The translations under genes were made by a program, and so were the position numbers. Shown here piece after piece: positions 1-64,000 of a stretch of DNA of 64,000 nt. The notes beneath the pieces are model-generated. The model had not been told where the DNA came from and searched no databases. It was given only the letters and a program-made list of their open reading frames with translations. How positions within the stretch are numbered: position 1 is the first letter of the stretch; each line of letters opens with the position of its first letter. The stretch is from Candidatus Iainarchaeum sp. (GTDB lineage: Archaea > Iainarchaeota > Iainarchaeia > Iainarchaeales > GCA-2688035): assembly GCA_017610205.1 (NCBI GenBank), contig JAFCCL010000006.1:58553-122552 (forward strand), given 5' to 3'.

Positions 1-1
1 T

Positions 2-253
2 GAAACACTTTCAAACAATCAGGCAAGGGCAATAAAAAATTATGCAGCTGAGTTAAATCTGTGGATTTTGGTTTATTTGCTTTTGGCAGTAGCTATTCCA
101 ACTATGGGAGTAACCTTTTTGGTTATTCTTTCCGCATTAGGCGGTGTATCTATTGGACCAGAACTTATTATACTGATTGTATTGGGGGCATTTGCAATGC
201 AAATTATTTTGATTGGATTTGTCAAAAACAGAATGCCAAAGGTGATTGCATGA
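2..253 (+). CDS. C-terminal part of a TadC/FlaJ-like type II/IV secretion (pilus) membrane protein, truncated by window start
   Basis: Frame 2 is open from the window edge (ETLSNNQARAIKNYAAELNLWILVYLLLAVAIPTMG...); hydrophobic C-terminus; overlaps the next TadC-like gene by ATGA. Confidence 0.6.
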   Translation, partial: ETLSNNQARAIKNYAAELNLWILVYLLLAVAIPTMGVTFLVILSALGGVSIGPELIILIVLGAFAMQIILIGFVKNRMPKVIA

Positions 254-1290
254 GTAAAACAGCAAGTGGAACATATGAAAGGGTGTGCAAAACAGTCTGC
301 GAAATTGTTCCACAGGAAAGAAGAGTTGCAAAAGTTTTTCCAAAGCTTAAGTATGCTGGCATAAAAGAAAATTTTGATGTCTGGATTGGAAAAAGAATGA
401 TTTTGGTTTTCTTTGCAGGAGTAATTGGATTTCTTTTGCCTTTGGCTCTTGGAAGATACTTTGCATTTCTTGACTTTTCAGCCTTTGTAATGCCTTTGTT
501 TGAAGCAATAGGTCTTGGAATTGCTTTTGCACTTGCAGCAGTGCTTGCAGTTTACCTTCATCTTTATTACACAATTGAAGGCCGTGCTTCAATGGTTGAA
601 GCAATTTTGCCTGACTTTTTGATGCTTGTAGCAAGCAATATTAGTGCAGGAATGACTCCTTTTTCAGCATTTAGGGAAGGTGCAAGGAAAGAATTTGGGC
701 CTTTAAGTGAGGAAATAAAAATTGCTTCTGCAAAAAGCCTTGGAACAAAAAGCTTTGGACTAGCCCTAAAACAGCTTACAGTAAAAATAAATTCAAAGAT
801 TTTGAGGGAAACAGTTTCATTCTTTGCACAGTCTCTGAAAAGCGGAGGCAAGCTCTCAAAGCTTCTTGAAACAAGCGCCCTTGACTTAAGAAGGACACAG
901 GAAATGAAAAAGGATTTGGCTTCAAGTACAAGAATGTATATAATGTTTGTTGCATTTGTAATAGTAATCGCAACCCCATTGCTTTTAGGAGTATCAATTC
1001 AATTCCTTGAAATGATTTCCACTGTACAGGGAGAGCAATTGTCACAGGGAAGCCAAGGAATTTCAAGCGTTACGTTTCTTTCATCAGAATTGAATGTAAA
1101 ACCAGCCTTTATGCTAAACCTTTCCTATATTTTGCTTACTGGAAATGCAATTCTTGCATCGCTCTTTATAGGAGTTATTGGAGGCGGAAAGGCAAAAATG
1201 GGCTTAAGATATACTCCTGCAATTCTAATTTCCTCAATAATTGTGTTTGTTTTCCTTGAACAAATTCTTAATTCAATGTTTGGAATTTAA
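250..1290 (+). CDS. TadC/FlaJ-like type II secretion system F-family membrane protein
   Basis: In-frame ATG at 250 (MSKTASGTYERV...) inside the 61..1290 ORF; T2SSF-like pattern (PDFLMLVASNISAGMTPFSAFREGARKEFGPLSEEI) and multiple TM segments. Confidence 0.7.
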   Translation: MSKTASGTYERVCKTVCEIVPQERRVAKVFPKLKYAGIKENFDVWIGKRMILVFFAGVIGFLLPLALGRYFAFLDFSAFVMPLFEAIGLGIAFALAAVLAVYLHLYYTIEGRASMVEAILPDFLMLVASNISAGMTPFSAFREGARKEFGPLSEEIKIASAKSLGTKSFGLALKQLTVKINSKILRETVSFFAQSLKSGGKLSKLLETSALDLRRTQEMKKDLASSTRMYIMFVAFVIVIATPLLLGVSIQFLEMISTVQGEQLSQGSQGISSVTFLSSELNVKPAFMLNLSYILLTGNAILASLFIGVIGGGKAKMGLRYTPAILISSIIVFVFLEQILNSMFGI

Positions 1291-1475
1291 ATTAATCAAA
1301 CTTGCTCAAAAAGTAAGTATTTAGTTGGGTCTATCTTCAAGGCTCAGAAATGCGTTAAAACTGCCAAAATTGAAAAATAGCACTCAGTGACTAAATACGT
1401 ACCTCAAAAAAAAGCTTTATATAGAAGAAAACACTAATTAAAACCAGTTTTATTAAATTAAACGGAGGGAAAAAG

Positions 1476-1934
1476 ATGAAGTTTAAAGGTCAAGGGACAA
1501 CAGAATATCTGATAATCCTTGCAGTTATAATTGTAGTTGCATTGGTTGTTGTCGGCGTAATGGGCTGGTTTCCAGGACTTGGAACAGGCATTACAGAAAG
1601 CCAGAGCAAAGCATACTGGAAAAGCGCTTCGCCAATAGCAATAACCGACTGGAAAATCACAGGAACTGCAGCAGATGCCACATTCTCTTTACAGAATCTG
1701 ACAACCGACAAAATATCGGTTACTGAGATAACAATTGATGGCGCAGCAATTGGATTGGCAGACGTCAACATTGCAGCAGGAGACACCAACGGAAGCGTTA
1801 CAGGCTCAACAGGCATTGCATGCTCAAGCGGCTCAAGCTACCAATACAATATATCAATAAGCTATGATGTTGTAGGCGGAATTTCAGGCAAGACCGAAAC
1901 AGGGCAAAAGCCATTAGTTGGAAGCTGTCCATAA
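1476..1934 (+). CDS. Class III signal peptide (type IV pilin-like) protein
   Basis: N-terminus MKFKGQGTTEYLIILAVIIVVALVVVG matches the archaeal class III signal peptide pattern (G|Qxxxx E + hydrophobic helix); GGAGGG-like SD upstream. Confidence 0.85.
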   Translation: MKFKGQGTTEYLIILAVIIVVALVVVGVMGWFPGLGTGITESQSKAYWKSASPIAITDWKITGTAADATFSLQNLTTDKISVTEITIDGAAIGLADVNIAAGDTNGSVTGSTGIACSSGSSYQYNISISYDVVGGISGKTETGQKPLVGSCP

Positions 1935-1953
1935 AAAAAAGTGTTTTATTCAA

Positions 1954-1982
1954 TGGGAAGCATTGTACTTCCCACTATTTTT
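1954..1982 (+). terminator. Hairpin plus T-rich tract after pilin gene
   Basis: TGGGAAG-cattgta-CTTCCCA followed by ctatttttc. Confidence 0.5.
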
Positions 1983-2011
1983 CATTTTGTTAAATTTAAG
2001 TAGGCTATATT

Positions 2012-2308
2012 CTAAAATATTGAAAAACCCATAAAAATAAAGTAAGCATAGAAAAACACCTGCGCAAGAATTAATGCAGACGAAGTAAAAATTGTCGACT
2101 TCCTGTTTTTTGAAAACCTTTTAACAAAATTCAGCAATAGTACAATAAGAAAAAGAATTAATGGAAGTGAAAGAATAAAAATGTTCAACACCCACTTTTC
2201 AGGAATTCCCCAAACAAACCAAGTTGAAATTATCTTGTAGGCAAAATTTACCCCAGGCAACACAGCCAGAAAAGAAATTACTATAAAGGCAAGGTTTAAT
2301 TTTTTCAT
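2012..2308 (-). CDS. Small polytopic membrane protein of unknown function
   Basis: 98 aa, several hydrophobic helices. Confidence 0.5.
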   Translation of the reverse strand: MKKLNLAFIVISFLAVLPGVNFAYKIISTWFVWGIPEKWVLNIFILSLPLILFLIVLLLNFVKRFSKNRKSTIFTSSALILAQVFFYAYFIFMGFSIF

Positions 2309-2347
2309 TCAAAAAAAGAAAAGGAACAAAACCTATTTAATTGAAAT

Positions 2348-2366
2348 GCCTCAGTCCGCCCATCTT
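2348..2366 (-). repeat. Dispersed repeat copy 1 (GCCTCAGTCCGCCCATCTT); minus strand reads guide-like AAGATGGGCGGA + box-D CTGA + GGC
   Basis: Identical 19-mer at 4699-4717, near-identical copy at 3446. Confidence 0.8.
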
Positions 2367-2396
2367 ATTTGAAAGATGAAGATTTAATTCCATTTT

Positions 2397-2846
2397 TTAA
2401 GAGTTCTTGGATTTAACGATGTCTTTTGCTTTTTCAATGAATTTTTCCGCTTTGTCATATAACTCGCTTAGGTTTTCCTCAAACTTCACTCTTGTGACAT
2501 TGTATTGAACTTCCTGTCTTAGTCCCCTCAACAAATCAAATAATGATAAGTCCTCTGAGCTGAGCATTCCTTTTTCGCTGAATTTTTCTTCCAGGTATTT
2601 CTGCAGGCAATAGTGGCTTTTCTCCTTTACTCCATGCAAATAAAGTATTGCTCTTGCTGCATGAAAAGCCGCATTGTACATTGCTATTGCAGCCATCTCT
2701 TCCTTTTTAATGTTTATTAAATCAAAACTTTCATTCAGAAAAAATTCAGCTTGTGCAAGATCCTGCAATGCAAGCCTCTTGCTTTTAGTGGTTTTCTTGA
2801 GTAATCCTTTCTCAAAACAATCATCAACCTCAGTCAAGTTCTTCAC
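2397..2846 (-). CDS. HEPN-domain protein (HepT-like toxin)
   Basis: Helical HEPN pattern (AQAEFFLNESFDLI...MAAIAMYNAAFHAARAILYLHGV), overlaps the MNT gene. Confidence 0.75.
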   Translation of the reverse strand: MKNLTEVDDCFEKGLLKKTTKSKRLALQDLAQAEFFLNESFDLINIKKEEMAAIAMYNAAFHAARAILYLHGVKEKSHYCLQKYLEEKFSEKGMLSSEDLSLFDLLRGLRQEVQYNVTRVKFEENLSELYDKAEKFIEKAKDIVKSKNS

Positions 2847-3387
2847 CTTCTAAGACAATTGATTTAGCCCTTATTTGCTGCAACAATTCTGTTTTCTCTT
2901 TTTCCATTAAATCAACTTTGCTTTTAGTCAACGTAATTAACTGCACATCTCTTTTTAGCTGGTTACTCAGCTCTCTTTTGATTTGGCTTATTAAAAGCGA
3001 ATCTGGCTTTTTTTTAAAATAAATTGCCAAATCAATATCACTGTCACCAGTCATTTTTCCGGTCGCAGCACTGCCAAACAAGTAAACGCCTAAAGGCCGT
3101 AACTTGACCAAGTTTTTAAATGGCCTGGTTATTGTGATTTCATGCACAAGAATAGTTCTCAGTATGCTTGTCGTTAGAGGATTATTATAATTCAGACTGA
3201 AAATTTTTCGGTTCTTTTGTTTTGCCACCACAACAATTTTTTTTAGTGCAAGCTTTGTCATTATTTTGTGAACAGTACTTGGAGCAAGACCTGTTTTTTC
3301 AGCAAGCTCTCGCAGATAGTATTTCTTATTCAAAAGAAGCTCTAATAGTCGAAATGTGCTTTCATTAAGAAAATCAATATTACCCAT
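2830..3387 (-). CDS. wHTH + MNT-type nucleotidyltransferase (MntA-like antitoxin)
   Basis: LFGSAATGKMTGDSDIDLAIYF is the NTase GS-x9-D-x-D motif; N-terminal wHTH (YYLRELAEKTGLAPSTVHKIMTKL). Start chosen at MGNIDF. Confidence 0.75.
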   Translation of the reverse strand: MGNIDFLNESTFRLLELLLNKKYYLRELAEKTGLAPSTVHKIMTKLALKKIVVVAKQKNRKIFSLNYNNPLTTSILRTILVHEITITRPFKNLVKLRPLGVYLFGSAATGKMTGDSDIDLAIYFKKKPDSLLISQIKRELSNQLKRDVQLITLTKSKVDLMEKEKTELLQQIRAKSIVLEGEELD

Positions 3388-3445
3388 GTAATAATACCAA
3401 ACGTTCATATATAAAAACGTTTCGTTCACACAGAAAAACAATAAA

Positions 3446-3463
3446 GCCTCAGTCCACCCATCT
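3446..3463 (-). repeat. Dispersed repeat copy 2 (GCCTCAGTCCACCCATCT)
   Basis: One mismatch to copies 1 and 3. Confidence 0.75.
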
Positions 3464-3505
3464 CTCTCGAAAAATGAAGAAAGACTTACAAGACCTTGAA
3501 AAGCA

Positions 3506-3736
3506 TTATTTTAGAAACTTAGCCAGTTCTTCAATGTCAAGGTTAGCTTGCCTTAGAATGGATTTCATTGTACCTGTTCTAATCACTTGTTTCAAAGGAA
3601 TAATAACAGTAAGCTTTCTTCCGCTTGCAAATTTCCTGAGCTTTACATGACTCCCCCTCTGCTTGACAGATTTAAAGCCAGCCTTCTCCAAAGCTTTAAT
3701 TACTTCCTTTCCTGAAAGAACTGGAAACTTAGGCAC
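3506..3736 (-). CDS. HicA-family toxin
   Basis: MPKFPVLSGKEVIKALEKAGFKSVKQRGSHVKLRK...VIIPLKQ...GTMKSILRQANLDIEEL; GSH motif. Confidence 0.85.
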   Translation of the reverse strand: MPKFPVLSGKEVIKALEKAGFKSVKQRGSHVKLRKFASGRKLTVIIPLKQVIRTGTMKSILRQANLDIEELAKFLK

Positions 3737-3938
3737 AGGCTTTCACTTCAAAAGTAGTGACAAAAGGAGCAATATCTGAAAGCTTTATGTCCTTCTTGTC
3801 TTCCAAATAGAGTTCAACAGCCTCTTTCAAATTAGCCAGAGCATCTTCTATTGAATTGCCTTGCGAAGCAACATCAAGCTCAGGGCACAAAGCAACATAC
3901 TCGCCCTCTTCTTTACTAATTACTGCAGATAATCTCAA
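3729..3938 (-). CDS. HicB-family antitoxin
   Basis: AVISKEEGEYVALCPELDVASQGNSIEDALANLKEAVELYLED; overlaps hicA-like gene. Confidence 0.85.
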   Translation of the reverse strand: MRLSAVISKEEGEYVALCPELDVASQGNSIEDALANLKEAVELYLEDKKDIKLSDIAPFVTTFEVKACA

Positions 3939-3983
3939 AATATCACCTAGTATATTTAATGGATAAACAGTATAAAAAAAGAT

Positions 3984-4679
3984 TTGTTTCCCACCAATTT
4001 AACTCTAAAAATGAGCTCAGGCGTGCAATATGGTAGAAAGATAATATTTAATTGTTTAAGATGCATCATTCTGTTAAAGATGACTCCGAAGAAAGCAATT
4101 AGAAAAAGAGAAGCTAGAGTAACACAAAATCTGAAAAAAACGCTTGCGAGATTAAGACCGAAGCTGAAACCTTTCTTAGCAAATCCAAAACCCATAACTG
4201 TCGAACAACTTCGAGCAGGCGACATACTATTTTTTAGGCCGAAATCTGATTCAGCTATTATAAGAAAGTGCCTTGCATATGGACACCCGTTTTCGCACAT
4301 GGCACTCTACATTGGAAATGGTAAAATGTTTAATTTGGCAAAAACCGCAAGACTGCCACTGGCCGAAACCGTGTTAGCAACTTATGGGGCACCCTTTGTT
4401 TTAAGACCGGAAATTACTAAGAGGCAAACAGAAAAAATTGCTGAAAAAGCAAAAGAGGCTGTTGGAGAAAAGCATAATAAAAAAGTAGAGAAGATGGTTC
4501 AGCTAAGCGAATTGACAAACATCGGATTCAAAAAAGCAAGAACCAAAGGATTCAACTGCACAAATGTAATATCATTTATTTTCTCAGAAGCAGGAATGGA
4601 CGTGACACCAGGGGTGCATCCTCTAAGAGCCGGACCCTCACATTTCCTCCGAAACAAAAGACTCAGAAGAATAAACTAA
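3984..4679 (+). CDS. YiiX/YebB-like permuted NlpC/P60 (papain-like) hydrolase
   Basis: LRAGDILFFRP...HPFSHMALYIGNGKMF...FNCTNVISFIFSEAG: permuted His...Cys arrangement; true start may be internal (e.g. MTPKKA). Confidence 0.55.
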   Translation: MFPTNLTLKMSSGVQYGRKIIFNCLRCIILLKMTPKKAIRKREARVTQNLKKTLARLRPKLKPFLANPKPITVEQLRAGDILFFRPKSDSAIIRKCLAYGHPFSHMALYIGNGKMFNLAKTARLPLAETVLATYGAPFVLRPEITKRQTEKIAEKAKEAVGEKHNKKVEKMVQLSELTNIGFKKARTKGFNCTNVISFIFSEAGMDVTPGVHPLRAGPSHFLRNKRLRRIN

Positions 4680-4698
4680 CCCAATAAAAATATTCACA

Positions 4699-4717
4699 GC
4701 CTCAGTCCGCCCATCTT
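4699..4717 (-). repeat. Dispersed repeat copy 3 (GCCTCAGTCCGCCCATCTT), the 3' end of the candidate C/D sRNA
   Basis: Identical to copy at 2348. Confidence 0.8.
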
Positions 4718-4761
4718 TCTTCATTGCTTGCGCTCTGTGTCATCGTCAGTTCATCATCGGC
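4699..4761 (-). ncRNA. Probable C/D-box sRNA (minus strand)
   Basis: Minus strand GCCG-ATGATGA(box C, 4751-4757)-13 nt-CAGA(D'?)-9 nt-ATGAAGA(C', 4718-4724)-12 nt guide AAGATGGGCGGA-CTGA(box D, 4702-4705)-GGC; short terminal stem GCC/GGC. Confidence 0.6.
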
Positions 4762-4869
4762 AATTAAATTGTACTGCGAATGGCTTTAAAGAATAGGTAT
4801 TCTTACAATTTTAGAGGCTACCACGCCTCTCGGTTATCTTTTAAAGAAGTTTTAAACCCATTTTTTTTA

Positions 4870-6261
4870 ATGCTAACTGTAATGAAGTTTGGTGGTAGTA
4901 TTCTTTCAAGCGAAAGCCAGCTTAAGCGGGTTACCCAAGTTGTTAAAAAGCGCAGGGAACGGGAAGATGTTTTGATTGTTGTCTCTGCATTGAAAGGGGT
5001 TACCAATTCTCTTATTGGGATTGCAAACAAGGCACTTGAAGGCAGCGACTTCAAAGAAGAATTTGTAGCAGTAAAAAAACTGCATCTTGAAATGCTTTCA
5101 GGCATCAAAGCCAAGAATTATGTGAAAGAGACTGAGAAAGGGCTGCTTGAAGAGTTTTCTCTGCTTGAAAGGGCACTGCAGGGAATTTTGTGCCTTAAAG
5201 AGCTTTCTCCGAGAAGCCTTGATCTTGTGCAGACAGCGGGAGAGAGACTATGTGTTTTGCTTCTATTCGCCTATCTTTTGGATGAAAACATTCAGGCAAT
5301 TGCCTTTGACGGAAGAAAGCAGGGCATTGTAACAAACTCTGATTTTGGCAGAGCTAGGCCTTTGATGGATGAAACCAAAAAAAAGCTGGAAAAAACGAAG
5401 GGATTTGTACACAGCAATGTCCTGATTTTCCCAGGCTTTTTTGGAGTTGACAAGCAGGACAATGTTGTCAGCTTTGGCAGGGGTGGCAGTGATTTCAGCG
5501 CAGCAATTCTTGCAAACTTGTTCAGAGCAAACTCCTTGGAGTTGTGGAAGGACGTTGATGGCTTTTTAACCAGCGACCCAAAAATTGTTGAGGATGCTGT
5601 GGTTTTGTCAAATCTGAGCTACGAGGAGGCGGAGGAACTTGGCTATTTTGGGGCAAAAATCATTTACCCGCGAACAGTGGTTCCCTTGAAAGAAAAGGGT
5701 ATCAAAATCGTGATAAAAAACATCCAGAAACCTGACAAAATTGGAACAATTGTAAGTAATGAAAGACTTGAACAGAAGATAGTGGCCAAGTCAATTGCAG
5801 TCAAGAGAAACATTGCGAGCATAACACTAAGAAGCCCTATCTTTGTTGGTCAGGCAGGCGTTCTGGAAAAAATCTTTTATGAAATCGCCAAGGCTAACAT
5901 AAGCGTTGGCCTTGTTGCAACAAGCGAAACTGGGATTTCTTTCACAATTGACGAAAAAAGCCTGCCAAGGACAAGGGAAGCCATTTCCAGAATCGGCCTG
6001 GTTCTCGAAGAAGCTAGCTTTGACAAGGATCTTGCAATGGTGGGAGTAGTTGGAGAGGGGCTGAAGAAAAAACCTGGGGTAGCAGGATTTGTGTTTGGCT
6101 GCCTTGCAGAAAACAAGGTAAACGTTGAAATGATCTCTCAGGGAAGCAGTGGAATAAACATTTCTTTTATAATAAAAGAAAGTGATCTGCACAAAACAGT
6201 AAAGGCACTTCACAAGAAAATAATACAAAACCCAAAGATGAAAAATAGCCTTATTAAGTAA
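4870..6261 (+). CDS. lysC: Aspartate kinase
   Basis: MKFGGSIL start motif, FGRGGSDFSAAILAN, C-terminal ACT-like repeats; start moved to ATG 4870 (MLTVMKFGGS). Confidence 0.9.
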   Translation: MLTVMKFGGSILSSESQLKRVTQVVKKRREREDVLIVVSALKGVTNSLIGIANKALEGSDFKEEFVAVKKLHLEMLSGIKAKNYVKETEKGLLEEFSLLERALQGILCLKELSPRSLDLVQTAGERLCVLLLFAYLLDENIQAIAFDGRKQGIVTNSDFGRARPLMDETKKKLEKTKGFVHSNVLIFPGFFGVDKQDNVVSFGRGGSDFSAAILANLFRANSLELWKDVDGFLTSDPKIVEDAVVLSNLSYEEAEELGYFGAKIIYPRTVVPLKEKGIKIVIKNIQKPDKIGTIVSNERLEQKIVAKSIAVKRNIASITLRSPIFVGQAGVLEKIFYEIAKANISVGLVATSETGISFTIDEKSLPRTREAISRIGLVLEEASFDKDLAMVGVVGEGLKKKPGVAGFVFGCLAENKVNVEMISQGSSGINISFIIKESDLHKTVKALHKKIIQNPKMKNSLIK

Positions 6262-6304
6262 AGTAGGGTAAAAGTGTTTGGTTTTAGTGCCTCAAGCCAA
6301 ACTT

Positions 6305-6352
6305 ACAAAAAAAGAGTATATTACCCTGAGCACATCAAGCTAATTATCAGAT
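6305..6352. repeat. Left imperfect direct repeat flanking a VapBC-type pair
   Basis: aaaaaagagtatattaccctgagcacatcaagctaattatcagatt compared with 7123-7168. Confidence 0.55.
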
Positions 6353-6398
6353 TGGCAGTGGCAAAAGAATCAGGTTGCATAGGAGTTTAAAGAATAAC

Positions 6399-6410
6399 AT
6401 ATACGTATAT
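6399..6410. promoter_or_regulatory. Palindrome ATATACGTATAT upstream of VapBC-type genes (possible operator)
   Basis: Perfect 12-nt palindrome about 35 bp upstream of the antitoxin start. Confidence 0.4.
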
Positions 6411-6445
6411 AAAGACTTTGTAAGTATATAATTATAGGTGATTTT

Positions 6446-6688
6446 GTGGGAAACGTGACAATTACCCTGGAAAATGAGGACGAGGAAACCCTTAGGTCAA
6501 TTGCCGGAAGCAAGTATAATAATAAAAAAGGCTCTTTGGCAAAAGTAGTCGGTGAGTCTATAAGACTACTTTCCAGCAAAACCGGAAAAAACAAGGCAAT
6601 GAAGAGGCAGTTCAAGTGGATGGACCAAGGATTTAACCTAGGAAAAATAAAAGTAAAGAACAGAGGAGAAATATATGACAGAAAGTAA
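6446..6688 (+). CDS. VapB-like antitoxin
   Basis: 80 aa small protein, overlaps downstream PIN gene. Confidence 0.65.
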   Translation: MGNVTITLENEDEETLRSIAGSKYNNKKGSLAKVVGESIRLLSSKTGKNKAMKRQFKWMDQGFNLGKIKVKNRGEIYDRK

Positions 6689-7115
6689 GGAATTGAAGCT
6701 TCTTGATTCAAACATCTTGGTTTACGCTTACGACAAAAGCGAGACAAAAAAGCATCCGATAGCAAGAGAACTTGTTAAAGAAAGATGGAAAAAAGAAGAT
6801 TCGGTTCTAAGCATTCAAAACCTGGCAGAATTCTATTCAGTTATCACAAGCAAAATAGAGAGACCTTTGGAGATTGACAAAGCAAAGCAAATTGTCTTAG
6901 ATTACATTGACGGCTTTGAGATACTAGGATACAACGAAAAAACAATCTTGGAAGCAATTAATGTGCAAGCAATTTACAAAATTCCTTTCTGGGACGCATT
7001 AATAGTTGCCACAATGGAAGAAAACAGCATTGACACAATAATAACAGAAAACGAAAAAGACTTCAAAAAAGTCAAGTGGATAAAAACAATAAACCCGTTT
7101 AAAAAGGCAGAATGA
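6675..7115 (+). CDS. PIN-domain (VapC-like) toxin
   Basis: LLDSNILVYAYDKSE...E...FWDALIVATMEENSIDTIITENEKDFKKV: PIN acidic residues. Confidence 0.85.
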   Translation: MTESKELKLLDSNILVYAYDKSETKKHPIARELVKERWKKEDSVLSIQNLAEFYSVITSKIERPLEIDKAKQIVLDYIDGFEILGYNEKTILEAINVQAIYKIPFWDALIVATMEENSIDTIITENEKDFKKVKWIKTINPFKKAE

Positions 7116-7122
7116 AACAACA

Positions 7123-7168
7123 ACAAAAAAGTTATATTACCCTTAATACTCAAGGCTAATTGTCAGAT
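7123..7168. repeat. Right imperfect direct repeat flanking the VapBC-type pair
   Basis: aaaaaagttatattacccttaatactcaaggctaattgtcagatta compared with 6305-6352. Confidence 0.55.
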
Positions 7169-7198
7169 TACCATTTTGCAATGTTTTGCCAGATTATT

Positions 7199-8779
7199 TT
7201 AAATCATTTTTTTGTCGATTTCTTTGATTGTTCCGTTGCTTACTTTTAGAATTCGTTGTGCAATTTTTTCAATGAAGTATCTGTCGTGAGAAATTGCAAG
7301 AATTGCACCGTTGTAATTCAAAAATGCGTTTTCAACAATTTCGCAGGCGTCAATATCCAGGTAGTTTGTTGGCTCGTCAAGCAAAAGCAAGTTTGGTTTT
7401 TTAATGAGAATTTTGAGAAGGTTTAGCCTGGATTTTTCACCCATTGACAGTTGAGAAATTGGCTTGGATACATCTTTATCAGTAACAAACCCAAGCATGG
7501 ACAATTGCTGGCGCGTTTTAGCACGGTCTTTAAACAAGGAGAATATTTCGTCGTACAAGGTGGCTTTGATTGTTAGGTCTTTGAGTTCCTGGTCTACATA
7601 ACCAAGCTTTGCCTTTGAGTCCAAAATCACTTTGCCAGAAATTGCCGAAACGCGGCCTTCGATTGTTTTGAAAAGCGTGCTTTTGCCTATTCCGTTTTCC
7701 CCAATTAAAACAGTTCGTTGGCCAAGACCAGCATTAAAATTTATGTTGGAAATGAGCGGTTTTTCATACCCTACACACAGGTCAACCAGGTCCAAAATCA
7801 CAACTGAATTAATTGGGGTTGCTTCAAAGGAGGTTTTGAATCTTGACTGGTCCAGGTCTGGTTTTTCAATAATTTTGCGCTTTTCCAAAAGTTTTTCACG
7901 ATATTTTCCTTGCTTGACTTTCTGGGGGCTTTTGCCAAGGCGGGCTATTTTGTCTTTTTGAATAGCAATGTATTTTTCTTCTAATGAGTAGGCTGCTTTT
8001 TGGGCTTTAAATGTTGCTTCACGCGTTTTTATGTATGCTGAATAATTGCCGTTGTACTTAATCCATTTTCCATTCTCTATTTTTAGAATAGTGTCGCACA
8101 CACTGTCCAAAAAATACCTGTCATGTGTGACCATAAGCACAGTTCCTTTAAAAGCGCGCAAGTGGTTTTCCAAAATACCTAAGCGTTTAAAATCAAGGTG
8201 ATTGGTTGGTTCATCAAGCAACAAAAAATCTGCGTCAGAGGATAAAATCTGGGCCAAGGCAATAATCGCGCGTTGTCCTGTAGAAAGTGAGCCAATGGAT
8301 TGGTTGAGCCATGATTCTTTAATCTCAAGAGTTTGTAAAGCGTATTTGATTTTGTTAATAGGAGGCAGGGTTTGGTGCTTTGCAATTTTTGCCTGCAATT
8401 CCACATAGAGCTCCATTAGCTTGCTTACTTTATTATTGTCTTGATGGATTTCTGGGCGTGAAAGAAGCTGCTCAATTTTGTGCAATTTTTTTTCAAACTG
8501 ATTTTGATGATGAATTGTGGCGCTTTCTCCAAGTGTTTGACACACTGTTTTATTCAAGTCCAAATCAACTTGTTGGGAAAAATAAACTGCTTTGCCATTG
8601 AATTCAATCTTGCCGTTGTAATCCACTTGGCCTAAAATTGCTTTGAGAAACGTTGTTTTTCCAACTCCGTTTCTGCCAATAAGACCTACTTTGGAACCAT
8701 CTGCAAGCCCCACGCTTTCGTCAAGCAGTATTTCCTTGCTGCCAAGAGAGATTGAAAGGTTTTTAACAGAAAGAGCCAT
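7199..8779 (-). CDS. ABC-F family ATPase (tandem ABC domains, no TM)
   Basis: Two Walker A motifs (GRNGVGKTTFLKA, GENGIGKSTLFKT), two signature regions (LSTGQRA, LSMGEKSRL), LLLDEPTN(H/Y)LD twice. Confidence 0.9.
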   Translation of the reverse strand: MALSVKNLSISLGSKEILLDESVGLADGSKVGLIGRNGVGKTTFLKAILGQVDYNGKIEFNGKAVYFSQQVDLDLNKTVCQTLGESATIHHQNQFEKKLHKIEQLLSRPEIHQDNNKVSKLMELYVELQAKIAKHQTLPPINKIKYALQTLEIKESWLNQSIGSLSTGQRAIIALAQILSSDADFLLLDEPTNHLDFKRLGILENHLRAFKGTVLMVTHDRYFLDSVCDTILKIENGKWIKYNGNYSAYIKTREATFKAQKAAYSLEEKYIAIQKDKIARLGKSPQKVKQGKYREKLLEKRKIIEKPDLDQSRFKTSFEATPINSVVILDLVDLCVGYEKPLISNINFNAGLGQRTVLIGENGIGKSTLFKTIEGRVSAISGKVILDSKAKLGYVDQELKDLTIKATLYDEIFSLFKDRAKTRQQLSMLGFVTDKDVSKPISQLSMGEKSRLNLLKILIKKPNLLLLDEPTNYLDIDACEIVENAFLNYNGAILAISHDRYFIEKIAQRILKVSNGTIKEIDKKMI

Positions 8780-8929
8780 GTATAATTATCATTTGCACAA
8801 ATTCTTTAAAGTATGTTAAAAATTATTTTTTTTTCCAGATTTCGTACTTATTACCAACTTACCATTGGCAAAATGTTGTCTTGCAAAAGAATTAAAAGCG
8901 TGGAATGCGTTATTTTTTTGGTTTTTTTA

Positions 8930-10030
8930 ATGCTTGTTGAGGAAAAGGTTTTGCTAAGACCAAAGGATGTCAAGCCTTTGGTAAGGGGCTGGGTTGTTAT
9001 GGGCGTGCTGAATCCTGCAGCTGTGAGGCTGCCGAATAAGAAAATAATGCTTTATACAAGGGTTTCTGAAATGCCAAAAGGACATATTGGAACAGGCTTG
9101 AAATGCCCGGTGATTGTTTCAGACAAGCAGGTGAAAAGAAAGGGCTACAAGCTTAGCAGCATGAAAATAAGCAAGGCAAAAATTGTTGGTGAAGAAGAAA
9201 ACGTAATCTATCTGAAGGATGAAACATGCAGGCTTAAAACAAGCTCGCATTTTCGCAGAATAATTTTGGACAAAGCAGGATTTGAAGTTGAAAAAATTGA
9301 TATGCTTCCAATTTTTACAGGAACCCATGAAGAAGGACAATTTGGTGTTGAAGATCCAAGCATTACAAAAGTCGGTGACAAATATTATATGACATATGTT
9401 TCTGTTTCACTGCACGAAGGAGTATGCACTTCAATAGCTGTTTCAAGCAACCTCAAAAATTGGAAAAGAAAGGGAATAATTTTCAGGGAACAAAACAAGG
9501 ATGTAGCCCTTTTTCCTGAAAAAATCAGGGGGCGTTTTGTTGCATTGCACAGACCGGAAGGATTTTTTGAATTCAGCCGCCCATCAATGTGGATTTCCCA
9601 TTCACCTGACTTAAAATACTGGGGTGAAGAAAAAAGCATTATGCAGACAAGACCTAATTCCTGGGAAACCGAAAGGGTTGGGGCAGGAACAACCCCTATA
9701 AAAATCAAAGAAGGCTGGCTGGAAATATACCACGGGGTGCAAAAAGACAAAAAAGGCAACAAGATTTACAGTGCCGGAGCAGTACTTTTTGACAGGAATA
9801 ATCCGACAAAAATAATTGCAAGAAGCCCAAGAACACAGCCTTTGTTCAAGCCTGAAAAAAGCTATGAAAAAAGTGGTTTTGTAAACAATGTTATATTTCC
9901 ATCAGAGGCAATTCCTGATTTGAATGGAAAAAATTTGCTTGTGTTTAGCGGGGCAGGCGATTCTGTTACAACTGTGAAAAAAGTTGCAATAAAAGACATA
10001 TTAAACCACATGCATTTTATTGGAAATTAA
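8930..10030 (+). CDS. GH130-like beta-mannoside phosphorylase/glycosidase family protein
   Basis: Five-bladed propeller-like pattern (VEDPSITKVGDKYYMTYVSVS..., AGTTPIKIKEGWLEIYHGVQKD...YSAGAVLFD). Confidence 0.75.
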   Translation: MLVEEKVLLRPKDVKPLVRGWVVMGVLNPAAVRLPNKKIMLYTRVSEMPKGHIGTGLKCPVIVSDKQVKRKGYKLSSMKISKAKIVGEEENVIYLKDETCRLKTSSHFRRIILDKAGFEVEKIDMLPIFTGTHEEGQFGVEDPSITKVGDKYYMTYVSVSLHEGVCTSIAVSSNLKNWKRKGIIFREQNKDVALFPEKIRGRFVALHRPEGFFEFSRPSMWISHSPDLKYWGEEKSIMQTRPNSWETERVGAGTTPIKIKEGWLEIYHGVQKDKKGNKIYSAGAVLFDRNNPTKIIARSPRTQPLFKPEKSYEKSGFVNNVIFPSEAIPDLNGKNLLVFSGAGDSVTTVKKVAIKDILNHMHFIGN

Positions 10031-10196
10031 TAAATGCCTAATTTAGCCAGATAATACCTACCTTTAGGGCTGTTTTGAGAAATTTTACAAAATAGTGCAT
10101 CAATTTTTACAATGGAAAGGCTTTAAAATCTGAATGTTTGATAAGATATTTGCTTAATTTTTAATGCTAATTGGGAAAATTTGGGAGGCTATTAGT

Positions 10197-10616
10197 ATGA
10201 CAGACAAACAAAATGACGAAAAAATATTGCCAGAAAATGGTGAAGAAACACCAGGAACAGAGGAAAAAATTGTTAAGGAAGAGGCTGCTGAAGTTGAACG
10301 TGATGATTTGCCTTTCCCAAAAGCAACAATTGTTAACATGCTTAGAAAGCATTTAAGCTCTGGAAAGCAAATTAAGGGCCAGGTAAAGGATGAAATGAAC
10401 CTTTGGCTTGGAAAAATGGTTGAAAGAATTGCCAAAAAAATGGACTCTCACCCTTATGCATATGTTGACGGCGGAATGCTAAGGGATGCAATAGAGCCAT
10501 ATGAAACAGTGCAGGAAATAGAGCTTGAAAAGGAAAGGATAGTAAAGCAGCTTGAAAGCATTAAGGCAGCTTGTGACATTCTGATAAGCGAAGTGGACAG
10601 GAAATTTAGAAAATAG
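10197..10616 (+). CDS. Histone-fold-like protein with acidic N-terminal tail and C-terminal coiled coil
   Basis: DLPFPKATIVNMLRKHLSSGKQIKGQVKDEMNLWLGKMVERIAKKMDSHPYAYVDGGMLRDAIEPYE resembles an archaeal histone fold; heptad-like C-terminus. Confidence 0.45.
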   Translation: MTDKQNDEKILPENGEETPGTEEKIVKEEAAEVERDDLPFPKATIVNMLRKHLSSGKQIKGQVKDEMNLWLGKMVERIAKKMDSHPYAYVDGGMLRDAIEPYETVQEIELEKERIVKQLESIKAACDILISEVDRKFRK

Positions 10617-10619
10617 ACC

Positions 10620-11180
10620 TTATTCTTTTTCAATTGCCTTTGAATATACCTCTGCGGTTCTTCTAAGGCCACTGAGAAAATTGTCTATTTTGCCGCTTTT
10701 TCTGAGGGCTGCATCAAAGCTAAGCAGGCCTGTCCTGCCCATCCCACTGGCAAAAGACTCAAAATTATTGGAAATCCCTTTTCCAAGTTGGAAGGCATCT
10801 ACTCCAAGAGCAAACCTGTCCTTGTAAAAGATTCTTTTGACAAATTTGGCAGAGTCTGGTCCCAATTTCCTAAAAAGCAGGTTAACGCTTGTGCCAAGAC
10901 CCATAAAGAAAAAGGACGTGTTGTTCTTTCCAAGCCCCATTGCAAACTTTACAGGCTGCCTGGCAATCAAAGCAATTATCAGCCCCTTTTGCCGCATTGA
11001 GTACTGCGTTGCCTTGTTTTGCTTTAAGGATTCGGCAAGAATGAATGCTTTTTCTTTTGTGGCAAGGTTTTCCCATTTGCCAGCCTTAAGATATAGCCTC
11101 CTTGTTTTAAGGCGCTTGAAGAAAAAGGCCTGAACTCCCCTTGTTCCAAGCACTCTTCTTTTTTGTTTTGGTTGATGCAT
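10620..11180 (-). CDS. Basic protein of unknown function, in series with the sigma-like gene
   Basis: 186 aa, Lys/Arg-rich; same strand, 72 bp from the sigma-like CDS. Confidence 0.6.
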   Translation of the reverse strand: MHQPKQKRRVLGTRGVQAFFFKRLKTRRLYLKAGKWENLATKEKAFILAESLKQNKATQYSMRQKGLIIALIARQPVKFAMGLGKNNTSFFFMGLGTSVNLLFRKLGPDSAKFVKRIFYKDRFALGVDAFQLGKGISNNFESFASGMGRTGLLSFDAALRKSGKIDNFLSGLRRTAEVYSKAIEKE

Positions 11181-11252
11181 TCTTTATCACAATAAAATAA
11201 AACTTGTTTTTCTATTTATTTAAATCTTTTCTTCCAAAATTTCCACAAACCT

Positions 11253-12161
11253 TTATTTTTTCGGTTGCCGCCAGTGAATTCCGCGCAAAGATAAGGAAAA
11301 TCTTTTTATAATTGCTCCAGCATCTTTTTTGGAAAATGTTTTTCCTTTTGGCAAGCCTATGGCAAGCTTGAATTTTGGATTGTTCAAAAGCTTCAGCAAT
11401 CCTGAATTAAGCAAACTTGAAACCAGCGAAGGACTTATTTCCATGATTTCGGCAATTGCCCTTGTAGGAAGAGATTGCTTTGAAAGAAACCTAAGCCTTA
11501 AAACTCTGGCAGTGCGCTTGTCAAGGTATTGGACAAACGCCTTTGAAAGGTATTCACGCAGGTCATTTGCCTCTGCACGCTTGAGTGGATTGGAATGCCC
11601 TGCCTTTCCTTCAATAAGGTCAAAAAGCTTGCTTCCTTTACCTTTTCCGGTTTCAACAAGTTTATCCCCTGAAAAAGGCCTTATTCCGCGATGTGCAGAC
11701 CTTAGCCTTGAAATTAGGTTAATGGCAGAATCTCTTTCAGCAATTGTTTTTGATTCAAAAACTACTTTGTAAAGCCGTTCAATTCTTTTGTTTAATGCAA
11801 CCTCGTTTGAAATTAATCTCAAAACCTCTTTTGAAAGAGCAATTACCGGAGCTTTTTGCTCAAGCATTGTAATGACTTCACCCTTTGCCCTTGAGTAAGC
11901 AAATGTATTAAATTTAATGCCTTGTGATGGCTCAAACCTTGTATAAGCATCCATTACCCCAATAAAAGCCGCCTGTTTGAAATCATTTTTGGAAATACGC
12001 CCTGATTTTGCTACAGCATTATATTTAAAGAAAAGCCTGTTTGAAACATTGTCTGCAATCTTGTAAGCCTTCTTTACAAATTTTACATCAAATGTCTTTT
12101 GAACTTTCTTTTTCCTTGGTTTTGGTTTTTTTTGTTCACTTGGTTTTTTTTGGCTCATCAT
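11253..12161 (-). CDS. Sigma-70-family-like transcription factor (FliA/SigB-type region 2 + region 4)
   Basis: Region 2-like: NDFKQAAFIGVMDAYTRFEPSQGIKFNTFAYSRAKGEVITMLEQ; region 4-like HTH: RTARVLRLRFLSKQSLPTRAIAEIMEISPSLVSSLLNSGLLKLLN; Lys-rich N-terminus. Confidence 0.8.
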   Translation of the reverse strand: MMSQKKPSEQKKPKPRKKKVQKTFDVKFVKKAYKIADNVSNRLFFKYNAVAKSGRISKNDFKQAAFIGVMDAYTRFEPSQGIKFNTFAYSRAKGEVITMLEQKAPVIALSKEVLRLISNEVALNKRIERLYKVVFESKTIAERDSAINLISRLRSAHRGIRPFSGDKLVETGKGKGSKLFDLIEGKAGHSNPLKRAEANDLREYLSKAFVQYLDKRTARVLRLRFLSKQSLPTRAIAEIMEISPSLVSSLLNSGLLKLLNNPKFKLAIGLPKGKTFSKKDAGAIIKRFSLSLRGIHWRQPKK

Positions 12162-12239
12162 TCTAAAGAATAATTCCTTTTTAAGGATTTATAATCCTTG
12201 CTGTTTCAGCAAAATTCCAAAATTTGCAATACCTGGTTA

Positions 12240-12797
12240 CTACCCCAAAATTGCATTAACTTTTGCTGCAATTGCCCCTTTTGGATTTCTGAGCAGGAAT
12301 CCTTCAATTACTGAAAGATTGTGGCATTTTCTGTTGCAGGAAGCCTTTTCAAAGTCAATTATTACAGGCATTCCTTTTCTTACCAGAATGTTTTTGCCGC
12401 TTCCTGCAAGCTGACCGTGGTCCAGACCAATTTTGTCAAGGACCTTTGCCTGCCTTTGCAGCTCTTTGACAAAACGCTTTAGTCCTGTTTTTGAAGGGCC
12501 CGCAAAAATCCATTCTGAAAAGCACGAGCCTTCAATGAATTCCATTAAAACAATTCTTTTTTCAAGATCTGCATCAAATAATTTTGGGCCAATTCCAACA
12601 CCGTTTGCCTTTTTCAAATTTTCAGATTCCCTTTCAGCCATTTTAAATCGCGTACTGTCATGCCGTTCCATTTTGATTACAAAAAAAACTCCTTTTTTAT
12701 TCCTTGCAAGAAAAAGGTGGCTGCTAAAGCCCCTGTCAATCTTTTTTTCAAAGAAAAGCTTTTTTTTGAGCAGGAATTCTTTCAAAGTTGAATGCAT
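12240..12797 (-). CDS. RIO/Bud32-like predicted serine/threonine kinase (COG2112-like)
   Basis: IDRGFSSHLFLARNKKGVFFVIKMER...LMEFIEG...GLDHGQLAGSGKNILVRKGMPVIIDFEKA. Confidence 0.7.
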   Translation of the reverse strand: MHSTLKEFLLKKKLFFEKKIDRGFSSHLFLARNKKGVFFVIKMERHDSTRFKMAERESENLKKANGVGIGPKLFDADLEKRIVLMEFIEGSCFSEWIFAGPSKTGLKRFVKELQRQAKVLDKIGLDHGQLAGSGKNILVRKGMPVIIDFEKASCNRKCHNLSVIEGFLLRNPKGAIAAKVNAILG

Positions 12798-12857
12798 AAT
12801 CTATTTATAGAAGAAAAGCAATTAATTACTTGTTTTGCTTTAAAAGGAGTGATTTTT

Positions 12858-13550
12858 ATGGAAGGAAAAATAACACTTGTGAAAACAGGAACACCTGGTT
12901 TGGACGAACTTTTTACAAAAGGCGGATTTGACCACAGTAGCAGCATTCTTGTAAGCGGAGAGCCAGGAGCAGGAAAAAGCATTGTTGCATTGCAATACAT
13001 TTACAACGGCGCACGTATTTACGGAGAAGCAGGAATTTATGTCACCAGTGAACAAAGCATTGAAAAAGTAAGGGAAAACGCAAAATCTCTTGGAATGAAT
13101 TTTGCAGAGCTTGAAGAAAAAGGGCTTGTAAAGCTAATGAAGATTCCAATAAATCGCGGCTATGAAATGGCTGACGATGAATTAATGCGCGAAATCAAAA
13201 AGGAAGAGGTAAAAAGGGTTGCAATTGACTCAATAACGCCTTTGGAAAATCTTTCACCGGACATTAGAGGATTTAGAGTAAGAATACTTGGATTTATTGA
13301 AACAGTTACCGCAAATAACATAACACTTTTGGTTACAGCTGAAAAGCGCAAAACAGATTTTGACAACATGGAGTTTTCTCCGGAAGACTTTCTTTTCGAC
13401 GGACTTATTATGATGGGAAGGCTTCGCAAGGCAGTAAGCTTTGAAAGAGTATTAAGCGTTATAAAAATGCGTGGAACAAAGCACAGCGAGGAACTGCATC
13501 CTGTTGAAATAAGCAATTCAGGGCTTGTGATTAAAAGCCTTGAAGAATAA
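12858..13550 (+). CDS. KaiC/RadA-like ATPase
   Basis: TGTPGLDELFTKGGFDHSSSILVSGEPGAGKSIVALQYIYNGARIYGEAGIYVTSEQ; SD AAAAGGAGTGAT upstream of ATG 12858. Confidence 0.85.
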   Translation: MEGKITLVKTGTPGLDELFTKGGFDHSSSILVSGEPGAGKSIVALQYIYNGARIYGEAGIYVTSEQSIEKVRENAKSLGMNFAELEEKGLVKLMKIPINRGYEMADDELMREIKKEEVKRVAIDSITPLENLSPDIRGFRVRILGFIETVTANNITLLVTAEKRKTDFDNMEFSPEDFLFDGLIMMGRLRKAVSFERVLSVIKMRGTKHSEELHPVEISNSGLVIKSLEE

Positions 13551-13672
13551 AGTTTTGTTAATTGCTTAAAAACAACTAAGTTTATTAAAAAAAAGCAATT
13601 AAGTTTGTTTTTTAAAAAAAAAGATAATTTGGGCATTTTCATTGAAACACCCTTTAAAATAAAGCAAAACAT

Positions 13673-13828
13673 TTAGTCTGCTTCAGGAACTGCATCAGCT
13701 TCTGTTTCAGATTCAGTTTCCTCTTCAGATTCAGTTTCCTCTTCAGATTCAGTTTCCTCTTCAGATTCAGTTTCTCTATCTGTTTCTTCGTTAGGTGCTT
13801 CGCCTTCTTTCTGAAATTTTATATTCAT
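13673..13828 (-). CDS. Small ultra-acidic repeat protein, 51 aa (not in ORF track)
   Basis: MNIKFQKEGEAPNEETDRETESEEETESEEETESEEETESETEADAVPEAD*; SD-like GGGAGTGAT upstream; 21-bp in-frame DNA tandem repeat. Confidence 0.65.
   Translation of the reverse strand: MNIKFQKEGEAPNEETDRETESEEETESEEETESEEETESETEADAVPEAD
13700..13776 (-). repeat. Tandem 21-bp repeat encoding ETESEEE
   Basis: tcagattcagtttcctcttcagattcagtttcctct... Confidence 0.85.
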
Positions 13829-13844
13829 TATAAATCACTCCCGA

Positions 13845-15509
13845 TTGTTTTATTTTTCTAAAATAAATAGTTTAAAACTATTAAGCAACATTTTTACAAA
13901 AAAGCTTAAAAAAGGAATTTGGAGCAGGTTTCCCATAAAAAAAACGAAAGGAAATAAAAATGGTTGCAATGATTATTTTTCAAAAACTTTTCATTGTAGG
14001 AAATATTTAAGTAAGGGAAAGGGCTTTAGTTATTTCATGCCTCTTTTCTATGGTGAAAAAAGGGCAATGAATGAAATTGCCTCAGTTCTTTCTTCGCAGT
14101 GGAGCAATGGAATGCTTCCGCAAATAAGATTTGTTCCAGGACAAACAGGCTACAGCCCTGATGAAGAAGAATGGGGAGTTACTGCAAAAATAAGCGGAAA
14201 CAAAAAAGTAAGGACTTCAGGAATTACACAGCCCCCGAACATTGCCTTTGCACTATGGAAGGTTTTTAACAGCTCGCAGAACAAGGAAGAGCTTGTGCCA
14301 GCCCTCAAAGAATTTTACCCAAAGCTCAAAAAATACCATTCATTTCTTTTAAAGGAGCGTGACCCTAAAGGAGAAGGTCTTGCGTCCGTTTTTCACCCAT
14401 GGGCAACTGGTTCTGATAACACTCCGTGTTATGACGAGCTTGTAAAAAGCGTGGGAAAAGATCTTAGAGAAAATGGATTTGAACAAAGAATAAAAAAAAG
14501 AAAAGATGCGATTTACGTTGACAAAAGCCAACGACCAAAAGAAAAGGATTACGAAACCTATGGAAGGCTGCTTGGCTTTTTTGTTGCAAAAAAGTATGAC
14601 CAAAAAAGACTCTGGAAAGAATGCCCTTTTGTTGTTCAGGATATTTTGTTTAACTGCATTTTTAAGGAATCACTTTCCGCAATGGCAAAAATTGCAGACG
14701 CTCTTTCTTTGGAAAAAGAAAAAAAGCTTGATGAAAAGCTTGCGTTAAAGGTTAAAAATGCAATAAAAAGCAAATTGTATGATGAAGAAACAGAACTGTT
14801 TTATTCTTTTGATGTAAAAGGGAACAAGCTGATAAAAATTGCAACAGTGCATTCACTTGCGCCACTTTTTGGAAAAATTGCATCCAAAGAACAGGCAAAT
14901 GCATTGATAAAGCATTTGAAAAGCGAAAAAGAATTTAATCCAAAGAACGGTTTTATGGTTCCAAGCGTTCCACTTAACGGAAAGGAGTTTAATCCAACAG
15001 GATATGCACGCGGACCTGTTTGGCCTGTGCGAAACTGGATTGTTATAAAAGGCCTGGAAAATTATGACAAGAAGTTTGCAAGAAATCTTAAAGAGGAAAC
15101 AATTGCATTAATTTCACAAGGCTTTAAGGGAATTGAAGAACTTGAAAGCCTTGCAGCTTCCCTAATGGAATACAACAGCTTTAATGAATCATTTACTACA
15201 CCCTCCAAAACACAGTACTGCCACGGATGGCTTTGGGATTCTGGATTTGCAGCAATTGGATGGAGTAGAGTAAGAAAAAAACCAGACCCAAGGATTTGGA
15301 AAAATGTGGAGTTGCGAAAGAAAGTACTTAGGAAAGAAGGAGCCAGTTCCGCTGAAATTAAAAATGCTCTTGGAAAGGAATTCCAAATGCCTTTGTTTGA
15401 TGAATACTTTACCCCAATTGCTTCAAAGAAAGGAGTGGCTGGAATGCCTTTGGGCTCTGAGAAAATGACCTGGACAGCTGCGCTGCTTCTTGACTTGCTT
15501 CATTCATAA
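13845..15509 (+). CDS. GH63/trehalase-like (alpha/alpha)6 glycosidase
   Basis: SSQWSNGMLPQIRFVP, NPTGYARGPVWPVRNWIVIKGL, TPSKTQYCHGWLWDSGFAAIGW; real start uncertain (ATG 14037 possible). Confidence 0.65.
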   Translation: MFYFSKINSLKLLSNIFTKKLKKGIWSRFPIKKTKGNKNGCNDYFSKTFHCRKYLSKGKGFSYFMPLFYGEKRAMNEIASVLSSQWSNGMLPQIRFVPGQTGYSPDEEEWGVTAKISGNKKVRTSGITQPPNIAFALWKVFNSSQNKEELVPALKEFYPKLKKYHSFLLKERDPKGEGLASVFHPWATGSDNTPCYDELVKSVGKDLRENGFEQRIKKRKDAIYVDKSQRPKEKDYETYGRLLGFFVAKKYDQKRLWKECPFVVQDILFNCIFKESLSAMAKIADALSLEKEKKLDEKLALKVKNAIKSKLYDEETELFYSFDVKGNKLIKIATVHSLAPLFGKIASKEQANALIKHLKSEKEFNPKNGFMVPSVPLNGKEFNPTGYARGPVWPVRNWIVIKGLENYDKKFARNLKEETIALISQGFKGIEELESLAASLMEYNSFNESFTTPSKTQYCHGWLWDSGFAAIGWSRVRKKPDPRIWKNVELRKKVLRKEGASSAEIKNALGKEFQMPLFDEYFTPIASKKGVAGMPLGSEKMTWTAALLLDLLHS

Positions 15510-16559
15510 CAGTTTTTCTTTAAACAATTTGAAAGCAAGCTTTGACTTTTTCTCAGCCTTTTTCCTTTTTGCAAGAAGCCTTTTTCTTGAAGCAGGCAAA
15601 TTTTTGTACAACTTTGTTGTTTTTCTCGCAAGCTCTTCTGCCTTAAAACCCTGTTCCACTTCAAAACTTTGCCAGCCAAAAGCCTTTACAAGATTTCTTG
15701 TTTTTGCAGTAAAATCAATTGCAACAAACGGCTTTCCGATTACGGCGGAAAAAACAAGTGAATGAAAACGCATTCCGACAACAAGGTCAAACTTTTCAAA
15801 AGTTTTTGTCAGTTTCATTCCAAGAGGCTTGTATTTCAAAAGCCTTACCTTTTTGCTTTTAACACCTGAAAGAATTTTTTTGCAGAAGATTGTGTCATAC
15901 TTTTTAAAGAAAGGAAAAATTTTAATTCCTGCACTTGTGTCAGAAGAAACAAGGTCAATTGCTTTTGCAATCTTTTCCGCAAGTTGCTTGTCTTTTTTTG
16001 GTTTGAGCTCAAAAATTTCATAAAAGGGAATGGGACAGAAAAGAATTGCGTTCCTTTTTCTTCTATCAGGCTTTTTGCTTTCAGTAAAAGTTAAATCTGC
16101 AGAAACATAAATTTGCTTTTTAACATTAGCTTTCCTAAGCTGGTCCCTGCTTTCATTGTCCCGCATAATAATCAAATCGGAGTTTTCGCAAAGCTTTCTT
16201 GCAAGAGCCCTTCCTTTTGCTGTCTTAAGCTTGGTGGAACCAATTGAAAGCAAACAGGTTTTGACACTTGGTTTTTTTGCCTTCAAAAAAAACTTTACCA
16301 GATTTTCAAAACCTTTCAATCTGTAATCCTGGATTTGTGTTCCGCCGCCAAGAATAAAAAAATCATACTTTAGATTTGCAAGATTTGCTTTGGGGTTTAT
16401 GGCCTCAATCCCAAAAGCCGTCCTTGTTTTTGCAGGGTTTCCTGAAACAGCAATTGTTTTGATACTAAGCTTTTTGAACTGTTTGGCAATAACCTGCAGC
16501 ATTGCGTCATCACCAATATTATCTTTGCCATAATACCCATAAACTAAAGCGGTTTGCAT
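15504..16559 (-). CDS. Polysaccharide pyruvyl transferase (CsaB-like)
   Basis: YGYYGKDNIGDDAMLQVIAKQF...FFILGGGTQIQD...VGMRFHSLVFSAVIGKPFVAIDFTAKTRNL. Confidence 0.8.
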   Translation of the reverse strand: MQTALVYGYYGKDNIGDDAMLQVIAKQFKKLSIKTIAVSGNPAKTRTAFGIEAINPKANLANLKYDFFILGGGTQIQDYRLKGFENLVKFFLKAKKPSVKTCLLSIGSTKLKTAKGRALARKLCENSDLIIMRDNESRDQLRKANVKKQIYVSADLTFTESKKPDRRKRNAILFCPIPFYEIFELKPKKDKQLAEKIAKAIDLVSSDTSAGIKIFPFFKKYDTIFCKKILSGVKSKKVRLLKYKPLGMKLTKTFEKFDLVVGMRFHSLVFSAVIGKPFVAIDFTAKTRNLVKAFGWQSFEVEQGFKAEELARKTTKLYKNLPASRKRLLAKRKKAEKKSKLAFKLFKEKLL

Positions 16560-16609
16560 GAAAATAAGAAAGCACATGGAATAATAAAAGCCTTTCTGCA
16601 AGCAGGGTG

Positions 16610-17788
16610 TTAGCCAAATTTTGCTTTGAATTGGACTTTCAATGATTGTTCTTTGCCAAGAACTTGGACAAGCTTGACCCAGTTTTTCTGCAATTGCTGG
16701 TATTTTTTCTTGTTCTTGTCTGCAAAGCTTCTTGCATCAAACAATGAAACCTTGATGTTTGCCAAGTGGATTTTTGCTTCAGAAAATTTTGCCGTGAAAA
16801 CAGAGCCTAAAAAAAGCAAAAGGTCTGTCAGCACAAGCTTTATGTAAATGCTTCTTTTGAGAAACATTCCAGGATAGGGGTCAAGCTCTTCTATTACGTT
16901 TGAAGGCAATTTTTTTTCTTTTATAAATTCAAGAATCTTCTTTCTCTCATAGATGAACCTGTAAGCATCCTTTCTCATGTAAACACACCAGTCAGACATC
17001 TTTTTGGGAGGAGGCAAATGCGTTATTGCAAGCTCTTTATCAAGGAAGAAGTACAAACCATAAGCTCTTGCGTTAATCAAAAGGTCCATATCCTCTCCAT
17101 AGGGAATAAGGGAATCAAACATAAGCTTGTGAAACAGGTCTTTGTGTAAAACTATGTTGCCTCCAAATGCAAAGCTTGTTTCCTTCAGCCTTGGTTCCTT
17201 GCCAATAATTGAAAAGGCCTTGTTCATGTTCTTTATTTTGTTCCAGAAAACATCCCACCAAAGCTTTTTCCAGTTCCAAGGCACAAGGTAAGAGCCGGAC
17301 CTGTCAACATAATAGCCTGCAACAGCCCCAACAAACTTTCCATCAAAGCACTTTCCAATGAACTCCCTGGCTTTCTTTAGGAATTTCTTGTCTTCAATCA
17401 ATTCATCATCATCCAGAAACATTATTATTGGCGAGCCAAGGAGGATGCCTATTGCAAGCCCAAAATTTCTGAAACAAGAGTAGTTGCCGATTGCTACAGA
17501 GCCCTTTAGGTCAGCTAAGCCTTTTGAGGAAATAAATTGGTGAAATTTTTTGACATCACGATAGCTTACTTGTGCAATTGGAAAGTGTTTTCTAAAAGGA
17601 GAAATTATTTTATCAATTTTTCCCCTTACCCTCTCATTGTACTCCAAATCATAGGTATTATTTATTATCAAAACGCGGAAATTTTTTTCGTTAAGTGAAC
17701 GAATACTTTCAAGCAACTGAACAAAGGTATTGTGCTTTAATTCGAGTCTTTCTCCAAAGGTTGCAATCACTATAAGCATTTCCTGCAT
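16610..17788 (-). CDS. Family 2 glycosyltransferase
   Basis: LLGSPIIMFLDDDELI, GGNIVLHKDLF...YGEDMDLL; start at MQEMLIVI. Confidence 0.8.
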   Translation of the reverse strand: MQEMLIVIATFGERLELKHNTFVQLLESIRSLNEKNFRVLIINNTYDLEYNERVRGKIDKIISPFRKHFPIAQVSYRDVKKFHQFISSKGLADLKGSVAIGNYSCFRNFGLAIGILLGSPIIMFLDDDELIEDKKFLKKAREFIGKCFDGKFVGAVAGYYVDRSGSYLVPWNWKKLWWDVFWNKIKNMNKAFSIIGKEPRLKETSFAFGGNIVLHKDLFHKLMFDSLIPYGEDMDLLINARAYGLYFFLDKELAITHLPPPKKMSDWCVYMRKDAYRFIYERKKILEFIKEKKLPSNVIEELDPYPGMFLKRSIYIKLVLTDLLLFLGSVFTAKFSEAKIHLANIKVSLFDARSFADKNKKKYQQLQKNWVKLVQVLGKEQSLKVQFKAKFG

Positions 17789-17907
17789 ACTCAAAAACCA
17801 GAAATAAAGAAAGGCAAGCTTAATTATAACCTTATCCCCTAAAGCAAAAGCCAACGGCTTTTTGCAAAGAACATGTTTTTATAGTAAAAAGGGATTCTTT
17901 TTAATGC

Positions 17908-18672
17908 ATGGCAAACGATATCAAACCAAGGGTAACAGTAATAATGTCTGCTTACAATGCAGAAAGATTTGTTGCCGAAGCAATTGAATCTGTTTTGAAC
18001 CAGACAATGAAAAATTTTGAACTAATTGTAATTAATGACAACTCAAAAGACAAGACAGGAAAGATTTGCAAAAACTACAAGGATAAGAGAATCCATTATT
18101 TTGAACACAAGTACAACAAGGGGAAAAACCATGCAGTAAACTTTGCATTCAAAAGGGCTCGCGGGAAATATGCCTGCATTTTTGATGCGGACGACGTAAT
18201 GGTAAATTACAAGCTTGAGGCAAGCAGCAAGCTGCTTGACAAGCACCCGGAAGTAGGGCTTGTTTATGGAGACGCATGGATTATTGACGAGGCTTCTGAA
18301 ATTACTGGTCCGCTGTCTTTTCCTTCAAGGGCTAAAAAAAATATTGACGACAAGTTCCCTGATTTGAAATTTTCTATGGCAAAGTTGTGCAAGGGCGCTC
18401 TTTTCTCACAGGGCAGCACATTGTTTAGAATGGAGGCAATTAAGAAGGTTGGTGGCCTTGACGAAAAGTTAAAGGTTGCAGAGGACTGGGACCTTTGGAT
18501 TAGGATTGCGGAAAAGTACACTCTTTACTATATGCCAGTTCCAATGTACCTTTACAGAATAAACCCAAAAGGGCTCTTAAGCCAGGCACTGAAAGGAAAG
18601 TTTCACGAAAAAAGCAAGAAATTTGTTTTGAAGAAAATGCAGGAAAGGGCAAGGAAAGCGAAGAAATGTTAA
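17908..18672 (+). CDS. Family 2 glycosyltransferase
   Basis: RVTVIMSAYNAERFVAEAIESVLNQTMKNFELIVINDNSKDKT...CIFDADDVM...AEDWDLWIRIA. Confidence 0.9.
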   Translation: MANDIKPRVTVIMSAYNAERFVAEAIESVLNQTMKNFELIVINDNSKDKTGKICKNYKDKRIHYFEHKYNKGKNHAVNFAFKRARGKYACIFDADDVMVNYKLEASSKLLDKHPEVGLVYGDAWIIDEASEITGPLSFPSRAKKNIDDKFPDLKFSMAKLCKGALFSQGSTLFRMEAIKKVGGLDEKLKVAEDWDLWIRIAEKYTLYYMPVPMYLYRINPKGLLSQALKGKFHEKSKKFVLKKMQERARKAKKC

Positions 18673-18678
18673 TTCTTT

Positions 18679-18717
18679 TAAACATTAAACACTTGCAACC
18701 GCTATAAGGGATACAAC
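18679..18717. repeat. 39-bp direct repeat, copy 1
   Basis: taaacattaaacacttgcaaccgctataagggatacaac; 37/39 identical to 20172-20210. Confidence 0.9.
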
Positions 18718-18721
18718 AGTT

Positions 18722-18994
18722 TTAATCAACTTTAATGCCAAGCAATTCATAAATCATTTGCTTTATTTCTGGAGCCCTTTTATGGTTCAAGGAAACATGC
18801 AAACCATAGCCTGTAGGCTTTTTGAAAAGAAGATTTTCCTTGATTAATTCTTCAGCAGCCCTTTTCACCAAAAGATGCTCTCTTGGCTTGAAACCCTTCT
18901 TAAGGTTGTCAAAAGCAGTATGGGAATTACCCCAGTTTCTTCTCCTTGCCAGTTTGAAAAGAAGCTTTGTCTTAACTAGCTCAAGAGAGTCCAT
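18722..18994 (-). CDS. Hypothetical protein, 90 aa
   Basis: ORF with plausible composition; no recognised family. Confidence 0.5.
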   Translation of the reverse strand: MDSLELVKTKLLFKLARRRNWGNSHTAFDNLKKGFKPREHLLVKRAAEELIKENLLFKKPTGYGLHVSLNHKRAPEIKQMIYELLGIKVD

Positions 18995-19046
18995 TTGAAT
19001 AGACTTTGAAAGTATATTATTATAAACTTTGCTTTCAATAAGTTAA

Positions 19047-19373
19047 TTGGCGAAAAATATGGAAGAAGAAACAAATTTGGTAAGATTTTTTGGAGACAAC
19101 CCTTTTGTGAGAATGCTAGACGCATTCATAGACAACATTGGCGGAGAGTACAGCAAAAAAGAAGTACAAGAACTTGCAGGAATAAGCAAGGGTGCCTTGT
19201 TTAAGCACTGGAAAAAGCTTGAAGAGCTTGACCTTGTCAGGATTACAAAGACCTTTGGAAACACAAAGCTTTTCACACTAAACAAGCAAAACCCCCTAGT
19301 AAAAGACATCCTTCGCTTTGAAGCAAGAATGATTGAAGAAACAACGCCAAAGTCAGTAAAAGCAGTTGCTTAA
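19047..19373 (+). CDS. Winged-HTH transcriptional regulator
   Basis: EYSKKEVQELAGISKGALFKHWKKLEELDLVRITKTFGNTKLFTLNKQNPLVKDIL. Confidence 0.65.
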   Translation: MAKNMEEETNLVRFFGDNPFVRMLDAFIDNIGGEYSKKEVQELAGISKGALFKHWKKLEELDLVRITKTFGNTKLFTLNKQNPLVKDILRFEARMIEETTPKSVKAVA

Positions 19374-19516
19374 AGCCAAAATAACCCAAAACCTACTTTT
19401 CCAAGGTTTAAAAACTTAAAACAAGTAAAGGCTTTTAAACATTAAAAACTTACTTTTTGGGAAAGTATTACTTTTTACAATAGTAATATTTATATATAAG
19501 TTGCACCTATATTGTA

Positions 19517-19768
19517 TTGGTGATTTGTTTGGGCGAGAATGTTCTTGAAACCAGAATGACGAGCAAGGGCCAGGTCCTGATTTTAAAGGAAATAAGGGAA
19601 AGGCTTGGTTTGAGCAAAAGGCAGCAGTTCATTGAGAGAACCAAAGACAACAAGGTTATTTTGGAACCTGTGCCAAATCTAGTAGACCTTGGAGGAACCC
19701 TGAAAAGCATGGGCAAAAACAAAAGCATTAAACAGCTTATGAAAGAAGTAAAAGAAGGCTGGGATTAA
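19517..19768 (+). CDS. AbrB/SpoVT-type antitoxin (VapB-like)
   Basis: ETRMTSKGQVLILKEIRERLGLSKRQQFIERTKDNKVILEPV. Confidence 0.8.
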   Translation: MVICLGENVLETRMTSKGQVLILKEIRERLGLSKRQQFIERTKDNKVILEPVPNLVDLGGTLKSMGKNKSIKQLMKEVKEGWD

Positions 19769-19769
19769 G

Positions 19770-20156
19770 GTGCTTGTGCTAGATACCTACGCACTCTTCG
19801 AATGGCTTGTCTACCAAAACCAAAAATATAAGAAATACTTTGTAGAAATCAACGAAGAAGGCGCCCTCATCACCGAACTGGTTCTGATGGAATTCTACCA
19901 CAAGGTCCTGCACGGAAAAGGAAAAGAAGAGGCAAACCAGCTGTTCAACACCATAACAGCAAAAACAGAAACAATCAAGCTAAACAACGAAAGAATCAAA
20001 AAAACAGGCATAAAAAGAAGCCAAACACTAAAGCAAAAGAAAAAACTTTCCTACGCAGACTGTCTCAACCTTGTAATAGCAGAAGAATTCAACGCAAAAG
20101 TCCTGACAGGAGACAAAGAATTCAAAGGAATGCAAAACACGAAATTCGTGGAATGA
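19770..20156 (+). CDS. PIN-domain (VapC-like) toxin
   Basis: LVLDTYALFEWLV...LTELVLMEFYHKVL...LSYADCLNLVIAEEFNAKVLTGDKEFKGM. Confidence 0.85.
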   Translation: MLVLDTYALFEWLVYQNQKYKKYFVEINEEGALITELVLMEFYHKVLHGKGKEEANQLFNTITAKTETIKLNNERIKKTGIKRSQTLKQKKKLSYADCLNLVIAEEFNAKVLTGDKEFKGMQNTKFVE

Positions 20157-20171
20157 CAAACCACAGGGCAG

Positions 20172-20210
20172 TAAACATTAAACGCTTGCAACCACTATAA
20201 GGGATACAAC
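20172..20210. repeat. 39-bp direct repeat, copy 2
   Basis: taaacattaaacgcttgcaaccactataagggatacaac. Confidence 0.9.
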
Positions 20211-20285
20211 CACTACTTTTCCACTACAAAAACAGGGGGCTTAAATAATGCTTGCCTCACAATTAATGTAGTGATTTTGTAGTGG
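20210..20285. promoter_or_regulatory. Compound operator: CCACTAC-N4-CCACTACAAAA ... TGTAGTG-A-TTTTGTAGTGG
   Basis: Perfect 11-bp inverted repeat (20221-20231 / 20275-20285) plus internal direct half-site repeats, overlapping the GTG start at 20282. Confidence 0.65.
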
Positions 20286-20566
20286 AAGTTTTTTGGACAC
20301 AGCACGCATTGGAAAGATTTACTGAAAGGACCTTGCTTTATGGACTTTCAAGAACAGAGTTGGAGTTCGTAATCAAAAAGCAGGAAGTGAGAATTTCCAA
20401 AGGATTTGACAAAAAGTATAGAAAAGAATGCTTTGAAACAATTGGCATGGTTGCCAACAAGTTTTTCACTGTTCAAAAAGCTGAAGACAAAAAGAAAATA
20501 ATTGCGATTACCCTTTGGCAATCAAGCAAAAAGGAGGTTGAATTATGGTTTTCAAAACAAAAATAA
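20282..20566 (+). CDS. DUF4258-like small protein (candidate toxin)
   Basis: FWTQHALERFTERTLLYGLSRTELEFVIKKQEV...KKIIAITLWQSSKKEVE; GTG start; overlaps next gene by 22 bp. Confidence 0.55.
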   Translation: MEVFWTQHALERFTERTLLYGLSRTELEFVIKKQEVRISKGFDKKYRKECFETIGMVANKFFTVQKAEDKKKIIAITLWQSSKKEVELWFSKQK

Positions 20567-20880
20567 AATGCCCAATTTGTGAGGGTGAAGCAAAACTGTC
20601 AAAAACAAGCCTGAAGATGTTCGGCGGCGTTGTTACACTAAAGGACAACCCAATCTATGAGTGCAGGAAATGCAAGGAAAAGTTCGCAACAGGCAAAACC
20701 GTTGACAAGACCGTGAAAAGAGCAAGAAAGGAATTCAGCTTTGCAAGAAAGCTTATTTCAACAGGCGGCTCTTTGGCAATTACAATCCCACCAGATCTGA
20801 CAAAATTCTACAAACTCAAAAAAGGGGAAGACATCCAGCTTATTCCGGCAGGCGAGCACTTGATGAAGGTTAAAGTGTAG
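20545..20880 (+). CDS. Zinc-ribbon (YgiT-like) + AbrB-like DNA-binding protein (candidate antitoxin)
   Basis: CPICEGEA...YECRKCKEKF zinc ribbon then ARKLISTGGSLAITIPPDLTKFYKLKKGEDIQLIP AbrB-type fold. Confidence 0.65.
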   Translation: MVFKTKIKCPICEGEAKLSKTSLKMFGGVVTLKDNPIYECRKCKEKFATGKTVDKTVKRARKEFSFARKLISTGGSLAITIPPDLTKFYKLKKGEDIQLIPAGEHLMKVKV

Positions 20881-21060
20881 GATAATATTAGATAAAAACC
20901 TACAGAATTAGCCTCAAAACAGCCTCAAATCCCCATTGTATATCCCATAACAACTATAAGTTTTTAAACATTTATATCCATCAATTTATTATACATTTAT
21001 TGAACGTAGATATCAATACCAAATTTTTAAAAACTAAAACAAACGGAGTGTGAGATATAA

Positions 21061-22704
21061 ATGGCTGAATCACAGCAACCAGTAGTATTTCTTCCAGAGG
21101 GAACAAAGAGAACAAGGGGAAGAGATGCACAGAGAATAAACATTTTGATTGCAAAAGCAGTTGCAAATGCAGTCAAGTCAACTTTGGGTCCAAAGGGAAT
21201 GGACAAAATGATTGTTGACGACCTCGGGGATGTAACAATTTCAAACGATGGTGCAACAATTTTGGACGAAATAAGCATAGAGCACCCTATTGGAAAGATT
21301 ATGGCAGAGGTTGCCAAAACACAGGATGATGCAGTAGGAGACGGAACAACAACTGCAGTTATTCTTGCAGGCGGTCTTTTGAAAGAAGCCGAAGGAATGC
21401 TTGACAACGATATCCATCCAAGCATTATTGTTAAGGGATATAGGATGGCGTCAAAAAAGGCAATAGAGTTTGCAAGAGATATCGCAGAGGAAATAAAATT
21501 TTCTGACAAAAAGGCATTGAAAAATATTGCAATGACTTCAATGACCGGCAAGGCAGCTGAATCAACAGAAGAATTGTCAGAAATTGTTGTAGAAGCCCTG
21601 TCAAAAATTGCAGACAGTGAAGAGGGCAAAATAGACATTGATATTGACAATGTAAAGGTTGAAAAAAAGCAGGGTGCATCACTTGCTGAAAGCAAACTAA
21701 TTGAAGGAATTGTAATAGACAAAGAAATAGTGCACAGCGGAATGCCAAAAAAGGCTGAAAATGCAAAAATTGCATTAATTGACGTAGCACTTGAAGTAAA
21801 AAGCACTGAAACAGATGCAAAGATTGAGATAACTTCGCCGGAGCAAATGCAGGCATTTCTTGACCAGGAAGAGGGAATGCTCAAAAACATGGTTGAAGCA
21901 ATCAAAAAGGCAGGCGCAAACGTTGTTGTATGCCAAAAGGGCATTGACGATTTGGCACAGCACTTCCTTGCAAAAGAAGGAATTCTTGCTGTTCGCAGAG
22001 TCAAAAAATCTGATATGGATGCACTTGTAAGAGCAACAGGCGGCAAGGTTGCAACAAGACTTGAAAGCCTTAACCTAAAAGATTTGGGAAATGCAAAGCT
22101 TGTGCAGGAAAGAAAGATTTCAGGCGACGCAATGGTCTTTATTGAAGGCTGCAAAAACCCAAAGAGTGTCTCGCTAATAATAAGAGGCGGTTCAGAGCAC
22201 GTAATTGATGAAGCCGAAAGAGCAGTGCACGACGCTTTGATGTCAACAGCCACGGCAATAAAAGACGGAAAAATTGTTGCAGGCGGCGGAAGCGCAGAAA
22301 TCGAAATTGCAATGCATCTAAGGGATTATGCAAAAAGCATTGGAGGCAGGGAACAACTTGCAATAGAAGGATTTGCAAACACAATGGAAGAAATTCCAAG
22401 AACCCTTGCTGAAACAGCTGGCATGAACCCATTGGATACAATTGTCGAGCTTAGAAGCAAGCACGCAAAAAATGAAGAAAAAAACATAGGAGTTGATGTC
22501 CTAAAAGCAAAGCTCTCAGACATGAAATCATTGAATGTCATAGAGCCATTGTCTGTAAAGACACAGGCAATAACATCAGGTGCAGAAGTTGCTGAAATGA
22601 TTCTCAGAATTGACGACATCATTGCAGGAACAAGCAAGAGCAAGATGGAAATGCCTCCAGGTGGAATGCCACCAGGAATGGGTGGCGGAATGGGAATGAT
22701 GTAA
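21061..22704 (+). CDS. thsA: Thermosome subunit (group II chaperonin)
   Basis: GPKGMDKMIVDDLGDVTISNDGATIL, GDGTTTAVILAG, C-terminal GGMPPGMGGGMGMM. Confidence 0.97.
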   Translation: MAESQQPVVFLPEGTKRTRGRDAQRINILIAKAVANAVKSTLGPKGMDKMIVDDLGDVTISNDGATILDEISIEHPIGKIMAEVAKTQDDAVGDGTTTAVILAGGLLKEAEGMLDNDIHPSIIVKGYRMASKKAIEFARDIAEEIKFSDKKALKNIAMTSMTGKAAESTEELSEIVVEALSKIADSEEGKIDIDIDNVKVEKKQGASLAESKLIEGIVIDKEIVHSGMPKKAENAKIALIDVALEVKSTETDAKIEITSPEQMQAFLDQEEGMLKNMVEAIKKAGANVVVCQKGIDDLAQHFLAKEGILAVRRVKKSDMDALVRATGGKVATRLESLNLKDLGNAKLVQERKISGDAMVFIEGCKNPKSVSLIIRGGSEHVIDEAERAVHDALMSTATAIKDGKIVAGGGSAEIEIAMHLRDYAKSIGGREQLAIEGFANTMEEIPRTLAETAGMNPLDTIVELRSKHAKNEEKNIGVDVLKAKLSDMKSLNVIEPLSVKTQAITSGAEVAEMILRIDDIIAGTSKSKMEMPPGGMPPGMGGGMGMM

Positions 22705-22737
22705 CGCTGAAAAAGCGTTACTTTCTTTTTTCTTTTT
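22702..22737 (+). terminator. Hairpin + T-rich tract after thermosome gene
   Basis: TAACGCT-gaaaa-AGCGTTA-ctttcttttttcttttt. Confidence 0.6.
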
Positions 22738-23404
22738 ATAATTTTTCCTTTTGTTTCAAATGTTCTTTGATAATTTCAAGAATTTTAAAATATTTTATTT
22801 CACACCCCATATCAGACAAAATATGAAATTCTAGGTCTATAATATGCGGCTTTTTAGTCCAGGTAGATATTATTTGTTTAACCATTAAAGTTGTTGAAGT
22901 GCCAATTGGGATAATGAAGTCCGACTTTAAGGCAAGGTGTTTGAATAAATCAGGAGTATTTCTGTAACCTATATGGTCTAACAGAATATTAACCTGAAGT
23001 GGGTTCTTTGATGCAATGTCTACAAATGATCTTTGTGCATCAGCTGAAGAACCAACACCATCAGCGCAGACAAATAACAGAGTCGTTTTTTTCCTGGTTG
23101 GCTTTTTAGCCCTGACAACATCTGGCATCTTTGAAGCCTCTTCACGCCTTAGCCTATTAAGCAAGGTCTTGCCAGCACCTGTAAGATAAAATTTTCCACT
23201 GATTTTGGAGGCAAGCCCTCTTCTAACTAGACCGATCTTTTTTTTCATTTGTAACAAGAAAGTCACTCCGGTTAAAATTGTTTCTTTTGTGATTAATATT
23301 ATTAACCCTTTACACAACTTATTAATTGTATGCAGGCAATTGCATTTACCGGACTGCCTCGTTCTGGAAAGGATACCGCTGCAGACTATCTTGTGAAAAA
23401 GCAT
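22736..23404 (-). CDS. wHTH-like N-terminus + unknown C-terminal domain (start uncertain, probably about 23250-23320)
   Basis: LLQMKKKIGLVRRGLASKISGKFYLTGAGKTLLNRLRR wHTH-like; the ORF 5' end overlaps the divergent kinase gene. Confidence 0.5.
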   Translation of the reverse strand: MLFHKIVCSGILSRTRQSGKCNCLHTINKLCKGLIILITKETILTGVTFLLQMKKKIGLVRRGLASKISGKFYLTGAGKTLLNRLRREEASKMPDVVRAKKPTRKKTTLLFVCADGVGSSADAQRSFVDIASKNPLQVNILLDHIGYRNTPDLFKHLALKSDFIIPIGTSTTLMVKQIISTWTKKPHIIDLEFHILSDMGCEIKYFKILEIIKEHLKQKEKL

Positions 23405-23860
23405 GGTTTTAGCAAGGTTGTAATGAGTGACGAGAATGGCTTTGAGTTAAAAAAGCATGGTTTAAAGGATAACAAAATGGGTCGTTCAAGAATGGGAAAG
23501 GAACTTCGTGAAAAATTTGGATTGGACGTAATTGCAAGGCGTTCATTTGAAAGAGCCAAAAAAAGTGGCTTTGAAAGAGTTGTTTTTGTTGGAGTTAGGG
23601 GTGTTGAAGAAGTGAATTTTTTCAAAAAGGAAATTCCTGAATTTAAGCTTATAAAAATTGAATCGGTAAAAGGCAAAAGATTTGAGAGGAAAAGCAAAAT
23701 TGACGGCCAAAGCAAAGAACAGTTCTTTGAAAGAGAGGTCTGGGAAGAGGAAAAGTTTGGACTTGGCAAAGTTTTGAACGAAGCTAATTATACTATCGAA
23801 AATAATTCAACGATTGCCGAATTTCAAAAGGCAATAGACGAATTGATGCAAAACATTTAA
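23330..23860 (+). CDS. Dephospho-CoA kinase-like / UPF0200-type P-loop kinase
   Basis: MQAIAFTGLPRSGKDTAADYLVKKHGFSKVVMSD; VVFVGVRGVEEVNFFKKE. Confidence 0.7.
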   Translation: MQAIAFTGLPRSGKDTAADYLVKKHGFSKVVMSDENGFELKKHGLKDNKMGRSRMGKELREKFGLDVIARRSFERAKKSGFERVVFVGVRGVEEVNFFKKEIPEFKLIKIESVKGKRFERKSKIDGQSKEQFFEREVWEEEKFGLGKVLNEANYTIENNSTIAEFQKAIDELMQNI

Positions 23861-23897
23861 AAACATCAAATGCTTTTTAGATTCAGGTGATTAGTAA

Positions 23898-24623
23898 ATG
23901 GTTGATTTAAACCTGACAATAAGCCAATTTCTTGACAGCTTATACCAAGCACTTGTTGTAAACATCTGGGACGAATTTGTAGAAGTCGTTCCAGGAATTG
24001 TTGCGGCAATAATCATTGTGCTTATTGGTTGGGTACTGGCAAGAATAATCAAGCAGATTGTAATCAAAATTCTGCAGAGCACAAAGGTTGACAAATGGAT
24101 TGATGAGCAAAACCTTACGGCTGCAATTGGAGGAAAAGAGGTTTCGGGATTGATTGGAAGCCTGACCAAATGGTATGTTATAGGAATCTTCCTTGCACAG
24201 GCGGTAGGATGGCTCAATCTTGACATTTTTACAATCTACCTTGAAAGAATTTTTGTGTTCTCTAACAGCAACCCAAGCCCGATATTTTTCTCGTTGCTTG
24301 GAGGCATTGTTGTAATGGTAGCAGGATTGCTGGTTGCACGCTACTTCAGGAACCTTATTGAAGCAACAACATTCAGGGTAAAGAAAGCATTAGGATTAAT
24401 TGCAGAAGGAATTGTCCTAATCTTTTCAGGAATGCTTGCTTTGACATTAGTTGTGGGACCGGAAATAGCAAATGTGCTAATACGCTTGATAGAGCTTTTC
24501 TTAACTCCGTTCATTCAAGCCTTTGCATGGGTGCTTGCAATAGTAGTAGGAATAAGCATTCTTGTAAACTCAAAAAATGAACTTAGGAAAATTTCTTTAG
24601 AGTTAAAAAAGTCAATCAAGTAA
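23898..24623 (+). CDS. Membrane protein with conserved MscS-type TM helices
   Basis: GIVAAIIIVLIGWVLARIIKQIVIKILQ... multi-TM. Confidence 0.6.
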   Translation: MVDLNLTISQFLDSLYQALVVNIWDEFVEVVPGIVAAIIIVLIGWVLARIIKQIVIKILQSTKVDKWIDEQNLTAAIGGKEVSGLIGSLTKWYVIGIFLAQAVGWLNLDIFTIYLERIFVFSNSNPSPIFFSLLGGIVVMVAGLLVARYFRNLIEATTFRVKKALGLIAEGIVLIFSGMLALTLVVGPEIANVLIRLIELFLTPFIQAFAWVLAIVVGISILVNSKNELRKISLELKKSIK

Positions 24624-24625
24624 AA

Positions 24626-24660
24626 AAAGGGGCTTTTAAAAACCCCTTTCTTTTTTTATT
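24626..24660 (+). terminator. Strong hairpin + poly-T terminator
   Basis: AAAGGGG-cttttaaaaa-CCCCTTT-ctttttttattttttt. Confidence 0.65.
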
Positions 24661-24749
24661 TTTTTTAAAGCTTTAAAACCCCCAAAAAGCAGGAATTAAA
24701 TAAATTATTAAACAAGTCCCCGTTTCTAATTTATTAGAAGTCACATCCT

Positions 24750-24830
24750 ATTGTGCGAGTGATAACGAGCATATGGCATCGAGCGCCGTTAGGCGTGAAG
24801 ATGGCATTCGCACTCGCGGGGCGTGACCGC
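24750..24830 (+). ncRNA. Candidate structured GC-rich RNA element immediately upstream of tRNA-Ile
   Basis: Outer stem GCGAGTG (24755-24761)/CACTCGC (24811-24817); inner CATC-GA-GCGCC-gtta-GGCGT-GAA-GATG hairpin; local GC far above surroundings. Confidence 0.5.
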
Positions 24831-24904
24831 GGGTCCGTAGCTTAGTCTGGCAGAGCATTGGTCTTATACACCAAGGGTCAGGGGTTCAAATCCTCTCGGA
24901 CCCA
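24831..24904 (+). tRNA. tRNA-Ile (anticodon UAU)
   Basis: Cloverleaf: GGGTCCG/CGGACCC acceptor, TTGGT-CTTATAC-ACCAA anticodon arm, AGGGG-TTCAAAT-CCTCT T-arm. Confidence 0.88.
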
Positions 24905-25067
24905 ATTCAATTTTTTTTGGAGAGGTAAAAAAATACCCGTGAAAAAAAGCCATTAAAGAGGCTTTTACTGGTTTTATTGCCCAAATAAGGAATTTGTTTA
25001 AAAGGATTAATTAGTTAAAAATAATAAAAATGCGAATTTTTGTAAAGAAAGTAAAAAATGTGTTAAA

Positions 25068-27932
25068 ATGGCAAAAAAAAGGATTTTGGAACAATTTGAC
25101 CTCAAAAAAGAGGAAAGCGTAAGGCGTTTTTGGAAAAAGGACCAAATTCCTGAAAAGGCAAGAAAACAAAGCCAGAAGCAAAAAGAACCCTTTTATTTTA
25201 TGGACGGCCCGCCCTATGCAACCGGGCACATTCATATGGGAACTGCCTTAAACAAGGTTTTGAAAGATGTTGCAATGCGTTCCAAAAGAATGCAGGGATT
25301 TAATGTTTTTGACAGGCCAGGATACGACTGCCATGGGGTTCCAACAGAAAAAAAGGTTGAAGAAAAACTTGGCTTTAACAACAAACAGCAAATTGAAGAA
25401 TACGGAGTTGACAAATTTACAGAGCAATGCAGGCATTTTGCCACACAATTCATTGAAGTAATGAACAAAGAATTTGACAATATTGGAGTCTGGATGGATT
25501 GGAAAAACCCATACCTTACATTAGACGATGATTACATTGAAGCAATCTGGGGGTCTTTCAAAAAAGCCGATGAAAAAGGACTTCTTTACAAAGGGCTTTA
25601 CCCAGTGCACATTTGCCCACGCTGTGAAACAGTTGTTGCATTCAACGAAATTGAGTATACAAAACAAACAGATGAAAGCATTTACGTAAAATTTCCAGTA
25701 AAGGATGCAAAAGAAACATTTCTGGTAATTTGGACCACTACTCCCTGGACACTGCCTGGAAACACAGGCGTAATGGTAAACCCAAAATTCGATTACGCTT
25801 TTGTAAAACTAAGCAATGGCGAAACATGGATTGTTGCAGAAAAAAAAGTACAAAACTTAATGGATGCAATTGAAGCAGGCTATGCAATTGAAAAGATAGT
25901 AAAAGGAAAAGAACTTGAAGGAATGCAATACAAAAATCCATTGCAGAAAAAATTAAAATTGCCAGAACTTGAAAATGCTTACAGAGTTGTTATGAGCGAA
26001 AGATATGTCAACCTTGATGAAGGAACAGGACTAGTGCACTGCGCACCAGGACATGGCAAAGAAGATTACGAGGTTGGAAACAAAGCAGGACTGCCTGCAA
26101 TTTCACCGGTTAAATTAAACGGCTTGCTAAAAGAAGAAACAGGAAAATATGCAGGAAAGAAATGCAGAGTTGTTGACAAGGAAATTATTGAGGATTTGGA
26201 ATATGACAAAATGCTAGTGTACAAACACGAGCACACACATGATTACCCAGTGTGCTGGAGATGCAAAAGCCCTCTTTTAATGCTAAGCGTAAAACAATGG
26301 TTTTTGCAAATAAGAAGCATTCAGGAAAAAATGCTTTCATTAAACAAAGAAGTCAATTGGACACCGGCATGGATGAAGGACAGAATGCATAACTGGCTTG
26401 AAAGCATAAGCGACTGGCCTATTTCAAGAGCAAGATACTGGGGAACACCACTGCCAATATGGGTTTGTGACAAGTGTGAAAGCAAAAAAGTTATTGGAAA
26501 CAGAAAAGAACTCAGGCAATTAAGTGGTGTGAAAGAAATTGAAATGCACAAGCCAGGAATTGACAAAATTGAATTCGGATGCAGTTGCGGAGGAACAATG
26601 AAAAGGGTTCCGGAAATTCTAGACGTATGGTTTGATTCAGGAGTAAGCAGCTGGGCAGCATTGGGATTTCCAGAAAAAAAGGAATTGTTTGAAAAATTCT
26701 GGCCAGCCAATTTAAACCTTGAAGGAACAGACCAGTTTAGAGGATGGTGGAACTCGCAATTGATTCTTTCAACAATTTGCTTTGACAAGGCACCATTTGA
26801 AAACATTTTAGTGCATGGAATAGTACTGGACCTTCAAAAGAAAAAAATGTCAAAAAGTGTTGGCAACATTGTACAACCAAAGGAAATAATTGAAAAATAT
26901 AACAGAGACTACCTTCGCTATTATTTAGTAAGCACAAGCAAGGGAGAAGACTTTGCATTTTCATGGGATGCGTTTAAAGACATTCACAGATTCTTCAATG
27001 TATTATGGAACAGCTACAATTATGCCTTGCTTTACCTGGACATTGACCTTGAAAAGGCGGAAAAAATTGAATTAAAGGGACTGGAAGCAGAGGACAAATG
27101 GATAATAAGCAAGGTTGAAAGCTTGACCAAAGAAACCCTAAACGCTTACAACAATTTTACTTACTTTAAAGCAACAGCAGCAATAGAAGAATTTGTTTTA
27201 GAAGAATTAAGCAGAACCTACATCAAACTTGTAAGAAACAGGGAAGACAAGGAAAATGTAAACAAAACCCTGTCCTATGTTCTTGGCAAAATACTAAAAA
27301 TTATTGCACCAATCACCCCGCATATTGCAGAATACATTTACCAGGGATTTAAATCAGGCAAAATGCCTGAATCAATTCACCTGATTGAAATTCCACTGCC
27401 TGATGCAAAAAAGATTGACAAAAAGCTCGAAGCAGAATTTGAAAAAACAAAACAGGTTACACAGGCAGTGCTTTCATTAAGGGAAGAAAACAAGCTAAGG
27501 AGAAGATGGCCACTGCGTTCTCTTACAATAGTATCCAAAACAGGAAAAGAATTAAGTCACGTTAAAAAAGTTCTTGAAAGCAGCTGCAATGTGCAAAAAG
27601 TTTTGCTTGACAAAAAAAAGCCAAGAAAAGGAAAATACGCAGAAAAGGAAATAGAGGGCATTAAAGCATTTCTTGAAATTGACGCAGACCAGGAACTAAA
27701 AGAAATCTGGGAACTGCAGGAACTAAGAAGAAAAATACAGGATTTAAGAAAGCAGGCAAAGCTCATGCCAGGGCAAAAAGCAAAATTAAAAATTGCCTGC
27801 AGCAAGCCGGAATTTTTGGAAAAATTCAAAAAAGAAATTGAAACAGGAACAAACACAGAATTGGACCAGACAAAGAAAAAGCCCTCAGAAAAACTCCTTG
27901 AAAGGAAATTTGCACTACAGATTGTGAAGTGA
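25068..27932 (+). CDS. ileS: Isoleucyl-tRNA synthetase
   Basis: PPYATGHIHMGTALNKVLKD, DRPGYDCHGVPTE, KKMSKSVGN. Confidence 0.96.
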   Translation: MAKKRILEQFDLKKEESVRRFWKKDQIPEKARKQSQKQKEPFYFMDGPPYATGHIHMGTALNKVLKDVAMRSKRMQGFNVFDRPGYDCHGVPTEKKVEEKLGFNNKQQIEEYGVDKFTEQCRHFATQFIEVMNKEFDNIGVWMDWKNPYLTLDDDYIEAIWGSFKKADEKGLLYKGLYPVHICPRCETVVAFNEIEYTKQTDESIYVKFPVKDAKETFLVIWTTTPWTLPGNTGVMVNPKFDYAFVKLSNGETWIVAEKKVQNLMDAIEAGYAIEKIVKGKELEGMQYKNPLQKKLKLPELENAYRVVMSERYVNLDEGTGLVHCAPGHGKEDYEVGNKAGLPAISPVKLNGLLKEETGKYAGKKCRVVDKEIIEDLEYDKMLVYKHEHTHDYPVCWRCKSPLLMLSVKQWFLQIRSIQEKMLSLNKEVNWTPAWMKDRMHNWLESISDWPISRARYWGTPLPIWVCDKCESKKVIGNRKELRQLSGVKEIEMHKPGIDKIEFGCSCGGTMKRVPEILDVWFDSGVSSWAALGFPEKKELFEKFWPANLNLEGTDQFRGWWNSQLILSTICFDKAPFENILVHGIVLDLQKKKMSKSVGNIVQPKEIIEKYNRDYLRYYLVSTSKGEDFAFSWDAFKDIHRFFNVLWNSYNYALLYLDIDLEKAEKIELKGLEAEDKWIISKVESLTKETLNAYNNFTYFKATAAIEEFVLEELSRTYIKLVRNREDKENVNKTLSYVLGKILKIIAPITPHIAEYIYQGFKSGKMPESIHLIEIPLPDAKKIDKKLEAEFEKTKQVTQAVLSLREENKLRRRWPLRSLTIVSKTGKELSHVKKVLESSCNVQKVLLDKKKPRKGKYAEKEIEGIKAFLEIDADQELKEIWELQELRRKIQDLRKQAKLMPGQKAKLKIACSKPEFLEKFKKEIETGTNTELDQTKKKPSEKLLERKFALQIVK

Positions 27933-27936
27933 ACAA

Positions 27937-28164
27937 ATGAAACTGCCAATTATTTCTTCAGCAAAGGCAATCAAAGCACTTGAAAAGATTGGCTTTAAAG
28001 AAAATCACCAAAAAGGAAGCCATATTGTTCTTAGAAAAACAACTTTTCCATTTGCAAGAATTGTTGTTCCAAAAAGAAAAGAATTGCCAAAAGGAACACT
28101 GCGTGCAATAATAAGGCAAGCTGGATTGAACAAAGAAGAATTTACAAAACTTCTTGGAAAATAG
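27937..28164 (+). CDS. HicA-family toxin
   Basis: ISSAKAIKALEKIGFKENHQKGSHIVLRK...KGTLRAIIRQAGLNKEEF. Confidence 0.85.
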   Translation: MKLPIISSAKAIKALEKIGFKENHQKGSHIVLRKTTFPFARIVVPKRKELPKGTLRAIIRQAGLNKEEFTKLLGK

Positions 28165-28240
28165 CTTTATTATTAATAATTTATATAACTTGTGTAAGAA
28201 TAGTAATATATACAACTTTTAGCAATAAATGTGATGAAAC

Positions 28241-28456
28241 ATGGATTTTAAAGTGGCAATTTCAAAGGATGAAGATGGTATTTACATAGCCGAATGTATT
28301 GACCTTCCAGGCTGTGTTTCAGATGGAAGCACAATGCAGGAAGCCAAAAAAAATGTCAAAGAAGCAATAGAAGCCTATTTGGAAAGCCTTGAAAAGCACG
28401 GTGAAAAAATTCCTTCAAAACACTCCGAGATTGTAAGAATAAGCGTCTGCACATAA
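28241..28456 (+). CDS. HicB-family antitoxin
   Basis: VAISKDEDGIYIAECIDLPGCVSDGSTMQEAKKNVKEAIEAYLESL. Confidence 0.85.
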   Translation: MDFKVAISKDEDGIYIAECIDLPGCVSDGSTMQEAKKNVKEAIEAYLESLEKHGEKIPSKHSEIVRISVCT

Positions 28457-28517
28457 ACGCAAAGTTTTTCTAATTCAACGGTAAACATAAGACTCCCCCT
28501 TTAAGAGGTGTTTTTTT

Positions 28518-29432
28518 ATGGAAAAAATCAAGGATATTGAACTAAACGGAAAAAATTCAAAAGAAATGGTCAATGAAATGAAAACAGTTGGCTTTCAGGC
28601 AACTCATCTGGCACAAGCTGTTGAACTTATAGAACAAATGAAAAAAGAAAACGCAACAATATTTTTGGGTTTTACAGCAAACTTAATGGCCTCAGGATTG
28701 AGGGGAATTGTAAAAGAATTGTGCAAAAAAAAGTTTGTTGACGCAATTGTAACAACTGCAGGAAGCATTGACCACGACATCATCAAAAGCAGCATGCCAT
28801 ACAATCTTGGAACATTCCAGGCAAACGATGTAGAACTGCACCAAAAAGGCATTAATAGAATTGGAAACATTTTTGTTGAAACAAAAGGATTTGAGCTCCT
28901 GGAAGAAAAAATGCAGCAATGGTTAAAGGAAATTTACAGCAAAGAAAAAATTGTCAGCCCAAGCCAGCTTACAAAATTCATTGGAGAAAAGCTTCCAAAA
29001 GAAAGCTTTTTGCACTGGTGCAATACAAACAACATCCCGGTGTTCTGCCCGGGAATAACAGACGGGGCAATAGGAATGCAAATGTATTTCTTCAAACAAG
29101 AACACGCAGACTTTGCAATGGACGTAACAAAAGACATGAAAGAGCTGGCAGACCTTGTTCTGACAGCAGACAAAACAGGCGCAATAATTCTCGGAGGCGG
29201 AATTTCAAAACACCACATAATCGGCGCAAACATTCTAAGAGAAGGACTTGATTACGCGGTTTACATTTCAACAGCTGCAGAATTTGACGGAAGCCTTTCA
29301 GGAGCACAAACAAGAGAAGCAAAAAGCTGGGGCAAATTAAAGGAAAGAGGAAACAGCGTGCAGGTAAACTGTGACGCAACAATTGCACTTCCCCTAGTCG
29401 CTACTGCTTTAAAGGAAAAAGGAGTACTGTAA
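28518..29432 (+). CDS. Deoxyhypusine synthase
   Basis: MVNEMKTVGFQATHLAQAVELIEQM...FLGFTANLMASGLRGIV...AIVTTAGSIDHD...GALSGA-like GSLSGAQTREAKSWGK. Confidence 0.92.
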   Translation: MEKIKDIELNGKNSKEMVNEMKTVGFQATHLAQAVELIEQMKKENATIFLGFTANLMASGLRGIVKELCKKKFVDAIVTTAGSIDHDIIKSSMPYNLGTFQANDVELHQKGINRIGNIFVETKGFELLEEKMQQWLKEIYSKEKIVSPSQLTKFIGEKLPKESFLHWCNTNNIPVFCPGITDGAIGMQMYFFKQEHADFAMDVTKDMKELADLVLTADKTGAIILGGGISKHHIIGANILREGLDYAVYISTAAEFDGSLSGAQTREAKSWGKLKERGNSVQVNCDATIALPLVATALKEKGVL

Positions 29433-29491
29433 AAAAAAAAGGAATTGCTTGCAATGATTACAACCAGTACTTGCAGTAAAGAGGAATTACA

Positions 29492-30502
29492 ATGATTACA
29501 GTAATAACTTATTTGCTAATGTTTGCCTGCGGAGCATTTACAAAATTCGCAGACAATTTAATTGACGAACCATTCAAATCAAAATTTCCATGGCTGCAAT
29601 ATGCCACAGCTGCAATTTACGGAATTCTTGCAGGATACCTTGCAACAGGCTCAACAGAATTTGCAACACTAATAATTGCAATCACAATAGGAGTGTTGTT
29701 TGCGGGAAAAATTGATTCAAAAGCACACCAGCTTGCAATTGCAATAATTTTTGTAACAATTGCACTGCGAGGTTTGCCCTCAATAGACATTCTTCTGCTT
29801 GCAGCCCTTGTTATTCTTGGATTTCTTGACGACGCCTTAAACGATTTTGTAGACAATGCAAAAGAAAAAGGAAAACACATTAATTCAACAATAAGACACA
29901 TTGTAAGCGCAAGGCTTTCACTGGAAATCGGAACACTTGCATTAGGGCTTTGGACAGGAAACTTTGTTTACTTCCTTTCAATATTTTCATTCGACCTTGC
30001 ATACAACATTGTGGACAAGGCAATGCCGTTGTTTATGAAAATGTTTAATCCAGAATACGGGCCACAGCTGGTTGTTGATTTGTACAAATGCAATGCAAAA
30101 AAACTAGGTGACAAAAATTTTATCAAAAAAACGCTTGTGGAATTTCCTGCAAAAATCGGAATGAGAAAAATTTCCAAAGCATTTGTCTTCAAATACAATC
30201 CAAAAAACAAGGAAGAACAAGGACTAAGCGCATTTGTGCTAATAGCAGAATCACACATTACAATACACACATATCCACTAAGGCAGCTTGCAAAAATAGA
30301 TATAGTTTCATGCAAGGGATTTGATCAGGAAAAGGCAGCAGCAATGCTAAAAAAAACATTCAATGCAAAAGAAGCAGAAGCCAAATCACTCTACAGGGGA
30401 AAACACTATCCAAAAGACCTGAAAAAATCAGCAGAACTTGCAAAAAAAGAGCGCTCAAAAAGCACAGTTTGCAAAACGCAGGCAACTATGCTGAAGGAGT
30501 AA
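29492..30502 (+). CDS. Polytopic membrane domain fused to AdoMet decarboxylase (SpeD)-like domain
   Basis: C-terminal GPQLVVDLYKCNAKKL...FVLIAESHITIHTYPLRQLAKIDIVSCKGFD matches SpeD self-cleavage (ESH) and catalytic Cys region; about 190 aa TM-rich N-terminus. Confidence 0.75.
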   Translation: MITVITYLLMFACGAFTKFADNLIDEPFKSKFPWLQYATAAIYGILAGYLATGSTEFATLIIAITIGVLFAGKIDSKAHQLAIAIIFVTIALRGLPSIDILLLAALVILGFLDDALNDFVDNAKEKGKHINSTIRHIVSARLSLEIGTLALGLWTGNFVYFLSIFSFDLAYNIVDKAMPLFMKMFNPEYGPQLVVDLYKCNAKKLGDKNFIKKTLVEFPAKIGMRKISKAFVFKYNPKNKEEQGLSAFVLIAESHITIHTYPLRQLAKIDIVSCKGFDQEKAAAMLKKTFNAKEAEAKSLYRGKHYPKDLKKSAELAKKERSKSTVCKTQATMLKE

Positions 30503-30662
30503 TTGCCCTAACAACCAAAACCAGTGCAATAACAGCAATTGCCGCACCAATAACAAATTCTGGCGAAAGCTTTGGACCGCTTGTATCTGCGTCAAAAAAC
30601 CTTACAATTCCCAAACTACTGCTTGGTCCGCTAACAGCAGGACCCCTATTTAACTTAACCAT
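30486..30662 (-). CDS. Protein translocase subunit Sec61-beta (SecG-like)
   Basis: MVKLNRGPAVSGPSSSLGIVRFFDADTSGPKLSPEFVIGAAIAVIALVLVVRAITPSA: G.MRFF.....GPK.SP + single TM. Confidence 0.85.
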   Translation of the reverse strand: MVKLNRGPAVSGPSSSLGIVRFFDADTSGPKLSPEFVIGAAIAVIALVLVVRAITPSA

Positions 30663-30764
30663 TTTAAAACACCAAAAATGCGCCAAAAAAGGCACAATAT
30701 AAAGATTTTAATAGTTGTTAAGATATAAAAATGATAACGTTTAAGAAAAAAAAGGCTGAAAACC

Positions 30765-31766
30765 ATGCAAAACGAAATACTGATACAAAATGGCATTAGG
30801 GCAATTATTCTAATAGCAATGATTTTTGTTTTACTATTTTTGCTGACATTTACAGGAGTAATAGGATGCAGTGAAATTCCAATGGCAGGAGAAGCATGGT
30901 GCGACGTTTACTGGACAATCAAAACCTATACAACAGGCGGACCACGCGTTCTAATAGTATACGGAGACTCAGGTCTTGGAAACCCAATAGGGTTTAACAA
31001 CGGAAGCCTTGAAGAACTTCTTGCAGACCCAAATCTTCTTTCGGTTCACGCAGATACACAGCATATTGACAACCTAAGCTACGGAGTTCTGCAAAACTAT
31101 GACATAGTAATAGTTGACAGGGCAAAAGAAATTGAAACAAAGCAATTAAGGATGTTTATAGACTATGCATCAAATCCAACAGGCGGAGTACTTGTATGGA
31201 CAGGTGATGCAGGAACCAAACTTGGACCAAATGACCACCCGGTTTACACAGAAGACAAAGATCCTTCCACAGATACAAATACAATCCTTGGACCATGGTC
31301 AAGAAGAGACGAAGATTACATAATTTCGTTTGATGAGCTTTTAGGAGTAAAGCCTGTTGACAATGAAAAAATTACTTTCTGCGAACTCTTTTCATGCCGT
31401 GAAGGAATGCCAATGCTGGCAGGAAATATTGAAACAGAACCAAGCGGAAACCACCCGCTTATAAGAGGAATTACAAGATCGCTGCCATTATATGTCTTCA
31501 AAGGAGAAGACTTTGGAATTGTTGAAACACTTTCAGGAGGAATTACAAACGAAGTCCTCTCCCTTGACTTTGGAAGCAAAATGAGCGTAGCCGGATATGA
31601 CCTCAACAAAAGTGTGCCACTAATTGTAACATCGGGAATCGGTGAAAGAATAATTTACTACGCGCTTCCCATTGAATACTATGCAAACCCCGAACTTGAA
31701 AAGGCAGGAAAAGCAACATACCTGCTTCCAATAGAAAACATGTACTACGGAATCATAAAAGGGTGA
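30765..31766 (+). CDS. Membrane-anchored protein with GATase/ThuA-like extracellular domain
   Basis: N-terminal TM; RVLIVYGDSG...VLQNYDIVIVDRAKEIETKQLRMFIDYASNPTGGVLVWTGDAG. Confidence 0.5.
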   Translation: MQNEILIQNGIRAIILIAMIFVLLFLLTFTGVIGCSEIPMAGEAWCDVYWTIKTYTTGGPRVLIVYGDSGLGNPIGFNNGSLEELLADPNLLSVHADTQHIDNLSYGVLQNYDIVIVDRAKEIETKQLRMFIDYASNPTGGVLVWTGDAGTKLGPNDHPVYTEDKDPSTDTNTILGPWSRRDEDYIISFDELLGVKPVDNEKITFCELFSCREGMPMLAGNIETEPSGNHPLIRGITRSLPLYVFKGEDFGIVETLSGGITNEVLSLDFGSKMSVAGYDLNKSVPLIVTSGIGERIIYYALPIEYYANPELEKAGKATYLLPIENMYYGIIKG

Positions 31767-31845
31767 AGCAACGCATTAAATAAAAAAATCTGGCAATTAA
31801 AAAAAACAAAGCATTAAATAAAAAAAAACCTTTAATTAACACAGC

Positions 31846-34254
31846 ATGCAACAAAAACACATTGCAACAGCACTAATTTTTATAGCCTTGATAAGCACAG
31901 CAAACGCAGCTACTTACTATGTGGCGCCCTACGGTAACGACGCGCATACAAAACAACAAGCACAAAATGCCACAACTCCTTGGGCCACCATAAACTATGG
32001 AACTAGCCAGCTATTAGCCGGCGATACTCTTTTGGTTAGAGAAGGAACGTATAGAGAAAGTGTTAATATAAAGGTAAATGGCACAGAAGCAGATAGAATT
32101 ACCATAAAAGCATATTTAGGAGAAAAGCCAATTCTAGAAGGCACGCAAGTCACAGGTGGTTGGGCAAAGTGCGTGTCTAAAGAGGAATGCCTTGACAATA
32201 TTAATTGGCAGAATATCTACTATGCAAAAACGAACATAAATCCAGAAGAAAAACTGTTTTTTGAAGATGGAGAATATCTACAAATAGCTCAAGAGCCTAA
32301 CCAAAGCGATCCTGCCTTAGAGCAGGTTAGCGAATTTAGCTCTCTTGAGAATGAAGGAAACAATTTTGGGCATCAAATAATAGCAATAAATCCAGGGCAA
32401 GCAGAAGTTGGTTCTTTTAGTATATCAGACCCAGATGGTTTTTATTCAACGTTGTTTAAAGAGGGGGAAACAATTATTGTAGGAATTAAAAGCGGGTCAA
32501 ATAAGAACAATGGAAACTACAGTTTGACAATGGATGCAACTAACCTTAATGGTACCACAACACTTACTGTTGATAGAGAGGTTTTTGATGCACTTTATGA
32601 TAACATTGAAGTTGAAAACCAGAGATTTTTTGTTGATAGTGATAAATTAATTCAAGATGATGATTATTGGAATGGAACAAAAATAAGATTTTGGTCTCAT
32701 GCAGCAAATAACTGGGTTGACACAAAATATGTGAAAAGATTTATCCAAGCCAGACACATGGTTGTTTTTGATGTTCCTCTTGGCTGGGCAGTTTCTCCTG
32801 GAGGAACAAGCCCTGATGCATATTCATTCCAAAACCATCCATTAATTTTAGATAAAGCAGATGAATATTATTATACCACACAGCCAGATATAGATGGGAA
32901 TTATACAGTTTATTTGTGGCCAAGAAATGCTTCAGATTTAGACAATAAAATCGGCATTTCTATTTTCATAAGAGGCTTTTACATTAATTCTAAATATGGG
33001 AGTTATGTAACTATAGACGGTTTTACTATTAGAAGCTATTCTGGGACTGAAGGGGGCACTCGATCAGGCGGAATTATCTGTCCCTATGGTTTTAACCATG
33101 AGAGTTTAATAATAAAAAATAACCTTGTTTATAACAACAAAGGGTATGGCGGGATTGCAATAAGTTCAGGCAATTATGATATAGTTGAAGGCAATCTTGT
33201 TTACAACATTTTGGATGGATTCGGAATTTTACTTGCAGGAACAAATGGAAAAGCAACAGGAAACAATATTACAAAAACAGGGAGGACCTGTCTTTATGTA
33301 AGTTTAAAAAAAGGGTTACTTACGAACAATGTTCTTGGTATCGGCTCTACCCATGCAAATGGAATAAGTATCTATGCAGGGAACGAAAATATTTTAGTGT
33401 CTGGCAACAGGTTTATGAATAACAACTTAACTTTTCAAAGCTGCCGCAATCTTACAATTTATAACAATATATTGGACAGCAAAGAAGGAAACTATGTTAT
33501 CGCAGACTGGAGCAAAAATGGAGAAAACGTTTACATTTTTAACAACATAATCACAGGCACTAGCAATAATGCTGCTCTTTATGCAACATCTCCAACAACC
33601 ACTTCTAAAAATAATATAATTGGAGGAAGCTCTACTATTAACAGAAGCCATAATATTTACATTGCAAGAGCTTGGAACCAAAAACCAAGTTATGGGTGGT
33701 TATTGCAGGAAGAAGAAATTGTTGCAGACGGAACAACAATATACGGTCCGGCATATACAGTTAATGACATTTTTCAGGATATTTCCACATCCTATGAATT
33801 AAAAGAAAACAGCATCGCAATTGACAAGGGGACAAACATTATAACCGAGTTACCGGATTATTTACAAGATCCATTTTTCGCAGAGGTTGATTTTTTAAAA
33901 GATATTGATGGAAATCCACGGCCACAAGGCAATGGATTTGACATTGGACCATACGAATTTCAAAGCAATGCAACGCAAACATGCGCTGGCACTGACTCAA
34001 ACTGTGGCACCTGGCCAAACTGCCAAAACTGCAACAGCCAAGACGGCTGCATTGAAACAGCTTACAGAAACTACAGCTGTGAAGGAACAAACTGCAGCTA
34101 CACAGAACAAGCAGACGACCCAAGATGCCAAGCAGTAGAATGCGTTGACCTAACAGCACTAACAGACCACATTTCCCAATGGAAACAAGGCAACCTAACA
34201 ATGCTTGCTCTAATGGAAAAGATTCAATTGTGGAAAGCAGAAACAGGATGCTAA
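31846..34254 (+). CDS. Secreted right-handed beta-helix (NosD/PbH1-like) protein with Cys-rich and dockerin-like C-terminus
   Basis: Signal peptide; YYVAPYGNDAHT...PWATINYGTSQLLAGDTLLVREGTYRESVNIK; repeated N-N-I-xx beta-helix pattern; C-term LTALTDHISQWKQGNLTMLALMEKIQLWK. Confidence 0.75.
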   Translation: MQQKHIATALIFIALISTANAATYYVAPYGNDAHTKQQAQNATTPWATINYGTSQLLAGDTLLVREGTYRESVNIKVNGTEADRITIKAYLGEKPILEGTQVTGGWAKCVSKEECLDNINWQNIYYAKTNINPEEKLFFEDGEYLQIAQEPNQSDPALEQVSEFSSLENEGNNFGHQIIAINPGQAEVGSFSISDPDGFYSTLFKEGETIIVGIKSGSNKNNGNYSLTMDATNLNGTTTLTVDREVFDALYDNIEVENQRFFVDSDKLIQDDDYWNGTKIRFWSHAANNWVDTKYVKRFIQARHMVVFDVPLGWAVSPGGTSPDAYSFQNHPLILDKADEYYYTTQPDIDGNYTVYLWPRNASDLDNKIGISIFIRGFYINSKYGSYVTIDGFTIRSYSGTEGGTRSGGIICPYGFNHESLIIKNNLVYNNKGYGGIAISSGNYDIVEGNLVYNILDGFGILLAGTNGKATGNNITKTGRTCLYVSLKKGLLTNNVLGIGSTHANGISIYAGNENILVSGNRFMNNNLTFQSCRNLTIYNNILDSKEGNYVIADWSKNGENVYIFNNIITGTSNNAALYATSPTTTSKNNIIGGSSTINRSHNIYIARAWNQKPSYGWLLQEEEIVADGTTIYGPAYTVNDIFQDISTSYELKENSIAIDKGTNIITELPDYLQDPFFAEVDFLKDIDGNPRPQGNGFDIGPYEFQSNATQTCAGTDSNCGTWPNCQNCNSQDGCIETAYRNYSCEGTNCSYTEQADDPRCQAVECVDLTALTDHISQWKQGNLTMLALMEKIQLWKAETGC

Positions 34255-34309
34255 AAAAAAACAAGAGAAAACAATTATATAGGAATTTGAAGCAATAGAA
34301 TTAAAGAAA

Positions 34310-34576
34310 GTGGAAAAAATGGGTAAAAAAATTATTTTAGTGTTTGCTGCCTTAGTGATTTTGGCTGGTGGCAGCCTTGCTTCCGGTGTTTCAAGAAGCT
34401 TTAGCAGCAATGTTGAACCAGGAGCCGACCTCAAAGTAATGCTTATCGTAGAGACTGAAGGCGATGAAACTTACTATGCAATAGACGAATTGGTGCCAAA
34501 AGGCTGGACAGTAAAAAGCAGCGGAAGCGAAAGACCAAATAAGATAAAAGCAATAGAAGGAAAAATCGATGAATAA
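34310..34576 (+). CDS. Small secreted protein, paralogous to N-terminus of next gene
   Basis: VSRSFSSNVEPGADLKVMLIVETEGDETYYAIDELVPKGWTV vs VSRNFSETTVEIDSNVTVTLTVDITGSETYYAIDESIPTGWTV. Confidence 0.6.
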   Translation: MEKMGKKIILVFAALVILAGGSLASGVSRSFSSNVEPGADLKVMLIVETEGDETYYAIDELVPKGWTVKSSGSERPNKIKAIEGKIDE

Positions 34577-36059
34577 CAAAGCTGTTTTGCTATTTGCAAT
34601 TTTTGTAATGTTTTTTGGAAGCGCTTATGCGTCAACAGTTTCAAGAAACTTTAGTGAGACAACAGTTGAAATTGACAGTAATGTAACTGTAACACTAACT
34701 GTTGACATTACCGGAAGTGAAACTTATTATGCAATAGACGAAAGCATTCCAACAGGGTGGACAGTGGCTTATGCTGATAACGAACCTGATTCAATACAAC
34801 AGTCAGGGCATATAAAATTGGTTGTGATAGAAAACGCGACAAACACGACACACACATACATTCTGACAGCACCAAACCAAGCCGAAACAACAACCTTTTT
34901 AGGCATATACATGCTTGAGGGAATGAACAATGAAGCGCAAATTTCTGGAGAAAACCAAGTAACTGTTGCTTCAGACAGCTGCGCAACAGATGATGATTGC
35001 CCTAGCCAAATATGCTGCAGCAGAATATGCATCAATCCAGCATGCAGCCTGAACTCAGATTGCGACGACGGAGACGCCTGCACAACAGACTCCTGCGGTG
35101 ATGGAGGCACCTGCACAGCAGCCTGCTCAAACACGCCAATAGAAGGATGTGGCGAAGAACCAGAGCCAGCATCAGGGCCAGGAGGCGGAAGCTCAGGAGG
35201 CGGTGGAGACACTGGCAACAGGTTAACCATCAACATAGAAGGAAGCTGCCTAAGGCAACCAATCACTATAACAGTACTAAACCAACAAGGAAATCCGTTA
35301 ACAGGAGCATTTACAAGAGTAACAAAAAACCGGACAACTGTTGAAACAAAAACAACAAACCAGACAGGAAAAAACACATTTGTATTTGAAGAACCAGGAG
35401 AATACACAATCTACACAACCAAACCAGGATACCATGCAAACACCAAAACAATCCAAGTCAGAGAATGCAAACCACCAACAGCACACTTCGAACAAGAAAT
35501 AAAAACAGGCCAAACACAAACAATAACACTAACAACAGATGACGGCAATACAATAACAGACTTCAACGTCCTGATAACATACCCAAACAATACAACAGCA
35601 CTGCTTGAAGCAAAAGATGGGGCGATAATACTGCCAGCAGAGGAAGCAGGAACATACACAGCAACAGTAACAACAACAGACTTTCAAACAACAGTAAACT
35701 TTGAAGCAACAACACCAATGCAAATAATCCCAAACATCAAACCAGACGCAAGACCAGTAGTCAGCGCAGTACTAGGAGAAGAAACAGTCCAAACACCAAA
35801 CTACCTAATCATATGGATACTAGCAGTAGCAATCATAAGTGGACTAATCATAGAAATAACAAAAGTCAAGCCAGGATGGTTCAGAATATTCATGGCAACA
35901 ACATACACAACCCTGCCATTAGTAGTAAATTACTACACAAACATCTGGATAGCCTTCGCAACAATAGCAATACAAACAGTAATCCTAACAGCACTATACT
36001 TCAACCAATGGAGAATAAAAAAAGCACTACAAGCAATAAGCAAACTTGAAAATAATTAA
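34569..36059 (+). CDS. Large surface protein with Cys-rich CDDGDACTTDSC segment and C-terminal TM helices
   Basis: Signal peptide, SDCDDGDACTTDSC repeat-type motif, Thr-rich Ig-like region, three C-terminal TM segments. Confidence 0.65.
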   Translation: MNNKAVLLFAIFVMFFGSAYASTVSRNFSETTVEIDSNVTVTLTVDITGSETYYAIDESIPTGWTVAYADNEPDSIQQSGHIKLVVIENATNTTHTYILTAPNQAETTTFLGIYMLEGMNNEAQISGENQVTVASDSCATDDDCPSQICCSRICINPACSLNSDCDDGDACTTDSCGDGGTCTAACSNTPIEGCGEEPEPASGPGGGSSGGGGDTGNRLTINIEGSCLRQPITITVLNQQGNPLTGAFTRVTKNRTTVETKTTNQTGKNTFVFEEPGEYTIYTTKPGYHANTKTIQVRECKPPTAHFEQEIKTGQTQTITLTTDDGNTITDFNVLITYPNNTTALLEAKDGAIILPAEEAGTYTATVTTTDFQTTVNFEATTPMQIIPNIKPDARPVVSAVLGEETVQTPNYLIIWILAVAIISGLIIEITKVKPGWFRIFMATTYTTLPLVVNYYTNIWIAFATIAIQTVILTALYFNQWRIKKALQAISKLENN

Positions 36060-36421
36060 AAAAAAATGTTTGATTAATGCGGCAATTTTTTTCAGCAAAT
36101 CTTTTCTTTGCTTTTTTGGAAACTTTTGTTTTCTTTGAAGCCATCTATAAAAATAAAGGAAAAAGAGAATTTAGTACTTTGCCTTCAAGAAGTTTTTAAA
36201 CAAGGTCCAACTTAAGCAAAATCTAATTAACCAACAAAAGTCCAATCCATGAAATGGCAACAGAATTTACCTACAACGCCAAGGAAAAGAAAAGCTTTAT
36301 AAATAACAAAAGACTTCTATTGACTTAGAGTGCCTCCCTCAAAAAGGAAAGGTTAAAAAGGGAGAAAAGCACCAAATATTAATAGAATTATTAACATATT
36401 AATTGGAAAAAATTAACGAAG

Positions 36422-37282
36422 GTGAGTATTAGGATGTATCCAGAAGACGCAGGAGGAGAACCGGCACAAGGTGGCGGAATGAAAGCAGGCGTTACAAGAA
36501 ATCTTGAGGCCCTAATTCCGTTAATTCTGATTGTCATAATAGCTGCATTCTTAGGTCACAAATTTGGATTGTGGACAATCCCATTTTTGGGAGGAGATAA
36601 TCAGGTCCAGATGCTGGTAGTAGGCCAGCCAAGTGTTGACCTGCTTGCAGACCTTGACAACCAGCGAGATTTGGTATACTACAGAGTAAAAGATGCTTCA
36701 GATTTAGATGCAGCACCACAAGAGCAGCTAGCTCAATATGACATTGTTTTGCTTGACCAGCATATGGGAATAACGCCATATGACAAAAGTGTCTCAAGGA
36801 CTTTTGGCGAAGCACTTGAAAACTATGTCAAAACAGGCGGAAAGCTAATAACCGTAATGGATTCAGGAATTTATAGATCTGGAGGAATTTACGGAACAGG
36901 GGTTGCATCAGACGTAATAGGTTGGAGAGCAACATTTGGCGATATTATACCAGTTGAATGTGATCTTGGGCCAAACGACATTCCGACATGCAAGCAGCCA
37001 ATTGCAACAACAGGCAAAATTTACAGGTTGGACTTTGACAACAAAATGATGGAAGGCATAGAAGTTGCCCCAGCAGACCCAAGATATGGTCCACTGAACA
37101 TACTAACATTTGATGTCAAACCAAACGGAAATCAGGTTGCCTACATAAAACATATTGCGACTGCAAGCAACTACCCAGGAATAGTTGAAAAAAATCTCCT
37201 AATAGGAAAAAGCATTTACTTCAACTACGACCCAGCTATAACTCCTGGAATCTGGCAAAACACTCTGGAATATCTGCGCTAA
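36422..37282 (+). CDS. Membrane-anchored protein with GATase-like domain (analogue of 30765..31766)
   Basis: TM near N-terminus; QVQMLVVGQPS...LAQYDIVLLDQHMGI...GEALENYVKTGGKLITVMDSG. Confidence 0.5.
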   Translation: MSIRMYPEDAGGEPAQGGGMKAGVTRNLEALIPLILIVIIAAFLGHKFGLWTIPFLGGDNQVQMLVVGQPSVDLLADLDNQRDLVYYRVKDASDLDAAPQEQLAQYDIVLLDQHMGITPYDKSVSRTFGEALENYVKTGGKLITVMDSGIYRSGGIYGTGVASDVIGWRATFGDIIPVECDLGPNDIPTCKQPIATTGKIYRLDFDNKMMEGIEVAPADPRYGPLNILTFDVKPNGNQVAYIKHIATASNYPGIVEKNLLIGKSIYFNYDPAITPGIWQNTLEYLR

Positions 37283-37519
37283 TGCAAAGGCATTCCAGCA
37301 ATTTTTTCTTTTTTAAAAAAAAACCAGGCACAGCCTTAGACAGTGTAGGGAATGATATTAGACATTGCATAATTCACTAATTACGATAAAATGGTAAAAT
37401 AAAACATATTTATAAAAAAAGGTTGTAGGCATATTTTTTTAGAAAAGGCAGTTTGCCTTTAAGAAATTAGATAACAGAATTTCAAAAAAAATAGCGTACA
37501 TCAGGGAGGTGTGCTTTGG

Positions 37520-37792
37520 ATGACTGGGGATAACATTGTTTTCGTTGGAAAAAAAGGAACAATGGCATATGTTTTGGCTGTTGTAACACAAATGAATCAG
37601 GGTGCAAAAATCATTCAAATAAAAGCCAGAGGAAGAGCAATCAGTCGGGCTGTTGACGTCGCAGAAATTGTAAGAAACAAGTTTGTGATAGAGAGCAAGA
37701 TTGACAACATAAACATTTCAACAGAAGAAATCAAAACAGAGGAAGGAACACCTTTGAAGGTTTCAGCAATAGAAATAACACTATCAAAATAA
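37520..37792 (+). CDS. albA: Alba DNA/RNA-binding protein
   Basis: [49 protein letters not shown]. Confidence 0.95.
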
Positions 37793-37797
37793 TTGTT

Positions 37798-37827
37798 TTT
37801 GAAAGGAATTGATTCTTTCCTTTCAAA
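37798..37827 (+). terminator. Hairpin after alba
   Basis: TTTGAAAGGAA-ttgattct-TTCCTTTCAAA. Confidence 0.5.
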
Positions 37828-37956
37828 CTTTCTTATTCTTTCTTGAAATACAGAAAAACAGCATAAACCTCGTTTCTGCACAAAAAGCCTGGTTTGAAAC
37901 CCAAAGTTGTACTCCCTTCTTGTGCAAACATCCTGAAAAGCAAAGCTTTATTAATG

Positions 37957-37993
37957 TCATGACACTATCATGATACATCATGTCAAGTCATGA
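37957..37993. promoter_or_regulatory. Phased TCATGA operator array overlapping HTH gene start
   Basis: TCATGA at 37957, 37968, 37988 and TCATGT at 37978, 10-11 bp steps. Confidence 0.65.
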
Positions 37994-38483
37994 TTCAACA
38001 AAGCAGCTTGAAGACCTGTTTGGGGACGCGGAGTTAGTCAAGAAAATTTCTCCAAAGTTTTCCGAACTGAGCCTTGATTTGCAGGAGATTAGCAGGCAGT
38101 GCAAAAACCCAATGTTTTTGGCAGTGTTGCTTTTCAAGCTTTCAGAGGAAAGGGAAAAGACAAACAAAATGCTTGAAGACATTCATGACAAGTTTGACCA
38201 AATAATGTTCAAAATGAAAACGGCTGAACTGGATCATACCCCTTTGCAGCAAAGCAGAGTTGACTCGCCTAGCTCAATTCTCTCAGAGCAGGACCAGATG
38301 ATAATGCACATGGTCCAATCAAATGGAAAAGCAACAGCCGAGGAAATAAAAGCGGAACTCGGCTATAAGGGAAGAAACGCAGCTTCCCAAAGATTGAACC
38401 GCTTATTCAAAGAAGGGCATTTAAGAAAACTACAATCAGGGAGGAAAGTATTGTATTTGGCAAGGAATACCCAAATTCCTTAA
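37980..38483 (+). CDS. HTH transcriptional regulator
   Basis: C-terminal HTH: DQMIMHMVQSNGKATAEEIKAELGYKGRNAASQRLNRLFKEGHLRKLQSGRKVLYLA. Confidence 0.65.
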   Translation: MSSHDSTKQLEDLFGDAELVKKISPKFSELSLDLQEISRQCKNPMFLAVLLFKLSEEREKTNKMLEDIHDKFDQIMFKMKTAELDHTPLQQSRVDSPSSILSEQDQMIMHMVQSNGKATAEEIKAELGYKGRNAASQRLNRLFKEGHLRKLQSGRKVLYLARNTQIP

Positions 38484-38609
38484 CTCCCAACCCCCACCTC
38501 CTTCGCCAGATACATTTCCTCCCCTTAAATGCCCACCTCCTTTGCCTTAATAACTCTTCAAATTTTTTAAGAGATAGGTTTATATTTTTCCAATTCGTTT
38601 GTTTAACTT

Positions 38610-41201
38610 ATGGCAATTAAGGAAATTGGAAAGGGCGAAAATATTATTGGAAGAAGCCTTAAAGATCTTTCAAAATATGGAAAGGAAGGAACAGGATATC
38701 TTGGCAAGGTCTTAATGTCAAGCGGTGAAAGGCCTGTTCTTGGAAGCAAAATTCTTGTTGATGTTGCAAGACCACACCTTATGTTAATTTGCGGAAAGAG
38801 AGGTGGAGGAAAGTGCCTTGCAGGCGACACTCTTATTACAATGGACGACGGTTCGCTTGTAGAAATAAAAGACTTAGAACACGACTCACGTGGTGTTGTG
38901 TCAATGAATGAAAATTACAAAATTGGCAAAACACCAAAGCAAGAATTTTTCAAGCGACCAGTAGAAAAGCTTTTAGAGGTTGAATTTAGAAGCGGGCGAA
39001 AGATAAAGCTTACACCAGAACATCCTTTGCTTACAATTGAAGGCTGGAAACCCTTAGAGCAACTTTCAAAAGGCAGCAGGATTGCAACACCGAGAAAACA
39101 AGAAGTTTTTGGCAACGGGTTCTTACGCGAATGTGAGGTAAAGCTTCTTGCGTACTTAATTGCGGAGGGGCACATGGCAAGAAGGACTGTTTGGTTTAGC
39201 AATACCGATAAAAAAATAGTTTCCGACTTCAAACAAGCAGTACATGAATTCGATGAAAATTTGCAAGTTAATTTGAGCGGACAATACAATTGGCGTGTTG
39301 TAAACTCAAACCCAAAAACTAAAATTATAAAAGCCGTAAGAAAGAATGGAAAGTTTGCAAAAGGAACAAAGATTGCGCCAGTTAACACCCTAAGAAACTG
39401 GCTTAAAAACATTGAAGTATATGACTTGTTGTCACATGAAAAAACTATCCCACAAAAAGTATTGCAAATGCCAAAACAAAAACTTGCACTTTTCTTAAAC
39501 AGACTATTCAGCTGTGATGGCAGTATTTATTCAGAATCAGAAAGATATAGACTTAGTTATTCAAGTGTTTCCGAAAGACTTATAAGACAGGTACAGCATT
39601 TGCTACTTCGCTTTGGCGTGCTTTCAAAAATAAGGAAAAAAACAGCAGTGCTAGACGGAAAAAGCTTTGGTTCTTTTGAAATAGTAATTCAGGGCGAAAG
39701 CCTTGAAACTTTTCTGAAAGAAATCGGATTTTATGGAGAAAAAGAATTTAAACAACAGAAGGCATTGCTTGAAGTTCAGGCAATAAGAAAAAATCCGAAT
39801 CTTGACACTATTCCGAAAGAAATCTGGAAACAGTACAGGCCAAAAAATTGGGCAGAAATTGGAAGAAGCGTTGGATACAAAATACCAAAAAGCATGTGTG
39901 AAAGTATTCATTATGCACCATCAAGACAGAAAATGCTTCAGATAGCAAAAGTTGACGATTGCAAAATAATGGAACTGCTTGCAGAAAGCGATATTTTTTG
40001 GGATGAAATAAAAAAAATTACAGAATTAGCAGGAAATTTTGAGGTTTATGACATCAGTGTTCCTGAAAAACATAATTTTGTTGCAAACGATATTATAGTG
40101 CATAATAGCTATTCTATGGCAGTGCTTTTGGAGGAAATGGCTCGTGTTTCTCCAAGCGTAAGGCAAAGGCTTTCAGTAATAGTTATTGACACCGTTGGAA
40201 TTTTTTGGAGCCTTAAGATTCCAAACAAGGAAAATGTCAAAGGACTTTCAGACTGGGACTTAAAGCCTGCTGCAACAGACGTAAAAATAATGGTTCCAAA
40301 GGGAAAGCTTGGCTTTTACAAAGAAAAAGAAATTCCTGTTGACGGAGCTTTTACTTTAAAGGCTTCAGAGCTTGAGGCAGGGGAATGGATGGCTTTGTTT
40401 AGAATGAAGTGGTCAGAGCCTTCGGCCGTGCTTCTTGCAAGGGCTGTTGAAAACCTTAAGGAAACCCTTGGAACATATTACGGAATTTCTGACATAATTT
40501 CAATGGTAAAAAAGGACAATGAGTCTGACAGCAACACAAAGCAGGCTTTGATTAACAGGCTTAGGGCAGCACAGGCTTGGGGGCTTATTGAAAGGCAGGG
40601 AACAAAAATCAGGGATTTGGTAAAGCCTGGAAAGATTACAATAATTGATGTAAGCAGCTACAGGCAGGCAATTGGAATGGAGGGAACAAAGGACATTATT
40701 GTTGCATTGCTTGGAAAAAAGCTTTTTGAGGACAGAATGCTTTTCAGGAAAGAGGAAGAAATTAAAATGGTAAAGGGAGAGAAAAGGGAATCTTCAATGC
40801 CAATTGTCTGGATGTTTATTGACGAGGCACATATGTTTATGCCAAAGGATGAGGACAACCTTGCGTTAAAAGTATTGCTTGAGTGGGTTAGGGTTGGAAG
40901 ACAGCCTGGTTTGAGCCTTGTACTTGCAACCCAAAGGCCGAATAAACTGCATCCTGATGCAATAAGCCAGTGTGATTTGTTTATTTCCCACAGGATGACT
41001 GCAAAGCCTGACATAGATGCAGTTGGGGCTCTGAGGCCTAGTTATATGCATCAGGATTTTGACAAATATTTTGCAGAAATGCCAAGAAGCAAGGGGTTTG
41101 CATTAATAATTGATGACAACACTGAAAAAATCTGGATGATTAAGGTAAGACCAAGGCTTTCATGGGATGCAGGCGTTACTGCCTCTGCTTTTTTGAAATA
41201 A
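38610..41201 (+). CDS. HerA/FtsK-like ATPase containing an intein
   Basis: Extein P-loop LMLICGKRGGGK|SYSMAVLLEEM split by intein; VWMFIDEAHMFMP Walker B; LVLATQRPNKL. Confidence 0.9.
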   Translation: MAIKEIGKGENIIGRSLKDLSKYGKEGTGYLGKVLMSSGERPVLGSKILVDVARPHLMLICGKRGGGKCLAGDTLITMDDGSLVEIKDLEHDSRGVVSMNENYKIGKTPKQEFFKRPVEKLLEVEFRSGRKIKLTPEHPLLTIEGWKPLEQLSKGSRIATPRKQEVFGNGFLRECEVKLLAYLIAEGHMARRTVWFSNTDKKIVSDFKQAVHEFDENLQVNLSGQYNWRVVNSNPKTKIIKAVRKNGKFAKGTKIAPVNTLRNWLKNIEVYDLLSHEKTIPQKVLQMPKQKLALFLNRLFSCDGSIYSESERYRLSYSSVSERLIRQVQHLLLRFGVLSKIRKKTAVLDGKSFGSFEIVIQGESLETFLKEIGFYGEKEFKQQKALLEVQAIRKNPNLDTIPKEIWKQYRPKNWAEIGRSVGYKIPKSMCESIHYAPSRQKMLQIAKVDDCKIMELLAESDIFWDEIKKITELAGNFEVYDISVPEKHNFVANDIIVHNSYSMAVLLEEMARVSPSVRQRLSVIVIDTVGIFWSLKIPNKENVKGLSDWDLKPAATDVKIMVPKGKLGFYKEKEIPVDGAFTLKASELEAGEWMALFRMKWSEPSAVLLARAVENLKETLGTYYGISDIISMVKKDNESDSNTKQALINRLRAAQAWGLIERQGTKIRDLVKPGKITIIDVSSYRQAIGMEGTKDIIVALLGKKLFEDRMLFRKEEEIKMVKGEKRESSMPIVWMFIDEAHMFMPKDEDNLALKVLLEWVRVGRQPGLSLVLATQRPNKLHPDAISQCDLFISHRMTAKPDIDAVGALRPSYMHQDFDKYFAEMPRSKGFALIIDDNTEKIWMIKVRPRLSWDAGVTASAFLK
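38814..40106 (+). mobile_element. Intein (431 aa) with LAGLIDADG-type homing endonuclease
   Basis: Starts CLAGDTLITMDDGSLVEIKDL, block B LTPEHPLLT, DOD-like LLAYLIAEGH and FSCDGSIYS, ends EVYDISVPEKHNFVANDIIVHN followed by Ser. Confidence 0.93.
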
Positions 41202-41221
41202 ATCCTTTGCGGCACAGGCAA

Positions 41222-41935
41222 TTATACTGACAGGTGTTTTTCAATGCTTTTGCCTTCAAGCACTTCACACAATCGGTCAAGCCTGAAAAGCCTTTCCTGA
41301 GGGGCATCAACAGCAAGGGTTTTTTTGTCATGCCATACAAGCTTCAGACCATCGCATTCAAGAGAAATGTTTGAAGCAAGCCTTTTAGAAGACATGTATT
41401 CCACAAACGCCTTTAGGTTTTTTGGCTTTAAAACAATGCCGTTTCCTTCAGCTTTGAGCTTTAGGGCGTTGGCTGTTTTTTCAATGTCAATGGTCCCGAT
41501 AAAACGGGGTTTGAACACCGCTTTTTGGATTGAAAAGGATTCCATTGCCTGTTTTGCAAACTTTGTTGCTGCCTTTCCGGTTTCAAAAGAGTAAAGCCTT
41601 TCAGTTCTGTGCTTTTCAATAAAAAGCCTTGCTCTTGCCTCGTTTTCAAAAAAGCCGTCAATCCCCTTTTTTAGCTTTTCAAGATTGCTAAAAAGAAGCC
41701 TTGCCTGTCCAACAATTTTCTTTCCCTTTAGTTCCTTTTCAAATTCTTTTGCAAGGCTTTGGGTTTTGGCAGATGCTTCTTCAAAAAGTGCAAGGTTTTC
41801 AAAAATTGATTCAATTTCTTTTGGAAGGTCTGAAGCCTCTTTCAGTTGCCTGTTTGCCCTGAAAAGGTTTTTTTCGGTTTCCTTAACCAAGTTGGCAAGC
41901 TTGGCTTTGCCTAAATTCTTTTCCATAACTCCCAT
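41222..41935 (-). CDS. Hypothetical coiled-coil protein
   Basis: 237 aa, charged helical N-terminus. Confidence 0.5.
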   Translation of the reverse strand: MGVMEKNLGKAKLANLVKETEKNLFRANRQLKEASDLPKEIESIFENLALFEEASAKTQSLAKEFEKELKGKKIVGQARLLFSNLEKLKKGIDGFFENEARARLFIEKHRTERLYSFETGKAATKFAKQAMESFSIQKAVFKPRFIGTIDIEKTANALKLKAEGNGIVLKPKNLKAFVEYMSSKRLASNISLECDGLKLVWHDKKTLAVDAPQERLFRLDRLCEVLEGKSIEKHLSV

Positions 41936-41974
41936 TAAACAAAGGATTTTGAAATTATTAATTCTATCGGAAAT

Positions 41975-42046
41975 TGGACCCGGCCGGAATTGAACCGGCG
42001 ACCTTCGCCTTGTGAAGGCGATGTCATACCACTAGACCACGGGTCC
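41975..42046 (-). tRNA. tRNA-Val (anticodon CAC)
   Basis: Minus strand GGACCCG...TCGCC-TTCACAA-GGCGA...GCCGG-TTCAATT-CCGGC...CGGGTCCA. Confidence 0.93.
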
Positions 42047-42112
42047 TGACTAATTAATTTTTCTTTAGGCAAATGTTTAAATATTAAATAAGCCCTAATC
42101 TTATTGGTTTAA

Positions 42113-43087
42113 ATGAAAAGATTGCTTTTTGCCTTAATTATTTTGCTTGCCGCAACAGGAGCAGGTGCTGCTTCAATTGATGTACAGGAAAGCATTCCTG
42201 CAAATACTGTCTGGAGCTTTTCAGTTACATTGCCAAACGGAACAGATTTTGATGATGCAGAGGTTTTGGTTGACGGAAGCAGGATTATTTCTTTCGAGAC
42301 TGTTGGTTCAAGCCAGACAATTCAAGCATTTGACGAGGACAGTTCAAGGCTTTTTTCAAGCACAGAGCCTGTTGGCAACACAGTTTATTTCCTTGTATCG
42401 CCTTTGGATGACGGAGAGCACAATATTGTTTTGAAGGTTGATGACAGCGAGGTTGACGAGGAAAGCGTTGACTTTTTTGAAATTTATGACGCTGATGAAA
42501 GGGCTGATTTGCAAAACCAGGTAACCAGCTTGAAGGGAAGCGTTAATACTCTTGTGTCACAATTTAACAGCATTGAAGAAAGTTTGGGAAGTGCTTTGAA
42601 AGAGGAAGACAGGCTTGCACTGCAGGCAAATATTGACAATTTGCAGGCGTCAATGTCTGAAGTTGAAACAGGTCTTGAAAGCCAAACCGGTGATAATCTT
42701 GTAAAAATAAATGCCTTGAATAAGTATTTGAATGAGCTTGAAATGAGAACAAATGAGCTTGTAAATCCACCGGTTACAGGAATTGGAATGGTGTCGCTTG
42801 GAAGCGTTGGAGCAGAAGCACAGGCTGGAATTCTTTTTGTAATTGTTGCCATTATAGCAGCTGTTCTTGTTGTAAAATTTAAGGACAAGCTTCCAAAAAA
42901 AGGTCTTTACAGTAAATCAAAAAGTGAAGCATCTGTTTTTTCACAGCATGATGAAGACATAGCAGACCAGGTTTTGACCGAGTCACAGAACGCTGAGAAA
43001 AGCGGAAAGTGGGCTATTGAAGGAGCAAAACCAGTAAAGCAGGAAAGAAAGCGCTTTAACGTAGGCGACCTTTTGAGAAAGGACTAA
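42113..43087 (+). CDS. Secreted/membrane protein with coiled coil and C-terminal TM
   Basis: Signal peptide; DLQNQVTSLKGSVNTLVSQFNSIEESL coiled coil; ILFVIVAIIAAVLVVKF. Confidence 0.55.
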   Translation: MKRLLFALIILLAATGAGAASIDVQESIPANTVWSFSVTLPNGTDFDDAEVLVDGSRIISFETVGSSQTIQAFDEDSSRLFSSTEPVGNTVYFLVSPLDDGEHNIVLKVDDSEVDEESVDFFEIYDADERADLQNQVTSLKGSVNTLVSQFNSIEESLGSALKEEDRLALQANIDNLQASMSEVETGLESQTGDNLVKINALNKYLNELEMRTNELVNPPVTGIGMVSLGSVGAEAQAGILFVIVAIIAAVLVVKFKDKLPKKGLYSKSKSEASVFSQHDEDIADQVLTESQNAEKSGKWAIEGAKPVKQERKRFNVGDLLRKD

Positions 43088-43122
43088 GCAGCACTGTTTT
43101 TAAAGATTGATTAGGAGCACTA

Positions 43123-43320
43123 CTACGTTTGGTCTTCAATGAATTTTGCAATGCTTCTGTCATAGCTCGCTTCTGCTTTTTTACCGAAATAACAGGCTGG
43201 AAGTTCGCCCCGTTCTCGGTGGAATTTTATGCATTCGCAGCAGATTCCTTTCTTGTCACAGTCGTAAGTGCAGTTGCATTCGTTCAGGTTTTTTTCCTTT
43301 TGGCACTCCGTTTGAATCAA
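43123..43320 (-). CDS. Small Cys-rich (DUF6485-like) zinc-binding protein
   Basis: [39 protein letters not shown]. Confidence 0.75.
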
Positions 43321-43450
43321 AAAAGTAAGGGGTTGAAAAACTATTTAAATTAAGAAGGCATAATAATACTGGTTTTTATGTCTGTTGAAGATTGTGTAAT
43401 TTTCGGATTTTTTTGAAGGGCAACAGACCATTGTTCCTATTTTACCTCCA

Positions 43451-44002
43451 ATGAACGAGATTGTTTTTGCAATAATTTTTGTTGCAATAACCTTGTTTGT
43501 TGCATATGTTGCAATAAAGATTGTGCAAAAAATTGTGAAAAAAGCTGTTGAGAAAAGAGACTTTAATCCAGACATGAAATATCTTGCATACATGGGTGTT
43601 TCCTGGGTTGGATGGTTTTTGGTTGTTCTATGGCTTCTTGGCGAGTTTGGGCAACAGGAACTGGTTGTAGCAATGCTTGCAAGCGGGGGCATAATTGGCT
43701 TTGCAATTGCTTTGTCTGCCAAGGACAGCTTGGCAGGCATTTTTGGAGGGTTATTTTTGCTGCAGGACAAGGACTTTAGTGTAGGGGACAAAATAAAGAC
43801 AGGCAGTGTTGAAGGGAGAATTATTGAGATAGGCATGAGAAAAACAAGAATTAGTCTGCCAAACGGAGTAATAGAAATTGTGCCAAATTGCAAGATTGAC
43901 AATGGCGGATGGACCCTGTTTCCAAGGGAAAAACATAGAAAAGGGCCTTTTTTAAAACTCGAAGGCCGGGCAAAAAAAGATTTCCTTGAAAAAAAGAAAT
44001 GA
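43451..44002 (+). CDS. MscS-family mechanosensitive channel, short form
   Basis: IIGFAIALSAKDSLAGIFGGLFLLQDKDFSVGDKIKTGSVEGRIIEIGMRKTRI. Confidence 0.85.
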   Translation: MNEIVFAIIFVAITLFVAYVAIKIVQKIVKKAVEKRDFNPDMKYLAYMGVSWVGWFLVVLWLLGEFGQQELVVAMLASGGIIGFAIALSAKDSLAGIFGGLFLLQDKDFSVGDKIKTGSVEGRIIEIGMRKTRISLPNGVIEIVPNCKIDNGGWTLFPREKHRKGPFLKLEGRAKKDFLEKKK

Positions 44003-44094
44003 ATTTTCCAAAAAAAAGACCTGTTTTTTGGAAAAAAAAAGAAAAAGAATAGGGGGCAAAGACCCCACTTTTCAATTACTTGTTTAACCTTCAA

Positions 44095-44313
44095 TTACTT
44101 GTTTAATGCTCCGGCTAAGATTGCACCGAAAGACAGTATTGCTGCTGATAATACAGCAAAGTCTGCACTAGGAGCCATTCCAAAGACCATTTCGCTTCCT
44201 GCACCAATTACCCAAAGAGTTATGCCAAAGAATATTACTGCAAGAATAACCAGCATAATTGCGGCAAGAAGGGTCAAAACAAATACTTCAAGAAATTCTG
44301 TTACTGCGCCCAT
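44095..44313 (-). CDS. Small two-TM membrane protein
   Basis: 72 aa, hydrophobic; SD-like aaaGGAGGTG upstream. Confidence 0.55.
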   Translation of the reverse strand: MGAVTEFLEVFVLTLLAAIMLVILAVIFFGITLWVIGAGSEMVFGMAPSADFAVLSAAILSFGAILAGALNK

Positions 44314-44442
44314 TGTTTCACCTCCTTTTGTGTTAAGGAAATTTATTAATGTTAAAAACTATGCAAGGTATGGTTTTTTGGTTTTTATAAGAGTTTGGAT
44401 TTGGAAAAAAACAGAACTTTTTAGGTAAATGGAAATTTGTGT

Positions 44443-44460
44443 GAGGGAGGACTCGAACCA
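44443..44460 (-). repeat. tRNA T-arm/3'-end fragment (GAGGGAGGACTCGAACCA)
   Basis: Minus strand TGGTTCGAGTCCTCCCTC resembles the tRNA-Leu/Ser T-arm; compare 44989 and 45074. Confidence 0.5.
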
Positions 44461-44462
44461 GA

Positions 44463-44732
44463 TCATTTGTACATCCTGTCTTTCTTTTTATCAACTTTCA
44501 ACAGTTCTATTTTTTTATCTTTCCAGTAAACGTCATAAATTACTCTGATTTTCTGAAGGCGAACGCGGTAAGTATTTTTGCTTCCGCTTAATTTGACAAC
44601 ATTAAATTCATCAACTGGCACAGGGCTTTCCTTGAGTTTGAGAAACAGGTCAAGAAGTCTCAGTTTGCTTTTTCGTTCAAGTTTCTCAATTTGTTTTCTT
44701 ATTCTCTTTGATGGCTTGAGTTCAAATGCCAC
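44463..44732 (-). CDS. RelE/ParE-like toxin
   Basis: FELKPSKRIRKQIEKLERKSKLRLLDLFLKLKESP...VVKLSGSKNTYRVRLQKIRVIYDVYWKDKKIELLKVDKKKDRMYK. Confidence 0.8.
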   Translation of the reverse strand: MAFELKPSKRIRKQIEKLERKSKLRLLDLFLKLKESPVPVDEFNVVKLSGSKNTYRVRLQKIRVIYDVYWKDKKIELLKVDKKKDRMYK

Positions 44733-44738
44733 ATTTGC

Positions 44739-44954
44739 TCACTTTGAAAGAATAGAAAAAAGCTCTTTCTCGGAAATTGTTTCGCCATTCTTGATTTCTT
44801 GCCTTATCTTATTCAATTCTGCAAGCTCTTTTTTGCTTAGGTTTACTTCTGGAATTAGCTTCTTTTCAAGCTTACCAACCTTTTCTTCTAAGCTATTAAG
44901 CTTCCTATAAACCATTTGCAAAGTAACATTTTGAACCATAATTTCACATAGCAA
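44739..44954 (-). CDS. Putative antitoxin paired with RelE-like toxin
   Basis: 71 aa, adjacent upstream in the same orientation. Confidence 0.6.
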   Translation of the reverse strand: MLCEIMVQNVTLQMVYRKLNSLEEKVGKLEKKLIPEVNLSKKELAELNKIRQEIKNGETISEKELFSILSK

Positions 44955-44988
44955 TATATTGCACTGACTTTGATTTAAATTTATCGTT

Positions 44989-45073
44989 TGCAGGGAGGAG
45001 GATTCGAAAGCCGGAAAAATCCGGCTGAGATTTTCACTTCAATCCATCTCAACAGGGAACCTACGGTTCCCTA
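44989..45073 (-). other. tRNA-Leu-like degenerate copy (tRNA 3'-end repeat plus three hairpins)
   Basis: tgcagggaggaggattcgaa identical to the tRNA-Leu 3' end, then AGCCGGA-aaaa-TCCGGCT, TGAGAT-N14-ATCTCA, AGGGAACC-tac-GGTTCCCT; 85-nt unit next to the 84-nt tRNA. Confidence 0.7.
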
Positions 45074-45157
45074 TGCAGGGAGGAGGATTCGAACCCCCGA
45101 ACGCACTAAGCGACAGCGTCCTAAGCGCTGCGGGTTTGACCGCTTCCCTATCCCTGC
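45074..45157 (-). tRNA. tRNA-Leu (anticodon UAG)
   Basis: Minus strand GCAGGGA...CAGCG-CTTAGGA-CGCTG...long variable arm...GTTCGAATC...TCCCTGCA. Confidence 0.94.
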
Positions 45158-45242
45158 CAAACCATTAATTTAAGGTAATAAAAAATGTGTTTGGCAAAGA
45201 ATTAAAGCTTTGCCCTTTTGGCATTTTTCCATTTTGACATTT

Positions 45243-45821
45243 TCAAATTGAGTCAAGCAGTTCGTGCAATGCCTTTTCTTTAATCCAGTCCCCTAGTTTG
45301 TGTGTGGCTTTTGCCCTGTGGGAAATCTTGTTTTTTTCTGCTTTGGTCATTTCCACAATTGCCTTTTTGTACCCGTTTGGAATGAAGATTTTTTCGTAAG
45401 GCATTCTGTTAGCATTTGGTTTTATCACTTTTGAGGTTATCTTTCCTTCAAGTTTTCCTTCAAAGAATTTGTGCTCTGAACCGTCAAAAAAGCATATTGT
45501 GCAAAGGAAAAAGGCGTTTCTGTCCTTGCCTTTAAGCAATTTAAGCAGTCCTTCCAGCCCCAGGCTTTCAAACATTCGTTTGGGCTGGGTTCCTGGAAAG
45601 TTCTTGTAGGCCTTGAACCATACACCTGTGTCCTCTGTTATTACTGAGGTTCTAAGCTGTTCAAAGGCCTGTTTTGCCTTGTCCAAGGCAATCTTTTTAG
45701 GGCTTGTTGAGTCAATTTCTTCAATTTTTGGGTTTGCATGGTCAATTTCAAGACCGTATTCTTTGAGAACTTCTGAAACCTCTTCAACCTTGTGACTGTT
45801 TCCTGTTGCAAAGTAAAGCAT
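45243..45821 (-). CDS. rdgB: XTP/dITP diphosphatase (Ham1/RdgB)
   Basis: LYFATGNSHKVEEVSEVLKEYG...ITEDTGVWFKAYKNFPGTQPK...ISHRAKATHKL. Confidence 0.93.
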   Translation of the reverse strand: MLYFATGNSHKVEEVSEVLKEYGLEIDHANPKIEEIDSTSPKKIALDKAKQAFEQLRTSVITEDTGVWFKAYKNFPGTQPKRMFESLGLEGLLKLLKGKDRNAFFLCTICFFDGSEHKFFEGKLEGKITSKVIKPNANRMPYEKIFIPNGYKKAIVEMTKAEKNKISHRAKATHKLGDWIKEKALHELLDSI

Positions 45822-45838
45822 TATTTTTTGACACCTTT

Positions 45839-46759
45839 TTATAGTTTGAAATATATTGCTTTAACTGCGTAATTGTACATTATTTCAAATATAAGAATCC
45901 ATGTTATTGCAAAGGCTGCTGCAAGCAAAAATGGCTCTTTTAGGAAGGGAATAAATAAGGCTGGTCCAAGTGTTGAAAGAATGAATGAAATTGCAATTCG
46001 GTGGTTTCTGAAAAAGTTTTTTGAAACCATTTTTTGCTTGTATTTGTGCTTTTCAGCTATTACAAAATCCATCAATGCAGTGTCCTCTGCCTTTTTGCCA
46101 ATTTCATTAATTATTTGATAGGCGTTTTCCTGATTGAACAAAAGGCCCCTTATGGTCATTGCATCCATTTTTTGCGAGGCAACTGTTTTAAGCAAAATTG
46201 GTTTTGGAATCCTGTTCCTGTACTTGCGCATTAAAAGCGAGAAATCTGATTCGTTTAATGGTTCTTTTATTATTTCCTCAAAAATTGCTATTTCCTGCGG
46301 CTGCCTTATTATTGTCCGGATTATTTCCGGCGGAATGCCTTGGCCTTTTGCTCGGTATGCACGAATTATTGAAAGTGTTAAACGTGGCGGAAGCAAGTTT
46401 TTGTTAAGGTGTTTTGCAACCTGCTTTATTGAAATTTCCTTGTTTTTTATTTTGGATACAATTCCGCGGATTTGAGAATCGTTTGAATAGTATCCCAAAA
46501 ACTTTCTTATTGGCATTATGTTTGCAATGCAAAAGCTTGCAAATGCAAGAATTAAAACAAAGGCTTCAAATTCAACAAAGTATTGAAGTATTAAAGGAAA
46601 ACCAAGCCATAGTAAAAAGATGAAGATTGCTGTGTGGTATAGGAATCGTGTTTCTTCAGGAATGTTCCAGCCGCGTTCTTCAAGCAATGTTAGGAAAACA
46701 TCTATTACGCTGAAAAAGGCGTTGTTTATTTTGTCAAAAAATCCCTTTTTTGGCTCCAT
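45839..46759 (-). CDS. Membrane protein with helical repeat-like cytoplasmic domain
   Basis: 306 aa, TM segments both ends. Confidence 0.5.
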   Translation of the reverse strand: MEPKKGFFDKINNAFFSVIDVFLTLLEERGWNIPEETRFLYHTAIFIFLLWLGFPLILQYFVEFEAFVLILAFASFCIANIMPIRKFLGYYSNDSQIRGIVSKIKNKEISIKQVAKHLNKNLLPPRLTLSIIRAYRAKGQGIPPEIIRTIIRQPQEIAIFEEIIKEPLNESDFSLLMRKYRNRIPKPILLKTVASQKMDAMTIRGLLFNQENAYQIINEIGKKAEDTALMDFVIAEKHKYKQKMVSKNFFRNHRIAISFILSTLGPALFIPFLKEPFLLAAAFAITWILIFEIMYNYAVKAIYFKL

Positions 46760-46934
46760 GTTAAAACAGTAATATTAGGCGATTGGAAATATTAAGCTTG
46801 CCTTTTTGCAAAAAGTGGTATTTTTGCAGGAAAAAAAAGGAAATTATTCCAGTGTAAAGGCAATTACAGATAGTGATAGAAGGTGGCAAAAGCAATAAAA
46901 AGCGAATTAACATTAGTTATTACAGGGTGTTTTT

Positions 46935-48005
46935 TTGGAAAAGATTGATTTCAAAAATGTTTTGGCTGAAAAAAAGGAAATTATTTGGAAAGAGTACCAA
47001 AAGTATTTGCCTGGAAGTACAAAGCCTGCCTATGCACAGGACAGGATTCAAGAATACAAGGCAGAGGATGAATTTTTCTGGAAAACTATTTCTGATTACC
47101 CTGAAAGGCAGGGAAAGTATATTAGAGGAAGCCTGATAATGCTTGCGTGTGAGGCAATGGGAGTTGACGAAAAAAAGGCTGCTTTAACTGCTGCAGCAAT
47201 GCAGGCAAGCGAGGACTGGATTTTAATCCACGATGATTTGGAAGACGGTTCTTTGGAGAGAAGAGGCAAACCAGCACTTCACCACATTTACAGCATGGCT
47301 CAAACAATTAATGCAGGAGATGCATTGCATATTGTAATGTGGAAAATGCTTCGCGACAACGAAAAGATTTTGGGAACTGAAAAAACATTTAAGGTCATGG
47401 ACGAAATGAACAAAATGCTAATGCGAACAACGTTGGGACAAAGTGTTGAAATAAAGTGGATTGAAGAAAACAAGCTTGATTTGGATGACAAAGATGTCTT
47501 TTTTGTAATTGGAGGAAAGACAACCTACTACACTATTTGCGGGCCACTAAGGCTTGGTGGAATAATTTCAGGAATGAACGAAAAGCAGCTTGAGGCATTG
47601 TTTGAATTTGGAGTTCCGCTTGGAAGATGTTTTCAAATAAAGGACGATTTGCTTGACCTTACATCAGACTTTGAGGGATTGAAAAAACAGGTTGGAAACG
47701 ACATTTTTGAAGGAAAAAGAACACTAATGCTTATGCACTTACTTAAAAATGCTAAAGGAAACGATTTGGAAAAAGTAAAAGAAATTTTGGAGAAACACAG
47801 GGAAGAAAAAAGCATGGAAGAAGTCAAATTTATTATTGATAAAATGCACGAGTATGACAGCATAAAGTACGGTGAGCAAAAGGTAGAAGAATTGAAAAAT
47901 CAGGCCCTTAAGGCATTTGAAGAAAAGCTTGGCTTCCTAAGCCACAAGCCAGGCAGAGCAAAGCTCAAGGCGGCAATTGATTTTATTCTTACAAGGAAAA
48001 AATAA
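46935..48005 (+). CDS. Polyprenyl (geranylgeranyl/farnesyl) diphosphate synthase
   Basis: IHDDLEDGSLERRGKPALHH first Asp-rich motif, GRCFQIKDDLLDLTSD second. Confidence 0.9.
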   Translation: MEKIDFKNVLAEKKEIIWKEYQKYLPGSTKPAYAQDRIQEYKAEDEFFWKTISDYPERQGKYIRGSLIMLACEAMGVDEKKAALTAAAMQASEDWILIHDDLEDGSLERRGKPALHHIYSMAQTINAGDALHIVMWKMLRDNEKILGTEKTFKVMDEMNKMLMRTTLGQSVEIKWIEENKLDLDDKDVFFVIGGKTTYYTICGPLRLGGIISGMNEKQLEALFEFGVPLGRCFQIKDDLLDLTSDFEGLKKQVGNDIFEGKRTLMLMHLLKNAKGNDLEKVKEILEKHREEKSMEEVKFIIDKMHEYDSIKYGEQKVEELKNQALKAFEEKLGFLSHKPGRAKLKAAIDFILTRKK

Positions 48006-48016
48006 CCTGCCGGTGA

Positions 48017-49170
<1,154 letters not shown>

Positions 49171-49228
49171 GTGCTTTTTCAAAAGAAAAAGGCAAAAAGT
49201 ATTTTAACTTTGAAGACATAAGTATTAT

Positions 49229-50080
49229 ATGATTGGCTTTTTTGAGATTGCAAGCGGGTTTGGAACCACTATTTTGCCGGTTGTTACAACAATTGCAATG
49301 ATTGCAGTTGTCTATGTTATATTCGGCTTTTTGCTCGGCATTGTGAAAAAAAATCTGCTCAAACTTGCCAAAACAAAAAAACAGGTTTCAAACGTTGAAA
49401 TTTTTTCAACAACAATAAAATACGTTTTTGTTGTTTTGCTTGTTTTAATTGCAGTCTTTTCATTCAGCGGAGACTGGACCGGACTGGGTTTGACACTTGG
49501 ACTGTTTTCAGCAGCAATTGGTTTTGCATTACAAAAGCCTATAACAGGAATCGCGGCATGGATTATGATTGTTACAAGAAGGCCGTTTGAAATAGGTGAC
49601 AGGATAATAATTGGAAGTGTAAAAGGAGATGTAAGAGACATTTCCTTGACACACATTACTCTAAAAGAAATCGGAGGAATTATTCAAACAGAAGAAAATT
49701 CCGGAAGAAGCATTATGGTTCCAAACAACCTGCTGTTTGAACAAAACATAGTGAATTACACACAACAGGACGAGTTTGTTCTATCACAAGTATTTTTTAC
49801 AGTAACATACAAAAGCGATTTGAACAAAGCAATGAAAATAGGAGTTCAAGCTGCAAAAAAGAGCATAAAACAATTTGCTGAAAGCGTAAAGAAAGAACCC
49901 TATGCAAGAACAAGCTTTCAGCCAAGCGGCATCAACATTTCAGTAAGATTTTTTGTTCCGGCAAAAAGAATGACTGAAATTTCAACAGAAGTGACAAACA
50001 CAGTGTTTGAAAAAATTGCAAAAGAAAAAAGCGTTTCCTTTGCCTACCCTCACACAGAAGTCATTTTGAACAAGAAATAA
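49229..50080 (+). CDS. MscS-family mechanosensitive channel
   Basis: GLTLGLFSAAIGFALQKPITGIAAWIMIVTRRPFEIGDRIIIGSVKGDVRDISLTHITLKEIGG. Confidence 0.88.
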   Translation: MIGFFEIASGFGTTILPVVTTIAMIAVVYVIFGFLLGIVKKNLLKLAKTKKQVSNVEIFSTTIKYVFVVLLVLIAVFSFSGDWTGLGLTLGLFSAAIGFALQKPITGIAAWIMIVTRRPFEIGDRIIIGSVKGDVRDISLTHITLKEIGGIIQTEENSGRSIMVPNNLLFEQNIVNYTQQDEFVLSQVFFTVTYKSDLNKAMKIGVQAAKKSIKQFAESVKKEPYARTSFQPSGINISVRFFVPAKRMTEISTEVTNTVFEKIAKEKSVSFAYPHTEVILNKK

Positions 50081-50150
50081 AAAAAAAAAGAACAGGCACT
50101 TAAAGTACCTGTCAAACTTACCTTATTTCAAATTAAATAATTGCTGTTGC

Positions 50151-51011
50151 TTACTGTATTTCGAATTGAACGCTTACTGTTGCACTGAACTCTATGTCAC
50201 CCGGCGTTATTGGTGTTGGCGCGGATTGACCTCCAGCATCCTCCATTGCATAGTTTCTTGCATAGGAAGGAGTAGAATAGCTTGAGCTTTCACTCGCACT
50301 ATAAACCTGCCCGACACCAATACCCAATCCAGACGCAATGCTTTGCGCTTTTATTCGCGCATTTTCAGAAGCATCCTTTAAAGCTATTGTCTTGAGCTCT
50401 GATTGTGTTTCCTTTGTAAGAGCAAAGCTTACGCCGCTTATGCTATTTGCACCGGCAGTCACAGCAACATCAATAACATTGCCTACATTTTCCAAATCAC
50501 GCACTGTTGCTCTGATTGTGTTTGTAGTTTTGTAGCCAACCGAAACCGACTTGCGCATGCTTTCATTCCACTCAAATTCCTCGCGCACATTGTAAGAGCT
50601 TGTCTCCAAGTCATCTTCGGCAATTCCTGCATTTTTCAAAGCAACCATTACCTGATTTGCCTGAACAGCGTTGTCGTTCTGGCTTTTGCTTGCGCTCTTG
50701 TCAAGGGTTTCAATGCTTAGAGTAATGTAAGCCAGTTCTGGACTTGCTGTCTTTGTTACTGTTCCTGAAACAGAAATCAGCCTTAGGCTTTCATCTGAAT
50801 CGGCTTCTGCAAAGCTTACAACACCTTCACCAAGATTTGACAACGAGCTCTCACTTTGTATACTGATTGTCTTTTCAAGGTAGTCTGGAATTTGAACGAC
50901 TATTGGTTCCTGACCTGCAGACTGGTTTGGTATAAGGAAGCCAAATCCTGCAACAATAATCAATGCAGCTGCAATAATCGAAACCGGCAAAATAATGTTT
51001 TTTTCAGCCAT
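50151..51011 (-). CDS. SIMPL-domain (DUF541) periplasmic/extracellular protein
   Basis: LISVSGTVTKTASPELAYITLSIETLDKSASKSQNDNAVQANQVMVALKNAGIAEDDLETSSYNVREEFEW. Confidence 0.85.
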   Translation of the reverse strand: MAEKNIILPVSIIAAALIIVAGFGFLIPNQSAGQEPIVVQIPDYLEKTISIQSESSLSNLGEGVVSFAEADSDESLRLISVSGTVTKTASPELAYITLSIETLDKSASKSQNDNAVQANQVMVALKNAGIAEDDLETSSYNVREEFEWNESMRKSVSVGYKTTNTIRATVRDLENVGNVIDVAVTAGANSISGVSFALTKETQSELKTIALKDASENARIKAQSIASGLGIGVGQVYSASESSSYSTPSYARNYAMEDAGGQSAPTPITPGDIEFSATVSVQFEIQ

Positions 51012-51187
51012 TTTGTTTTTACCTCCTTGCAAACTAAGAACGGGTTTTTTATTAAAAAGTCTTTGCTTTTGTTAGGAAAAAACCTTTCAGGGAATTTTTG
51101 AAAAAGATTCAATGAAAGCCCTTTTAATCGTTTATTGGTATTTTTTTGTAGGCAAGAACAAGACAAACCATCCAAAGGCAATAGATT

Positions 51188-51544
51188 ATGAACCTAAAAC
51201 TTTCAATCATGAATTTTCTTAAAATAACTTGGAAGAAAGCAGCCGCAATTGTCTTGTTTCCTCTTGCAGCATTTTTGATACTGCTTTTTGCCTTTGTGTT
51301 TGATGAAATCCTTGGTTTGGGAGGAAACGTAATCGTTAACACAATGTACTTGTTTGCGAATTATTTTTATCTTTTTATTTTCCTGCCGCTCACTTTTGTT
51401 GACATTGATTTTTCTTCCTCGCTTGTTTTAGGAATAGCCCTTGTACTAACAGTTGTCTGGGGGTATCTTTTGTCATGCACCCTAATTTTTGTCATGAAAA
51501 AAATCCTGAAACATAAAAAAATTGGAAAAAAACCAATAATTTAA
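51188..51544 (+). CDS. Small membrane protein
   Basis: Three hydrophobic segments. Confidence 0.5.
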   Translation: MNLKLSIMNFLKITWKKAAAIVLFPLAAFLILLFAFVFDEILGLGGNVIVNTMYLFANYFYLFIFLPLTFVDIDFSSSLVLGIALVLTVVWGYLLSCTLIFVMKKILKHKKIGKKPII

Positions 51545-51694
51545 GGCAATAACACCATATGGCACATTAGGCGATGATGAAGTAATAATCTATATTCACT
51601 ATAGGTAATAATAGGTGTTTGTATATTTTTATCTCAAAAAAAAACAGTATTAATACATCTTTTAGGCATTCACTTGTATTAGTACTGTGCTGTC

Positions 51695-52072
51695 CTATGC
51701 TTCGATTATTCCACCAAATCCAACTTTCCTTATACCGATTTTAAGAATTCCATCTGCCGTTCCGCTTACCAGCTGTCCTGCTTTTGGTGTAACGCCAGTA
51801 CTTGTTATTGATACTTTTATGTTTGTGTTGATTTTGCCGTCCTTGGCTTTTTGAATTTTCCCACTTAGCGCGTTCAACTCGAACTCGTTCTCAAACCTCG
51901 CCCTATTTAGGCCGCCGTTCGGTTCATGCAAAATCAACTCAAATTCCTTTATTTTTCCAGACCCACTTACCAGCAAGCCATATTCCATTTCGTTTTCTCT
52001 TACAAACTTTTCAAGTTCTCCAATTACCTCATAACCATCATTCAACCTTAGAATAAACGTTTTTTCAACCAA
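51695..52072 (-). CDS. PPC/PCC-domain (DUF296-like) protein
   Basis: FILRLNDGYEVIGELEKFVRENEMEYGLLVSGSGKIKEFEL. Confidence 0.75.
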   Translation of the reverse strand: MVEKTFILRLNDGYEVIGELEKFVRENEMEYGLLVSGSGKIKEFELILHEPNGGLNRARFENEFELNALSGKIQKAKDGKINTNIKVSITSTGVTPKAGQLVSGTADGILKIGIRKVGFGGIIEA

Positions 52073-52266
52073 AAAACCACCTCAATAAAAGGAAAGTTAA
52101 CTGCATCCAGCTTCCCGCCTCCAAAAAAAATATTTGCTAATAGTGTTATCCTGAAAATGTTGTTCTTTTTTCTTACCTTAAATGTTAGCCTTTTTGAATT
52201 CTTTTAAGGCGTTTTCTATTCTACTTATTTTACTGCTATTTTTTGCAGGAGTGTGTTTTTCTAAAA

Positions 52267-52833
52267 ATGCGTTACAGAATTGTTAACCTGGTTGCCTATT
52301 CAAATTTGCAGCAGACACTGGACTTGTATAATTTAGCATTAGCCATTCCAAATATCGAATATGAACCAGAGCAGTTTCCAGGAGCTGTTTTGAAAATTAA
52401 AGAGCCAAAGGTCAGCATGCTGTTATTCAAAAATGGAAAAATCATTGTCAGCGGCGCAAGCAGTGAAAAGCAAATTACTACAGGAATCAGAAAAGCGTTA
52501 AAGCTGCTTCATGAAGTTCAGCCAGAAATAAAGGTTAGAAGGAAAATCGAGTACAAGGTGGTCAATATGGTTGCTTCAGCCAGTTTGAACAAAAAACTTG
52601 ATTTGTTTGAATTGGCTCTTGGCTTAGACAATGTCGAGTATGAACCGGAACAATTTCCAGGAGCAGTAATGAAGATAACAGAACCAAAGGCAAGCATTCT
52701 TCTTTTCTTGAACGGTCAACTCATTTGCGCTGGAGTTAAGAACGAAAAAGACTTAAAAAAAGCGCTAAACAAAACAAGAAAATTTGTGAAACAAGCGTTG
52801 AAGAAAACAGGTGGTCAAGCTGCCAAAATGTGA
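52267..52833 (+). CDS. tbp: TATA-box binding protein
   Basis: Two TBP repeats: NIEYEPEQFPGAVLKIKEPKVSMLLFKNGKIIVSGA / NVEYEPEQFPGAVMKITEPKASILLFLNGQLICAGV. Confidence 0.97.
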   Translation: MRYRIVNLVAYSNLQQTLDLYNLALAIPNIEYEPEQFPGAVLKIKEPKVSMLLFKNGKIIVSGASSEKQITTGIRKALKLLHEVQPEIKVRRKIEYKVVNMVASASLNKKLDLFELALGLDNVEYEPEQFPGAVMKITEPKASILLFLNGQLICAGVKNEKDLKKALNKTRKFVKQALKKTGGQAAKM

Positions 52834-52845
52834 AAGGTATGGAGC

Positions 52846-53013
52846 GTGGATTTCCTCGAGCGTTACGCTATGCGTAAAATGCAGGAAGAGTTTGAAGAAA
52901 ACAGGGCTAAAAAGGATAGGATAAAGAAGGCATTATCCTTAGACTTATCAAAAACCAGAAAAAAATATGAGCCCAGAAAACCAATTGATGCAATTAAAGG
53001 CATAGTAAATTAA
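52846..53013 (+). CDS. Small basic ORF downstream of tbp (not in ORF track), 55 aa, GTG start
   Basis: MDFLERYAMRKMQEEFEENRAKKDRIKKALSLDLSKTRKKYEPRKPIDAIKGIVN*. Confidence 0.35.
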   Translation: MDFLERYAMRKMQEEFEENRAKKDRIKKALSLDLSKTRKKYEPRKPIDAIKGIVN

Positions 53014-53035
53014 ACATTAACACTTATATTTTCAA

Positions 53036-53055
53036 TAGGCAATGATGAGGTTAAC
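53036..53055 (+). repeat. Truncated copy of C/D sRNA 5' end (TAGGCAATGATGAGGTTAAC)
   Basis: Identical 20-mer at 54305-54324; lacks downstream D/D' boxes here. Confidence 0.85.
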
Positions 53056-53187
53056 TTCTGCTTTAACTGCAGGTTTTGATAAAAGACAATTGCAAATTTT
53101 CACTTATGAAACCGGTTTCAAACAAAGCATATATAGTGTTTCAAACAGTAAGGTTAACATTAACAAAATATCTGGAGATGATATTAA

Positions 53188-53724
53188 ATGAAAACAAGAT
53201 ATATTCTAGCCATTGTATGCGTCATGGCCATACTAATAGGCACGGCAAGTGGATCTGCACTATCAGGAACACTCTTTGATAAAAGCATTAAAGGCGACTT
53301 TGATTTGAAAGGAAAAATTGACACTGCAAGATTTGAGGCAAAAGCAGAAGTCATGGGAATGACAGTAGAAGAATTCAAAACATTCCTGGTAGAAGAATTT
53401 GAAGCAAAAGCAGAAGAAATGGGAATGACAGTAGAAGAATTCAAGGAATACCTTGTAGAACAGAAAAAAGGAAAATTCAGAGTACTTGAGGCAAAAGCAG
53501 AAGAAATGGGAATAACAATGGAAGAACTAAGAAGACGTATTGCAGAAGAAGGAAAAGAAGGATGGATGGACAAAAGAAGAGTATTCGAGGCAAAAGCAGA
53601 GGCCATGGGAATGACAGTAGAAGAATTCAAAACATTCCTGGCAGAAGAATTTGAAGCAAAAGCAGAAGAAATGGGAATGACTCCGGCCGAATACAAAGAA
53701 TCTTTTGGAAAGCAGAAAAAATAA
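53188..53724 (+). CDS. Secreted repeat protein (about 22-aa helical repeat FEAKAEEMGMTVEEFKTFLVEE)
   Basis: Signal peptide MKTRYILAIVCVMAILIGTASGSA then about five EAKAExMGMTxEEF units. Confidence 0.7.
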   Translation: MKTRYILAIVCVMAILIGTASGSALSGTLFDKSIKGDFDLKGKIDTARFEAKAEVMGMTVEEFKTFLVEEFEAKAEEMGMTVEEFKEYLVEQKKGKFRVLEAKAEEMGITMEELRRRIAEEGKEGWMDKRRVFEAKAEAMGMTVEEFKTFLAEEFEAKAEEMGMTPAEYKESFGKQKK

Positions 53725-53739
53725 AGACAGCGGTAAGCA

Positions 53740-54252
53740 ATGGAAAAAAACCCTTTTCATAAAACAGACAGTCATATAGATTTTGTCCAGCTAAAAAGAA
53801 AGAAGCAAGCAATCTATATGATTTTTCTATTTGTTTCCCTGTTTTCAATTTCGTTTATTTTCTTTTCAAACGCCATTACAGAAATTGATGTTACAGTAAA
53901 TGGCGAAACACCAGAGTATGTTGAAATACCGGCAATGTTTTCCACAATGCAAGTAATTTTTTTAATGATTCTCACTTTTGTCAGCACAGCGTGTTTTCTT
54001 TTGTTCTATATTGATTTCAACAAGGGCGATAAGAACAATAAGAAACAAAAAATTGCCAGCAGTGTTTTGGAAGGGGACAAGAAAAAATTGTATGAGATTA
54101 TACTGGAAAAAAATGAAATATTACAAAAGGACCTTGTTTACGAATCAGGTTTTTCAAAAGCAAAAGTAACCAGAATTTTAAGAAAACTGGATGACAAGAC
54201 ACTAATTGTTGTAAAGCCCTGGGGCAACACCAACAAAATAATAATAAAATAA
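53740..54252 (+). CDS. Membrane-anchored winged-HTH regulator
   Basis: Two TM segments then KKLYEIILEKNEILQKDLVYESGFSKAKVTRILRKLDDKTLIVVKPWGNTNKIIIK. Confidence 0.7.
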   Translation: MEKNPFHKTDSHIDFVQLKRKKQAIYMIFLFVSLFSISFIFFSNAITEIDVTVNGETPEYVEIPAMFSTMQVIFLMILTFVSTACFLLFYIDFNKGDKNNKKQKIASSVLEGDKKKLYEIILEKNEILQKDLVYESGFSKAKVTRILRKLDDKTLIVVKPWGNTNKIIIK

Positions 54253-54304
54253 AAGAAGCCAGCAAAAGCAACGAGTATAAAAATATTATAACCTATAAGG
54301 ATTG

Positions 54305-54369
54305 TAGGCAATGATGAGGTTAACACCTGCTGACCGAAAGGAATGACGATTAACTCAACTCTGAGCCTA
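54305..54369 (+). ncRNA. C/D-box sRNA
   Basis: TAGGC stem; box C ATGATGA (54311-54317); 12 nt; D' CTGA (54330-54333); 9 nt; C' ATGACGA (54343-54349); 11 nt; D CTGA (54361-54364); GCCTA stem; TATA-like gagtataaaaatattata upstream. Confidence 0.88.
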
Positions 54370-54405
54370 ATTTAAATTTGTTTCGCTTTTTCTTTTATTG
54401 CAAGA

Positions 54406-54852
54406 ATGGTGTTTGAAAAAGGCAATTTGAAGGTTGCGATTGTTTATGTTGCACTGCAGGTAATCATTTGGATAAAGTGCGCTGCGTTCTATTTGCTGTA
54501 CGGAGCAGGGCGTGTTGCAAACTTTAACAGTTTTTTGTTTCCGGCAGACGCAATTGCGTTCAATTTCTTTTTTCACGAAGCAATGCATGTTGGCATTGGA
54601 ATTCTTGCACTGTTATTTGGAAAGAATTTGAAAAAGATTGAGTGGATTAAGCTTATTGCAGTTATCTTTGTCGCAGTTATTATTCACAACCTCGCTTACT
54701 GGTTTACATGGTCACATGCAAGCATTGCCTATAGCGTGTTTGATTTTGCAAGCGACAGCTTAATGCTGCTCGGAGTTGTGCTTGCAGGATATTTACTTAA
54801 TAAGATTTGGATGCTGTTAAAAAAACGAAAATGTTCAAAGGAAAAGATTTAA
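54406..54852 (+). CDS. Four-TM membrane protein
   Basis: 148 aa hydrophobic. Confidence 0.5.
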   Translation: MVFEKGNLKVAIVYVALQVIIWIKCAAFYLLYGAGRVANFNSFLFPADAIAFNFFFHEAMHVGIGILALLFGKNLKKIEWIKLIAVIFVAVIIHNLAYWFTWSHASIAYSVFDFASDSLMLLGVVLAGYLLNKIWMLLKKRKCSKEKI

Positions 54853-54879
54853 ATTGTTTCAGAGCTTTAGTCTATTAAC

Positions 54880-55950
54880 GTGATTGAAGAAAAAGAACTA
54901 CTTGAAGAACTAAGGATTTCTCCTGTTAACCTTTCCTATTTGGAAACACTTTCAGATAGTGTTGGCATGCGACAGCACGCAATTCACGGAATTCCAATGC
55001 TTGAAAGCGGATACACTGTTGACGACAATGCCAGGGCATTGGTTGCATTACTTGATTTTGGCGACTTGTTCAAAAAGGAGAGGGCAAGAGGGGAGTGTGT
55101 CAGGTATCTTTCGTTTTTGAATTTTATGCAAAAGCCAAACGGCTGGTTTCACAACGTACTTTTGTTTAACAGACAGTTTGAGAATGAGAGAGGAAGTGCT
55201 GATTGTTTTGGAAGAGCTCTGTGGGCTTCCGGAAGGGCGGCAAACAGCTGGCTTGCAGAAAACCACAAAATAAATGCCAAAAAGATGTTTTACAAAGCTT
55301 TGCCGTGGGTGCAGGGACTTGAGGATTCAAGGCCTGTTGCTTTTTCCATTATTGGACTGGCAGAAATGCTAAAAGCTGATGGAAACAATCGTGTTTTGCT
55401 TGAAAAAATAGAATTTTTGGCTGAAAAAATGTTCTGCTTTTTTGCAGAAAACAGTTCCGAAAATTGGAAGTGGTTTGAGGATATTCTTACATACGACAAT
55501 GCCAGGCTGCCTAAGGCAATGTTTGCTGCGTTTCATGCAACCGGAAGAAAGGATTTTTTGGATGTTGCAGAGAAAAGCTTTTGGTTTTTGGCAAGGCAAA
55601 CAGTTAAGGGAGAAATGTTTGAGCCAGTTGGTCAAAACGGATGGTTTCCAAAAGGTGGACAAAAGGCGTTGTTTGACCAGCAGCCAATTGAAGCCGCTTC
55701 AATGGTTCAGGCTGCAACCGCTGGCTTTTTTGCAACAAACAACAAGGATTACAAAAAAATTGCTTTAACCTGCTTTAACTGGTTTTTTGGCGGAAACAAG
55801 CTTGGAGCTGCATTGTATGACAAAAAAACAGGTGCGTGTTTTGATGGGCTTACGCCTAAAAATGTCAATTTGAATCAGGGTGCTGAAAGCTTGGTTGAAT
55901 TTCTGCTTGCAAGATTTTGCATTGAAAGAATGAAAAGACAGAAGATTTAA
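54880..55950 (+). CDS. (alpha/alpha)6-barrel glycosidase-like protein
   Basis: HGIPMLESGYTVDDNARALVALLDFG..., GSADCFGRALWASGRAA, LFDQQPIEAASMVQAATAGF. Confidence 0.6.
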   Translation: MIEEKELLEELRISPVNLSYLETLSDSVGMRQHAIHGIPMLESGYTVDDNARALVALLDFGDLFKKERARGECVRYLSFLNFMQKPNGWFHNVLLFNRQFENERGSADCFGRALWASGRAANSWLAENHKINAKKMFYKALPWVQGLEDSRPVAFSIIGLAEMLKADGNNRVLLEKIEFLAEKMFCFFAENSSENWKWFEDILTYDNARLPKAMFAAFHATGRKDFLDVAEKSFWFLARQTVKGEMFEPVGQNGWFPKGGQKALFDQQPIEAASMVQAATAGFFATNNKDYKKIALTCFNWFFGGNKLGAALYDKKTGACFDGLTPKNVNLNQGAESLVEFLLARFCIERMKRQKI

Positions 55951-56001
55951 AATTCGTGTTACAGGCTAAGATTTAAATTTGCAAAAGCCCTTCTTTTTTT
56001 C

Positions 56002-56697
56002 ATGCAATGTGTGCTTAATTTTTCAGAGAACAAAAAAGAAGTACAGGAATTTCTTAAGGGCTTTTCTTGTCTTGAAACAAAAAGCCAGTACGAACTACTT
56101 AGATGCAAGAGTGGAAAAAGCGTTGTAACCCTGTACAAGAGCGGAAAGGTTCTGATTCAAGGAGAAGATTATGAAAAGATAAAGGAAAGGATTTTGACAG
56201 GCATTGAAGTAAAGGACGAGGTTGTTTTGGGAATTGATGAAACTGGCAGGGGAGAAGACTTTGGGCCATTTGTTGTGGCAGGGGTTCTGGCAAAACCAGG
56301 CAGTTTGAGGGAGCTTAGGGACAGCAAAAAAGTGAAGGATATTGAGAGAAAGATGAAGCTTGTTAAAGAAAATGCTTTGGGAATTGCAGTGATTTCATTT
56401 TCTGCAGAAGAGCTTTCAACAATGCACGAGGCAGGCAAAAACTTGAACGAAATTGAGGCAAAGGCAATTGGAGAAATTTGCTCCTTTTTTAAGGAAAAAG
56501 CAGGCAATGTAAAGGTTGTTGTTGACGGAAGCCCAATTAAGGGTTGTCCCAAAGAGGTTGTGTTTTTGATTAAGGGAGATGACCTAAACCCTGTTGTAGG
56601 GGCTGCAAGCGTTATTGCAAAAAATGTTCGCGATACCTCGGAAGACAATAGAAAAAGAAGTGGGTGGGGAACTTGGTCAAAGAAAAAGAAAAACTAA
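56002..56697 (+). CDS. RNase HIII-like ribonuclease (TBP-like N-terminal domain + RNase H2-type catalytic domain)
   Basis: SGKSVVTLYKSGKVLIQGED N-terminal domain; GIDETGRGEDFGPFVVAGV; DSKKV; VVVDGSP; AASVIAKNVRD. Confidence 0.75.
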   Translation: MQCVLNFSENKKEVQEFLKGFSCLETKSQYELLRCKSGKSVVTLYKSGKVLIQGEDYEKIKERILTGIEVKDEVVLGIDETGRGEDFGPFVVAGVLAKPGSLRELRDSKKVKDIERKMKLVKENALGIAVISFSAEELSTMHEAGKNLNEIEAKAIGEICSFFKEKAGNVKVVVDGSPIKGCPKEVVFLIKGDDLNPVVGAASVIAKNVRDTSEDNRKRSGWGTWSKKKKN

Positions 56698-57488
56698 TTG
56701 GAAAAGGAATTTTGGCAAGCACTTGTGCAATTGCATGGAGGATTAAGGCAACAATTGCCATTACCCTGATTTTGTTCGCGGCATATTTTTTCTTTTCACA
56801 GGGCAATCTTTTTATTGAAAAAAATATTCTTCTTTCAATGTCGTTCAGTGCAGGAACCCCCTTTAATATTATTTCATACATGCTGGCACACATGAGCATT
56901 TGGCATTTGATAGTAAATGTAGTAAGCCTTGTTCTTTTTGCGTCAATTGTTGAGCTTGCTTTATCTTCAAAGGATGTTGCAGGAATTTTTTTGTTTTCAG
57001 CAATTCTTACCGTTGCATTTTTTTCCTTTTTTAATCCAGGAATCGCACTTATCGGAGCAAGCGCAGGAGTCTGGGGAATTATGGCATCCGGTTTTGTGCT
57101 TAATGCCAAAAAAGCTGTTGCCGGACTTGCAATTATTATTACCTTGTTTCTTTTTTTGTTTCCTGTGGCGGAAATTGTTGTTCAACAGCAGGAAAATTCA
57201 ATGGTGCAAAACAATGCAGAACTTGAAACTTCTTTAGTGGAGGCTATTGAAACAGGCAACAAGGAACGTGAGGCAATAATTGCAATTGAAAAAAAGCAAG
57301 TGGAAACAGAGCTTAAGGAGTTTGGCGAAAGCAAGCAGCTTGCAGCAGGAGCAAAAATTGATCCTTTTCTACATTCCTATGCAGCCATTTTTGGAATATT
57401 TTATCTTTTGCTTTTTAGAAGAAAGGAAACTGAAAAATGCGTCAGAAATCAAAAACTATTCAGAGTTTTTCACAGGACAAAACACTAA
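56664..57488 (+). CDS. Rhomboid-family intramembrane protease with inserted helical loop
   Basis: AHMSIWHLIVNVVSL, GASAGVWGIMAS (Ser), FLHSYAAIFG (His); about 60-aa charged insert before last TM. Confidence 0.7.
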   Translation: MGNLVKEKEKLIGKGILASTCAIAWRIKATIAITLILFAAYFFFSQGNLFIEKNILLSMSFSAGTPFNIISYMLAHMSIWHLIVNVVSLVLFASIVELALSSKDVAGIFLFSAILTVAFFSFFNPGIALIGASAGVWGIMASGFVLNAKKAVAGLAIIITLFLFLFPVAEIVVQQQENSMVQNNAELETSLVEAIETGNKEREAIIAIEKKQVETELKEFGESKQLAAGAKIDPFLHSYAAIFGIFYLLLFRRKETEKCVRNQKLFRVFHRTKH

Positions 57489-58099
57489 TTTGATGCCCTG
57501 AACACAAGGTCTCTGAGTTTTTTGTCACTTATTTCAGAAATGTTTGGCTTACTCTTTTTTTCAACAGGCTTTATTTTGTCAAGCCTTTGCTTTAAAGCTG
57601 CCATTTCAAGCCTTGTATTTTGTTTGAATTCAGAAAGGCTGTTGAGCTTTTGATTAAAATCTGCAGTATTGATTTTTTGAGAAATTGAACCGTTTTCATT
57701 GAGCTTTAGCAAAAGCTGTTCAAGCCTTGTAATTCGCTTGTTAAGATATTCCACTCGCTCTATTTGAGTTGCTTCTTCTAAAGGCATTGGTTTGACAACA
57801 GGCAAACTTCCTGCATATTTTGACCTCACAACAAGAGCTCTTTGCCCAGTTCCAGTAATTTCTCCTGTTTCCGAAAAATCATACTTTTGCTGAACTGCCT
57901 CCTGAACAGGCCGCATGGTTTCCTGAACAATTGGAAGCTCTTCCTGAACATATTGCCGGCTTTCCAAACCTGTTTCAACGCCATTAATTTCCTGCTGTTT
58001 TGCCATTGCTTTCAGCCTTTTTGGATCTGTAAGGCTTAAAAACGCATTTCCCATAAAAAGGGCAAGAATAAGCACACTTAAGAAAATTGTAGCAATCAT
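57485..58099 (-). CDS. Single-TM protein with coiled coil
   Basis: N-terminal TM MIATIFLSVLILALFMGNAFL; C-terminal heptads. Confidence 0.5.
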   Translation of the reverse strand: MIATIFLSVLILALFMGNAFLSLTDPKRLKAMAKQQEINGVETGLESRQYVQEELPIVQETMRPVQEAVQQKYDFSETGEITGTGQRALVVRSKYAGSLPVVKPMPLEEATQIERVEYLNKRITRLEQLLLKLNENGSISQKINTADFNQKLNSLSEFKQNTRLEMAALKQRLDKIKPVEKKSKPNISEISDKKLRDLVFRASN

Positions 58100-58247
58100 T
58101 TTTCCCCAACCAAAAGAAATTGTAATTGCTTGTTTTTTTAACCCTTTGCAGGCAACGCCTAATCAAAGGGCGTTGTTTAAAAACTCCTGGCAAATGATTA
58201 TTTCTGCACTTTTGTTTAAAAACTCTTTTAAGAGCTTATTTTTATGA

Positions 58248-58550
58248 ATGGCTGTCAAAGCAGAAGAAATACCTAACATTGAAACTTTGTTAAAAGAAGC
58301 CAAATGGCTTGAAGGTAAGACCCTTGCACAAGTTGCAGAAAATATAAAGGAAAGCGATGAGGATTCAAGGGTTAAAACAAAAGGTCATGTCGGTTATGTC
58401 ATAGAACAGGGTTTTTTGGCATACCAAAAAAACTGTGGTGCCAAACCAGATATAGAGCATTTGGGTGTGGAAATAAAGACCTGTCCCTTGAAATACAACA
58501 AGGCTAAAACTAGGCTTTCGGTGAAAAATATCACAAGCGAAGCAATGTAG
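58248..58550 (+). pseudogene. N-terminal fragment of MutH/Sau3AI-like endonuclease
   Basis: VKTKGHVGYVIEQGFLAYQKNCGAKPDIEHLGVEIKTCPLKYNKAKTRLSVKN is the MutH/Sau3AI core (E..., D-x6-E-x-K); ends abruptly at junction. Confidence 0.7.
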
Positions 58551-58750
58551 AAACAACCTTTCACATGATTAAACAAAAATTTGGCTCTGATTTAATGACA
58601 AAAAACCACCTTGCAAATGTAAATGAAATACTATGCAAGGTACTTTGCCATAACCTGTGCTGCCTGATATCAGCATACTATGAATTAAATGTAGAAACGA
58701 GTTTTTGCACACAGGTGCCAGAAAAGGTCAAGGAGGTGTTAGTGTACTGA
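58529..58750 (+). mobile_element. C-terminal remnant of IS transposase
   Basis: Frame from 58529: YHKRSNVETTFHMIKQKFGSDLMTKNHLANVNEILCKVLCHNLCCLISAYYELNVETSF. Confidence 0.8.
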
Positions 58751-58841
58751 CTTTTTAAACAAAGCCTAATCAAAGCAAAAGCTTATTAAGAATTACTTGG
58801 GGTAAAAATAGTTTAGGACTGCTTTTTTTGCAGGAAGTTTT

Positions 58842-60158
58842 TTGGTGAAAAATTTGGAACAGGAAAGGAAAACAGAGAAAAAGGAAACCGTGCAGAAAAG
58901 CACGGAAAATGTTGTTAAAAGCTCAAATGTCGAAGCTAAAAAGGCAGGTGTTAATACTGCTGAAAAAAGCAATGTTAAAGCAAAAGCAAAAAATGCAGAA
59001 AAGAAAAATTTCGTTGCCTTTTTTGAAAAAAACACTTGGCTTATTGCAGGAATTGCATGCATTGCAATTATTGCCTTACTAGTCGTGTCTATTGGAACTC
59101 CTGAAACTGCAAACGTTAACGATTTTCAGAACACAGGAAGCAATGCTGAAAGCGTTATCAAAATGATTATAGTTTCAAGCAACAGATGCGCAGGATGCGA
59201 AGAAGCCAATTCTTTTGAGGTTCTTTTTAGTGCAGAAGGAATAAGATACAATGTTCAAACAATTGAAGAAAGCACAATTGACGGCCAAAGCCTTATTCAG
59301 GCACTTGGAATAAAAAAGCTCCCTGCATATGTAATTGAAGAAGAGAGCATTGGAAGCGATGCAACAGTTACAACATCTGCCGGAGAATTTATACCACTTA
59401 AGAAACTGCTTCAAATTTACGTAGGACAGGGAAAGGGAACTTACAATGAAGGAATTTTTCAGTTTCCAGAAATGGACTTGGATGAGATTACCAGACCAAA
59501 GATTCTTTTAGAGGAACCATGCGGAAATGCAGAAAATATAAACATACAGCTTTTTGCCGACCCATACGATCCAAACAGCATTAGAAGAAGTATGGATGTT
59601 CAAAATTTTGTTGAAATTCTTAAAGGACTAGACGATGTAAATGTTTCATTTGGTTACAATTATTTACCAACCTACAGCAGGTTGCTTGAAACCTATTGGA
59701 TAAGTCAGTTTGGAGGAAGTCAAGAGGTTGTAAGGGAAAACATAGAGGGAGCTGCACGTTATTTGGTGTGTGCAAACAGGGAATTTGAACTTAAAAATTT
59801 TAACAAGCTGCAGCAGGAAATGTATGCTTTATACTGTGATTTGAATGCAGCGGAAATGCCACATTATGGTGCCGAACAGCTTTCAAAATGCATTGACAGT
59901 AACCATTTCAATTCATTTATTACAGCCGACGAGCTTAAGGAACTTGAAAGAAAGGCAATGCTTTACGACGGCATAAAACTCAGCCAATGCCTTTTTACTG
60001 TTGAAAACACAAGGTTTCCTGCAAGCATTGAACTTGCAAAAAAAGTAGGAATCATTAGAACTCCAACTGTTTTGATAAACTGCCAGTATGAAGTTCGCAT
60101 AGAACACATGGGTAAAGCAGTTTGCAGAATAAACAACAACCTGCCTGTTTGCAACTAG
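58842..60158 (+). CDS. Membrane-anchored thioredoxin/DsbA-like protein
   Basis: TM helix; MIIVSSNRCAGCEEANSFEVLFSAEGI; later KVGIIRTPTVLINCQYEV. Confidence 0.6.
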   Translation: MVKNLEQERKTEKKETVQKSTENVVKSSNVEAKKAGVNTAEKSNVKAKAKNAEKKNFVAFFEKNTWLIAGIACIAIIALLVVSIGTPETANVNDFQNTGSNAESVIKMIIVSSNRCAGCEEANSFEVLFSAEGIRYNVQTIEESTIDGQSLIQALGIKKLPAYVIEEESIGSDATVTTSAGEFIPLKKLLQIYVGQGKGTYNEGIFQFPEMDLDEITRPKILLEEPCGNAENINIQLFADPYDPNSIRRSMDVQNFVEILKGLDDVNVSFGYNYLPTYSRLLETYWISQFGGSQEVVRENIEGAARYLVCANREFELKNFNKLQQEMYALYCDLNAAEMPHYGAEQLSKCIDSNHFNSFITADELKELERKAMLYDGIKLSQCLFTVENTRFPASIELAKKVGIIRTPTVLINCQYEVRIEHMGKAVCRINNNLPVCN

Positions 60159-60182
60159 GGTTTGAAAAGAAGGCGTTTTTGC

Positions 60183-60776
60183 ATGCCGACTGTTTTTTTT
60201 AAAGAAGCAAAACTTGTTGTTCTTTCAAATGTTTATTGCCCAAGTGAAGACAGCTTTCTTTTGGCAGAAAATGTTAAAGTAAAAATTAATGCAAGCATGT
60301 TGGATATTGGAACAGGTTCAGGAATTCAGGGAATAAATGCCGCAATGCAGGGTGCTGGAAAAATTATAAGCACAGATATTAATGAAAGAGCATTGCAAAA
60401 TGCAAAGAAAAATGCCAAGGCAATTGGGTTTGGCAAAAAAATTGAATTCAGAAAAGGAAGCCTTTTTGATTGTCTAAAAAAAGAAGAAACATTTGATGCA
60501 ATTGTGTTTAACCCGCCCTACGTTATTTCGGATGAAAAAAAATACGCCGACATTGACGGCGGAGTTAAGGGAAGAGAGGTTTTGGACAAATTTTTGAAAG
60601 GGTTTGCAACGCATTTGAAAAAAGAAGGAAAATGTTTTTTCCTGCAAAGCAGCCTAAATGGACAGCTTGAAACAGTTGAAATTTTGAAAAAACAAGGGTT
60701 TGAAGCAGAAATTTTATCAAGAAAAAGGCTATTTTTTGAAGAATTGCTTGTTTTTAGAACATTTAAAGCCCTCTGA
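60183..60776 (+). CDS. HemK/PrmC-type methyltransferase
   Basis: YCPSEDSFLLAENV...MLDIGTGSGIQGINAA...VFNPPYVISDE. Confidence 0.88.
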   Translation: MPTVFFKEAKLVVLSNVYCPSEDSFLLAENVKVKINASMLDIGTGSGIQGINAAMQGAGKIISTDINERALQNAKKNAKAIGFGKKIEFRKGSLFDCLKKEETFDAIVFNPPYVISDEKKYADIDGGVKGREVLDKFLKGFATHLKKEGKCFFLQSSLNGQLETVEILKKQGFEAEILSRKRLFFEELLVFRTFKAL

Positions 60777-60812
60777 ATAGATTTTAATTTGTTTTCAGGC
60801 TTAGGTTATTGC

Positions 60813-61706
60813 ATGCCGTCAAATGTTTCCTTCGAATATGAAAACGCAGTGAGTGAATACCAGCAGGCTAATTCTCCAGAGGCAAAGCTTGCCGCCTTGA
60901 TTAAAATGAAGAGTGCTGCTCCAAGCCACAAAGGCGGAGAGAATTTAAGAAAAGACATCAGCAAAAAGATTTCGTTGTTAAAAAAAAGTATTGACAAGAA
61001 AAAAAAGATTGAGAAAAAAAAAGGAAGCAAAGAAAGCATTGCGGTTAGAAAAGAGGGACTTGGACAAATTGTTTTGGTTGGATTGCCAAATTCCGGAAAA
61101 AGCACTTTGCTGAATACGCTTACAGGAGTTGACACAAAAGTAGCACCATATCCTTTTACAACAAAAAAACCAGTTGTTGGAATGATGGATTATTTTGGAG
61201 GAAAGGTACAAATTGTTGAATTGCCTGCAATTGTTAAAGGAAGCAGCAGTGGAAAAGCAGACGGTCTACAGGTTCTTTCAATTGCAAGAAATTCAGACGC
61301 CATTATTTTGGTTGCTTTAGGAAAAGAACAGGAAAAAGCTGTTGCAGAAGAACTTTTAAAAAGTGGAATTTGTCTTGACAAAAAGCAGGATGGGAAAGAA
61401 TTTAAAAAAAGCCTTTCAATTAATGCATTTGAAAAACATGATTTGGAAAAATTAAGAGAAAAAATTTTCAGTCTGCTTGACAAAGTGCTTGTTTATACAA
61501 AAAAACCAGGAAGCAAAGCAGACTATGACTTGCCACTGGGACTGCCACTGCATTCAACTGTAAAAGATGTTGCAAGACAGTTGCACAAAGACTTTGAAAA
61601 AAAACTCAAATTTGCAAGAGTTTGGGGCAGTGCAAAATTCCCAGGGCAAAGGGTTTCAAAAGAATACAAGCTTAAAAACAAGGACATTGTTGAAATCTGT
61701 GCATAA
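60813..61706 (+). CDS. Drg/Obg-family GTPase with TGS domain
   Basis: IVLVGLPNSGKSTLLNTLTG, PYPFTTKKPVVGMMDY, C-terminal SKEYKLKNKDIVEI TGS. Confidence 0.9.
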   Translation: MPSNVSFEYENAVSEYQQANSPEAKLAALIKMKSAAPSHKGGENLRKDISKKISLLKKSIDKKKKIEKKKGSKESIAVRKEGLGQIVLVGLPNSGKSTLLNTLTGVDTKVAPYPFTTKKPVVGMMDYFGGKVQIVELPAIVKGSSSGKADGLQVLSIARNSDAIILVALGKEQEKAVAEELLKSGICLDKKQDGKEFKKSLSINAFEKHDLEKLREKIFSLLDKVLVYTKKPGSKADYDLPLGLPLHSTVKDVARQLHKDFEKKLKFARVWGSAKFPGQRVSKEYKLKNKDIVEICA

Positions 61707-61763
61707 GAAAACAACAGCAATTTGTTCAGCAGATTTTTATTCAGCAGGATTTTCTTCAACAAC

Positions 61764-62654
61764 CTATTCTTCAACAGGCTTTTCTTCAACAGGCTTTTCA
61801 AGCTTTTTTGAAGAACCTGAATCCCTCATTCTTGAAATAACTGCAACTGCAATAAGGAGGATTATTATTCCGCCTATTAGGTAAAGAATTGTTTGCCTGT
61901 TTTGAATTTCAACAGCAAAATATTTTTCAATCACGTGAGTTCCTTTGGAATCTTCAAAAACCACCTGCATTAACAGAGGAATTTTTCCGCTTACTTCAGG
62001 GTTTGCCACAAATAAAAATTCTTTTGCTTTATAGCCTTCGCCTGGATCAAGCGATGTTACAGTAACAACGCCTGCATTGGTTTCAAGCCCTTTAAAAACA
62101 ATTAGTTCTGCTTTTATGTTTTGAATCGGTTCTGTTCCCGCATTTTTAAGAGAAAGGGAAACTGAGCCTTCGCCGCCTGTGTCAAGAGCTGTTTTTGAAA
62201 GACTGGCGTTTATTTCCAGAGGATTTTCTTCAACCAGTACATAGGTTGCGCTTAGATTTGTGTATTCACCTATTCCGTAATCAACGTAAACAAAAAGATT
62301 GTTTGTGCTAAACTCTGTTGGCTTAAGTGTTACAAGCAACGATTCTTTTTCATGGGGTTCTATTAATTCAATTGTGGTTGCAAACATTGTTTTTTCCAAA
62401 CCATGGTCAATTAGTTTAAGACTTTCACCAACCGAAATTTTGAGCATTATGTTGCTTACAGGAATTTCCGAATCATTAAAAACCTCAATTTCATACTGAC
62501 CTGTTTCATCAATATAAAGGGATAAAGCAGGAATTCCAGGCTCTTTTGGAGAAATGTTGGCTAAAAGACTTGCATTGGCTGTTGAAAAAAGCAAAATTAG
62601 TGCAAAAGCCAGCAAAATGCAATTCTTTCCGGGTATTTTATTCATTCCAATCAT
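61764..62654 (-). CDS. Secreted/anchored CARDB/NEW3-like surface protein
   Basis: Signal peptide, GGEGSVSLSLKNAGTEPIQNIKAEL, C-terminal TM, KPVEE repeat tail. Confidence 0.6.
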   Translation of the reverse strand: MIGMNKIPGKNCILLAFALILLFSTANASLLANISPKEPGIPALSLYIDETGQYEIEVFNDSEIPVSNIMLKISVGESLKLIDHGLEKTMFATTIELIEPHEKESLLVTLKPTEFSTNNLFVYVDYGIGEYTNLSATYVLVEENPLEINASLSKTALDTGGEGSVSLSLKNAGTEPIQNIKAELIVFKGLETNAGVVTVTSLDPGEGYKAKEFLFVANPEVSGKIPLLMQVVFEDSKGTHVIEKYFAVEIQNRQTILYLIGGIIILLIAVAVISRMRDSGSSKKLEKPVEEKPVEE

Positions 62655-63987
62655 TTAATTCACCATCTTCTTTTTCCCCGGAAACAAGCCCTGAAATTTT
62701 TTCCCTGTTTTTCAAGGCATAGATAATTATTAGTGCAATTATTAATAAAACAACACCGGTAAAAAGCAAATCTGTATCAAAAGGCGGATCTGGCTCTTGG
62801 AGTCCGTCAGAATAAACTTTTAATGCATAATTTTTTGAACTTGAGGCATTGCTTTCAGATTGTTCAAAAGAACCTGCTTGATAAAATCCTTTTGCCTTGT
62901 CCCAGTCCTCTTTTGCATTTGTCAAATCCGCCTGATTATTCCACATGAAAAAATAGTCCTCGTTTAAGAGAAGTGTTATAAGCTGTTCAAGCGAAGCCTG
63001 TCCTGTTTTTTCCAAAATCTCAGAATCTGTTCCGTAAAGAGCCTGCATTGCATTGTTTCTTCGCTCCCTTGTTGAAAGGTCTGCTGAAAGGGCATCAACA
63101 TTTGATTGGGTGTTTATGAAAATTTGGTTAAGCCTTTCTTTTAAACTAACAAGAAAATTGGTTTTTGAATTGAATTTTTGGATGCTGTTTGGAAGATTAG
63201 CCAAAGCATTCAGGCCCTGCTTTGTTTCCAACGGCAAATCTGTCGATGCAATTGCCTGCCTCAATTCCTCAAGTTTTTCAAAATAAGAAGGCTGTTTTTC
63301 ATCAGGGTCGTGAATTAAAAGGATTTTCAATTCACTAATCATATCAAAGTCTTGGTCGATCATTTCTTTAAATTCTTTAAGTAAATTTGTGTCTGGATTA
63401 CTTTCAAATCTTGTTTGGAAAGAAGACGTTTCAAGCAACGAGTCACTTAGAGCATCAACAATGTCACGCATTTCGTCAAGCCTTAAGATTAACGAGTCTA
63501 TATCTTGCTGCAGATCCGGAAAATCTTTAAGTTCAGACTTAACCGTGATTAAATCAGTTTTTTCGTTTTTTAAATCAGCGTTGAGTTGCAAAAAATCGCT
63601 CACGCTTGCCGCGTCAAAAAGCCACAAGTTTAGATAAAGCAGTCTGGCTTGTTCAGCAACATCAGTCTTCAAATCAACATAATTCCATAGAAAGTAAGCT
63701 GTCTTAATCAGGTTGCGCCTTGCAATTATTGAATCAGGCAAGACAGGATTTGTTCTGTCAAGAATCGGAATGAAACTAGTAACGCTATCTCCATTGGGAA
63801 CCATTATAACCCAATAAGCTTTTCCAGAATCGATTATCTTTACAACTTGGAGAGTATCCAAAGATTCACTGCTGTAAAAGAAATTATTTTGCTTTGTTGC
63901 AAAATTTATGGCATCCTGTGCACTTATTGCAAAAGCCTGCGAACACAAAAAAAGCAAAGCTAATGCTATCAAAAACCTTTTGACCAT
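62638..63987 (-). CDS. Secreted protein with long helical domain and C-terminal TM
   Basis: Signal peptide MVKRFLIALALLFLCSQAFA; helical; TM LLFTGVVLLIIALIIIYAL; overlaps 61764..62654 gene. Confidence 0.55.
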   Translation of the reverse strand: MVKRFLIALALLFLCSQAFAISAQDAINFATKQNNFFYSSESLDTLQVVKIIDSGKAYWVIMVPNGDSVTSFIPILDRTNPVLPDSIIARRNLIKTAYFLWNYVDLKTDVAEQARLLYLNLWLFDAASVSDFLQLNADLKNEKTDLITVKSELKDFPDLQQDIDSLILRLDEMRDIVDALSDSLLETSSFQTRFESNPDTNLLKEFKEMIDQDFDMISELKILLIHDPDEKQPSYFEKLEELRQAIASTDLPLETKQGLNALANLPNSIQKFNSKTNFLVSLKERLNQIFINTQSNVDALSADLSTRERRNNAMQALYGTDSEILEKTGQASLEQLITLLLNEDYFFMWNNQADLTNAKEDWDKAKGFYQAGSFEQSESNASSSKNYALKVYSDGLQEPDPPFDTDLLFTGVVLLIIALIIIYALKNREKISGLVSGEKEDGELNDWNE

Positions 63988-64000
63988 TGAATAGTAATAA

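Follow-up and report, generated by a model that had tools for sequence, protein, structure and literature searches.

Sigma factors and the TBP/TFB pair are usually regarded as mutually exclusive solutions for the initiation of transcription. The first archaeal sigma factors were reportedly described by Rinke et al. in 2013, in single-cell genomes of lineages including Diapherotrites and Nanoarchaeota. That report is mentioned in PMC6126073, and a 2025 paper describes sigma factors as absent from archaea (PMC12316311). Proteins of this kind are already known in archaea; as far as we found in the literature searched, coverage of which is incomplete, their phylum-wide expansion, their turnover and their adjacency to TFB genes have not been described. 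The protein analyzed here resembles those of Rinke et al. in being a sigma-70 protein of an archaeal genome, and differs in that it is presented as part of a multi-paralogue, fast-diverging and phylum-wide set whose neighbours and turnover are described.

The gene lies in a 64-kb stretch of DNA of Candidatus Iainarchaeum sp. (the window, which is the whole stretch analyzed), where a first-pass annotation had placed a sigma-70-like gene between the genes of a kinase and of an unknown basic protein. The three open reading frames were confirmed on the (-) strand at 12240..12797 (kinase, 185 aa), 11253..12161 (sigma, 302 aa) and 10620..11180 (basic protein, 186 aa), separated by 78 and 72 bp, and the sigma-70 claim is borne out by matches to NCBIfam, PHROG and Pfam and by structural matches. 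The 302-aa protein matches TIGR02479 (FliA_WhiG) with E=4.1e-19 over aa 53-258, TIGR02937 with 2.4e-18 over the whole length and above NCBI's cut-off, and the PHROG sigma family phrog_351 with 3.8e-18. With Pfam, region 2 (Sigma70_r2, 1e-7) is above the gathering cut-off, and region 4 (Sigma70_r4, 3.6e-5) is found half a bit below it; the helix-turn-helix of region 4 is present in co-linear order after region 2. By these scores the protein resembles FliA and WhiG without being assigned to subfamily TIGR02479, whose curated cut-off is missed (69.2 bits against 189.6).

The comparison with solved structures was carried out with a two-sequence profile, composed of the window protein and its homologue in a sister species of the same genus (G002), which matches WhiG (6pfj) at 1.6e-20 and FliA (6pmi) at 1.6e-18 across regions 2-4. 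The AlphaFold model built on two sequences has a low overall confidence (pLDDT 60.6), the helices of regions 2 and 4 being mostly at about 70-84; all 50 of the 50 best PDB matches of this model are sigma factors, with overall TM-scores of only about 0.25 because the model does not fix how the domains are placed relative to each other. Judged by profiles, model and alignment to RpoD and FliA, the frame at 11253..12161 is a genuine sigma-70 homologue on an archaeal chromosome.

As in FliA (sigma28) and WhiG, regions 2, 3.2-like and 4 are co-linear: a basic N-terminal tail (aa 1-25) is followed by region 2 (about aa 30-103), a linker or region 3.2-like part (about aa 140-195), region 4 (about aa 205-260) and an extra C-terminal tail (aa 261-302). 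The D and Q of region 2.2 are shared with FliA and WhiG, and so is, with FliA, the pattern F-x-T-F-A-x-x-R-x-K-G of regions 2.3-2.4; the differences are the divergent linker, the extra basic tails and the archaeal RNA polymerase (RNAP) of the host. TFB, which is single-copy in the same genome, may be a functional analogue on the RNAP clamp, but the window protein has no TFB family match in the searches made and is not a TFB.

Within the core of regions 2.2-2.4 (aa 60-103; 11853..11984 on the (-) strand), alignment to RpoD and FliA places D60 and Q63 at sigma70 D403 and Q406, and F84 and F87 at F427 and Y430, so that position 430 keeps an aromatic residue; R91 and G94 in regions 2.3-2.4 are as in FliA. 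At other core-binding positions the protein has A at 407, like FliA, and F at 409. The G002 homologue shares D60, Q63, F84, R91 and G94. A set of 26 archaeal sigma proteins, which share only about 15% identity with the window protein, has its highest conservation in the column that corresponds to D403 (D in 22 of the 26), and the Q406 equivalent is retained in 16, a conservation that is partly biased, the sequences having been retrieved with models rewarding those residues. Mean information in this set is 1.04 bits for region 2.2 and 0.75 for the -10-reading region 2.4, and the helix-turn-helix columns of region 4 stay conserved.

The sigma thus has its half of the clamp-binding motif considered in the first-pass annotation (D60, Q63), but the partner residues on the polymerase are missing. 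In Escherichia coli, residues R275, E295 and A302 of the beta' coiled-coil are required for sigma binding and holoenzyme formation (PMC8321222); by alignment, their equivalents in the single Rpo1 of the window's genome are I, L and H. These residues are not kept, and archaea are reported to lack the flap-tip helix frequently, so that a holoenzyme of the bacterial kind should not be taken for granted; a re-fitted clamp contact and a role away from RNAP are both conceivable. The latter would make the protein a sigma-derived DNA-binding repressor or activator, in which regions 2 and 4 serve only as DNA-binding modules. The loss of the Rpo1 partner residues, the conserved helix-turn-helix columns of region 4 and the pI of 10.6 of the window protein are consistent with such a regulator; we nevertheless consider it rather unlikely, given that the best-conserved column is the equivalent of the RNAP-binding D403 and that region 2.2 carries more information than region 2.4. 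Promoters of the WhiG/FliA type are not enriched in the 64-kb window (69 matches, 75 expected from shuffles). TATA-like boxes are visible by eye upstream of each gene, and were left unused because they do not exceed what shuffled AT-rich sequence gives.

The genome, which is that of a Diapherotrites archaeon, has one archaeal Rpo1 and one TFB, and the TBP, Alba and thermosome genes that had been reported in the window were confirmed; the sigma protein is therefore an addition to the archaeal machinery and not its replacement. Archaea normally lack sigma factors and some named MAGs of the lineage bear bacterial labels, so that a bacterial contaminant or a misassembled contig had to be considered, but the gene is embedded among flanks that are syntenic across the phylum, and the same junction recurs in a second assembly. 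Contamination is ruled out for practical purposes, as already stated in the first-pass annotation, because a co-linear homologue occupies this position in the same-genus species G002 and because the closed GW2011_AR10 chromosome of 1,241,428 bp carries another sigma. The latter gene (L167, 277800-285800) lies within an apparent purine biosynthesis cluster, with purA, purE, purC, purB and purM as read from the sequence; purA- and guaB-like genes adjoin two of the sigma-like genes of the window's genome.

Gene order around the locus was compared by using a conserved neighbour protein as query, which gave 34 loci, mostly from Diapherotrites and including the closed GW2011_AR10 chromosome. The constant elements are the kinase gene and, convergent to it, a gene at 10164..10616 on the (+) strand encoding a 150-aa protein; this convergent pair is found in 27 of the 34 named Diapherotrites loci, and a sigma gene lies inside it in one of the 27 (L119) and in the window. 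In six members of the window's family, a KaiC-like gene, the divergent kinase and the convergent 150-aa gene follow each other with neither the sigma nor the basic gene in between; the KaiC-like neighbour belongs to the window's family, and the convergent 150-aa gene is found across Diapherotrites. The content of the spot changes from genome to genome: both the sigma and the basic gene in the window, the sigma gene alone in G002, and, in G003, the basic gene with a gene for a 603-aa GLUG protein, the kinase adjoining the basic gene without a sigma. A frameshift or stops interrupt the kinase gene of G003 (L121:9000-9585). In G001 and G002 the basic-protein gene is elsewhere in the genome. Gene order indicates that the spot between the kinase and the 150-aa gene takes up different genes, with the kinase as part of the conserved backbone.

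The basic protein, whose gene is an insertion of its own at this spot, has no family match in Pfam, NCBIfam or PHROG; like its counterpart at L082:3-416 it carries repeated F-A-x-G-L-G-K-N motifs, and its relatives occur in three same-genus genomes. The 150-aa protein has a very conserved C-terminal part of about 100 aa, identical between two species, and can possibly be read as a histone fold plus coiled coil, that is a candidate coiled-coil histone, with no match to a Pfam histone family. Coiled-coil histones are known from Iainarchaeota (PMC11390915).

The kinase had been annotated as RIO-like, which holds at the level of the superfamily (RIO1, 2.4e-6), the closer family being that of the ArkI-type (COG2112) RNA/protein kinases (TkArkI, 7vnx, 2.3e-10). 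ArkI is a tRNA U47 kinase with HGQ and DFE triplets (PMC9095486). The window protein shares the catalytic HGQ (H127-G128-Q129) and metal-binding DFE (D148-F149-E150) triplets, both invariant in G002, together with N160 and a T162-like serine; it is shorter than TkArkI, ending at residue 185, and because the C-terminal RNA-binding YKR motif is missing it is termed ArkI-like and not a proven ArkI. By analogy, its substrate is more likely to be RNA than the sigma protein.

These observations bear on the proposal of the first-pass annotation that the three genes may make up a regulatory unit, possibly an operon, loosely comparable to the bacterial sigma/anti-sigma/kinase modules. The common strand, the short gaps and the kinase-sigma adjacency also seen in G002 would fit it; the kinase, however, is fixed beside the 150-aa gene mostly where there is no sigma, it has the ArkI hallmarks, and G001 and G002 have the basic-protein gene away from it. 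Conserved linkage of the three genes across relatives is absent, and both gene order and kinase family make such a unit very improbable: as far as the sequences indicate, kinase and basic protein are neighbours of the sigma, not partners.

The sigma gene diverges much faster than its surroundings. Between the window and G002 the sigma proteins are 31-32% identical and the flanking proteins 75-90%; the two sigmas still align end to end, including the C-terminal tail that is absent from FliA. In G004, whose flanks are just as similar, the spot lacks a sigma. About five sigma-like genes are present in the window's genome (G000), on contigs C10, C11, C17 (two genes) and C16 (one, interrupted by a stop); the two on C17 (L171, G000:C17:81500-91000) are separated by 0.9 kb and have an IS66 transposase gene as neighbour. 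One syntenic paralogue shared by G000 and G004 is 47% identical, with dN/dS of about 0.42 and dS of 0.94 (NG86; the window sigma pair itself is close to saturation), against about 0.11-0.21 for neighbouring genes in the same comparison; the family is thus constrained but fast-evolving. Synteny of other sigma paralogues is retained between G000 and G004 and also between genera.

This divergence affects detection. When GTDB contigs were scanned directly at the protein level with the window sigma as query, there were no matches, probably a consequence of its rapid divergence. On the G002 locus, tblastn with the window sigma left the homologue unreported at 1e-5, and HMMER-based searches find it at about 1e-31; profile methods were relied on over tblastn. 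A phage or plasmid origin was considered and set aside, the best phage matches being 24-31% identical over at most half of the query, with one plasmid match. IMG/VR yielded no confirmed relative, in a weak search with two short peptide patterns from fast-evolving parts.

Alternatively, the gene might be transient, laterally gained cargo of bacterial, phage or mobile-element origin, of hardly any use to the host or none, and drifting in a place that is prone to insertions and enclosed by two conserved genes. Its patchy presence, the low identity between the G000 and G002 sigmas beside well-conserved flanks, the unrelated insertions at the same spot, the interrupted paralogue on C16 and the IS66 transposase near those on C17 all agree with this; yet the frame of 302 aa has stayed open and its GC and codon usage are normal, the paralogue dN/dS is below 1, other paralogues retain synteny even between genera, and no close phage, plasmid or viral-contig relative was found. 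We regard such cargo as unlikely.

Sigma-like genes are not confined to this genome. Pfam Sigma70_r2 matches were found in 23 of 97 relatives and in none of four archaeal control genomes, and TIGR02937 was above NCBI's cut-off in 15 of 64 Diapherotrites genomes. Among good genomes, sigma-70 region 2 is enriched in Diapherotrites (8 of 26) with respect to another archaeal phylum (4 of 92; Fisher p=5.6e-4); a third phylum has matches in 12 of 107 genomes. Two loci place a sigma beside TFB: in G005:C12 (L085:2119-3669) a sigma-like gene of 200-210 aa follows TFB on the same strand at a distance of 12-42 bp, the same sigma type being near a PIN-domain-like gene instead in G000 (C11) and G004 (C10), and in another archaeal phylum an ECF-like sigma abuts a convergent TFB gene (L220:3061-4587, on the 275-kb contig G152:C1). 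In a further genome binned as archaeal, three RpoD-like sigma genes occur within 7 kb (L209, G181:C20:10000-25000), one encoding a protein of about 761 aa with two region-4-like parts; this striking cluster was set aside, since its contig could not be shown to be archaeal.

The reading that we favour, and to which we give about an even chance, is that of a laterally acquired, fast-diverging alternative sigma docked on the clamp of the archaeal RNAP; its bases are the homology over regions 2-4, the archaeal location, the sister-species homologue, the coexistence with Rpo1, TFB and TBP, and the region 2.2 motif that is kept. The enrichment in Diapherotrites, the paralogues in the same genome, the conserved D403 column, the constraint on the G000-G004 paralogues and the sigma genes next to TFB also speak for it; the unmatched Rpo1 residues, the missing enrichment of WhiG-type promoters in the window and the patchy presence, with no sigma at this spot in G004, speak against it. 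A bacterial group-3 (FliA/WhiG-like) sigma-70 gene would have entered Diapherotrites by lateral transfer and would now be part of the fast-evolving set represented by the sigma-like genes of this genome. Region 2 would dock on the clamp coiled-coil, regions 2.3-2.4 and 4 would contact DNA, and the protein would direct or modulate the transcription of a few genes beside TBP/TFB or in competition with them, without replacing them. A wider proposal, which we hold only tentatively, is that initiation in Diapherotrites is hybrid, with bacterial-derived, fast-diversifying sigmas re-fitted to the clamp, choosing promoters alongside TBP/TFB and in some species co-expressed with TFB.

A lineage with several sigma-like genes, in which no column is better conserved than that of the RNAP-binding aspartate, would reveal if an initiation factor from bacteria is able to adapt to the archaeal enzyme. 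The sigmas of Diapherotrites would also be a natural system in which to see how TFB and other factors share the clamp coiled-coil.
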